Source: Paracoccus sp. (in: a-proteobacteria)
GTDB lineage: Bacteria; Pseudomonadota; Alphaproteobacteria; Rhodobacterales; Rhodobacteraceae
DNA: 33,845 nucleotides
Assembly: GCF_030536915.1 (NCBI RefSeq)
Contig: NZ_JAUNPC010000022.1
Span: forward strand, 3,219-37,063
Direction: 5' to 3'
The notes under the pieces: model-generated
The model's input: the letters and a program-made list of their open reading frames with translations, nothing else
The model's database searches: none
Told to the model about the DNA's origin: nothing
Made by a program: the position numbers and the translations under genes
In this document: positions 1 through 33,845 of the stretch, in pieces
How positions within the stretch are numbered: the stretch's first letter is position 1
Layout of the letters: every line of letters starts with the position of its first letter

Positions 1-2
1 CG

Positions 3-986
3 GACCTGTGCCTTGCGGCGACGGGCACCGACACCGGCGGCTCGATCCGCCAGCCTGCGGCCTTCACCGGCATCGTGGGGCTGAAGCCGACCTATGGCCG
101 TGTCAGCCGCTGGGGCACCATCGCCTTCGCCTCGTCGCTGGATCAGGCCGGGCCGATGACCAAGACGGTGCGCGACGCCGCGATCATGCTGGGCGCGATG
201 GCCTCGGTCGACCCGAAGGATTCGACCTCCGCCAACCGCCCGGTCGAGGACTACGAGGCCGCGCTGACCGGCGACATCCGCGGGCGTCGCATCGGCATCC
301 CCCGCGAATACCGCATGGACGGGATGCCTGCCGAGATCGAGGCGCTGTGGAAGCAGGGCGCCGAGATGCTGCGCGACGCGGGCGCCGAGATCGTGGACAT
401 CAGCCTGCCCCACACGAAATACGCCCTGCCCGCCTATTACGTCATCGCCCCGGCCGAGGCGTCGTCCAACCTCGCCCGCTATGACGGCGTCCGCTATGGC
501 CGCCGCGCGCGTCTAGGCCAGGGCGACGGCGTCACCGAAATGTATGAAAAGACGCGCGCCGAGGGTTTCGGCTACGAAGTGCGCCGCCGCGTGATGATCG
601 GCACCTACGTCCTGTCGGCCGGTTTCTACGACGCTTATTACAACCGCGCCCGCAAGGTCCGTGCGCTCATCAAGCGCGACTTCGACAAGATCTTCGCGGA
701 CGGCATCGACACCATCCTGACCCCCGCCACCCCTTCGGCGGCCTTCGGCCTGGGCGAGATGAAGGACGCCGATCCGGTCAGGATGTATCTCAACGACATC
801 TTCACCGTCACGGTGAACCTTGCCGGGCTGCCGGGTCTTGCGGTCCCTGTCGGCCTCGACGCGCAGGGCCTGCCGCTGGGCCTGCAACTGATCGGCCGCC
901 CCTGGGACGAGGGGAACCTGCTCAACCACGGCGCCGTTCTGGAACGCGCCGCGGGATTTGTCGCCAAGCCCCAACGCTGGTGGTAG
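3..986 (+). CDS. gatA: Asp-tRNA(Asn)/Glu-tRNA(Gln) amidotransferase subunit A (3' part)
   Basis: This is the C-terminal 327 residues of GatA, the amidase subunit of the GatCAB complex. The complex converts misacylated Glu-tRNA(Gln) or Asp-tRNA(Asn) to the amide using ammonia from glutamine. The window opens inside the amidase signature: the reading frame from base 3 contains [14 protein letters not shown], whose GGS serine is the expected nucleophile. The catalytic lysine and the cis-serine loop lie upstream, outside the window. The frame stays open through a typical C-terminus ([18 protein letters not shown]) to TAG at 984-986. It is followed after 33 bp by a lipoprotein gene on the same strand. 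Identification rests on the strongly conserved amidase motif; GatA is preferred over other amidases because of the YGRVSRWG and tRNA-amidotransferase-like C-terminal segments. Confidence 0.93.
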
Positions 987-1019
987 GCTCGGGCGTGACG
1001 CCCCCTTGAGGAGACCTGA

Positions 1020-1676
1020 ATGCGCGCCCTGATCCTGATCCCGCTCGTCATGCTTGCCGCCTGTTCGGGCGAGAACCAGGGCTGGAACCCGAACTACAAG
1101 GCCTTTGCAACGCCTTACGGCGACTATCTTCGCGCCCGCGAGCTTGCGCTGACCGGCCACCGCGCCGAAACGCCGCGCGTGATCCCGGTGGCCCTGCCCG
1201 CCCGCGCGCCGACCGCGGCCGAGATCGCGGGTCCCTCGCCCGTGCAGGTCCTGGAACGCGCGGTCACGCCCGCCTCGACCCAGCCGCGCCGCGTGCAGTT
1301 GCGCGGGGCTCCCGCCATCGACCCGCGCCCGCCCACGCTTCCCAGCAGCCGCGCGGTGCTGCCCAGCGAGCGGACGGTGCTGCCGCAGCCGGTCGTGACC
1401 CCGCCGCCGATGCCGTCTCGTCCCGTGGTCGTCACCACGCCGTCAAGCACGACCGTGGCGCCGGTGCAGTCGCGCCGGCTGTCCACCAATGTCCAGCCGC
1501 TTTATCCCCGCACGGCCGACGTGACCGGCGACTGCTCGGCCTATCCGACACCCGCCGCCGCCCAGAGCGCCTTCCGCAGAGAGGGAGGACCGCAGCGCGA
1601 TCCCCTGGGCCTCGACCCGGACGGCGACGGCAACGCCTGCAGCTTCCGCCCGGCGGCGGTGCCGCTGCCGCGATGA
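1020..1676 (+). CDS. Excalibur-domain lipoprotein
   Basis: A 218-residue predicted lipoprotein. The N-terminus is a short signal peptide ending in a lipobox (LAAC, Cys15), so the mature protein should be lipid-anchored in an envelope membrane. Residues about 40-160 are Pro/Ala/Thr/Val-rich and low in complexity, looking like a flexible linker. The C-terminus (about 172-212) matches the Excalibur motif: a cysteine (DCSAYPTPAAAQSAF), then LDPDGDGNACSF, a Ca2+-loop-like DxDGDG with a second Cys, probably disulfide-bonded. The start is supported by AGGAG six bases before the ATG. The molecular function is unknown. It sits between gatA and a peptidoglycan amidase, which suggests, but does not show, an envelope role. 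Confidence 0.85.
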   Translation: MRALILIPLVMLAACSGENQGWNPNYKAFATPYGDYLRARELALTGHRAETPRVIPVALPARAPTAAEIAGPSPVQVLERAVTPASTQPRRVQLRGAPAIDPRPPTLPSSRAVLPSERTVLPQPVVTPPPMPSRPVVVTTPSSTTVAPVQSRRLSTNVQPLYPRTADVTGDCSAYPTPAAAQSAFRREGGPQRDPLGLDPDGDGNACSFRPAAVPLPR

Positions 1677-1704
1677 TCCGTCGCGCTTTGGGCGCTCTGC
1701 GCGC

Positions 1705-2361
1705 ATGAGCCTCCCCTCGCCCAACCACGGGGAACGGCGCGGCACGCAAAGGCCCGACCTTGTCGTGATCCACTACACCGGCATGGCCGATTTCGCCTCG
1801 GCCCGCGCCCGGCTCTGCGATCCGGCAGCCGAGGTCTCGGCCCACTGGCTGATCGACGCCGACGGCACGACCGAGGCGCTGGTGCCCGAGGACCGTCGCG
1901 CTTGGCACGCAGGCGCCGGAAGCTGGCAGGGCCGCGGGGACGTGAACTCGCATTCCATCGGCATCGAGCTTGCGAATCCCGGCGACCGCCCCTTCTCGCA
2001 TCCGCAGATGGTGGCGCTGGAGGCTCTGCTGGCCGCGATCATGGCGCGCTGGTCCATCCCGCCCTATCGCGTGATCGCCCATTCCGACATGGCGCCGGGC
2101 CGCAAGTCCGACCCCGGCCCGCGTTTCGACTGGGGCCGCCTCGTGCGGCAGGGCCTTGCCCTTGCTGCTGCAGAGGCCCGGCCCGACACGCCGCTCACGA
2201 TCATGCTCGACCGCATCGGGTATCCAGCGGCCGATCCCGAAACCCGCCTGTCCGCCTTCCGCCTGCGCTTCTGCCCGTGGAACGAAGGCCCGGAAAACGA
2301 CCTTGACCGCCGCATTGCCGCAGGCGTGCTGGCGGCCTTGCCGCTTGAGGAAACATGCTGA
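1705..2361 (+). CDS. N-acetylmuramoyl-L-alanine amidase (AmiD-like, Amidase_2 family)
   Basis: A 218-residue zinc amidase of the Amidase_2/PGRP fold, which cleaves the bond between N-acetylmuramic acid and L-alanine in peptidoglycan or its turnover fragments. Likely zinc ligands are His23 (VIHYTGM), His126 (AHSDMAPGRK) and Asp136 (KSDPGPRFDW), the classical H-H-D arrangement. The segment NSHSIGIELANPG is also typical. No signal peptide is evident, so it may act in the cytoplasm on recycled anhydromuropeptides (AmpD-like) despite its AmiD-like length; this is unresolved. The ATG at 1705 has no clear ribosome-binding site, and no other start exists in the frame back to the previous gene. Its 3' end overlaps the DUF952 gene by 7 bases. 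Confidence 0.9.
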   Translation: MSLPSPNHGERRGTQRPDLVVIHYTGMADFASARARLCDPAAEVSAHWLIDADGTTEALVPEDRRAWHAGAGSWQGRGDVNSHSIGIELANPGDRPFSHPQMVALEALLAAIMARWSIPPYRVIAHSDMAPGRKSDPGPRFDWGRLVRQGLALAAAEARPDTPLTIMLDRIGYPAADPETRLSAFRLRFCPWNEGPENDLDRRIAAGVLAALPLEETC

Positions 2362-2690
2362 TCTACAAGGTGTTGCGCGCCGATGAATGGGCCGCTTTGC
2401 AGGCCGAAAGGCGCAGCGGCGGCGCGCCGGTGGACGTGGCGGACGGCTACATCCACTTCTCGATGGCCGAGCAGCTTGCCGCCACCCTCGCCAAGCATTT
2501 CGCGGGCGAGGAAAACCTCACCCTCCTCGCCTGTGACGCCGAGGCGCTCGCCCCTGACCTGCGGTGGGAACCGTCGCGCGGCGGCGTCCTGTTCCCACAT
2601 CTTTACCGCGAGTTGCGGCTGTCCGATGTCCGATGGCACCGCCCCATTCCGCTAGGCCCGCAAGGCCACGAACCGGGGGAACTGGCATGA
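2355..2690 (+). CDS. DUF952 family protein
   Basis: A 111-residue protein of the DUF952 family. The family pattern is visible: an N-terminal IYKVL..DEW, a central DGYIHFS, a middle [14 protein letters not shown], and a C-terminal [17 protein letters not shown]. The YIHFS element and overall fold resemble glutathione S-transferase-like or ADP-ribosyl-type small domains, but no biochemical role can be assigned from sequence. It overlaps the upstream amidase by 7 bases and the downstream pyrD by 4 bases (ATGA), so the three genes are probably translationally coupled in one transcript. The start ATG at 2355 lies inside the amidase's last codons. Confidence 0.88.
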
Positions 2691-3751
2691 GCCTGATCGA
2701 ACGCGCGGGCATCGCCGCCCTTCACCGCCTGGACCCCGAACGCGCCCATGACCTGTCGCTGAAGGCGCTGGCGAGCGGCCTCGTGCCGCTGCCGGGTCAG
2801 TCCTTCACCTCGCCGCGCCTTGCCCCCTGCCTGGCCGGGCTGAGCCTGCCGAACCCGGTCGGCCTCGCTGCCGGCTACGACAAGAACGCCCGCGTGATCG
2901 GCCCGCTGATCCGCGCAGGCTTCGGCTTCGTCGAGGTCGGCGCGGCCACCCCCCGTCCCCAGCCCGGCAACCCGAAACCGAGGCTGTTCCGCCTGACCGA
3001 GGACCGCGCGATCATCAACCGCTTCGGCTTCAACAACGAGGGTGCCGAGGCCATCTGCACCCGCCTCGCCGGACATCCGCGCAGAGGCGTCCCCGTCGGC
3101 CTCAACATCGGCGCAAACAAGGACAGCCCCGACCGCGCCGCCGACTTCGCCCATGTGGCCAGCCTTGCCGCGCCCGTTGCGGATTTCCTGACGATCAACG
3201 TCAGTTCGCCCAATACCGAAAGGCTGCGCGACCTGCAGGGCGCCCGCGCCCTTGCGGCGCTGATCCAAGGCGTGATTGACGCACGAGACGCCTCGGGCGC
3301 CCGCCCGCCCGTCTTCGTCAAGATCGCCCCGGACCTTGACGACCAGGCGCTTGCCGAACTCGCCGCCGTCCTGAAGGGCAGCAGCATCGACGGCGTCATC
3401 GCCACGAATACCACGCTGACCCGCAACGGTCTGGCCTCGCGCCATGCCGGCGAGACTGGCGGCCTCTCCGGCGCACCCCTCTTCGACCTGTCAACGAGGA
3501 TTCTCTCCCGCCTCTACCGCCAGCTCGGCGGCAGCCTGCCGATCATCGGCGTCGGCGGCATTTCCTCGGTCGAGCAAGCCTGGACCAAGATCGAGGCAGG
3601 CGCCTCGGCCGTCCAGCTTTACAGCGCATTGATCTACCACGGCTTCGCGCTCGCTGACCACATCGCGCGCGGCCTCGACGCCCGGCTCGCGGCCGAGAAC
3701 ACCACCCTCGCGCAACTGACTGGCAGCCAAGCCGAGCGCTGGGCCGCCTAG
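2687..3751 (+). CDS. pyrD: Dihydroorotate dehydrogenase (quinone), class 2
   Basis: A 354-residue class 2 dihydroorotate dehydrogenase, which oxidises dihydroorotate to orotate in pyrimidine synthesis and passes electrons through FMN to membrane quinone. It has the N-terminal helical extension that binds the membrane ([17 protein letters not shown]), the substrate segment NRFGFNNEG, and NVSSPNT with catalytic Ser174. Asn171 and Asn176 are the adjacent conserved residues. The FMN-phosphate loop is [10 protein letters not shown] longer reading frame extends upstream, but ATG 2687 is chosen because it gives the conserved N-terminus and the ATGA overlap with DUF952. Its stop codon overlaps that of the convergent cysE (TAG 3749-3751 against 3748-3750). 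Confidence 0.95.
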
Positions 3752-4572
3752 ACGATCCCTTCCAGCCCCAGGATCTGCTCCATCGTGTCCGAAGGCGTGC
3801 TGCATCCCGCGTCGCCCACGATCCGCGCCGGCACCCCGGCGACCGTCTTGCAGGGCGGCACCTCGGTCAGCACGACCGAGCCCGCGGCAATGCGGCTGTG
3901 GTGCCCCACAGAGATGTTGCCCAGCACCTTGGCGCCCGCGCCGATCAGCACGCCGTCGCCGATCTTGGGATGGCGGTCGCCGTCCTCTTTCCCCGTGCCG
4001 CCCAGCGTCACCGAATGCAGCATCGACACGTCGTTGCCGACCACCGCCGTCTCGCCGATGACGATGGAATGGGCATGATCGATCATCACCCCGGTCCCGA
4101 TCCGGGCAGCCGGGTGAATATCCACGCCGAAGACCTCGGAACAGCGCATCTGCACGAAATAGGCCATGTCGCGGCGGCCGTTCTGCCAAAGCCAATGCCC
4201 GATCCGGTAAGCCTGCAGCGCCTGGAAGCCCTTGAAGAACAGCATCGGCTGCATCAGCCGGTGGCAGGCCGGGTCGCGCTCATAGACCGCGCGCAGGTCG
4301 GCCTCGGCGGCGATCGCAAGCGCCGGCTCGCGCCGGTGCGCGTCGTCGGCGATCTCGCGCAGGATCTGCTCGCTCATCTCGCCGGACGCAAGCTTCAGCG
4401 AAAAGCGATAGGCCAGCGCCGCCGGGAAGGTCCGGTGGTGCAGCAGCCCCGCATGGATAAGCGCGCCCAGCAGCGGCTCGGTGGCCGCGGCCTCGGCCGC
4501 CTCGAGCTGGATCTGGTGCCAGACCGAGGCATGCACCACCTCGGGACTGTCGGCATAGGGCTGTCCGTCCAT
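3748..4572 (-). CDS. cysE: Serine O-acetyltransferase
   Basis: A 274-residue serine acetyltransferase, which makes O-acetylserine from L-serine and acetyl-CoA, the first step of cysteine synthesis. The N-terminal helical SATase domain (about 10-140) is followed by the left-handed beta-helix. The catalytic pair is Asp151 (VDIHPAA) and His166 (MIDHAHS), and the hexapeptide repeats run from IGTGV through [11 protein letters not shown] to [14 protein letters not shown] 4572 is preferred over the upstream ATG 4602 because AAAGGAA sits seven bases before it, whereas 4602 has no ribosome-binding site. The gene lies 59 bp downstream of the last gene of the GTA operon in the same direction. As I recall, cysE also follows the R. 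capsulatus GTA cluster. Confidence 0.94.
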
Positions 4573-4583
4573 GTCGCGGTTCC

Positions 4584-4627
4584 TTTCGTCGCCCTTACCC
4601 ATGTAAGGAAGGTTGCGGGTGACGAAA
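4584..4627 (-). promoter_or_regulatory. Nested inverted repeat in the cysE leader
   Basis: An outer 7-bp inverted repeat (TTTCGTC 4584-4590 with GACGAAA 4621-4627) encloses an inner 6-bp repeat (CCTTAC 4593-4598 with GTAAGG 4603-4608, loop 4 nt). In the minus-strand RNA one outer arm abuts the cysE ribosome-binding site AAAGGAA, so folding could affect cysE translation. There is no T-run, so it does not look like an intrinsic terminator ending the GTA operon. No protein binding site could be assigned. Confidence 0.4.
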
Positions 4628-4631
4628 AGCC

Positions 4632-5351
4632 TCAGACCGGATCAGGGACGCGCAGGGCCAGCCAATGGACCGCCAGCCGCACCCGGCCGCCGGCGAAACT
4701 GCCCCCCGTGGCGGTCATCCGCAGTTCCTGCGCCGCATAGACGGCGGAAGGGGCTGACAGCAGCCCCTGCGACCAGGAATTCAGCGGCAGCCCCAGCCCC
4801 GAGCCATAACGGTTCGTCGCCCCCGTGACCCCGATCATCCAGCTTGTCAGCGTGCCCGTGACGGGCTTGATGACCCGCCCGGTCACGCCCAGGACCAGCA
4901 CGTTCGCGGGGATGAACACCTCCGTGCCGACCGAGCCGCCCGCCGCGACCTCCGTCTCGCCCGCCGTGATCCCGGCGCTGAGGCCCCCACCCGTGGCCCC
5001 CAGCGTCAGCGCCCCCGGCAGCCAAGCCGTGCCGTCCCACAGCGCGCTCAGCCCTTGGTCCACGACGAAGGCCCGCTGCCCGCGCGAAGGGTCGGCAAAG
5101 ACCCAGCCGCCATTCGCCCCAATGGCGATGCGCCCAGTCTGCCCCGCCCAAGGACCGCCTGCACCATAGGGCACGGCCCAGCACTGCCCATCCGTCACCG
5201 CGACCGGAGGGCTGGAAACCGAGACGCTCTGCAGCACCAGGTTCACCAGCCCGTCCAGCCGCATGAGACCGTCGTTCACCGTGACATGCTTCTGCGCCTG
5301 CGCGGGTTGCAGCAGCGGCAGCCCGCAGCGCAGCGTTGCCTGTTCAGACAT
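4632..5351 (-). CDS. DUF2793 protein at the end of the GTA operon
   Basis: A 239-residue DUF2793 protein. The conserved N-terminal half is clear: LPLLQPAQAQKHVTVNDG..., then DGQCWAVPYGAGGPWAGQ, IGANGGWVFADPSRG and ALWDGTAWL. The C-terminal half is Gly/Thr/Val-rich beta-like sequence. The family is common in phage and GTA tail-end neighbourhoods and may be a tail-fibre or surface-attachment component; that role is inference. ATG 5351 is chosen since it overlaps the stop of gp15 (TGA 5344-5346) by 8 bases, giving tight translational coupling. It is not among the canonical RcGTA g1-g15 genes. A longer upstream open frame inside gp15 is a shadow. Confidence 0.85.
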   Translation of the reverse strand: MSEQATLRCGLPLLQPAQAQKHVTVNDGLMRLDGLVNLVLQSVSVSSPPVAVTDGQCWAVPYGAGGPWAGQTGRIAIGANGGWVFADPSRGQRAFVVDQGLSALWDGTAWLPGALTLGATGGGLSAGITAGETEVAAGGSVGTEVFIPANVLVLGVTGRVIKPVTGTLTSWMIGVTGATNRYGSGLGLPLNSWSQGLLSAPSAVYAAQELRMTATGGSFAGGRVRLAVHWLALRVPDPV

Positions 5352-8300
5352 GGATGTTCCTCCTGACAGACGGGCCCGGCCCGTAGATTTCTGAAAGCTG
5401 CGCCACCTCGATGGCGAAGCCGGCCCCCTGCGCCGCGCGGGTCCAGACACCCTCGGGGATGGTCCAGGCAGGCCGCGCCACTTCCTCGCGGTGCAGTTCG
5501 GTCGTGCCGCGCAGCAGACGCACGACATAGCGCTCATAGGCCTCGCCCAAGGGCACCTCGGGCGCGTCCCAATTGTCACCGCCAGTCCGGGTGCGCCGGA
5601 CCCACGTCACCTCGCGGCCGTTCACCGCCAGATGACACGGGGACACCGGCCGCAGCCCTGCCCCCACCGCGACAAGGGACCGGGAACGATAGCTTTCGTC
5701 ATCCGGCGACAGGCTCGACGGCCCGATCCGCCAATGCCGCAACTGCCCCCGCGCGTCCGGGTCAAGGTCCACCTGCCTCGGCGCCCCGTCCATCAGCACG
5801 ACCACGCTGCCCGCAGGCCAATCCGCCGGCATCAGCGCATCCGTCCCCGCCTGCCCCCGCAGCCGCCCCGAGATCTCCCACTCGCCCGGCGCCACCAGCT
5901 TCGCCTCGGCAAACTGCATCAGCTCCCAGTTTCCGGCCGAGCCATCCCCGATCGCCAGCACGTTGCCCCCCGCCAGCAGCGCGTTGCGGGTAATGGACCG
6001 CAGGTTGCCGCCCTTGACCCGCAGCCGCAGCGCGGGCCCCCGGTCCAGAACCCCCGGCCTCGCCGCAGGCAGCGCATTCAGCGTCACCCCCATGACCGAG
6101 CGGCTCGGCAGTATCACGTTCGGCTGCCATCCGCCGTCCTCCTCGACCGAGACCCAGGCCCGCACCGCACCGGGCCACGGAGTCCCCGTCGCAGCCAGCC
6201 ATGGCGCATGAGGCACCTCGGTCCCCCGCATCAGCGGCAGGTCCAGAAAGACCGGCCAGACCGGCCCCGCCGGGACATGAGGCTTCCCGCGCAGCTCGCC
6301 GGTCACGTAGGGCGCGGGCCGATAGACCCCCGGCTCGACCCGCACGGCCTCGACCAGCGTAGCGCCCGCGCGCTCGACCCTGTCGATGCGCCAGCGGTCC
6401 CCCGCCCCCGCGCCATCCGACAGCCGCACGACATCGCCCGGCCCCAGATCGGCGCGCGATGGAGGCAGCGCGAACCGCGCCGCGTCCTGCGCCACCTTCG
6501 CCTCGACCAGCCAGCGCGCGGCGACCGCGTGCCCCTCGCCCAGCGTCAGCACCATCGGCAGATCGCTGTCCGACACCGTCAGGCTCTGCCCGTCCGGCAG
6601 GGCAGCCTCGGCCGTCCGCGCGCCATAGTCGGCGCCTGCCTCGACATGGCTCAGCCGCACCCGTCCCACCATCTCGGCCAAGGGCGCGCGGGTGATCTCG
6701 AAGCCGCCGACCTCCTCGGCCACGGCAAGTTCGCCCTCGGCCAGCACCGCGTCCACCTGTCCGTCCCGCATGACAAAGCGGAGCACGCCGTCACGTTCGA
6801 CCGCGTCGAAGCCATGCGCGAGCATCAGCGGCTGCAACGCCGCCCGCCCGCTCTCGGCCCCGCTGACGGCATAGCCGCGCACGACCCCATGCAGCCCGCT
6901 CACATCAAAGGCCGCAACGCCCGCACCCTCGCAGATGTCGCGCACGACATCCGCCAGCGGCACCGCGCCCGAGCGGCCGTTCAGCCAATGCCCCCGCTCC
7001 CACGCCGGCCCGTCCGACCACAGGTCGCCCCGCGCCGGGAACGCCGGATAGGGCCGAGCGTCCCAGGCCCAGACATGGGCGCGCGACAGTTCGACCATGC
7101 GCCCGCCGCCCTTCAAAGCGGGGTTGTTCGCCGGATCGGCCCAATATGAGGTCACCGCCTCGACATAGGTCGCCTGGATCGCGTCGTCCCGCCGCCCGTC
7201 CGAGAAACAGGGCAGCATCGACTCGCTGCTCATCGCGTCTAGGAACTTGTTGGGCTGGTTCGTCCCCTTGTCCAAGGCGGCGCAGCCATACTCCGTGAAC
7301 CAGATCGGCTTCGACCCCGGCACCCATGCCGTCGGCTGGGCGGCACGCTGACCGTCAACCCGGTCATAATGCCAGTTCGACCACCAGCCCTTCAGGTCCT
7401 TGTAGCGCCAGATCCACGGCTCACCCTGCCCGTCCGCGATGGGGGTCCGTCGCTGCGCCAGCCGATCCTCGTCGCTAGCGTAATACCAGTCGAACCCCTC
7501 ACCCCCGCAGACATTGGCGCGCAGGTAATCGGCATTGCGGATGTCACCCCAATGCGCGTCGAGATGGCTTTCGCCCTCGCGCCAGTCCGACAGCGGCATG
7601 TAATTGTCGATGCCGACGAAATCGATGTTCTCGTCGCCCCACAGCGGATCGAGGTGGAACACCGCCTCGCCTCCGCCCGGATGATGCCCGAAATACTCGG
7701 ACCAGTCCGCCGCATAGCCCAGCTTGACACCCGGCCCGAGGATACCGCGCACATCCGCCGCCAGCCGCCGCAGCGCCGCGACCGCCGGATAGCCGTTCGC
7801 GCCGCGGATCTGCGTCAGCCCGATCATCTCGGACCCGATCAGGAAAGCGTCGATCCCGCCCGCCATTCGGCACAGATGCGCGTAATGCAGGATAAAGCGT
7901 CGATAGCCCCATTCCTGCGGCCCCGAATAGACGATCCGCCCGTCCCTCTCGGCGAAGTCCGAAACCGAGGCTGTCCCGAAGAACGCCGCAACCTCGGCAT
8001 CCGCCACAGCCGTCCCCTGCGGCGAGTCCTTCCGCCCGGCGGCCACCGAAGTCGTGATCCGCCCCCGCCAGGGCATGACAGGCTGGTCCTTCTCCCCCGT
8101 CCAAGGATCAGGACGCCCGTTCCCGGCCATCTGCTCCATCAGGATGAAGGGATAGAACACCGCCGCCTTCCCCGAGGCGCGGATCGCCCGGATCGCCTCG
8201 ACCACCGACCCATCAGCCGGAGTCCCCCCGTAGATCGACCGCCCGTCCTTCCGCACGATGGTCGCGGCCTCGGCACGCTTGATCCCGCCAGCGCGCCACG

Positions 8301-9216
8301 GCATCTCCTCGCCATCGATCTCGGCCTGCTCGACCTTCGGCCGCACGGTGCAGTTCCCGGCCCGCAGGTCGTCCCCAAACCACGACACAACAACCGAAAC
8401 CGACCCCACCTTCGGCAACTCGCGCCCCAAGGTCGCCAGCGAGACCTGGAAATCCGTTCCCCCCATCGGCGTGTTGCGGTTGAGAATCCGCGTCTCGCCC
8501 AGCCCGAGGTCGATCGACACCTGCCGCGTCGCCAGCGCATATTCCCCTGTTCCCGGTATCAGGGCGACCGCCTGCACGTTCTCGGCCAGCGAGGCCGCCC
8601 CCGCGACTCCCCGAGTCACCTCGAAGCTCAACTGCGGCACGCGGTTGCCCCAGCGCTCCAGCGCCAGATCCTCCAGCACCACATAGGCGATGCCGCGATA
8701 GGCTGGCGCGGCCTCCCCCTCATGCGCGGCGATCACCGGGTCGGGCAGCTGCGCCTCACCCCCGCGATAAACGCGCAGGTTCAGGTCGGACGCCGCGACC
8801 TCCTCGCCATCCGCCCAGACGCGCCCCACCGACAGGATCGGCCCCTCGCACAAGGCGATGGCGAGGCTCAGCCGATAGCTGATCTCGGTCACGCGCGGAC
8901 CCGAGCCCTTGCCGCCCGCCTCCTGCGTCCGGCTGATCTCGGTCACGGGAGAGGCCCAGATGACGTGCCCCGGCACCCGCATCTGCCCCCAGATACGCGG
9001 GATCGCCGTCCCCTCGCCCGCCGTCTGCAGCCGCAGCCGGTCGATGCGGCCGGTTTCCACCGACCGCGCGCCGCCGCCCAGTAGCCGCTGGTCGATCATG
9101 CGGCCCACGGTCGCGCCCACCGCGCGCCCAACGACGGCCCCGGTCAGCCCCAGCATGGTGCCGCCGAAGCCTGCGCCTACGGCAGACCCGGCCGCCGCCA
9201 AAAGGATGGTCGCCAT
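5344..9216 (-). CDS. GTA gp15, baseplate 'megatron' with TIM-barrel-like domain
   Basis: A 1290-residue homologue of RcGTA gp15, the large tail-tip protein at the distal end of the particle. Its Gly/Ala-rich N-terminus (ILLAAAGSAVGAGFGG) includes a hydrophobic segment. The central part (about 420-720) is the glycoside-hydrolase-like GTA TIM-barrel domain, recognisable by AADWSEYFGHHPGGG, DFVGIDNYMPLSDW and WFTEYGCAALDKG. The later half matches the phage tail protein domain found in this family (Phage-tail_3 type). It probably contacts the recipient envelope and aids DNA entry. ATG 9216 is chosen with GGAGAAGG just upstream; TTG 9228 is also in frame. It is the largest gene here and is uninterrupted. 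Confidence 0.95.
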   Translation of the reverse strand: MATILLAAAGSAVGAGFGGTMLGLTGAVVGRAVGATVGRMIDQRLLGGGARSVETGRIDRLRLQTAGEGTAIPRIWGQMRVPGHVIWASPVTEISRTQEAGGKGSGPRVTEISYRLSLAIALCEGPILSVGRVWADGEEVAASDLNLRVYRGGEAQLPDPVIAAHEGEAAPAYRGIAYVVLEDLALERWGNRVPQLSFEVTRGVAGAASLAENVQAVALIPGTGEYALATRQVSIDLGLGETRILNRNTPMGGTDFQVSLATLGRELPKVGSVSVVVSWFGDDLRAGNCTVRPKVEQAEIDGEEMPWRAGGIKRAEAATIVRKDGRSIYGGTPADGSVVEAIRAIRASGKAAVFYPFILMEQMAGNGRPDPWTGEKDQPVMPWRGRITTSVAAGRKDSPQGTAVADAEVAAFFGTASVSDFAERDGRIVYSGPQEWGYRRFILHYAHLCRMAGGIDAFLIGSEMIGLTQIRGANGYPAVAALRRLAADVRGILGPGVKLGYAADWSEYFGHHPGGGEAVFHLDPLWGDENIDFVGIDNYMPLSDWREGESHLDAHWGDIRNADYLRANVCGGEGFDWYYASDEDRLAQRRTPIADGQGEPWIWRYKDLKGWWSNWHYDRVDGQRAAQPTAWVPGSKPIWFTEYGCAALDKGTNQPNKFLDAMSSESMLPCFSDGRRDDAIQATYVEAVTSYWADPANNPALKGGGRMVELSRAHVWAWDARPYPAFPARGDLWSDGPAWERGHWLNGRSGAVPLADVVRDICEGAGVAAFDVSGLHGVVRGYAVSGAESGRAALQPLMLAHGFDAVERDGVLRFVMRDGQVDAVLAEGELAVAEEVGGFEITRAPLAEMVGRVRLSHVEAGADYGARTAEAALPDGQSLTVSDSDLPMVLTLGEGHAVAARWLVEAKVAQDAARFALPPSRADLGPGDVVRLSDGAGAGDRWRIDRVERAGATLVEAVRVEPGVYRPAPYVTGELRGKPHVPAGPVWPVFLDLPLMRGTEVPHAPWLAATGTPWPGAVRAWVSVEEDGGWQPNVILPSRSVMGVTLNALPAARPGVLDRGPALRLRVKGGNLRSITRNALLAGGNVLAIGDGSAGNWELMQFAEAKLVAPGEWEISGRLRGQAGTDALMPADWPAGSVVVLMDGAPRQVDLDPDARGQLRHWRIGPSSLSPDDESYRSRSLVAVGAGLRPVSPCHLAVNGREVTWVRRTRTGGDNWDAPEVPLGEAYERYVVRLLRGTTELHREEVARPAWTIPEGVWTRAAQGAGFAIEVAQLSEIYGPGPSVRRNIHV

Positions 9217-9260
9217 CGCCTTCTCCAATCTGTCTTGAAATGCCGGCCCTCAGGCCCGCC

Positions 9261-9695
9261 TCACGGCTCGGGCCAGCGGAACTGCGCCGCGATCCGCGCC
9301 CGCCACGGGGCAGAGAGCGGGCTTTCGACGACCCCGTGCCGGTCATAAGCGTGAACGAAGCTCGCCCCCTCGCCCAGCCCCGCACGGATGCCCAGGTGCT
9401 TGGCGACGGCTCCGTCCCTCATGCGGAACAGCAGCACCTCGCCCACCGCCTCGGGCGCATCCGCTTCCACCGCCACCAGGTTCCGTAGCGCTGCCGCCAG
9501 CAAGGGCTCGCTGCCGGCCGTCTCGCCCCAGTCGGCGGTATAGGGCGGCGCGGCCTCTGGCTCGGTCCCGTAAAGTCCGCGCCAGACGCCCCGGATCAAC
9601 CCGAGGCAATCCGCCCCAGCCCCTTGCGCCGAGCCCTGATGCACATAGGGCGTCCCGATCCATGCGCGCGCGATGGCAACCGCCCGCGCGTTCAT
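9261..9695 (-). CDS. GTA gp14, NlpC/P60-type cell-wall peptidase
   Basis: A 144-residue NlpC/P60 cysteine peptidase homologous to RcGTA gp14, the tail-tip enzyme thought to open recipient peptidoglycan during DNA delivery. The expected nucleophile is Cys30 in GADCLGL, followed by His100 (AKHLGIR) and His115 (SFVHAY) as the other likely active-site residues. The N-terminal helix MNARAVAIARAWIGTPYVH is typical. ATG 9695 is chosen because it overlaps the gp13 stop by 4 bases (ATGA). The frame extends 12 codons further upstream, but that segment lies inside gp13. A 44-bp gap with a small GGCC hairpin separates it from gp15. Confidence 0.94.
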   Translation of the reverse strand: MNARAVAIARAWIGTPYVHQGSAQGAGADCLGLIRGVWRGLYGTEPEAAPPYTADWGETAGSEPLLAAALRNLVAVEADAPEAVGEVLLFRMRDGAVAKHLGIRAGLGEGASFVHAYDRHGVVESPLSAPWRARIAAQFRWPEP

Positions 9696-10528
9696 CGCCG
9701 CCCCCCGTTCGCCTGGGGCGAGATCAGCCAATCTTCAGGCGGCAAATGCGGAAAGCCCCGGAAGTTGAGAAAGTTTAGGAACTTCCCCCGGCAGGTCTCG
9801 GCCCGCTTGTCGCATCCCGCCGTCAGCCGCACGCGGTCCCCCACGGCAGGCGCAGCCCCCGGAGCCGCCCACAACTCGACCGCCCTGACATCCGGCGCAG
9901 GCACGGCGTCGATCTTGACCACGCCTGCCAGCCCCTGCGCGGGCCCGTCCAGGAAGGCGATCCGTCCATGGTCGAACCACCCGGCCCGATGCGCCGGCAC
10001 GCCACGCAGTTCCAGCCGCGCACCGCCCTCGTCCAGCGAGGCGATGACGCCCTCGGCCCAGAACCCTTCGCGGGTCAGGTCGAACCGGCACTGCTCATCC
10101 CCCAGCAGGGCCGAGCAGCGCGGATGATAGACTCGCCCCTGAGCCCGGTTCAAAGCCTCGGCCAAGCCCCGCAGTTCGGCCCGGAAAGCGCCCGCCGCAA
10201 AGGTGATCTCGCCCAGCGAGCCACGGAACACCAACCGCCGTAAGGCCACGTCGGTCCAGTCCACCTCCCACAGCCGCACCTCGGCGCCGTCCCAGCGGCC
10301 CGCCGCCAGATCCTCGGCGGTGATGGCGTCATCCGACAGCACTCCCTGCGCCTCGGTGTTGTCCACTGCGAGGCCAAGCCCCTGCACCAGAGCCTGCGCC
10401 GTCAGCCCCGCCTCGGGCCGGAACGCGATTCCCTCGAAGGACAGCACGCCGTCGTGGTCCGTAAACCCCAGCGTCAGTCCGTCCGAGCGCCGGACCGCCC
10501 AGGTCCGCGCAATCGTGGTCGTCGTCAT
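9692..10528 (-). CDS. GTA gp13, tail hub protein (DUF2163)
   Basis: A 278-residue DUF2163 protein, homologue of RcGTA gp13, the hub joining the tail tube to gp15. The N-terminal DUF2163 region (TWAVRRSDGLTLGFTDHD) and C-terminal phage hub region are both recognisable. Four cysteines are spaced as C138, C147, C239 and C246 (HPRCSALLGDEQCRF, then TAGCDKRAETCRGKF). This resembles the iron-sulfur cysteines of lambda gpL, so an Fe-S cluster in the hub is a reasonable inference. It overlaps gp12 upstream and gp14 downstream by 4 bases each (ATGA), so the three are translationally coupled. Confidence 0.94.
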   Translation of the reverse strand: MTTTTIARTWAVRRSDGLTLGFTDHDGVLSFEGIAFRPEAGLTAQALVQGLGLAVDNTEAQGVLSDDAITAEDLAAGRWDGAEVRLWEVDWTDVALRRLVFRGSLGEITFAAGAFRAELRGLAEALNRAQGRVYHPRCSALLGDEQCRFDLTREGFWAEGVIASLDEGGARLELRGVPAHRAGWFDHGRIAFLDGPAQGLAGVVKIDAVPAPDVRAVELWAAPGAAPAVGDRVRLTAGCDKRAETCRGKFLNFLNFRGFPHLPPEDWLISPQANGGRR

Positions 10529-11157
10529 GTCCGCACCTCGACCACCGGGATCTGCGGCACCTCGCCCGCTTGGAAACTCCCCACCGACACCGCAATCCGG
10601 TCGGTGTCAAAACGCACCGGCACATCGAACTCGAACCCCGCCGTGACCGGGGCATCCCGCATCGGCGCGTCCTTCAACACAATCACGCCCGCCTCGTGGT
10701 CGCAGGTGAAGTCGATCGTCTCGAACTTCTCGACCCCGCCGATTCCGACGCGCACCGTGCCTTCGACCGGCTTCACGACCGGCCGCCGATACGCCGCCGC
10801 GCCCGAGCGATAAAGCTTGCTCAACCGGAACTCGACCGTCTTCCCGTCACCCTGCCCGATCACCTGATCGTCATAGGCCACAGCCCGGCTCGGCACGCAG
10901 GACTTCCAGTCCGTCCAGTCCTTCCAGCGGAACCCGTGCAGCTGCCCCGCCCGCGCCTCGAAAAAGGCGATCAGCGCCGCCATGTCATCGAGGCTCCGCA
11001 GCCCCACCCCCGCGTCATAGCGCCTGCGCGAATGCGCCCAAGGGCTGTTGCGCTCCTCATAGCCGTTGGTCAGCGTCACGATCTCGGTCCGCCGCTCCGG
11101 CCCGCCCATCGAGCCGAAGGACAGGTCGGCCGGAAACCGCACCTCATGAAATGCCAT
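10525..11157 (-). CDS. GTA gp12, distal tail protein (DUF2460)
   Basis: A 210-residue DUF2460 protein, homologue of RcGTA gp12, the distal tail protein that ends the tube and carries the hub. Family features include FHEVRFPADLSFGSMGGPER, the NGYEERNSPW segment, and the tandem GFRWKDWTDWKS. ATG 11157 is chosen over the longer frame because a perfect AGGAGG lies eight bases upstream. It is the first gene of a coupled block (gp12-gp13-gp14) and is preceded by an 84-bp gap that holds a hairpin and a repeated motif. Confidence 0.94.
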   Translation of the reverse strand: MAFHEVRFPADLSFGSMGGPERRTEIVTLTNGYEERNSPWAHSRRRYDAGVGLRSLDDMAALIAFFEARAGQLHGFRWKDWTDWKSCVPSRAVAYDDQVIGQGDGKTVEFRLSKLYRSGAAAYRRPVVKPVEGTVRVGIGGVEKFETIDFTCDHEAGVIVLKDAPMRDAPVTAGFEFDVPVRFDTDRIAVSVGSFQAGEVPQIPVVEVRT

Positions 11158-11184
11158 TCGTCGCCACCTCCTCACGACCCGTAT

Positions 11185-11230
11185 TTCTTCCTGAGCCAAA
11201 TACCCTCGGGGAGCGCCGTCGAAGACGGCG
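11185..11230 (-). repeat. AAATACCC/hairpin element, copy A (gp11-gp12 gap)
   Basis: In plus-strand orientation the element has a 21-base motif at 11185-11205 that starts TTCTTC and ends AAATACCC. Eight bases follow, then a perfect 7-bp hairpin (CGCCGTC 11214-11220 and GACGGCG 11224-11230, loop GAA). A second copy with identical layout lies at 17819-17861; the 21-base motifs match at 17 positions without gaps. In the mRNA the hairpin comes first, then GGGTATTT. I recall similar intergenic GGGTATTT...AAGAAGAA sequences in other Rhodobacteraceae, but could not check. Confidence 0.6.
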
Positions 11231-11241
11231 GGCCCAAGCCC

Positions 11242-11898
11242 TCACCCGTTCCGCTCGCCACGCGAGATCACCCGCCCCAGCCGTGCCGCGATCTGGCTCT
11301 GGCTGCGCTGGAACCCGGCCACGTCCGGCGTCGTCACGTTGAACGTCACGTTCACCGGCCGCCCCCCGCCTGCCGCGGCCACGCCCAGCCGCCCGTCCGC
11401 GCCCCGCCGCAGCGGCATGATCGCCTCCGGTCCCGCCTCGCCCATCAGCCCGGTCGCCCCCCGCATCGGGAAGAACGTGGGCTGGCTGACCACGCCCCCC
11501 TTGGCGAAAGGCATCACGCGGCCTTGCGAGAAGGCCCCGCCCTCCGCAAAGGGCAGCGCGCCGCCCAGCATCCCGCCCACCCCTTGCGCCAGCGCCCCCG
11601 CCATCGCCTGCTGCACCGGCCGCATCGCCACGGCAAAGACCGTGTCCGCCATGCTCTGCGCCACGCTTTTCAGCGCGTCCGACAGCTTCACCCCGTCGAA
11701 CGCCACGCCCTCGAAGGCGCGACGCAAACCCCCGCCGAAGCCCGAGGTCAGAGAGGACACCTCTCGCCCCGTCTGCCCCATGACCTGCCCCAGCCGCGAA
11801 AGTTCGGCCTCGAAGGCCGCCGTCATCCGGCCCGACTGGTCCAGGCGCTCGCCCAGACGATCGAGCCCGTCGCGGCCGAAGCCGTCCCTGTCCGCCAT
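11242..11898 (-). CDS. GTA gp11, tape measure protein
   Basis: A 218-residue short tape measure protein homologous to RcGTA gp11, which fills the tail tube and sets its length. The shortness fits the short GTA tail. It has an Ala/Gly-rich central stretch (about 95-145: AMAGALAQGVGGMLGGALPF) and the conserved GATGLMGEAGPEAIMPLRR motif found in lambda-like tape measure C-termini. An N-terminal charged helical region precedes these. ATG 11898 has GGAGAG six bases upstream. It lies 16 bp downstream of the tail assembly chaperone gene, the usual order in siphovirus-like clusters. Confidence 0.92.
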   Translation of the reverse strand: MADRDGFGRDGLDRLGERLDQSGRMTAAFEAELSRLGQVMGQTGREVSSLTSGFGGGLRRAFEGVAFDGVKLSDALKSVAQSMADTVFAVAMRPVQQAMAGALAQGVGGMLGGALPFAEGGAFSQGRVMPFAKGGVVSQPTFFPMRGATGLMGEAGPEAIMPLRRGADGRLGVAAAGGGRPVNVTFNVTTPDVAGFQRSQSQIAARLGRVISRGERNG

Positions 11899-11914
11899 CC
11901 GCTCTCTCCATTGC

Positions 11915-12133
11915 TCAACCGTCGGGGAACTCGGCCATCAGGTCGCCCAGCCGCCCGCGAGTCATCGCGCCCGCGCCGAACTCGATCCCCAGCATCAGCG
12001 CCAGTTCCGCCGGCGTCAGGTCCCAGAACTCACGCGGCCTCAAGCCAAGCCCCCGCAGTCCCGCGCGCATCAGCCCCGGCCAGTCCAGTCCCCCCGCAGC
12101 GCGGCCAGCCTCCCCGCCGCCCGCGCCGCTCAT
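11915..12133 (-). CDS. GTA tail assembly chaperone (gp10.1-like)
   Basis: A 72-residue protein matching the small phage tail assembly chaperone found between gp10 and the tape measure in GTA clusters. Typical is the RAGLRGLGLRPREFWDLTPAELALMLG-type core, with WDLTPAELALMLG at about 37-49. ATG 12133 overlaps the stop of gp10 by 4 bases (ATGA). The open frame continues far upstream, but that part is antisense-like shadow inside gp10. As in phages, it probably coats the tape measure protein during tail assembly; this is inferred from family and position. Confidence 0.88.
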   Translation of the reverse strand: MSGAGGGEAGRAAGGLDWPGLMRAGLRGLGLRPREFWDLTPAELALMLGIEFGAGAMTRGRLGDLMAEFPDG

Positions 12134-12447
12134 CCCGCCCCGTGGAAGGCGCGCGCGATCAACTCGGCCGCGACCCGGGCCGCGCCGACCGGCCCGCCCT
12201 CCACCTCCACCACCATCAGGTCCGGCGCGTCGCCCTGCCACCCACCACCGAGCAGTCCCGCGACCAGCACGGCGATCACGTCGCGGCTGGAAAACCGCCC
12301 GCTCTCGAATCGCTCGATCACGCCCAGCAGGCTGTCCGCGCCCAGTTCCGCCTCCAGCGCCGCCAGCGCCCCCAGCGTCAGCCGGGCGACATGGCGCTGG
12401 CCGTCCAGCACCACCGCCACCTCGCCCCGATGCGGGTTCACGCTCAC
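12130..12447 (-). CDS. GTA gp10, gene transfer agent family protein
   Basis: A 105-residue homologue of RcGTA gp10. The family core is visible: RGEVAVVLDGQRHVARLTLGALAALEAELGADSLL followed by VIERFESGRFSSRDVIAVL. It resembles phage tail assembly chaperones (TAC family), so gp10 and the next small gene may act together as lambda G/GT do. No slippery frameshift sequence was evident between them. The start is GTG at 12447, which overlaps the gp9 stop as GTGA, and its own stop overlaps the next ATG, so gp9-gp10-chaperone form a coupled triplet. Confidence 0.9.
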   Translation of the reverse strand: MSVNPHRGEVAVVLDGQRHVARLTLGALAALEAELGADSLLGVIERFESGRFSSRDVIAVLVAGLLGGGWQGDAPDLMVVEVEGGPVGAARVAAELIARAFHGAG

Positions 12448-12872
12448 GGCTCGACCACCGCCACGGCCAGGAAGCCCAGCGCCCCGGCGGATGCGAGCGA
12501 CATCTCATAGGTCGCCTCGCCGTTGTAGCTGCCCGCATATTCCAGCCCGGTGATCTGGAACGGTCCCTCGACCGTCCCGAAGCCGGGGATCACCACCTGG
12601 AACCGCGGCACCTCGCCGTCGAAGAAGGCCTGCCGCGCCCGCGCATCCGTCGCCTCGTCGCGGAAGACCCCCGATCCCGAAATCGAGGCCGACCGCACCC
12701 CCGCGCCGCCCAGCAGCTCGCGCCAGCCGCCCTCGCTCGCGACCGAGGTCACGTCGATGGTTTCCGCGTTGAACGCCAGCCGCGTCGCCCGCAGCCCGGC
12801 GACAGTGGCAAAGCTGCCATCGCCCGTCATGTCCATCTTGATCAGCAGGTCGCGCCCGTTCTTCACCGCCAT
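12444..12872 (-). CDS. GTA gp9, major tail tube protein
   Basis: A 142-residue major tail protein of the TP901-1 family, homologue of RcGTA gp9, which forms the tail tube. Diagnostic segments are NGRDLLIKMD, the LRATRLAFNAETIDVTSV strand pair, SGSGVFRDEATDARAR, and the C-terminal ITGLEYAGSYNGEATYEMSLASAG. ATG 12872 is chosen with AGGAGG eight bases upstream; a GTG one codon earlier is also in frame. The strong ribosome-binding site fits the high copy number needed for the tube. It is separated from gp8 by 13 bases. Confidence 0.94.
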   Translation of the reverse strand: MAVKNGRDLLIKMDMTGDGSFATVAGLRATRLAFNAETIDVTSVASEGGWRELLGGAGVRSASISGSGVFRDEATDARARQAFFDGEVPRFQVVIPGFGTVEGPFQITGLEYAGSYNGEATYEMSLASAGALGFLAVAVVEP

Positions 12873-12885
12873 CACCCAGTCCTCC

Positions 12886-13317
12886 TCATGCCACCTTCAG
12901 GCCCAGGTCGATGCGCGCGCGGAACGTCATGTCCACGCGGCGCCCCGAGCCGCCATCCGCCCGCCGCGCCCGCGCGCCGACGAACCACAACCCGGCCAGA
13001 TGGCCGGTCGAAAGCGAAAGCGCGCCGTCCTCCAGCGCCTCGACCACCGCGGCGGCTGCCTCCTTGACCGGGGCGAAGCCGCCCCGGTCCTCTGCCCCTG
13101 ACAGCACCGAGACGACAAAGTCGTGCTGCGCCCCGCCGCCCGTCATGTCGCCCGCATCGGCCACATCCTCGGGCCCCAGCGCCACATGGGTTCCGCTGGG
13201 CGGAGCCGCCGGCATCGCGTCGAAGATCGCGTCGCCCACTAGTCCGGCCAGCGCCGCATCGGCCCGCAACGCCTGATAAACCGCAGCCTGCAAGGCCACG
13301 GATGCGTGGAAACTCAT
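12886..13317 (-). CDS. GTA gp8, tail terminator (DUF3168)
   Basis: A 143-residue DUF3168 protein, homologue of RcGTA gp8, the tail terminator at the head-proximal end of the tube. Family features include ALQAAVYQALRADAALAGLV, VALGPEDVADAGD, and the C-terminal VDMTFRARIDLGLKVA. ATG 13317 overlaps the gp7 stop by 4 bases (ATGA), giving translational coupling. The longer open frame upstream overlaps gp7 fully and is rejected. Confidence 0.93.
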   Translation of the reverse strand: MSFHASVALQAAVYQALRADAALAGLVGDAIFDAMPAAPPSGTHVALGPEDVADAGDMTGGGAQHDFVVSVLSGAEDRGGFAPVKEAAAAVVEALEDGALSLSTGHLAGLWFVGARARRADGGSGRRVDMTFRARIDLGLKVA

Positions 13318-13652
13318 GTCAGCCCTTCCTCTCTTGCCCGGCATTCCAGCCACAGCCCGGCAGAGCCTGCCTCGGCCACCGCCTCGATGCGGAAGACGCG
13401 CCCGCCCATGCGGAACCGCTGACCCGCACCCGGCCTGCGCGGATCGCCCGCCCGCGCCGCGCGCACCGTGATCCGCCAAGGCACCACGCTTTCCGCCCCG
13501 ACCTCGCCCTGCCGCTCTGCGCCAGACCCCGCCCGCATCTGCGCGTAAAGGATGCCCAGCGCCCGCCATTCCATCCGGTAGCCGCCCATGCCGTCGGCCA
13601 CCCGCTCGGGCCGTTCCAGCACCAGCGGGATCGTCGCCTTGGGCGCGCTCAT
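13314..13652 (-). CDS. GTA gp7, head closure/stopper protein
   Basis: A 112-residue head-tail adaptor of the SPP1 gp16-like family, homologue of RcGTA gp7, the stopper that seals the DNA-filled head. Core segments are LERPERVADGMGGYRMEWRALG, the middle VGAESVVPWRITVRAARAGDPRRP, and RFRMGGRVFRIEAVAEAG. ATG 13652 overlaps the gp6 stop by 4 bases. The open frame extends upstream through gp6 in another frame, but only the last 112 residues make a recognisable protein. Confidence 0.92.
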   Translation of the reverse strand: MSAPKATIPLVLERPERVADGMGGYRMEWRALGILYAQMRAGSGAERQGEVGAESVVPWRITVRAARAGDPRRPGAGQRFRMGGRVFRIEAVAEAGSAGLWLECRAREEGLT

Positions 13653-14257
13653 GCCCGGCCTCCCCGGCCCGCGAGGATCCGCACGGCCCGCCAGCGCTCG
13701 ATCAGTGCGCCCACCCCATGCGGCAACGCCAGTTGCGTGCCGTCGAAGCCCCGGTCTTCGTAATAGCGCGCGGCCAGCATCATCACCGCCTGCGCCAGAT
13801 CGCCCGGCACCCGGTCCCAGCTTGTCCCGAAGCCCGCCGCGAAGCGCACCGTGACATGGCCGCCTATCGGCACCGGGGGCAGGCTGGACCCGACCGGAGC
13901 CAGGATCGGCCGCTGGTGGTCCGGCACAAGCCGCCACAGGCCCGCCGGCACATCGGTCACGGCACCGTCGCGGTCGGTCATCTCGACCGTCTCGACCGAC
14001 AGCGCCGGGGCCAGCGGCAGCGGCTGGCCGCAGGGATCGCGCCAGTCCTCCAACCTCATGCGGAAGATCCGCGTCAGCAGCACCTTGCCGGTGCGCGCCT
14101 CGACCGTGGCGATAGCGGCGCGCAGGAATCCCGCCAGCGCCGCATCCTCGGTCGCATCCTCGACCGGCTCGAACCCCGATCCCATCCGCAGGTGGCCCCG
14201 CAGCGCGGCGACGGGCAGCGATGCCTGTGCCGGTGCGGTTTCCTCGACGAGCAACAT
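13649..14257 (-). CDS. GTA gp6, head-tail connector/adaptor
   Basis: A 202-residue head-tail connector protein, homologue of RcGTA gp6, the adaptor below the portal. The gp6-like N-terminal helix bundle is recognisable (LRGHLRMG, DAALAGFLRAAIATVEARTGK), followed by a beta region and a C-terminal helix (QAVMMLAARYYEDRG). ATG 14257 is preferred: GGAGG lies eight bases upstream, and the 46 upstream in-frame residues are Arg/Ala-rich and run into a terminator-like hairpin. It starts the coupled block gp6-gp7-gp8. Confidence 0.92.
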   Translation of the reverse strand: MLLVEETAPAQASLPVAALRGHLRMGSGFEPVEDATEDAALAGFLRAAIATVEARTGKVLLTRIFRMRLEDWRDPCGQPLPLAPALSVETVEMTDRDGAVTDVPAGLWRLVPDHQRPILAPVGSSLPPVPIGGHVTVRFAAGFGTSWDRVPGDLAQAVMMLAARYYEDRGFDGTQLALPHGVGALIERWRAVRILAGRGGRA

Positions 14258-14293
14258 TCCTGAAACCTCCCGTTCCGATGGCAAGCGCTGGTG

Positions 14294-14379
14294 AAAAGGC
14301 GGGGCCGCGGCGCGGCCGCAGGCCACAGCGCGCGCGGACAGTGGCTGTGCCGGTCTGGCCGGCAGCCTTCCGCGGCCCC
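14294..14379 (-). terminator. Terminator-like hairpin between gp5 and gp6
   Basis: A perfect 10-bp inverted repeat, GGGGCCGCGG (14301-14310) with CCGCGGCCCC (14370-14379), is present. An alternative 7-bp pairing of 14298-14304 with 14381-14387 places the stem directly against a minus-strand TTTT (14297-14294). The loop is long (59 nt) and contains a further short stem. It could terminate, or could protect the 3' end of the capsid message. Confidence 0.5.
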
Positions 14380-14391
14380 TCCCCGCCGTCC

Positions 14392-15570
14392 TCAAGCGCC
14401 CATGTGCAGCATCTTGTAGGCGCGGGGATCGACGACCGTGCCGCCGACGCGCTTGGTCGCGTAGAACAGCACATGCGGCTTGGCCGAGTAGGGATCGCGC
14501 AGGACGCGCAGATCGGGACGCTCGGCGATGGTATAGGCCTTGCGGAAGTCACCGAAGGCGACCGTCTTCGCCCCCGGCCCCGGCGCGGGCATGTCTTCGC
14601 AGACCAGCACCGGATAGCCCAGAAGCCGGGCGGGCTCGCCCGCCGCCAGCCCGTCCGACCACAGGTAGCGGCCGTCGCCGTCGCGCAGGCGGCGCACCAT
14701 ACCCGCCAGGCGGCTGTTCATCACCCAAGTGGCGTTGGCGCGGTAGCCCGCGCCCAGCGCATAGACCATGTCGATCAGCGCATTGGCCGGGGCCGAGGCC
14801 GCGAAGTCGCCGGAAACGCCCGTCGGCACGAAGCCCACCTGCGCCTCGGTCGCGGTGGCGAGGGGCGCGAAGGTCTGGTTCAGCAGGCCGCGCGGCTTGT
14901 CCACCCCGTTGCCGGTGATGAAAGCGGCGGACTCGGCGCGGGCGAACTTTTCCGCGATACGCTCGGCCAGCCAAGTTTCCAGGTCGAAGGACGCGTCGTC
15001 CAGCAACCGCTGCGTGGCCTTCGGCATCGCCGCCAGCTCGTGCAGCGGGATCGAGATCTTCTCAAGCTGCGGCGTGTCGCTTTCCACCGTGGCGGTCACT
15101 TCCGAGGCCCAGCCCGCGCCGATGTCGGTCTTGTCCATCAGCACTTCGTAGGTCGATGACTCCACCTGCACGACGGTTGCCAGCGACCGCAGCGAGCCGG
15201 TCGTGCGCAGAACCGCCTGCACGGCTTCCGAAATCGTCGGCGCCGCCAGGTAGCCGCCGTCGGTGCCCGAGGCCATGGCCTTTTCCTCCAGCGCCAGGCT
15301 GCGCAGGGCGCTGTCGTCGCCGCGGCGCAGATAGGCCGCGAAGGCCTTTTGGTGCGGCGCCTCGGTCTCGGCGGCCTGCGACAGGGGCGAGCGGCCCCGG
15401 AAGGCGGTCTTGCGGTCCAGCATGGTCATGCGTTTGTCCTGTGCTTGCAGTTTGTCTTCGACATTCTCGCGGAAGGTCTTCAGTTCGCTCACGAACTCGG
15501 CCATCGCGCCCTTCAGCCCGGCGGGCATCCCGCTGCCGCAGGCCTCCGCGCCGGTCGTTGCCTCAGTCAT
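14392..15570 (-). CDS. GTA gp5, HK97-family major capsid protein
   Basis: A 392-residue HK97-type major capsid protein, homologue of RcGTA gp5. The N-terminal ~97 residues form the charged, coiled-coil delta domain (about 24-55, FVSELKTFRENVEDKLQAQD) that the prohead protease gp4 should remove, probably near Lys97 in LEEKAMASGTDGG. The mature part shows typical segments: GYLAAPTISEAV, the SAFITGNG-like AAFITGNGVDKPRGLL, NATWVMNSRLAGMVRRL, and the terminal FYATKRVGGTVVDPRAYKMLHMGA. ATG 15570 has AGGAG upstream. The gene is flanked on both sides by terminator-like hairpins, which could separate its expression level from its neighbours. Confidence 0.96.
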   Translation of the reverse strand: MTEATTGAEACGSGMPAGLKGAMAEFVSELKTFRENVEDKLQAQDKRMTMLDRKTAFRGRSPLSQAAETEAPHQKAFAAYLRRGDDSALRSLALEEKAMASGTDGGYLAAPTISEAVQAVLRTTGSLRSLATVVQVESSTYEVLMDKTDIGAGWASEVTATVESDTPQLEKISIPLHELAAMPKATQRLLDDASFDLETWLAERIAEKFARAESAAFITGNGVDKPRGLLNQTFAPLATATEAQVGFVPTGVSGDFAASAPANALIDMVYALGAGYRANATWVMNSRLAGMVRRLRDGDGRYLWSDGLAAGEPARLLGYPVLVCEDMPAPGPGAKTVAFGDFRKAYTIAERPDLRVLRDPYSAKPHVLFYATKRVGGTVVDPRAYKMLHMGA

Positions 15571-15589
15571 TGCCGTCTCTCCTCGTCAG

Positions 15590-15629
15590 AAAAGGCGGCA
15601 GGGCCTCCCCCGCCCAGCCGCCTGCCGCC
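15590..15629 (-). terminator. Terminator-like hairpin between gp4 and gp5
   Basis: Reading the minus strand, GGCGGCAGG (15629-15621) pairs perfectly over 9 bp with CCTGCCGCC (15602-15594) and is followed at once by TTTTC (15593-15589). The loop is 18 nt and G-rich. The hairpin ends about 10 bases before the gp5 ribosome-binding site. Either an intrinsic terminator or a 5' stabiliser of the capsid message would look like this. Confidence 0.55.
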
Positions 15630-15730
15630 GGCGCGGACCTTCGCCCGGCCGTTCCTTCACGCGCCCGGGCGGCGGGTCCAAGGCGCCCCGCGCCCCGTCG
15701 TCCCACCGCCCCGCCACGATCCCGTTGTCT

Positions 15731-16267
15731 TCAGCCCCGCAGCACGGCCGAGGCTGCCCGCAGCGCTTGGGCCAGCGCCTCGCCGGTGTCGCTGTCCTTC
15801 GACTTCTTCCCGACCTTGGCCTCGCGCAACATCGGGAAGGTCACGAGCGAAACCTCCCACAACTCGACCTCAGTCAGCACCCGCCGCCCCTCACGGTCAC
15901 GGTCGGCCCGCACGGTGCGATAGCCGATGGACAGCCCGTCGATGGCCCCCGCCGCGATCAGCGCCGCCGCTTCGCGCGCCTGCGCCACCTCGGGCAGAAG
16001 CCGGCCCCGGACCCACAGACCCCGGCCGTCCTCGCGGATCTCCTCCCAGATGCCGATGGGCTGGCCCGGATCGTGCTGCCACAGCATCCGCACCTTGTCC
16101 CCCCGCGCCGCCAGCCGTGCCAGGCTCGCCGCGTAAGCGCCCTGAGCCACGATGTCGCCGCCCTGATCCGCCACCCCGAACAGGCTCGCGTAGCCCTCGA
16201 TCACGTGCCCCTCGGTCAGCACCGGCGCGCCGCCCGCGAACTTCAGCTCAAGCCCCAGATCGTCCAT
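15731..16267 (-). CDS. GTA gp4, HK97-family prohead protease
   Basis: A 178-residue prohead protease, homologue of RcGTA gp4, a serine protease of the herpesvirus-protease-like fold that trims the capsid N-terminus. The likely catalytic residues are His65 (MLWQHDPGQPIGIW) and Ser113 (IDGLSIGYRTV). The family segments VIEGYASLFGVADQGGDIV and ELWEVSLVTFPM are also present. Two in-frame ATGs exist; 16267 is preferred because GAGGG lies about seven bases upstream, while 16273 has the ribosome-binding site only one base away. A 160-bp gap with a terminator-like hairpin follows before gp5. Confidence 0.93.
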   Translation of the reverse strand: MDDLGLELKFAGGAPVLTEGHVIEGYASLFGVADQGGDIVAQGAYAASLARLAARGDKVRMLWQHDPGQPIGIWEEIREDGRGLWVRGRLLPEVAQAREAAALIAAGAIDGLSIGYRTVRADRDREGRRVLTEVELWEVSLVTFPMLREAKVGKKSKDSDTGEALAQALRAASAVLRG

Positions 16268-16276
16268 CCGCATCCC

Positions 16277-16510
16277 TCAGACCCCTTTTTCCGCGAATTG
16301 CAGAATCGACTGGATCGCCTGCGTCAGGATCACGGCGATGACGCCGTAGACCGTCATCCACAGCCGTCCCTCCAGCCCCTCGATCAGCGCCTCGATGCGT
16401 TCCAGCCGCTTGTCCACCTGCCCGAACTGCAGCGCCATGATGCGCTCCTGCGCCTCCAGCTTCTGCTCGTGCCAGCCCGAGCGGCGGTCGATGAACTTCG
16501 ACCCCTCCAT
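16277..16510 (-). CDS. GTA gp3.5, head formation protein (rcc01685-like)
   Basis: A 77-residue protein in the position of RcGTA rcc01685, a small gene between portal and protease that has been linked to head formation. Residues about 14-50 form a charged amphipathic helix with heptad-like spacing (KLEAQERIMALQFGQVDKRL), likely a coiled coil. Residues about 51-71 are a hydrophobic, probably transmembrane segment (WMTVYGVIAVILTQAIQSIL). The topology resembles small phage holins or membrane-anchored scaffolds, but the exact role is not known to me. ATG 16510 has GAGGG six bases upstream, and lies one base from the gp3 stop. Confidence 0.85.
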   Translation of the reverse strand: MEGSKFIDRRSGWHEQKLEAQERIMALQFGQVDKRLERIEALIEGLEGRLWMTVYGVIAVILTQAIQSILQFAEKGV

Positions 16511-16511
16511 C

Positions 16512-17744
16512 TCAGCCCTCCGCGACCGGAGGCAGCCCCAGCGCCGCCCGCTTCTCGGCATCCGTCAGGAACCCCGCCGCGCCTACACGCGCCCAATGCT
16601 GGTCCCGCTCCTCGGCCAGCGCCGGGATCTGGTCGAGGTCCGGCTTCAGGTCGATCTCGACCCCCAGATGCTCGGACAGCCACCAAGCCACCCCCGCCGC
16701 GACCCGCGTCGCCAGCGGCAGCACCGTCAGCCGGTAAAAGGCCCGGTGGGCCTCGGCGTAATTGGCATAGGTCGCATCCCCCGGTATCCCGATCAGCATC
16801 GGCGGCACCCCGAAAGCCATGGCGATCTCGCGCGCCGCCGCCAGCTTGGTCTCGTGGAACTCCATGTCCGACGGCGAGAACCCCATCGGCTTCCAATCGA
16901 GCCCCCCCTCCAGCAGCATCGGGCGGCCCGCATTCCGCGCGCCCTGATGATGCTGCTCCATCTCGCTGACCAGCCGGTCATACTGGTCGGGGCTCAGCAC
17001 CCCCTGCCCGTCCGCGCCCCTGTAGATGATCGCGCCCGAGGGCCGCGCCGCATTGTCCAGCAGCGCCCGCGACCACGCGCTGGCCGAGTTATGGACATCC
17101 ACCGCCACCGCCGCCGCCTGCATGGGCGACAGCCCGTAATGGTCATCCGTCGGATGAAAGCTTCGGATATGGCAGATCGGATCGGGCGAGCCGGTCATGT
17201 CGAACCGATGCTTCCGCCCGCCCACCGCATATTCGTAAGCCACGGGCCAGCCATCCGCCCCCGGCACCACGCTCATGCGGTCGGACCGCAGGACATGCAG
17301 CTCCCCCGGCAACCCCGAGGCGCCCACATCCACCGCCTCAAGAAACCCGTTCCCCGAAAGCAAAATCTGCCCGAACAGCGCCTCGAACAGTTCGGCCCGG
17401 CCCTGCCCCGGATTGGGCCGCCGCATCAGGTCCAGCACCGGATGGACGTCATAGCGCCGTTCCGAGTCCTGACAGACCAGCGGCACCGCCGCCGCCGCCT
17501 CGGCCACCAGCTTCACCGCCCGGAACCCCACCGGGTTCCCGACAAAGCCGCCCCGCGTCAGCGCCCCCATGTCGCGCGCGCCCCACAGCGCCCGCCCCGC
17601 GCCCTGCGCCGCCATCACCTTCCCGGCAGCACTCGCCTTGACCTCGACGACCGCCGCAACCGGCGCCACCCTCGCCTCGACCGCCCCTTCAGGGGCGCCC
17701 ATGCCTTCCTGCGGCCCGCGCCGCCCGAACCACCGCATCGCCAT
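16512..17744 (-). CDS. GTA gp3, portal protein
   Basis: A 410-residue HK97-family portal protein, homologue of RcGTA gp3, the dodecameric ring through which DNA is packaged and released. Family segments include NPVGFRAVKLVAEAAAAVPL, HPVLDLMRRPNPGQGRAELFEALF, LLSGNGFLEAV, and PPMLIGIPGDATYANYAEAHRAFY. ATG 17744 is chosen with AGGAGG five bases upstream; TTG 17762 in the same frame lies in a predicted terminator region. It is preceded by a 121-bp gap with a terminator-like hairpin and a repeated motif. Confidence 0.95.
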   Translation of the reverse strand: MAMRWFGRRGPQEGMGAPEGAVEARVAPVAAVVEVKASAAGKVMAAQGAGRALWGARDMGALTRGGFVGNPVGFRAVKLVAEAAAAVPLVCQDSERRYDVHPVLDLMRRPNPGQGRAELFEALFGQILLSGNGFLEAVDVGASGLPGELHVLRSDRMSVVPGADGWPVAYEYAVGGRKHRFDMTGSPDPICHIRSFHPTDDHYGLSPMQAAAVAVDVHNSASAWSRALLDNAARPSGAIIYRGADGQGVLSPDQYDRLVSEMEQHHQGARNAGRPMLLEGGLDWKPMGFSPSDMEFHETKLAAAREIAMAFGVPPMLIGIPGDATYANYAEAHRAFYRLTVLPLATRVAAGVAWWLSEHLGVEIDLKPDLDQIPALAEERDQHWARVGAAGFLTDAEKRAALGLPPVAEG

Positions 17745-17764
17745 GCGTGCCTCCTGACCCAAAG

Positions 17765-17794
17765 AAAAAGGGCCGCCCCCACGGACGACCCCTT
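17765..17794 (-). terminator. Terminator-like hairpin between gp2 and gp3
   Basis: On the minus strand GGGTCGTCC (17791-17783) pairs with GGGCGGCCC (17778-17770) over 9 bp, including two G-U pairs, with a GTGG loop. A-U pairs can extend the base, and TTTTTC follows (17769-17764). This is a convincing rho-independent terminator shape in the middle of the operon, 20 bases before the portal start codon. Confidence 0.6.
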
Positions 17795-17818
17795 CGATCC
17801 TGCCAATGCCCCGAAAGC

Positions 17819-17861
17819 TTCTTCTTGGCCTAAATACCCATTCAACGGCGCAGCAATGCGC
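17819..17861 (-). repeat. AAATACCC/hairpin element, copy B (gp2-gp3 gap)
   Basis: Second copy of the element at 11185-11230. The 21-base motif occupies 17819-17839 (TTCTTC start, AAATACCC end). After the same 8-base spacer comes a hairpin, GCGCA (17848-17852) with TGCGC (17857-17861) and loop GCAA. The hairpin sequence differs from copy A while spacing and layout are kept, as expected for a functional RNA or DNA structure. Confidence 0.6.
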
Positions 17862-17865
17862 TCCG

Positions 17866-19251
17866 CTACAGCCCCCGAACCTGAGGCCGCCGATAGCTCG
17901 CGGCAGGCTCGACCATCAGCTCATGGACCGCCCAGACCAGCGCATCAAGCCGATCAGGGCTGCCCCTCCCCTCGAACCCCCGCACCGTCATCCGGCACAT
18001 CTGGTCCTCCAAGGCCCCCAGCCCGCCCGAACCCAGGTGCTTCACCCGCCCCTGCTCATACAGCGCCGCCACCGGCTCGGCCCGCAGCCCCTTGCCGCGA
18101 CCGGCGCGCAAGGCCCGGAACGGCACCAGAGGATCCACCTGCCGGATCACGCTCTCGACCAGATCACCGCCCTGGTTGACCTCGGCCACCAACCGCTCGG
18201 CCCCATGCCGCTCAACCGCCGCGATCGCCGCCCGCGCCCAGTCCAAAGGCCCGCCCCGTACCGAGGCATCCTCCAGCACGAACGCCCGCCACTCCTGCGG
18301 CGGCCCCTCGCAGACGACCCCCGCGACCACGATCCCGCACTCGTCGCTGGCAGCCCCAGACGTCACCGCCGGGTCCACCGCCACCACCACCCGATCCAGC
18401 GCGGGCGCCGCATCCACCCGGCAGCCCTCCAGCATCGCCGTCGTCCACAGCGCCCCCTCAACGTCGTCCAGCAGCACGCCCTCCAGCTCCTGCCACCCCA
18501 GCCGCGTCCCGGCATAGCGCGCCTGAACCTCGGCGAGGAAGCTTTCCGCCAGATAGGCCCGGTTCGCATCCGTCGGCGCGTGCGTCACCACCGTCGAGGC
18601 ATTCCGCAGGATCGCCTTCAGCACCCCCACGTTGCGCGGAGTCGTCGTGACCACCTGCTGCGGGTTCTCCCCCAGCCGCAGCGCGAACTGTAGCATGTCC
18701 CAGGTGTCCTCGGCCTTCTTCCACTTGGCCAGTTCATCCACCCAGGCCGCGTCGAACTGAGGCCCCCGCAGCGCCTCAGGCTCATGCGCCGAATAGACCG
18801 TGGCCGTCGCCCCGTTGGGCCAGACGAGCCGCCGCCGCCCCGCCTCCCACACCGGCCGCCGGTCCGGTGGACAGCAGGCCAGAATTCCCGAGTCCCCCAT
18901 CACCATCACATCGCGCCCTTGGTCGAAGGTCTCGGCCACCAGCGCCACGCGCCGCGCCCGCCCCGGCGCGTCAAACGTAGCCCCCTCGACCTGCGCACGC
19001 ACCCATTCGGACCCCGCGCGGGTCTTGCCCGCGCCGCGCCCGCCCATGATCACCCAGGACTTCCAGTCGCCCGCGGGGGGCAACTGGTGCGGCAGGGCCC
19101 AGAACTCGAACAGCCACGGCAGGCTGGCCAGCGCGTTGTCCGACAGCCCGGAAATGAAGGCGTCAACCTCCCCCGGCCCGGCGCAGGCAAGCCAGGCGGC
19201 GCCCGATCTCGTCTCGTGCGGCGGCAAGGTCGAGGCGGCCGGCCCCGACAT
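17866..19251 (-). CDS. GTA gp2, terminase large subunit
   Basis: A 461-residue terminase large subunit, homologue of RcGTA gp2, the packaging ATPase and headful nuclease. Walker A is GGRGAGKT (70-77) and Walker B ends FDAAWVDELAKW with Asp172-Glu173; TTTPRN around 203 is the coupling motif. The nuclease domain starts near VVVAVDPAVTSG (Asp293), and VAEVNQGGD is also typical. ATG 19251 is chosen; an in-frame TTG at 19281 has AAAGGAA upstream and would add 10 residues. Either start lies inside gp1, giving an 89-119 bp overlap, because no start codon exists after the gp1 stop. Confidence 0.95.
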   Translation of the reverse strand: MSGPAASTLPPHETRSGAAWLACAGPGEVDAFISGLSDNALASLPWLFEFWALPHQLPPAGDWKSWVIMGGRGAGKTRAGSEWVRAQVEGATFDAPGRARRVALVAETFDQGRDVMVMGDSGILACCPPDRRPVWEAGRRRLVWPNGATATVYSAHEPEALRGPQFDAAWVDELAKWKKAEDTWDMLQFALRLGENPQQVVTTTPRNVGVLKAILRNASTVVTHAPTDANRAYLAESFLAEVQARYAGTRLGWQELEGVLLDDVEGALWTTAMLEGCRVDAAPALDRVVVAVDPAVTSGAASDECGIVVAGVVCEGPPQEWRAFVLEDASVRGGPLDWARAAIAAVERHGAERLVAEVNQGGDLVESVIRQVDPLVPFRALRAGRGKGLRAEPVAALYEQGRVKHLGSGGLGALEDQMCRMTVRGFEGRGSPDRLDALVWAVHELMVEPAASYRRPQVRGL

Positions 19252-19531
19252 CTCCGGCGACTTCCTTGCGAAGCTTGTCAACTCGGTTCCTTTCCTCCAG
19301 CACCAACTGGGTCGCGACCCGCAGGTCGCGCACCAGCCTCGCGGTGTCCTTGACGTCCTCGGTGCTGCCGCCCCGCAGCCCGATCCTCAGCCTGTGCAGC
19401 TCCTCGGCCACTTCGCGAAACATCTCGCCCGCGACGTCGATTGCCTCGCCCGCGCCAAGCTCCCCCTCGTTCCCCCCGGCAACGAACGGTCCCGCCAGGG
19501 GTTCGCCCCCCGGCTCGAAGCTCATGTCCAT
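19163..19531 (-). CDS. GTA gp1, small terminase
   Basis: A 122-residue protein in the position of RcGTA gp1, described as the GTA small terminase that helps load DNA for headful packaging. The sequence is highly charged and helical from about 15 to 110 (REVAEELHRLRIGLRGG, then LVLEERNRVDKLRKEVAG), which suggests an oligomeric coiled coil. I see no helix-turn-helix. The ATG at 19531 (or 19525) gives the conserved-looking start but has only a weak GCAGGG upstream. A GTG at 19600 overlaps the stop of an 11-codon leader frame as GTGA and would add 23 residues; this alternative cannot be excluded. The last 89 bases overlap gp2. Confidence 0.82.
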   Translation of the reverse strand: MDMSFEPGGEPLAGPFVAGGNEGELGAGEAIDVAGEMFREVAEELHRLRIGLRGGSTEDVKDTARLVRDLRVATQLVLEERNRVDKLRKEVAGDVGAGRLDLAAARDEIGRRLACLRRAGGG

Positions 19532-19578
19532 GTTGTTGATGCCCTGCCCCCGGTGCCTGTCCGCACGAGCAAGAAACG

Positions 19579-19614
19579 AAAAAGCGGCCCAAGGTCTCAC
19601 CGACCCGGCCGCTT
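19579..19614 (-). terminator. Intrinsic terminator/attenuator in the GTA leader
   Basis: On the minus strand AAGCGGCC (19614-19607) pairs with GGCCGCTT (19589-19582). Inside it GGTC (19605-19602) pairs with GACC (19596-19593), loop GGTGA. The stem runs into TTTTT (19583-19579). It lies between the promoter at 19667-19639 and gp1, so a transcript from that promoter would be only about 54 nt unless the structure is bypassed. The 5' arm is made of codons 7-9 of the leader open frame. Confidence 0.62.
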
Positions 19615-19632
19615 GCCCACCTCTTCCAGCAT
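19597..19632 (-). CDS. Putative 11-residue GTA leader peptide
   Basis: A small open frame, MLEEVGKRPGR then TGA. Its ATG (19632-19630) begins seven bases after the -10 box, exactly where transcription is expected to start, so it would be translated as a leaderless message. Codons 7-9 form the 5' arm of the terminator, and the stop lies in its loop. A ribosome reaching the end would melt the hairpin and could allow read-through into gp1. The stop overlaps a GTG (19600) that is in frame with gp1. There is no run of a regulatory amino acid; two Glu, two Arg and two Gly only. Whether it is translated is unknown. Confidence 0.4.
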   Translation of the reverse strand: MLEEVGKRPGR

Positions 19633-19638
19633 GTCGAA

Positions 19639-19667
19639 TGTATATCCGAGACCGTTCGCAAAGTCAA
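19639..19667 (-). promoter_or_regulatory. Near-consensus sigma-70 promoter of the GTA operon
   Basis: Reading the minus strand, TTGACT (19667-19662) and TATACA (19644-19639) are separated by exactly 17 bp. This is the best housekeeping-type promoter I found in the window. The predicted start is at about 19632, and gp1 begins about 100 bases downstream. Direct repeats GTGTTGCG abut the -35 element and recur further upstream. Confidence 0.65.
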
Positions 19668-19669
19668 TC

Positions 19670-19762
19670 CGCAACACAGCTTCGGCAGGCGCCTTTTAGA
19701 TCTTTAAATAATTATTACAATTACTTATACCACGCAACACCCCACCGCACAGCACGCAACAC
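19670..19762 (-). repeat. Three phased GTGTTGCG direct repeats upstream of the GTA promoter
   Basis: On the minus strand GTGTTGCGTG occurs at 19762-19753 and again at 19740-19731, and the 8-base core GTGTTGCG at 19677-19670, two bases before the -35 element. The start-to-start distances are 22 and 63 bp, close to two and six helical turns, so all three would face the same side of the DNA. This is the arrangement expected for activator sites. The responsible protein (for example the GTA activator GafA) cannot be identified from sequence. Confidence 0.5.
19704..19718 (-). promoter_or_regulatory. Near-consensus CtrA site upstream of the GTA operon
   Basis: The plus strand reads TTAA, seven bases, TTAC; the minus strand reads GTAA-N7-TTAA. 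The CtrA consensus is TTAA-N7-TTAA, so seven of eight fixed bases match. It lies about 72-86 bp upstream of the predicted start site in the only markedly AT-rich stretch of the region (about 19694-19730). CtrA is known to be needed for GTA production, but the AT-rich context raises the chance of a coincidental match. Confidence 0.35.
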
Positions 19763-19997
19763 TGCCTCTCCGCGGCAAGGAATAAGTCGCAGAATCCATC
19801 CCGGAATGTAGCGTGACAGCGATTTCTGCAGTCTTTGACAGCCAGTCCCGGCCCAAGGTCCGAACCGCCGCCGGATTCATCTGCTGTCAGAATGATCGCC
19901 TTCTGAACCAATGCAGCGGGTCCGGCAAAGCCGATGCCCATGAACTCAGTCAAGGACTTATCATCCGACGGCAAGCCGGACCTTCAGCGCCGCTGTA
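19763..19997. other. Gap between the GTA regulatory region and the DUF982 gene
   Basis: No convincing gene. A minus-strand open frame of 92 codons (19696-19974, TTG start) runs through it but is Cys-rich, matches no family I know, and would cover the CtrA-like site and repeats. No terminator after the DUF982 gene was found. Confidence 0.5.
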
Positions 19998-20276
19998 TCA
20001 AGCAGCGACTGCTCGCGCAGCCTGACCCATATGGGTTGCGGGCACGAACCCGGCGCTCTTCGCCGCCGAGATGAAGGCCCGGCGCGCGGTGCCGACAGAA
20101 GCCAGGCACTCCATGGCCGCTTCCACCTGGTGCAGCGCACGGTCACGGGCATGGTCCGACACCGGCCATTTCTTCCGCAGCCAGTATCGGGCCTGCTCGG
20201 CCGTGGTGATTTCCTGGATGTCGCCATTCGGCGACATGACAAAGGACAGGGGCTTGCCCCAGTTAATTTCAATCAA
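19998..20276 (-). CDS. DUF982 domain protein
   Basis: A 92-residue DUF982 protein. The family pattern is complete: INWGKPLSFVM near the start, an EITTAEQARYWLRKKWPV segment, HQVEAAMECLASVG in the middle, and the terminal ARRAFISAAKSAGFV. These small proteins are common in Rhizobiales and Rhodobacterales plasmids and chromosomes and have no known function. No ATG gives the full domain; a TTG at 20276 gives the expected N-terminus (IEINWGKP) with a weak GAAAGAA upstream. A TTG at 20318 would add 14 residues. It lies 113 bp downstream of the cold-shock gene in the same direction. Confidence 0.8.
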   Translation of the reverse strand: MIEINWGKPLSFVMSPNGDIQEITTAEQARYWLRKKWPVSDHARDRALHQVEAAMECLASVGTARRAFISAAKSAGFVPATHMGQAARAVAA

Positions 20277-20389
20277 CGTCAGTTCTTTCGTGAAGAGGCG
20301 AGTTCCGGCGCGTCGCAACGCTGCCGGCTCTCAGGGAAGGCGGGCCTGCCCAAGGGCGGCCCAGACTTCAGGATGTCGCAGATTGTCGC

Positions 20390-20596
20390 TTAGGTGAGAA
20401 CGAGGTTCACCGCCGACTCGCGCCCGTTGCGGTCACGTTCCATATCGAACGAGGCCGTCTGGCCGTCGTTCAGCTGGTGGATGCCGGCATGTTCAAGCGC
20501 GGACACATGAACGAACACGTCCTTCGATCCGCTTTCGGGCTGGATAAAGCCGAAGCTCTTGATGGCGTTGAACCATTTTACGGTGCCATTGGCCAT
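20390..20596 (-). CDS. Cold-shock protein, CspA family
   Basis: A 68-residue single cold-shock domain protein, an RNA chaperone that binds single-stranded RNA and DNA. The N-terminus MANGTVKWFN is canonical. RNP1 is KSFGFI (residues 13-18) and RNP2 is VFVHVSA (27-33). The usual Gly of the KGFGFI form of RNP1 is Ser here. ATG 20596 has AAAGGAA eight bases upstream. The 5' leader is long: a heat-shock-like promoter motif at 20734-20706 would give about 100 nt, similar in length to other cold-shock leaders. Several paralogues usually exist per genome, so no specific csp symbol is given. Confidence 0.95.
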   Translation of the reverse strand: MANGTVKWFNAIKSFGFIQPESGSKDVFVHVSALEHAGIHQLNDGQTASFDMERDRNGRESAVNLVLT

Positions 20597-20918
20597 CGTG
20601 ATATTCCTTTCATCAATGTCGCCCGTATGATGCAGCGACCCGGCAAAGCTGAAGATCGAGAGCTGAGCCGGAAGGAACAGGTTCGAAAAAAGTGTTGCTG
20701 AACCGAGATGGGCAGTTGTCGCTCGTCTTGCAAGGGCTTGCAGGAGCTTCCCCGCCTTTCAGGTCAGGAATGGAAGCATGGGCGGTATCGGGCACAGACC
20801 GCAAGGTGGGGCGAAGAACCTGGGCACAACCCTGGAACTGGCACGAGCGGCGATCGGCCCTCAGATGATTCGGGTGGCCCCACATGATCGCCGGCGGTCG
20901 GGCAACGGTGAGAAAGGC
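20597..20918 (-). other. Leader/promoter region of the cold-shock gene
   Basis: About 320 bases without a supportable gene. It contains the likely cold-shock 5' leader, the CTTG-N18-CCCATCT promoter-like motif at 20706-20734, and a TTTTTT run at about 20690 on the minus strand without an obvious stem before it. Open frames on both strands (for example 20613-20885 minus) match nothing and have poor composition. Confidence 0.5.
20706..20734 (-). promoter_or_regulatory. Candidate sigma-32 (RpoH) promoter for the cold-shock gene
   Basis: Minus strand CTTG (20734-20731), 18 bases, then CCCATCT (20712-20706). Alphaproteobacterial RpoH promoters read about CTTG-N17/18-CyTATnT, so one base in the -10 differs. 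The predicted start lies about 100 bases before the cold-shock ATG. No good sigma-70 promoter was found nearby. Confidence 0.35.
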
Positions 20919-21131
20919 TTATCGCGCCACTTTCCGCTGCGTCTGCGCCCGGGCCACGGGTTTGGCCGCGCGCTCCGCAGCCTCTTTCCGCAGGCGCGCC
21001 GACCGAAGGCGGGCAGTCTGCTGCTGGCGCCGTGCGGTTTCAGCCGCGATGATCTCGCGCGCAATCCGATCCGTGACATCGGCACGGGTTGCCTGCCGCG
21101 CGGCGCGGGAAAGCGTGTCGGTGGAACTCAT
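20919..21131 (-). CDS. Small Arg/Ala-rich hypothetical protein
   Basis: A 70-residue protein that I do not recognise. It is almost entirely predicted helix and strongly basic, with the pattern DVTDRIAREIIAAETARRQQ followed by repeated Arg-Ala-Lys stretches (LRKEAAERAAKPVARAQ). There is no membrane segment or signal peptide. ATG 21131 has AAGGA eight bases upstream, which supports real translation. Composition suggests a nucleic-acid-binding or histone-like tail protein, but this is only a guess. It sits alone between the cold-shock gene and tRNA-Tyr, on the same strand as both. Confidence 0.6.
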   Translation of the reverse strand: MSSTDTLSRAARQATRADVTDRIAREIIAAETARRQQQTARLRSARLRKEAAERAAKPVARAQTQRKVAR

Positions 21132-21581
21132 GAACAGGATCCTTTCATTGATGGGATTGCTTGCATCCCGGCAAGCAACGAGCCGGCACTGTTTGTCAGG
21201 CAGGCCTCAAGGTGCATTTCAGGGTGCAGATAGAGTACGAACCCGCCCCCGCACCCAAGGTTGCGCAAAACCCGCGTCAAACGAGTGTCTGTCCGAGGGG
21301 CTCAGTTGCGCAAATCGCATGAGGACTGACCTGCGCCTGGTCGCGCAAGACCTCATCTGCAAGGCTGTCACGCATAGTTCGTTCGGGATGGCCTTTTTCC
21401 CATGCGACATGGGCAACGCCAGCCTGCGACCCGAAGCCCGCGCCTTCATCGGCAGCGGTATGCTTCAGCTTCTCGCTGCTTCATGATTCTTGCAGAAGGA
21501 ATGCCTTCAAGGCGCTTGCAGGCTGATGCCTGCACACCCCATCCTAGAATGTGCCACGCCACCAACCCGCTGAAGGGAAAA
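21132..21581. other. 450-bp gap with three TTGCGCAA-like palindromes
   Basis: No supportable gene. The palindrome TTGCGCAA occurs at 21261-21268 and 21306-21313, and TCGCGCAA at 21341-21348, spaced 45 and 35 bp. Open frames on both strands here (for example 20884-21486 plus and 21219-21449 minus) lack ribosome-binding sites and family features. No clear terminator for tRNA-Tyr was found. Confidence 0.45.
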
Positions 21582-21665
21582 TGGTGGGCGACCCTGGAAT
21601 CGAACCAGGCATGGGTCTCCCCGGCGGAGTTACAGTCCGCTGCCGCACCTTGCAGCACGTCGCCC
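21582..21665 (-). tRNA. tRNA-Tyr (anticodon GTA)
   Basis: An 84-nt class II tRNA with encoded CCA. The acceptor stem is GGGCGAC with GTCGCCC, discriminator A. The anticodon stem GCGGA/TCCGC encloses CTGTAAC, giving anticodon GTA. A long variable arm follows (CGGGGAGACCCATG region), as expected for tRNA-Tyr, and the T-arm is CCTGG-TTCGATT-CCAGG. A good promoter lies 12 bases upstream. Confidence 0.95.
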
Positions 21666-21676
21666 GACGCCGGGGG

Positions 21677-21705
21677 TGATTAGCCCCGGCGCGGACGCTG
21701 GTCAA
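21677..21705 (-). promoter_or_regulatory. Promoter of tRNA-Tyr
   Basis: Minus strand TTGACC (21705-21700), 17 bases, TAATCA (21682-21677). The predicted start is about five bases before the mature tRNA 5' end. The -10 lies in the loop of an inverted repeat (GCCGGGG with CCCCGGC). Confidence 0.6.
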
Positions 21706-21774
21706 GCGCTTCCGCACCGGCGCGCTTGCATCCCGCCCCGGCCCGCTGCAATCACCCGGTGGACAGGAGCGATC

Positions 21775-22590
21775 ATGACCAACCCCCCCCGCCCCGCCCG
21801 GCCGAAGAAACCCGCCTGGGTCATCGACAAGGAACGCGCGAAACGCGCCGCCGCGGCCGAGACGCTGTGGCTGTTCGGGTTGCACGCGGTCCGGGACGCG
21901 CTGATGAACCCTGCCCGCACCCGGTTGCGGCTGGTGCTGACGCGCAATGCCGCCGACCGGCTGGCCGATGCCCTCGCGGCTTCGGGAATGACGCCGGAAA
22001 TCGTCGATGCCCGCGTCTTCGACCGCGAAGTGCCGCTGGCCCCCGACAGCGTCCATCAGGGTGCTGCGGTCGAGGTCAGGCCGCTGGGCTGGGGCAGGCT
22101 GGCCGATGTCGCCACCAGGGGCCCCGAGGGCATCCGGCCGCTGGTCGTGGCGCTGGACCGGGTGACCGATCCGCACAATGTCGGCGCCATCCTGCGATCG
22201 GCCGAGGTCTTCGGGGCGCGGGCCGTCATCGCCACCGCCCGCCATGCCGCGCCGGAAACCGGGGCGCTGGCCAAGACGGCCTCGGGGGCGCTGGAACGCC
22301 AACCCTATCTGCGGGTCACGAACCTCGCCGAGGCGCTGATTGAACTGAAGGACATGGGCTATGTCGTCCTGGGTCTTGACGGCACGGGCGATGCGGCGCT
22401 GCCCGAGGCGCTGGCGGACCTGCGGGGCCGCGCGATCTGCCTTGTGCTGGGCGCCGAGGGACCGGGCTTGCGGGAAAAGACGCGGGAAACCTGCGACCGG
22501 GTGGTGCGGATACCTTCCGCCGCCGGCTTCGGGTCGCTCAACGTGTCGAATGCGGCGGCCATTGCGCTGTATGCCGCAAGCACAGGTTGA
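21775..22590 (+). CDS. rlmB: 23S rRNA Gm2251 2'-O-methyltransferase (TrmH/SpoU family)
   Basis: A 271-residue SPOUT methyltransferase of the RlmB type, expected to methylate the ribose of G2251 in the 23S rRNA P-loop using S-adenosylmethionine. The N-terminal substrate-binding domain (about 30-115) begins LWLFGLHAVRDAL. The three SPOUT motifs follow: TDPHNVGAILRSAEVFGA (Asn135, Arg141), LVLGAEGPGLRE (Glu228) and GSLNVSNAAAIALY (Asn256), which forms the trefoil knot. The first ~25 residues are basic and Pro-rich. ATG 21775 has AGGAG six bases upstream; the frame extends further but lacks another good start. It is divergent from tRNA-Tyr. Confidence 0.9.
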   Translation: MTNPPRPARPKKPAWVIDKERAKRAAAAETLWLFGLHAVRDALMNPARTRLRLVLTRNAADRLADALAASGMTPEIVDARVFDREVPLAPDSVHQGAAVEVRPLGWGRLADVATRGPEGIRPLVVALDRVTDPHNVGAILRSAEVFGARAVIATARHAAPETGALAKTASGALERQPYLRVTNLAEALIELKDMGYVVLGLDGTGDAALPEALADLRGRAICLVLGAEGPGLREKTRETCDRVVRIPSAAGFGSLNVSNAAAIALYAASTG

Positions 22591-22697
22591 TCGCGTCATG
22601 CGCGAGTGTTGCGGGGGGGCCGCACGGCTCGTCACGTTGCGGCGAGCCGGGGCGGCGCGGCGTTGCGCGGCGGCCATCGCGATGCGACATCGACCGC

Positions 22698-23192
22698 ATG
22701 TCCTTTGTCGATCGTCATTTCCAGCCCCGGCCTGCCCCCCTGCCCCGATCGGCTTTGCGGCGACCGCCGCGCCCTGCCCGGCCGCTTCTGGCGCTGCTTG
22801 CGGCCGCCGCCATGGCCGCCGCGCCGCTGGGCCCGGCGCAGGCGCAGGCGCTGGGCGGCATGGACGCGGTCAGCCTGCGCGACGCGGGCCGGGTCGTCGG
22901 CGGCGAGCCCTCGATCTCGACCCACTGGAAAGGGCATGAATGGCGCTTCGCCAATGAGGCCAACCGCGCCACCTTCGAGGCCAATCCCCGCGCCTATGCC
23001 CCCGGCTTCGGCGGCAACTGCCCCGTGGCCCTGTCGGAAGGAGAGCGCCGCCCCGGCCGGCCGGACCTGTTCGTCGTCATCGGCCAGACGCTTTACCTGA
23101 CCAGCTCGCCCCAAGCGCGACAGCAGCTTGGCGACGACCCGCATGGCGTGCTGGACCGCGCCGCCAGCCAGTGGAAACGCCTTGGCCGATAA
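22698..23192 (+). CDS. Secreted YHS-domain protein
   Basis: A 164-residue protein with a long N-terminal region carrying a basic stretch (residues about 19-28, LRRPPRPARP) and a hydrophobic core (LLALLAAAAMAAAPLG) ending in AQAQA, so it is probably exported. The remainder is a YHS-like domain (about 70-120): THWKGHEWRFANEANRATF, then NPRAYAPGFGGNCPVALSEG. These domains often bind metal or accompany copper proteins; here the single Cys and surrounding residues are only suggestive. ATG 22698 is chosen as the first start giving a signal peptide, although no strong ribosome-binding site precedes it. It is followed by a candidate small RNA. Confidence 0.8.
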   Translation: MSFVDRHFQPRPAPLPRSALRRPPRPARPLLALLAAAAMAAAPLGPAQAQALGGMDAVSLRDAGRVVGGEPSISTHWKGHEWRFANEANRATFEANPRAYAPGFGGNCPVALSEGERRPGRPDLFVVIGQTLYLTSSPQARQQLGDDPHGVLDRAASQWKRLGR

Positions 23193-23239
23193 ATCTTCAC
23201 GTTTTCGCGAGAAGGTTGGAACTTTGGCGGAATGATGCA

Positions 23240-23332
23240 CATTTACATCATGAACCTGACCACGGAACGGTCTCGTTCAGATCACTGTCCCTCGTTCCGC
23301 GACTTGCGCCCGGTTTCGACCGGGCGCTTTTT
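23240..23332 (+). ncRNA. Candidate small RNA or leader with UUCG terminator
   Basis: The stretch between the YHS gene and the CoA-binding protein gene has no reading frame of interest but carries two structures. CGGAACG (23263-23269) can pair with CGTTCCG (23293-23299), or GAACG (23265-23269) with CGTTC (23274-23278), so the two foldings exclude each other. The stretch then ends in a very strong intrinsic terminator. The 5' end is a guess; no clear promoter was found (a GGAAC at 23218 with a CATT 17 bases later resembles an ECF-type site only loosely). Confidence 0.4.
23306..23332 (+). terminator. Intrinsic terminator with UUCG tetraloop
   Basis: A perfect 9-bp stem, GCGCCCGGT (23306-23314) with ACCGGGCGC (23319-23327), closed by the extra-stable TTCG loop and followed by TTTTT (23328-23332). 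It ends 51 bases before the CoA-binding protein ATG, so it terminates either the YHS transcript or a separate small RNA. Confidence 0.85.
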
Positions 23333-23383
23333 CATTTCAAGCACCGCCTGTCAATGAAAACGGAAATCCGAAGGAAGCGCAGC

Positions 23384-23821
23384 ATGACCGCAGCCGAAAT
23401 AGCCCGGATCGCGTCCGAGACCCAGACCATTGCAATCGTTGGCCTGTCCCCCAAGCGCGAGCGGCCCAGCCATGGCGTCGCCCGCTTCCTGCAAGACATG
23501 GGCTACCGCATCGTCCCGGTGAATCCCGGCCATGCGGGCGAGACGATCCTGGGCGAGACGACCTATGGCTCGCTGTCCGAGATCCCCGAATCCCTTGCCG
23601 TGGACATGGTGGACATCTTCCGCCGGTCCGAATCCGTGCCTCCCGTCGTGGACGAGGCGCTGGCCTGCCTGCCGGGGCTGAAGACGGTCTGGATGCAGAT
23701 CGGCGTCATGCACGAGGGCGCCGCGGAAAAGGCCCGCGCCGCCGGGGTGACGGTGGTGCAGAACCGCTGCCCGGCGATCGACTTTCCGCGCGTCGGCGCG
23801 CGGGGTTCGCAGCGGGGCTGA
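23384..23821 (+). CDS. CoA-binding domain protein (YccU-like)
   Basis: A 145-residue protein with a Rossmann-type CoA-binding domain related to succinyl-CoA synthetase alpha. The nucleotide-binding region is IAIVGLSPKRERPSHGVARFL (about 16-36); the conserved middle YRIVPVNPGHAGETILGE and VDIFRRSESVPPVVDEAL follow, then VWMQIGVMHEGAAEKARAAG and the C-terminal NRCPAIDFPR. The family is widespread and its physiological role is not established; E. coli YccU is the usual comparison. ATG 23384 is chosen with AAGGAA seven bases upstream. It lies directly upstream of the leucine leader. Confidence 0.88.
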   Translation: MTAAEIARIASETQTIAIVGLSPKRERPSHGVARFLQDMGYRIVPVNPGHAGETILGETTYGSLSEIPESLAVDMVDIFRRSESVPPVVDEALACLPGLKTVWMQIGVMHEGAAEKARAAGVTVVQNRCPAIDFPRVGARGSQRG

Positions 23822-23836
23822 GGCGAAAAGTCGCGC

Positions 23837-23871
23837 TTGCCCCTTTTCAACCGCGAAGGGGCGGGTATAGT
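23837..23871 (+). promoter_or_regulatory. Probable promoter of the leu leader
   Basis: TATAGT at 23866-23871 is a good -10 box, seven bases before the leader ATG. The -35 is unclear: TTTTCA (23844-23849) gives a 16-bp spacer, while the better TTGCCC (23837-23842) is 23 bp away. A 6-bp inverted repeat, CCCCTT/AAGGGG (23840-23861), lies over the spacer and could be a weak terminator of the previous gene or an operator. Confidence 0.5.
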
Positions 23872-23878
23872 CGCCGCC

Positions 23879-23983
23879 ATGACGCGGATCATGCCCATGG
23901 CCACGACGATCGACGCAGGCACCCAGCCGGGTGCCCGTTTCGTCGTGAATCTCCGCGGTCTGCTGCTTCTTACGCTGCGCTGA
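23879..23983 (+). CDS. leuL: leu leader peptide
   Basis: A 34-codon open frame ending 73 bases before leuA. Six of its last ten residues are Leu (25, 28-31, 33), with four consecutive Leu codons (CTG CTG CTT CTT), the hallmark of a ribosome-mediated leucine attenuator. The ATG has no ribosome-binding site but lies seven bases after a -10 box, so it should be translated as a leaderless message, as is known for the trp leader of Sinorhizobium. In-frame ATGs at 23891 and 23897 are possible alternative starts. Mutually exclusive hairpins follow directly. Confidence 0.75.
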   Translation: MTRIMPMATTIDAGTQPGARFVVNLRGLLLLTLR

Positions 23984-24034
23984 GCGGGTCCGCCGGGCCG
24001 CCGCTCAGTCAAGCGCAGCGCCCGGCTTCTTCCC
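23974..24034 (+). promoter_or_regulatory. Leucine attenuator (antiterminator and terminator folds)
   Basis: Fold 1 pairs GCTGCGC (23974-23980) with GCGCAGC (24013-24019) and TGAGCGG (23981-23987) with CCGCTCA (24001-24007). Fold 2 pairs GCCGGGC (23992-23998) with GCCCGGC (24020-24026) around an inner CGCT/AGCG stem (24002-24005 with 24012-24015), and runs into TTCTTCCC, a terminator-like tail. The folds share 24001-24015 and exclude each other. A ribosome waiting at the Leu codons would affect the 5' arm of fold 1. Confidence 0.65.
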
Positions 24035-24056
24035 ACGACAGCCAGAAAGAAGCACC

Positions 24057-25637
24057 ATGACCACCACCACCACCCGCGACCCCGACCGCGTCATCATCTT
24101 CGACACCACCCTGCGCGACGGCGAGCAGTCGCCCGGCGCCACCATGTCCCATGCCGAAAAGCTGGAAATCGCCCAGATGCTGGACGAGATGGGCGTGGAC
24201 GTGATCGAGGCGGGCTTCCCCATCGCATCCGAGGGCGACTTCGCCGCTGTCAGCGAGATCGCGAAGCAGGCCCAGACCTCGGTCATCTGCGGGCTGGCCC
24301 GCGCCCAGATCCCCGACATCGACCGCGCCTGGGCGGCGGTGCGCCACGCGCGCAGGCCGCGCATCCACACCTTCATCGGCACCTCGCCGCTGCACCGCGC
24401 CATCCCGAACCTGACGATGGACGAGATGGCCGACCGCATCCACCAGACGGTGACGCACGCCCGCAACCTTTGCGAGGACGTGCAGTGGTCGCCGATGGAT
24501 GCCACGCGGACGGAACACGACTATCTCTGCCGCGTGGTGGAAATCGCCATCAAGGCCGGGGCCACCACGATCAACATCCCCGATACCGTGGGCTACACCG
24601 CGCCGCGCGAATCGGCCGCGCTGATCCGCATGCTGCTGGAACGGGTGCCGGGCGCCGACAGCGTGATCTTCGCCACCCACTGCCACGACGATCTGGGCAT
24701 GGCGACCGCGAACAGCCTTGCCGCGGTCGAGGCGGGCGCGCGGCAGATCGAATGCACGATCAACGGCCTGGGCGAGCGCGCGGGCAACACCGCGCTGGAA
24801 GAGGTCGTGATGGCGATGAAGGTCCGCCACGACATCATGCCCTTCACCACCGGGATCGACACCAGGAAGATCATGGGCATCTCGCGCCGCGTGGCGCAGG
24901 TCTCGGGGTTCCCGGTGCAGTTCAACAAGGCCATCGTCGGCAAGAACGCCTTTCTGCACGAATCCGGCATCCATCAGGACGGCGTGCTGAAGAACGTCGA
25001 GACCTTCGAGATCATGAAGCCCGCCGACATCGGGCTGAACGAGACCAACATCGCCATGGGCAAGCATTCGGGCCGCGCCGCGCTGCGCGCCAAGCTGGCC
25101 GACCTCGGCTATGACATCAGCGCCAACCAGTTGAACGACGTCTTCGTGCGCTTCAAGGACCTCGCCGACCGCAAGAAAGAGGTCTATGACGACGACCTCG
25201 TCGCGCTGATGCAGGACAGCAGCGCCAACACCGACAGCGACTACCTGCAGGTGAAGAAGCTGCGCGTGGTCTGCGGCGGGGGAGAGCCCGCGATGGCGAC
25301 CCTGACCATGGTCGTGGGCGACGAAGAACGGACCGAGGAACGGCAGGGCGACGGCCCCGTGGACGCGGCCTTCAACGCGGTGGACGCGATGTTCGACCAT
25401 CACGCGACGCTGCAGCTCTACCAGGTCCATGCGGTGACCGAAGGCACCGACGCCCAAGCCACCGTCAGCGTGCGGATGGAGGAGGACGGCCGCATCGCGA
25501 CCGGGCAGGCGGCGGACACCGACACGATCCTCGCCAGCGCGAAAGCCTATGTCGGCGCGCTGAACCGGCTGAAGGTGCGGCGCGAAAAGACCGCGCCCGA
25601 CGCCGACACCAAGGCCGTCAGCATGTATTCCCACTGA
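24057..25637 (+). CDS. leuA: 2-isopropylmalate synthase
   Basis: A 526-residue LeuA, which condenses acetyl-CoA with 2-oxoisovalerate, the committed step of leucine synthesis. The TIM-barrel catalytic domain (about 10-285) has the signature FDTTLRDGEQSPGA (15-28, with catalytic Arg20 and metal ligand Asp21) and the metal ligands His208 and His210 in ATHCHDDLG. NGLGERAGN is also diagnostic. A linker follows, with HESGIHQDG conserved, and the C-terminal LeuA allosteric domain (about 400-515) binds leucine for feedback inhibition. The upstream leader peptide and attenuator give a second level of leucine control. ATG 24057 has a weak AGAAAG upstream. It ends in a terminator at 25645. Confidence 0.97.
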   Translation: MTTTTTRDPDRVIIFDTTLRDGEQSPGATMSHAEKLEIAQMLDEMGVDVIEAGFPIASEGDFAAVSEIAKQAQTSVICGLARAQIPDIDRAWAAVRHARRPRIHTFIGTSPLHRAIPNLTMDEMADRIHQTVTHARNLCEDVQWSPMDATRTEHDYLCRVVEIAIKAGATTINIPDTVGYTAPRESAALIRMLLERVPGADSVIFATHCHDDLGMATANSLAAVEAGARQIECTINGLGERAGNTALEEVVMAMKVRHDIMPFTTGIDTRKIMGISRRVAQVSGFPVQFNKAIVGKNAFLHESGIHQDGVLKNVETFEIMKPADIGLNETNIAMGKHSGRAALRAKLADLGYDISANQLNDVFVRFKDLADRKKEVYDDDLVALMQDSSANTDSDYLQVKKLRVVCGGGEPAMATLTMVVGDEERTEERQGDGPVDAAFNAVDAMFDHHATLQLYQVHAVTEGTDAQATVSVRMEEDGRIATGQAADTDTILASAKAYVGALNRLKVRREKTAPDADTKAVSMYSH

Positions 25638-25644
25638 ACCGGAC

Positions 25645-25668
25645 GGGGCGGCGCTGGCCGCCCCTTTT
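25645..25668 (+). terminator. leuA terminator
   Basis: GGGGCGGC (25645-25652) pairs over 8 bp with GCCGCCCC (25657-25664), loop GCTG, followed by TTTT (25665-25668). It touches the stop codon of the convergent rhodanese gene. Confidence 0.9.
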
Positions 25669-26045
25669 CATTTCTCGGTTTCCATCCCGGCATCGGCCGC
25701 CTGCTGAAAGCCGCCCAGGTTGTAGACGCTGTGATAGCCCATCTCGCTCAGCGTCTGCCCGGCCAAGGCCGCGCGCCCGCCCGAACCGCAATACAGGACC
25801 ACCGGGCGCGACGGGTCGAAGGCCGGGTCGTGGTACTTGCTGTCCCGGTCGGCCCGGAACTCCAGCATCCCGCGGGACACTGCCGCCGCGCCCTTCAGCC
25901 TGCCGGTCCTGTCGATCTCGGCCGAGTCGCGCAGATCGACCAGCAGCGCGTTTTCCTGCTCGACCAGCCGCCGGGCCTCGGCGGTGTCCACCTTTGGCAC
26001 GATGGCATTCGCCGCGTCGAGCATCTGTTGCACCGTCTTCGCCAT
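25668..26045 (-). CDS. Rhodanese-like domain protein
   Basis: A 125-residue single-domain rhodanese-like protein, expected to carry sulfur as a cysteine persulfide. The active-site loop is VVLYCGSGGRAALAG with Cys86; the preceding domain shows ALLVDLRDSAEI and KGAAAVSRGMLEF, the typical N-terminal landmarks. No signal peptide is present, so it should be cytoplasmic. ATG 26045 has GGAGAGG about five bases upstream. The longer frame upstream starts in a basic low-complexity stretch and is rejected. The gene is convergent with leuA and divergent from mreB, so the 189 bp to mreB should hold promoters for both. Confidence 0.9.
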   Translation of the reverse strand: MAKTVQQMLDAANAIVPKVDTAEARRLVEQENALLVDLRDSAEIDRTGRLKGAAAVSRGMLEFRADRDSKYHDPAFDPSRPVVLYCGSGGRAALAGQTLSEMGYHSVYNLGGFQQAADAGMETEK

Positions 26046-26087
26046 GCGTCCTCTCCTTCGTGTTGGACCCCGTGGGGGACAGCCTAG

Positions 26088-27269
<1,182 letters not shown>

Positions 27270-27279
27270 GGCGGCCTGA

Positions 27280-28266
27280 ATGGCCCGCCGCGGCTATGAC
27301 TATGCCAAGCCGGTGCGCCGCATCCTCGTGGCGCTTCTGGTCATGGTGCTGATGGCGGTCTTCGTCTTCTGGCGCATCGACAGCCCGCGCGCGGAACGGA
27401 TGCGCGCGGCCGTCGTGGACCGTTTCCTGCCCTCGATGGACTGGGCGATGGCGCCGGTCACCGCGGCCAGCCGCATGGCCGCGAGCTTCCAGTCCTACCA
27501 GCGGCTATACGAGCAGAACCAGGAACTGCGGCGCGAGTTGCAGCGGATGAGCGCCTGGAAAGAGGCCGCCGTCCAGCTGGAACAGGAAAACGCCAAGCTG
27601 CTGGCGCAGAACAACGTCCGGCTGGACCCGGCGCTGACGGGGGTTTCGGGCGTGGTGCTGGCCGACAGCGGCACCGCCTTCCGCCAGTCGGTGCTGCTGA
27701 ACCGCGGGGCGCGCGACGGCATCCTGGAAGGCTGGGCCACGATGGACGGGCTGGGCCTTGTCGGCCGCATCTCGGGCGTGGGGGAAACCACCAGCCGGGT
27801 GATGCTGCTGACCGACCCCTCCTCGCGCCTGCCGGTGACGATCCAGCCTGCGGGGCAGCGGGCGCTGCTGACGGGGGACAACACCGCCCTGCCCTATCTG
27901 GATTTCATGGAAAGCCCGGAAAACATCCGCCCCGGCGACCGCGTGATCACATCCGGCGACGGTGGGCTGTTCCCGCCGGGGCTGCTGGTCGGGCAGGCGG
28001 TCCAGACCTCGGACCGGCGGATGCGGGTGCGGCTGGCGGCGGATTACGGCCGGCTGGAGTTCCTGCGCGTGCTGCGCAGCCACCCGGCTGAGCAACTGGT
28101 GGACAGCGGCGTGCTGATCCTGCCGCCCGAGGGCCGGATGATCGGCCCGCAAATGCCGCAACCTGCCCCCACCCCCACCGACCAGGCCGCCGCGCTGGCG
28201 ACCGCCCCAGCCCCTGCCCTGTCGCCCGCGCCTCAGGCCGACCGCGAAGCGCAAGCAAGCGACTGA
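27280..28266 (+). CDS. mreC: Rod shape-determining protein MreC
   Basis: A 328-residue bitopic inner-membrane protein that links MreB to the periplasmic penicillin-binding proteins. A single membrane segment (about 10-30, ILVALLVMVLMAVFVFW) is followed by a coiled coil (about 65-110, LYEQNQELRRELQRMSAWKE) and the periplasmic beta-domains (ALTGVSGVVLADSG through PGDRVITSGDGGLFPPGLLVGQ). The C-terminus is a Pro/Ala-rich tail of about 50 residues that is likely disordered. It starts 10 bases after mreB. Confidence 0.95.
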   Translation: MARRGYDYAKPVRRILVALLVMVLMAVFVFWRIDSPRAERMRAAVVDRFLPSMDWAMAPVTAASRMAASFQSYQRLYEQNQELRRELQRMSAWKEAAVQLEQENAKLLAQNNVRLDPALTGVSGVVLADSGTAFRQSVLLNRGARDGILEGWATMDGLGLVGRISGVGETTSRVMLLTDPSSRLPVTIQPAGQRALLTGDNTALPYLDFMESPENIRPGDRVITSGDGGLFPPGLLVGQAVQTSDRRMRVRLAADYGRLEFLRVLRSHPAEQLVDSGVLILPPEGRMIGPQMPQPAPTPTDQAAALATAPAPALSPAPQADREAQASD

Positions 28267-28269
28267 GCC

Positions 28270-28809
28270 ATGCCGGTCCCCTATCGCCACCGCCAGCTTC
28301 TGGGCCTGACCCTGTATCTGCTAACCTCGCTTGCGCTGATCGTCGTGGCGCTGCTGCCGCTTGCGCCCGGCCGGATCGGCTGGCCGGGGCCGGACTGGCT
28401 ACTCGCCCTGACCTTTGTCTGGGTGCTGCGGCGTCCCGCGCAGGTGCCCGTGCTGGCGGTCGCCGCGGTCATGCTGATTGCCGACATCCTGACCCTGCAG
28501 CCCCCCGGCCTTGGCGCGGCCCTTGCCGTGATGGCCACCGAAGTCGCGCGGCAGCGACAGCAGCGTTGGCGCGACCAGGGATTTCTGGTTGAATGGCTGC
28601 GTGTGGCGATGCTGATGGGTCTGATGGTGCTGGCCGAGCGGGTGATCCGTACCGTGTTCCTTGTCCCCCCGACACTGGCGCCGCTGCCGCCGGCGGGGCA
28701 GGATCTTCTGCGCCTGATCGCCACGATCGGGGCTTATCCCCTTGTCGCAGCAGGGCTGTCGGTGCTCGGGCTGCGCCGCAATCGGCACGACGCCTTTGAA
28801 CCTGCCTGA
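28270..28809 (+). CDS. mreD: Rod shape-determining protein MreD
   Basis: A 179-residue polytopic membrane protein, the third core component of the elongasome. Several hydrophobic segments are visible (LTLYLLTSLALIVVALLPLA, WLLALTFVWVL, VLAVAAVMLIADIL, VAMLMGLMVLAERVI, IATIGAYPLVAAGLSVLGL). Sequence conservation in this family is low, so assignment rests on hydrophobic profile, size and position between mreC and mrdA. It begins three bases after the mreC stop. Confidence 0.9.
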   Translation: MPVPYRHRQLLGLTLYLLTSLALIVVALLPLAPGRIGWPGPDWLLALTFVWVLRRPAQVPVLAVAAVMLIADILTLQPPGLGAALAVMATEVARQRQQRWRDQGFLVEWLRVAMLMGLMVLAERVIRTVFLVPPTLAPLPPAGQDLLRLIATIGAYPLVAAGLSVLGLRRNRHDAFEPA

Positions 28810-28812
28810 GCC

Positions 28813-30762
28813 ATGAAGAAATCCGCCCGCGACATTTCCGACAGCAGCAGCAGCATCCGCCGCCGCGCCCTGATGCTGGGCGCGATCCAGGCCGCCGTGG
28901 TGGCGACGCTGGGCTGGCGGCTGAAGACGATGCAACTGGACCGCGCCGACGAGTTCCGGCTGCTGTCCGACGGCAACTCGATCAAGATCCGGCTGCTGCC
29001 GCCCGCGCGCGGGCTGATCCACGACCGCAACGGCATCGTCATCGCCGGGAACGAGGCCAATTACCGCGCCACCATCACGAAAGAAGAGGCGGGCGACCCC
29101 GCAATGGTGCTTGCCCGGCTGCGGCAGCTTGTGCCGATGACCGACACGGCAGTGGCCGCGCTACTGACGGAAATCGACAAGCGCAGCGCCATCACCCCCG
29201 TGATCGTCGCCGACCGCCTGACGTGGGACCAGTTCGCATCCATCGCCGTCAACGCCCCTGCCCTGCCCGGCGTCACGCCCGAGGCCGGCCTGTCGCGCAA
29301 CTACCCGCGCGCCGGCGATTTCGCCCATGTGCTGGGCTATGTCGGTCCCGTGTCCGACTATGACCTGTCCAAGATGGAAAACCCCGACCCCGTGCTGATG
29401 CTGCCCGAGTTCCAACTGGGCAAGCTGGGCGTCGAGGCCAAGCTGGAGGACCGGCTGCGCGGCAAGGCCGGCACCCGCCGGGTCGAGGTCAACAGCGCCG
29501 GCCGCGAGATGCGCGAGTTGGAACGGATCGAGGGCCAGCAGGGCGAGACGGTGCAGATGACGCTGGACGCGGGGTTGCAGAACTTCGCTGTCCAGCGGCT
29601 GGGCGAGGAAAGCGCCGCCGCCGTGGTGATGGACGTGCGGAACGGCGACATCCTCGCCAGCGCATCGTCGCCGGTCTTCGACCCCAACCTGTTCGTGCGG
29701 GGGATTTCCGGCGCCGACTACAGGGCGCTGATGGAACATGACCACCGCCCGCTGGCCGACAAGACCGTGCAGGGGGTCTATCCGCCCGGCTCGACCTTCA
29801 AGATGGTGACGCTGCTGGCGGGGCTGGAATCGGGGCTGATCAATGCGGGCACCCGCTTTCACTGTCCCGGCCACACGACGGTCGCGGGCCGCCGCTTTCA
29901 CTGCTGGAGCAGGGGCGGCCATGGCTCGGTCGCGGCGGTGGCCAGCCTCGAACGCTCATGCGACGTGTATTACTATGAACTGGCGCAGAAGATCGGGATC
30001 GAGCGCATCGCCGCCATGGCGCGGCGGCTGGGGATCGGGGTGCGGCATGAGCTGCCCATGTCCGCCATTGCCGAAGGCATCGCCCCCGACCGCGCCTGGA
30101 AGCGGGCGCGCCACGGCCAGGAATGGCATGTCGGCGACAGCATCAACGCCTCGATCGGGCAGGGCTATGTGCTGGCCTCGCCCCTGCAGCTTGCGGTGAT
30201 GACCGCACGGGTCGCCACGGGGCTGGAGGTCAGGCCGCGCCTCGTCCGCGCCGTGGAAGGCGTGGTCGCCCCCGATCCGGTCTTTGCCGACCTAGGGCTG
30301 TCGCCGGCGCATCTGACCACGGCCCGTGCGGGGATGGACGCGGTGATGAACGGCGGCAGCGGCACGGCCGCGCGGGCCCGCATCCACCGGGCGGAATGGC
30401 GGATGGCGGGCAAGACCGGCACCAGCCAGGTCCGCAACATCACCGCCGCCGAACGCGCCCGCGGCGTCATCCGCAACGACCAGTTGCCCTGGAACCGCCG
30501 CGACCATGCGCTGTTCGTCTGCTACGCCCCCGTTGATGCCCCGCGCTATGCGGTGTCGGTCGTGGTGGAACATGGCGGCGGCGGATCTGCGGTGGCGGCG
30601 CCCATCGCGCGGGACATCCTGCTTTACGCGCTGGCGGGCGGGTTGCCGCCGCTGGACGCCTATCCGCCCGGCCAGCGCGACGGGATCGCCGAGATGCTGG
30701 GCCGGATGCGGCTAGCGCCCTCGCCTGTCGCGCAGGCGGGCCCCGGGCGGGCGCGGGCATGA
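28813..30762 (+). CDS. mrdA: Penicillin-binding protein 2 (peptidoglycan D,D-transpeptidase)
   Basis: A 649-residue class B PBP that cross-links peptidoglycan during elongation, working with RodA. An N-terminal membrane anchor (about 19-36) is followed by the pedestal/dimerisation domain (PPARGLIHDRNG, SRNYPRAGDFAHVLGYVG). The transpeptidase domain has STFK with nucleophile Ser327, the second motif SCD (382-384; usually SxN or SxD), and KTGT (534-537). The last ~40 residues are a variable tail. It starts three bases after mreD and ends 10 bases before rodA. Confidence 0.96.
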   Translation: MKKSARDISDSSSSIRRRALMLGAIQAAVVATLGWRLKTMQLDRADEFRLLSDGNSIKIRLLPPARGLIHDRNGIVIAGNEANYRATITKEEAGDPAMVLARLRQLVPMTDTAVAALLTEIDKRSAITPVIVADRLTWDQFASIAVNAPALPGVTPEAGLSRNYPRAGDFAHVLGYVGPVSDYDLSKMENPDPVLMLPEFQLGKLGVEAKLEDRLRGKAGTRRVEVNSAGREMRELERIEGQQGETVQMTLDAGLQNFAVQRLGEESAAAVVMDVRNGDILASASSPVFDPNLFVRGISGADYRALMEHDHRPLADKTVQGVYPPGSTFKMVTLLAGLESGLINAGTRFHCPGHTTVAGRRFHCWSRGGHGSVAAVASLERSCDVYYYELAQKIGIERIAAMARRLGIGVRHELPMSAIAEGIAPDRAWKRARHGQEWHVGDSINASIGQGYVLASPLQLAVMTARVATGLEVRPRLVRAVEGVVAPDPVFADLGLSPAHLTTARAGMDAVMNGGSGTAARARIHRAEWRMAGKTGTSQVRNITAAERARGVIRNDQLPWNRRDHALFVCYAPVDAPRYAVSVVVEHGGGGSAVAAPIARDILLYALAGGLPPLDAYPPGQRDGIAEMLGRMRLAPSPVAQAGPGRARA

Positions 30763-30772
30763 GGTGGGCGGA

Positions 30773-31915
30773 ATGAGCAGCTATCTCGACTACAAGCCCG
30801 ACCATGCGCCGGCCGGCTGGCGCAAGATCCTGCATCTGAACTGGCCGCTGACCCTTCTTCTGGCGGCGGTGGCCTCGACCGGCTTCCTGATGCTCTATTC
30901 GGTCGCGGGCGGCCGGGCCGAGGCCTGGGTCGAGCCGCAGGTGGAACGCTTTGCCGTCGGCTTCGTCGCCATGATCGCGCTGGCCTTCACCCCGGTCTGG
31001 TTCTGGCGCTCGATCTCGGTCGCGGCCTATGTGGTCTGCCTCGGGCTGCTGCTGGCGGTGGATATCGTCGGCCACAACGCCATGGGGGCGCAGCGATGGC
31101 TGGACCTCGGGCCGATCAAGCTGCAGCCGTCGGAAATCAGCAAGATCGCGCTCGTGCTGGTGCTGGCGACCTATTACGCCTGGCTGGACCTTGCCCGCGT
31201 GTCGCGGCCCCTGTGGGTGCTGATCCCGGTGGCGCTGATCCTGCTGCCGACCGGGCTGGTGCTGGCGCAGCCGGACCTTGGCACATCGGTCATGCTGGTC
31301 GCGGGCGGGGGCATCATGATGTTCGTGGCGGGCGTCAGCCTGTGGTATTTCGCGGCCGTCATCGGCGCGGTGGGCGGGCTGGTCTTCGCGGTCATGCGCA
31401 GCCGCGGGACGGAATGGCAGTTGCTGCACGACTACCAGTACCGCCGCATCGACACCTTCCTGGACCCGACGACCGACCCGCTGGGGGCGGGCTACAACAT
31501 CACCCAGGCGCAGATCGCGCTGGGATCGGGCGGCTGGTCGGGGCGCGGCTTCATGCAGGGCACGCAGAGCCGGCTGAACTTCCTGCCCGAAAAGCACACC
31601 GACTTCATCTTCACCACGCTTGCCGAGGAATTCGGCTTCGTCGGCTCGATCACGCTTCTGGGCCTTTACGCGCTGATCATCGCCTTCTGCATCTATTCGG
31701 CGATGACCAACCGCGACCGCTTCGCCAGCCTCATGACGCTGGGGATCGGGGGCACGTTCTTTCTGTATTTCGCCGTCAACATGGGGATGGTCATGGGGCT
31801 GATGCCGGTCGTGGGGGTGCCCTTGCCGATGGTCAGCTATGGCGGCACGCAGCTGATGATCCTGCTGATGGCCTTCGGGCTTGTCCAATCCGCCCATGTG
31901 AACAGGCCCCGCTGA
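30773..31915 (+). CDS. rodA: Rod shape-determining protein RodA (SEDS glycosyltransferase)
   Basis: A 380-residue SEDS-family polytopic membrane protein, the peptidoglycan polymerase paired with PBP2. Diagnostic segments include GAQRWLDLGPIKLQPSEISKIALVLVLA, LVLAQPDLGTSVMLVAGG, the large extracellular region with YNITQAQIALGSGG, FLPEKHTDFIFTTLAEEFGF, and the C-terminal GVPLPMVSYGGTQL. ATG 30773 is preferred over GTG 30764 because GAGG lies eight bases before it. The last base of its stop is the first base of the next gene's ATG (TGATG). Confidence 0.96.
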   Translation: MSSYLDYKPDHAPAGWRKILHLNWPLTLLLAAVASTGFLMLYSVAGGRAEAWVEPQVERFAVGFVAMIALAFTPVWFWRSISVAAYVVCLGLLLAVDIVGHNAMGAQRWLDLGPIKLQPSEISKIALVLVLATYYAWLDLARVSRPLWVLIPVALILLPTGLVLAQPDLGTSVMLVAGGGIMMFVAGVSLWYFAAVIGAVGGLVFAVMRSRGTEWQLLHDYQYRRIDTFLDPTTDPLGAGYNITQAQIALGSGGWSGRGFMQGTQSRLNFLPEKHTDFIFTTLAEEFGFVGSITLLGLYALIIAFCIYSAMTNRDRFASLMTLGIGGTFFLYFAVNMGMVMGLMPVVGVPLPMVSYGGTQLMILLMAFGLVQSAHVNRPR

Positions 31916-32835
31916 TGCGCGTCTTCTTCGCCGCCCCTGCCCGCCTCTGGGACGAATGGTCCCCCGCCCTGCGCGCCGCCTGCCCGGAAATGGAACTGTG
32001 CCGCCAGGGCGATCCTGCCAACTTCGACGCGCTGATCTATGCGCCGGGCTATCCCCGGACGGGCGAGCCGATGGACTTCCGCCCCTTCACCCGCGCCCGC
32101 GTGGTGCAAAGCCTCTGGGCCGGGGTCGAGCGGATCGTCGGCAACCGGACGCTGACCCAGCCCTTGTGCCGGATGGTCGATCCGGGGCTGGCGCAGGGGA
32201 TGGCGGAATGGTGCCTCGGCTGGGCGATGCGGCTGCATCTGGGCATGGATCGGTACCAGCAGGACGGCGTATGGCGGAACGGGCTGGTGCCGCCGCTGGC
32301 GTCGGAGCGCCCGGTCACGATCCTCGGGATGGGCGAACTTGGGCGTGCCGTCGCGGCAAGGCTGCAGGGCGTGGGCTTTCCCGTCACGGGCTGGTCCGCC
32401 TCGGGCCGGGCGGTTCCGAGGGTGCGGGTGCTGGGGGCGGATGCGCTGCCGCAGGCACTGGAAGGGGCCGAGATCCTGATCTCGCTGCTGCCCGACACGC
32501 CCGACACGCGGAACCTGCTGGATGCCCGCAGGCTGGCGATGCTGCCGCAGGGTGCCTTCCTGCTGAACCCCGGACGCGGGACGGTGCTGGACGACGAGGC
32601 GCTGCTGGCCGCGCTGGACCAAGGGCGGCTGGCCCATGCCGTGCTGGACGTCTTCCGCAGCGAGCCGCTACCGCCCGATCATCCCTTCTGGGCGCATCCG
32701 GGCGTGACGGTGACGCCGCATATCGCCGCCGACACCCGTCCGGCCACGGCGGCGCCCGTCGCCGCCGAGAACCTGCGCCGCGCCATGGACGGCCGCCCGC
32801 TGCTGCATCTGGTGGACCGGGCGCGGGGCTACTGA
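31915..32835 (+). CDS. Glyoxylate/hydroxypyruvate reductase A-like dehydrogenase
   Basis: A 306-residue D-2-hydroxyacid dehydrogenase of the GhrA type, which reduces glyoxylate or hydroxypyruvate with NAD(P)H. The nucleotide-binding motif is ILGMGELGRAVA (GxGxxG, 138-143). The catalytic residues are Arg221 (LNPGRGTVLDDEAL), Glu250 (VFRSEPLP) and His269 (TPHIAADTRP). The N-terminal substrate domain is short, as in GhrA. It overlaps rodA as TGATG and so is the last gene of the elongasome transcript, although its metabolism has no evident link to cell shape. Confidence 0.9.
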   Translation: MRVFFAAPARLWDEWSPALRAACPEMELCRQGDPANFDALIYAPGYPRTGEPMDFRPFTRARVVQSLWAGVERIVGNRTLTQPLCRMVDPGLAQGMAEWCLGWAMRLHLGMDRYQQDGVWRNGLVPPLASERPVTILGMGELGRAVAARLQGVGFPVTGWSASGRAVPRVRVLGADALPQALEGAEILISLLPDTPDTRNLLDARRLAMLPQGAFLLNPGRGTVLDDEALLAALDQGRLAHAVLDVFRSEPLPPDHPFWAHPGVTVTPHIAADTRPATAAPVAAENLRRAMDGRPLLHLVDRARGY

Positions 32836-32989
32836 CGGCCAGCGCAGGATCATCGCCGCCAGGTTCCGTCGGCCCTCGCCGCGCAGGCTTCCTGCAGGGC
32901 AGCAAGGCGGACGGGTTGCGGGAAGGTCAGCGCGGCCTTGGGACATCGCCGCCCGAGGCGCTTGGGGAGGAGCCCCGGAAGGCGAGGCT

Positions 32990-33751
32990 TCAGCGCAGCC
33001 GGGGCGGCGCGTCGGGGTCGCGGCGCATGGGCGCGGGCTTCGGGACGGCCACCGCCTCGATCCGCACGGCGCCTTGCGGCAGGGGCAGGTCCTCGAAGGT
33101 GACGTCGACGCCGCCCTCGACCGGGGGCAGGAAGGCGATCAGTTCCGCCAGGGCCTTGGCGATCGCCGGCCGGTCGGGGTTGCCGGCGCCCGCCACGACG
33201 ATCAGGTGCCCCTGCCGCCCGTCCTGCCAGTCCACGCCCACCAGCGCCGCGCCCGCCACCATCCCCGCCATGTCGCCCAGCCGGGCGGCAAGCGGCTCGG
33301 CCACCGTCCCGACCGCATCGGGGCGCGGCGGGATCAGGCGGCGGGGGGCGGCCTCGCCCGCCTCGGGCGTCTCGGACAGCGCGGCGATCAGCCAGCCCAG
33401 CGCGCCCGCGTCCAGCAGCATCTCGGAGGGGCGGCCGGGGTTGACCAGCAGGCCCCGGCCCGCCCCGGCCAGTTCCCGCGCCAGCACCCGGCCGGGCAGC
33501 GAGACATGGGCCACCGGCCCGCCGAGGAACCCGGCAAGCGCGGCCTCGTCGTCGGAGGCCAGCGCCACCGCGCCGCCGGGCAGGTCGAACATCCGCAGCT
33601 CGGCCCGGTCGCCCGCAGGCTCGGCCACAAGGGCCGCGTGCAGTTCCGTGTCCGCCAGCCGCCGCAGCATCGCCGCGCGCTGCACCGGCCCTGCGTCGTG
33701 AAAGGGCACATGCGCGCAAAGGCGGTCGAGTTCGGTCTGGGGCGTCGTCAC
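32990..33751 (-). CDS. SseB family protein
   Basis: A 253-residue SseB-family protein. The SseB N-terminal domain pattern is recognisable: LDRLCAHVPFHDAGPVQRAAMLRRLADTELHAALV, then ELRMFDLPGGAVALASDDEAALAGF and RGLLVNPGRPSEMLLDAGALGWL. The C-terminal domain includes VGVDWQDGRQGHLIVVAGAG. E. coli SseB was named for enhanced serine sensitivity, but the biochemical function is unknown. The start is GTG 33751, overlapping the stop of the upstream gene as GTGA; a longer ATG frame overlaps that gene and is rejected. The 154-bp space to the convergent ghrA-like gene shows no clear terminator. Confidence 0.82.
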   Translation of the reverse strand: MTTPQTELDRLCAHVPFHDAGPVQRAAMLRRLADTELHAALVAEPAGDRAELRMFDLPGGAVALASDDEAALAGFLGGPVAHVSLPGRVLARELAGAGRGLLVNPGRPSEMLLDAGALGWLIAALSETPEAGEAAPRRLIPPRPDAVGTVAEPLAARLGDMAGMVAGAALVGVDWQDGRQGHLIVVAGAGNPDRPAIAKALAELIAFLPPVEGGVDVTFEDLPLPQGAVRIEAVAVPKPAPMRRDPDAPPRLR

Positions 33752-33845
33752 AGCACCTCGGCCAGCGTGCGGCGCAGTTCGGGGACCAGCTCGGCCTCGA
33801 ACCACGGGTTGCGTTTCAGCCAACCGGTATTCCGCCATGACGGGT
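33748..33845 (-). CDS. C-terminal end of an unidentified gene
   Basis: The last 31 codons of a gene entering from the right edge, in frame with TGA 33750-33748. The fragment contains NTGWLKRNPWFEAELVPELR and ends TLAEVL, a plausible helical C-terminus. I do not recognise the family. The GTGA overlap with the SseB-family gene and the good coding composition support it as a real, co-transcribed gene. Confidence 0.6.
   Translation of the reverse strand, partial: PSWRNTGWLKRNPWFEAELVPELRRTLAEVL

Follow-up and report, generated by a model that had tools for sequence, protein, structure and literature searches.

Gene transfer agents (GTAs) are domesticated virus particles that shuttle DNA between bacteria. 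Their production kills the producing cell, and how the GTA operon is kept off and then transcribed from end to end is therefore a central question. It is raised by a short leader upstream of gp1 in a GTA cluster of Paracoccus sp. (contig NZ_JAUNPC010000022.1; the whole analysed stretch, 33,845 nucleotides, is called the window below): does a hairpin placed between the promoter and the genes stop RNA polymerase, and if so, what would allow the enzyme to pass?

Promoter, hairpins and first genes of the cluster

The features considered are as follows.

19639..19667 (-): GTA promoter, −35 TTGACT, 17-base spacer, −10 TATACA (sequence; genus and family alignments; position matches the R. capsulatus rpoD17 promoter)
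19653..19658 (-): spacer element CGAACG between −35 and −10 (conserved in the genus)
19597..19632 (-): predicted +1 (19632) and 11-codon frame (the frame itself is not conserved)
19571..19625 (-): hairpin H1, upper stem AAGCGGCC/GGCCGCTT with inner stem, plus lower stem (fold, covariation)
19579..19583 (-): T-tract at which a transcript of about 50-54 nt would be released (sequence; T-tract scoring)
19546..19570 (-): hairpin H2, between the T-tract and gp1 (fold, covariation)
19163..19531 (-): gp1, putative small terminase (assigned by its position and likeness to RcGTA g1; no family found in Pfam or NCBIfam)
17866..19281 (-): large terminase, TerL (PF03237, E 3.5e-25; PF17289, E 1.6e-12)
17757..17795 (-): T2, intrinsic-terminator-type hairpin between TerL and portal (window scan; genus gaps)
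15593..15623 (-): T3, strong terminator-type hairpin in the gap between protease and capsid genes (limited to close relatives)

On the minus strand the cluster runs gp1, TerL, portal, protease and capsid, the last four being identified by Pfam; RcGTA g1, which gp1 resembles, is reported to be TerS (PMC6854486). About 330 bases without a recognised gene lie upstream of the promoter, and beyond them, on the same strand, are genes for a DUF982 protein (19998-20318) and a cold-shock protein (20390-20596).

A check of the sequence bore out the promoter of the original prediction: TTGACT (19667-19662) and TATACA (19644-19639) are followed, after six bases, by an ATG (19632-19630) placed at the predicted +1. 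The −35 hexamer is well conserved, TTGAC being present in all but two of the 109 genus leaders (107/109), but the epithet "strong" is doubtful, as the genus −10 is TAGAA followed by A in only 54%. The rpoD17 promoter of R. capsulatus occupies the corresponding place, and its deletion is reported to abolish reporter expression (PMC3999984). Within the genus the spacer element CGAACG is conserved nearly as well as the −35 (86-99% per base in the 109 leaders, falling to 45-68% in the ungapped family profile), and it may be considered a candidate GafA site. The 12 bases directly upstream of the −35 are merely 29-54% conserved in the family.

The arms of the predicted hairpin, AAGCGGCC (19614-19607, codons 7-9 of the short frame) and GGCCGCTT (19589-19582), are followed by TTTTT at 19583-19579 (+50 to +54), 47 bases upstream of gp1 (ATG at 19531), and the 63-nt leader RNA folds at −29.5 kcal/mol (z −3.07). 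The terminator-type hairpin expected about 50 bases before gp1 is thus present and conserved, and its upper stem and T-run had been placed correctly, but H1 proved longer than predicted: a lower stem is formed between a purine-rich 5′ segment and the T-run together with the bases that follow the latter, and H2 comes next. The T-run may therefore serve both as a terminator tail and, after read-through, as part of a long stem. A simple H2 hairpin occurs in 109/109 genus and 53/57 family leaders (a count made without a shuffle control); by eye, its 3′ arm often carries GAGAGG, 10-15 nt from the gp1 ATG. A simple consensus scan lists neither the promoter nor the terminator of the leader: the final T is missing from the −10, and an inner bulge interrupts the stem. 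A bidirectional terminator was rejected, the opposite strand having no T-run after the hairpin.

Conservation and covariation of the leader

TerL was found in 119 of 125 genomes of the genus and in 263 of 295 genomes of the family. From the former, 110 loci were read (the nine not included were in part fragmentary), one of which, L110, is cut by a contig end and stands outside the counts of 109; the set from other genera comprised 60 loci out of the 263 TerL-positive family genomes, with better TerL matches favoured. Upstream of the terminase genes, the leader was present in each of the 110 genus loci (one being the locus cut short) and in 57 of the 60 loci of other genera. The observation of the leader therefore stands, and its conservation is far wider than originally described. 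Replicons of Paracoccus pantotrophus, versutus, ferrooxidans and denitrificans align with the leader region at 76-81% identity and 57-77% query coverage. The genome that contains the window has a single match to the leader model, a further hit (E 0.47) being taken as noise.

The figure of 57/60 refers to a leader HMM (nhmmer) at E ≤ 1, which left out L153, L157 and L161 and recovered L164 only at 0.05. A covariance model matched 56/60 family loci at E ≤ 0.01 (not L153, L157, L164 and L171), gave a spurious opposite-strand match in L123, and matched all 43 genus loci tried; both models had been trained on many of the leaders that they then matched. A hairpin with dG ≤ −10 and, directly after it, four or more T in five bases was present in every leader scored (109/109 in the genus; 57/57 in the family, with L153, L157 and L161 excluded), compared with 30/218 and 8/114 dinucleotide shuffles, respectively, and a chance origin of the hairpin and T-tract was rejected on these grounds. 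L153, scanned separately, has a strong hairpin with TTTT. L157 and L161, whose genomes both carry DUF6456, keep the lower stem while the terminator is weak in the former (−9.0) and absent in the latter; in some lineages, then, the long stem is important in its own right.

Compensatory changes were counted in two alignments. In the first (A1; 63 leaders, not fitted to the structure), the 15 pairs of H1 were formed in 91.8% of cells, as against 48-60% when slid, and there were 32 double-change cells versus 7.2 in shuffles. RNAalifold predicted no pairs on this raw MAFFT alignment, because the arms were misaligned in some rows; after this null result, the structure was specified from the sequence, its pairs were counted, and the leaders were realigned with a covariance model. 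In the resulting family alignment (A2, fitted to the structure model), both sides changed in 20 of 22 pairs, and 93 double-change cells were found versus 21.9 in shuffles; pairing reached 90.8% of cells in the lower stem, 94.2% in the upper stem and 80.2% in H2. Covariation within the genus was weak (7 double-change cells versus 2.6; three pairs with a double change versus 1.8, a value reached by 83 of 500 shuffles), and H2 was 70.8% paired there in the family register; the genus alignment adds little because it is too uniform.

At the variable positions of the 5′ segment the changes are mostly from purine to purine, with pairing kept. In two pairs beside the upper stem, the base opposite G is predominantly U and seldom C (40:6 and 45:1 in the family; 39:2 and 40:1 in the genus), and U itself is therefore kept although C would pair better.

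Outside the family the leader model found no match: the 385 class genomes searched included five of the family, of which three were recovered (the window's own genome and two more) and two were missed. Loci from 20 of the 92 TerL-positive class genomes of other families were also examined. In two of three genomes of one of these families (f135) the same plan was seen by eye (TTGTGACACGCTGAGAG or close to it, then a hairpin with TTTTT), and the third shares the first bases; in the remaining 17 of the 20 loci, no such leader was detected by the scan. The two f135 leaders (L189:700-790 and L192:674-780, TerL strand) have a palindrome, GGATTTTCGAAAATCC, between −35 and −10, perfect in L189 and near-perfect in L192; it recalls the GafZ element of Caulobacter, yet these genomes gave no DUF6456 match. 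The phage records searched yielded merely short pieces matching the leader, at E ≥ 0.7.

Three genus genomes without a TerL match (L206, L207 and L208) retain the leader, and in two of them (L206 and L208) apparent GTA remnants, as judged by eye, lie next to it. In another genus (L174:1500-3068), the TerL N-terminus runs in frame into a late tail-tip (gp15-like) protein, as judged by eye; this is an internal deletion that left the leader intact.

The short frame, the stem-loop deletion and rival readings

The frame that begins at the predicted +1 in the window (ATG CTG GAA GAG GTG GGC AAG CGG CCG GGT CGG TGA; 11 codons, 19632-19597) suggested translation-coupled attenuation, in which a ribosome on this leaderless frame blocks the hairpin. 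The 5′ arm does coincide with codons 7-9 of the window's frame, and the +1 ATG is present in 108 of 109 genus leaders. However, ATG is found at +1 in only 28 of 57 family leaders, the others having AAG (19), AGG (5), ACG (3), ATA (1) or CAG (1), and the natural AAG, AGG and ACG variants point against any need for ATG. The frames of the 108 ATG-bearing genus leaders are 10, 11, 13, 28, 30, 32-34 or 38 codons long, with 33 still open within the 125 nt read, and exactly 11 codons occur in 28 of 109. The start of the T-tract is spread over all three frames (38/35/33 among the 106 genus leaders that contain TTTT), and codons 2-9 differ from the genus consensus by 59 synonymous and 90 non-synonymous changes. 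Conservation in relatives, on which the original prediction was staked, therefore upholds the hairpin and fails the short frame, and with the neutral stem-loop deletion described below it makes attenuation by a translating ribosome very improbable. The conserved leader frame overlapping the terminator that marks a ribosome-controlled attenuator was not found in the genus or family leaders. A riboswitch, T-box or other RNA-only attenuator was rejected, since about 18 nt of RNA before the 5′ arm of H1 leave no room for an aptamer; Rfam gave no match at gathering in the window and, at E ≤ 10 on the leader stretch, three eukaryotic families far below their cut-offs. Given this short 5′ segment and the lack of a conserved frame, neither a ribosome nor an RNA switch fits.

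Deletion data are available from R. capsulatus. Mercer et al. (2014; PMC3999984) report that a promoter deletion (−129 to −100) lowered fluorescence from 14.0 to 2.8 (no-promoter control, 3.2), whereas a deletion (−73 to −46) that was made as a control and removed a putative RNA stem-loop at −74 to −51 of orfg1 gave orfg2′-′lacZ fluorescence very similar to the wild type in two replicates. The text available from that paper presents the element as a putative stem-loop and deletion control and does not term it a terminator; about 3% of cells are stated there to make 95% of RcGTA. The stem-loop starts about 26 bases after the −10 (25 in the window) and ends at −51, like the upper stem of H1, and the two, matched by position and spacing only, are very likely the same hairpin. 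The stem-loop itself is therefore not new; in the literature searched, which left most subscription journals outside, the leader is not described as an attenuator or terminator.

The stem-loop is not a strong gate on early-gene expression in R. capsulatus under the conditions used, which weakens the proposal that GTA production is gated at this point. If unmodified polymerase frequently stopped there, deletion should have raised expression, and this argues against antitermination. The neutral result fits a terminator that is already crossed by GafA-loaded polymerase and equally fits a stem without a role; it says nothing about distal genes, because the fusion was at orfg2. The leader thus poses a puzzle: the hairpin is kept by compensatory mutation across the family, yet its likely counterpart could be deleted with an early-gene reporter unaffected.

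Could the conservation reflect a role after transcription, with H1 capping the 5′ end of the long GTA mRNA, H2 holding the ribosome-binding region of gp1, and termination minor or absent? The lower stem covaries with the T-run included and survives in L157 and L161, and an H2-like hairpin, its 3′ arm often carrying GAGAGG, is present in nearly all leaders; but the deleted stem-loop left a translational orfg2 fusion unchanged, the T-tract retains U where C would pair better, and GAGAGG is rather far from the gp1 ATG. Such a structured leader is, in our judgement, unlikely. The hairpin may instead be a plain terminator that holds back basal or read-through transcription in most cells, lacks a dedicated antiterminator, and is overwhelmed by GafA-driven initiation. 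The presence of a terminator-type hairpin in every scored leader and the neutrality of the deletion in stationary cultures agree with this, but a terminator lying downstream of the GTA promoter, and T2 again in Paracoccus, would tax wanted transcription, and leakage in many non-producing cells should have lifted the population mean after deletion; this explanation, too, seems improbable. A relic or neutral sequence, conserved by recent descent or chance only, would account for the leaders that persist in the TerL-less loci L206, L207 and L208 and in the fused, decayed cluster of L174, but the compensatory changes across genera, set against the poorly conserved 12 bases upstream of the −35, make it scarcely tenable.

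GafA, proposed antitermination and known late operons

The genome has one strong DUF6456 protein (E 1.8e-56), the sole match above the cut-off; it is composed of an HTH and DUF6456, and its gene adjoins that of lipoyl synthase. PF20057 (DUF6456), which we take to be the GafZ-like family, gives matches in Caulobacter and beside lipA here, which bears out the GafZ-like identity but is not proof of it. The neighbourhood of gafA is reported to include lipoyl synthase (Fogg 2019; PMC6363796), and the DUF6456 protein is the apparent gafA homologue. In a set of 30 genomes that were chosen rather than drawn at random, DUF6456 was present in all 11 leader-positive genomes and, of 19 without a leader-model match, in 8 and absent from 11, an association confounded by kinship and by the choice. 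DUF6456 was not found in the three f135 genomes, two of which have a similar leader, and this case speaks against a strict link between the two.

In Caulobacter, GafZ is described as an antiterminator that enables polymerase to pass a terminator and depends on an element located between −35 and −10, and its authors suggest that GafA may have unrecognised antitermination activity (PMC11150451). GafY and GafZ are reported to correspond to the two ends of GafA (PMC11150451; PMC9632790). The C-terminal region of GafA binds an R. capsulatus fragment containing the −35, the −10 and the TSS (PMC9638019; PMC6363796), and R. capsulatus GafA contacts polymerase through omega, which, according to the text available, was not seen for GafZ (PMC11150451).

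Further terminator-type hairpins lie within the operon. T2 ends about 21 bases upstream of the portal ATG (17744), and 15-29 bases upstream in genus loci in which the portal start was found. Some terminator was present in the TerL-portal gap of 29/30 loci in a first genus set (28 of T2 type by eye) and of 18/20 in a second (17 of T2 type by eye; shuffles 16/60), four genomes being common to both. T2 is not a family-wide feature (5/16 family gaps, 4 of 20 having been set aside as odd in length, versus 11/48 shuffles). T3 was not conserved either (3/18 genus and 2/18 family gaps, two of 20 being set aside as odd in length in each set; shuffles 2/54 and 0/54). Weaker terminator matches were listed by the window scan inside genes as well. 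T2 is so close to the portal ATG that there is no room for a promoter, and portal transcription initiated upstream must therefore cross it; transcription of the Paracoccus structural genes from the predicted GTA promoter must then cross at least two terminator-type hairpins.

The locus holds a promoter, a spacer element, a hairpin with a T-tract, H2 and an internal terminator-type hairpin, and the genome holds a gafA homologue. We infer that the hairpins terminate transcription and that, in this family, GafA acts as an antiterminator and does so at the leader. We tentatively favour, at somewhat below even chances, the reading in which the GTA late operon has in its leader an intrinsic terminator close to the promoter, which GafA-modified polymerase crosses. 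Polymerase that starts at the GTA promoter without the activator would tend to stop after about 50 nt. GafA would load onto polymerase at the promoter via its GafZ-like DUF6456 domain, probably at the CGAACG spacer element, and the loaded enzyme would read through the leader hairpin and, in Paracoccus, through T2 just before the portal gene. GafA-dependent initiation would probably still be the main switch, the terminator forming a second lock against leakage.

Against antitermination stand the neutral deletion in R. capsulatus, L157 and L161, the lack of a clear −10-like pause, the f135 genomes and the restriction of T2 to part of the family, as well as the presence of DUF6456 in 8 of the 19 genomes that the leader model did not match, the RNAalifold null and the contact of GafA with omega, unlike GafZ. 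A variant in which the leader RNA, with its two hairpins, is a cis-acting, put/nut-like antitermination element that works with GafA and Nus factors on terminators deep in the operon would reconcile deep conservation with the neutral deletion, because the reporter was at orfg2, before the TerL-portal gap and the remaining operon; we nevertheless hold it to be quite unlikely. An antiterminator, the second of the two options originally offered beside control of initiation, is the one that retains support, though held at a little less than even confidence, and the leader would by analogy work like those of the Q and AlpA late operons.

With those systems the leader shares, at the sequence level, an intrinsic terminator just downstream of the promoter (109/109 and 57/57 leaders). 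Their −10-like pause element was not recognised in the +5 to +10 register, the only one compared, where the genus has TGGGAG (2/6 to TATAAT) and the window TGGAAG (3/6); in family leaders an A at +6 in 52% gives a TAGAAG-like sequence (4/6). As the pause element is wanting in Paracoccus and the antiterminator activity of GafA is only putative, the leader is not classed as a member of this group. The leader terminator is also nearer to +1 than in lambda. Phage Q late operons are similarly built, with a late promoter, a spacer element and a terminator downstream of the promoter (PMC6606751), unlike which the Paracoccus leaders have no clear −10-like pause sequence. The AlpA-dependent alpB promoter of Pseudomonas aeruginosa likewise combines a host-encoded factor, a −35/−10 element, a downstream intrinsic terminator and a lytic output (PMC9371919), although the activator here is a different protein.

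The closest likeness in operon type is to GafY/GafZ of Caulobacter crescentus, which has an activator homologous to GafA, a spacer element (GCGCCCG-CTGGCGC, compared with CGAACG here) and a terminator crossed by an antiterminator, GafZ being described as without sequence or structural likeness to known antiterminators (PMC11150451). The Caulobacter terminator, terGTA, consists of three 150-bp repeats that follow the first gene, gtaT, and the leader there is about 230-250 nt long (PMC11150451); here, in contrast, a hairpin of roughly 30 nt lies before gp1 and, T-tract included, ends about 50 nt from the predicted +1. It is this hairpin at +50, together with T2 in Paracoccus, that predicts that GafA, known as an activator, should be an antiterminator in the Rhodobacteraceae as well.
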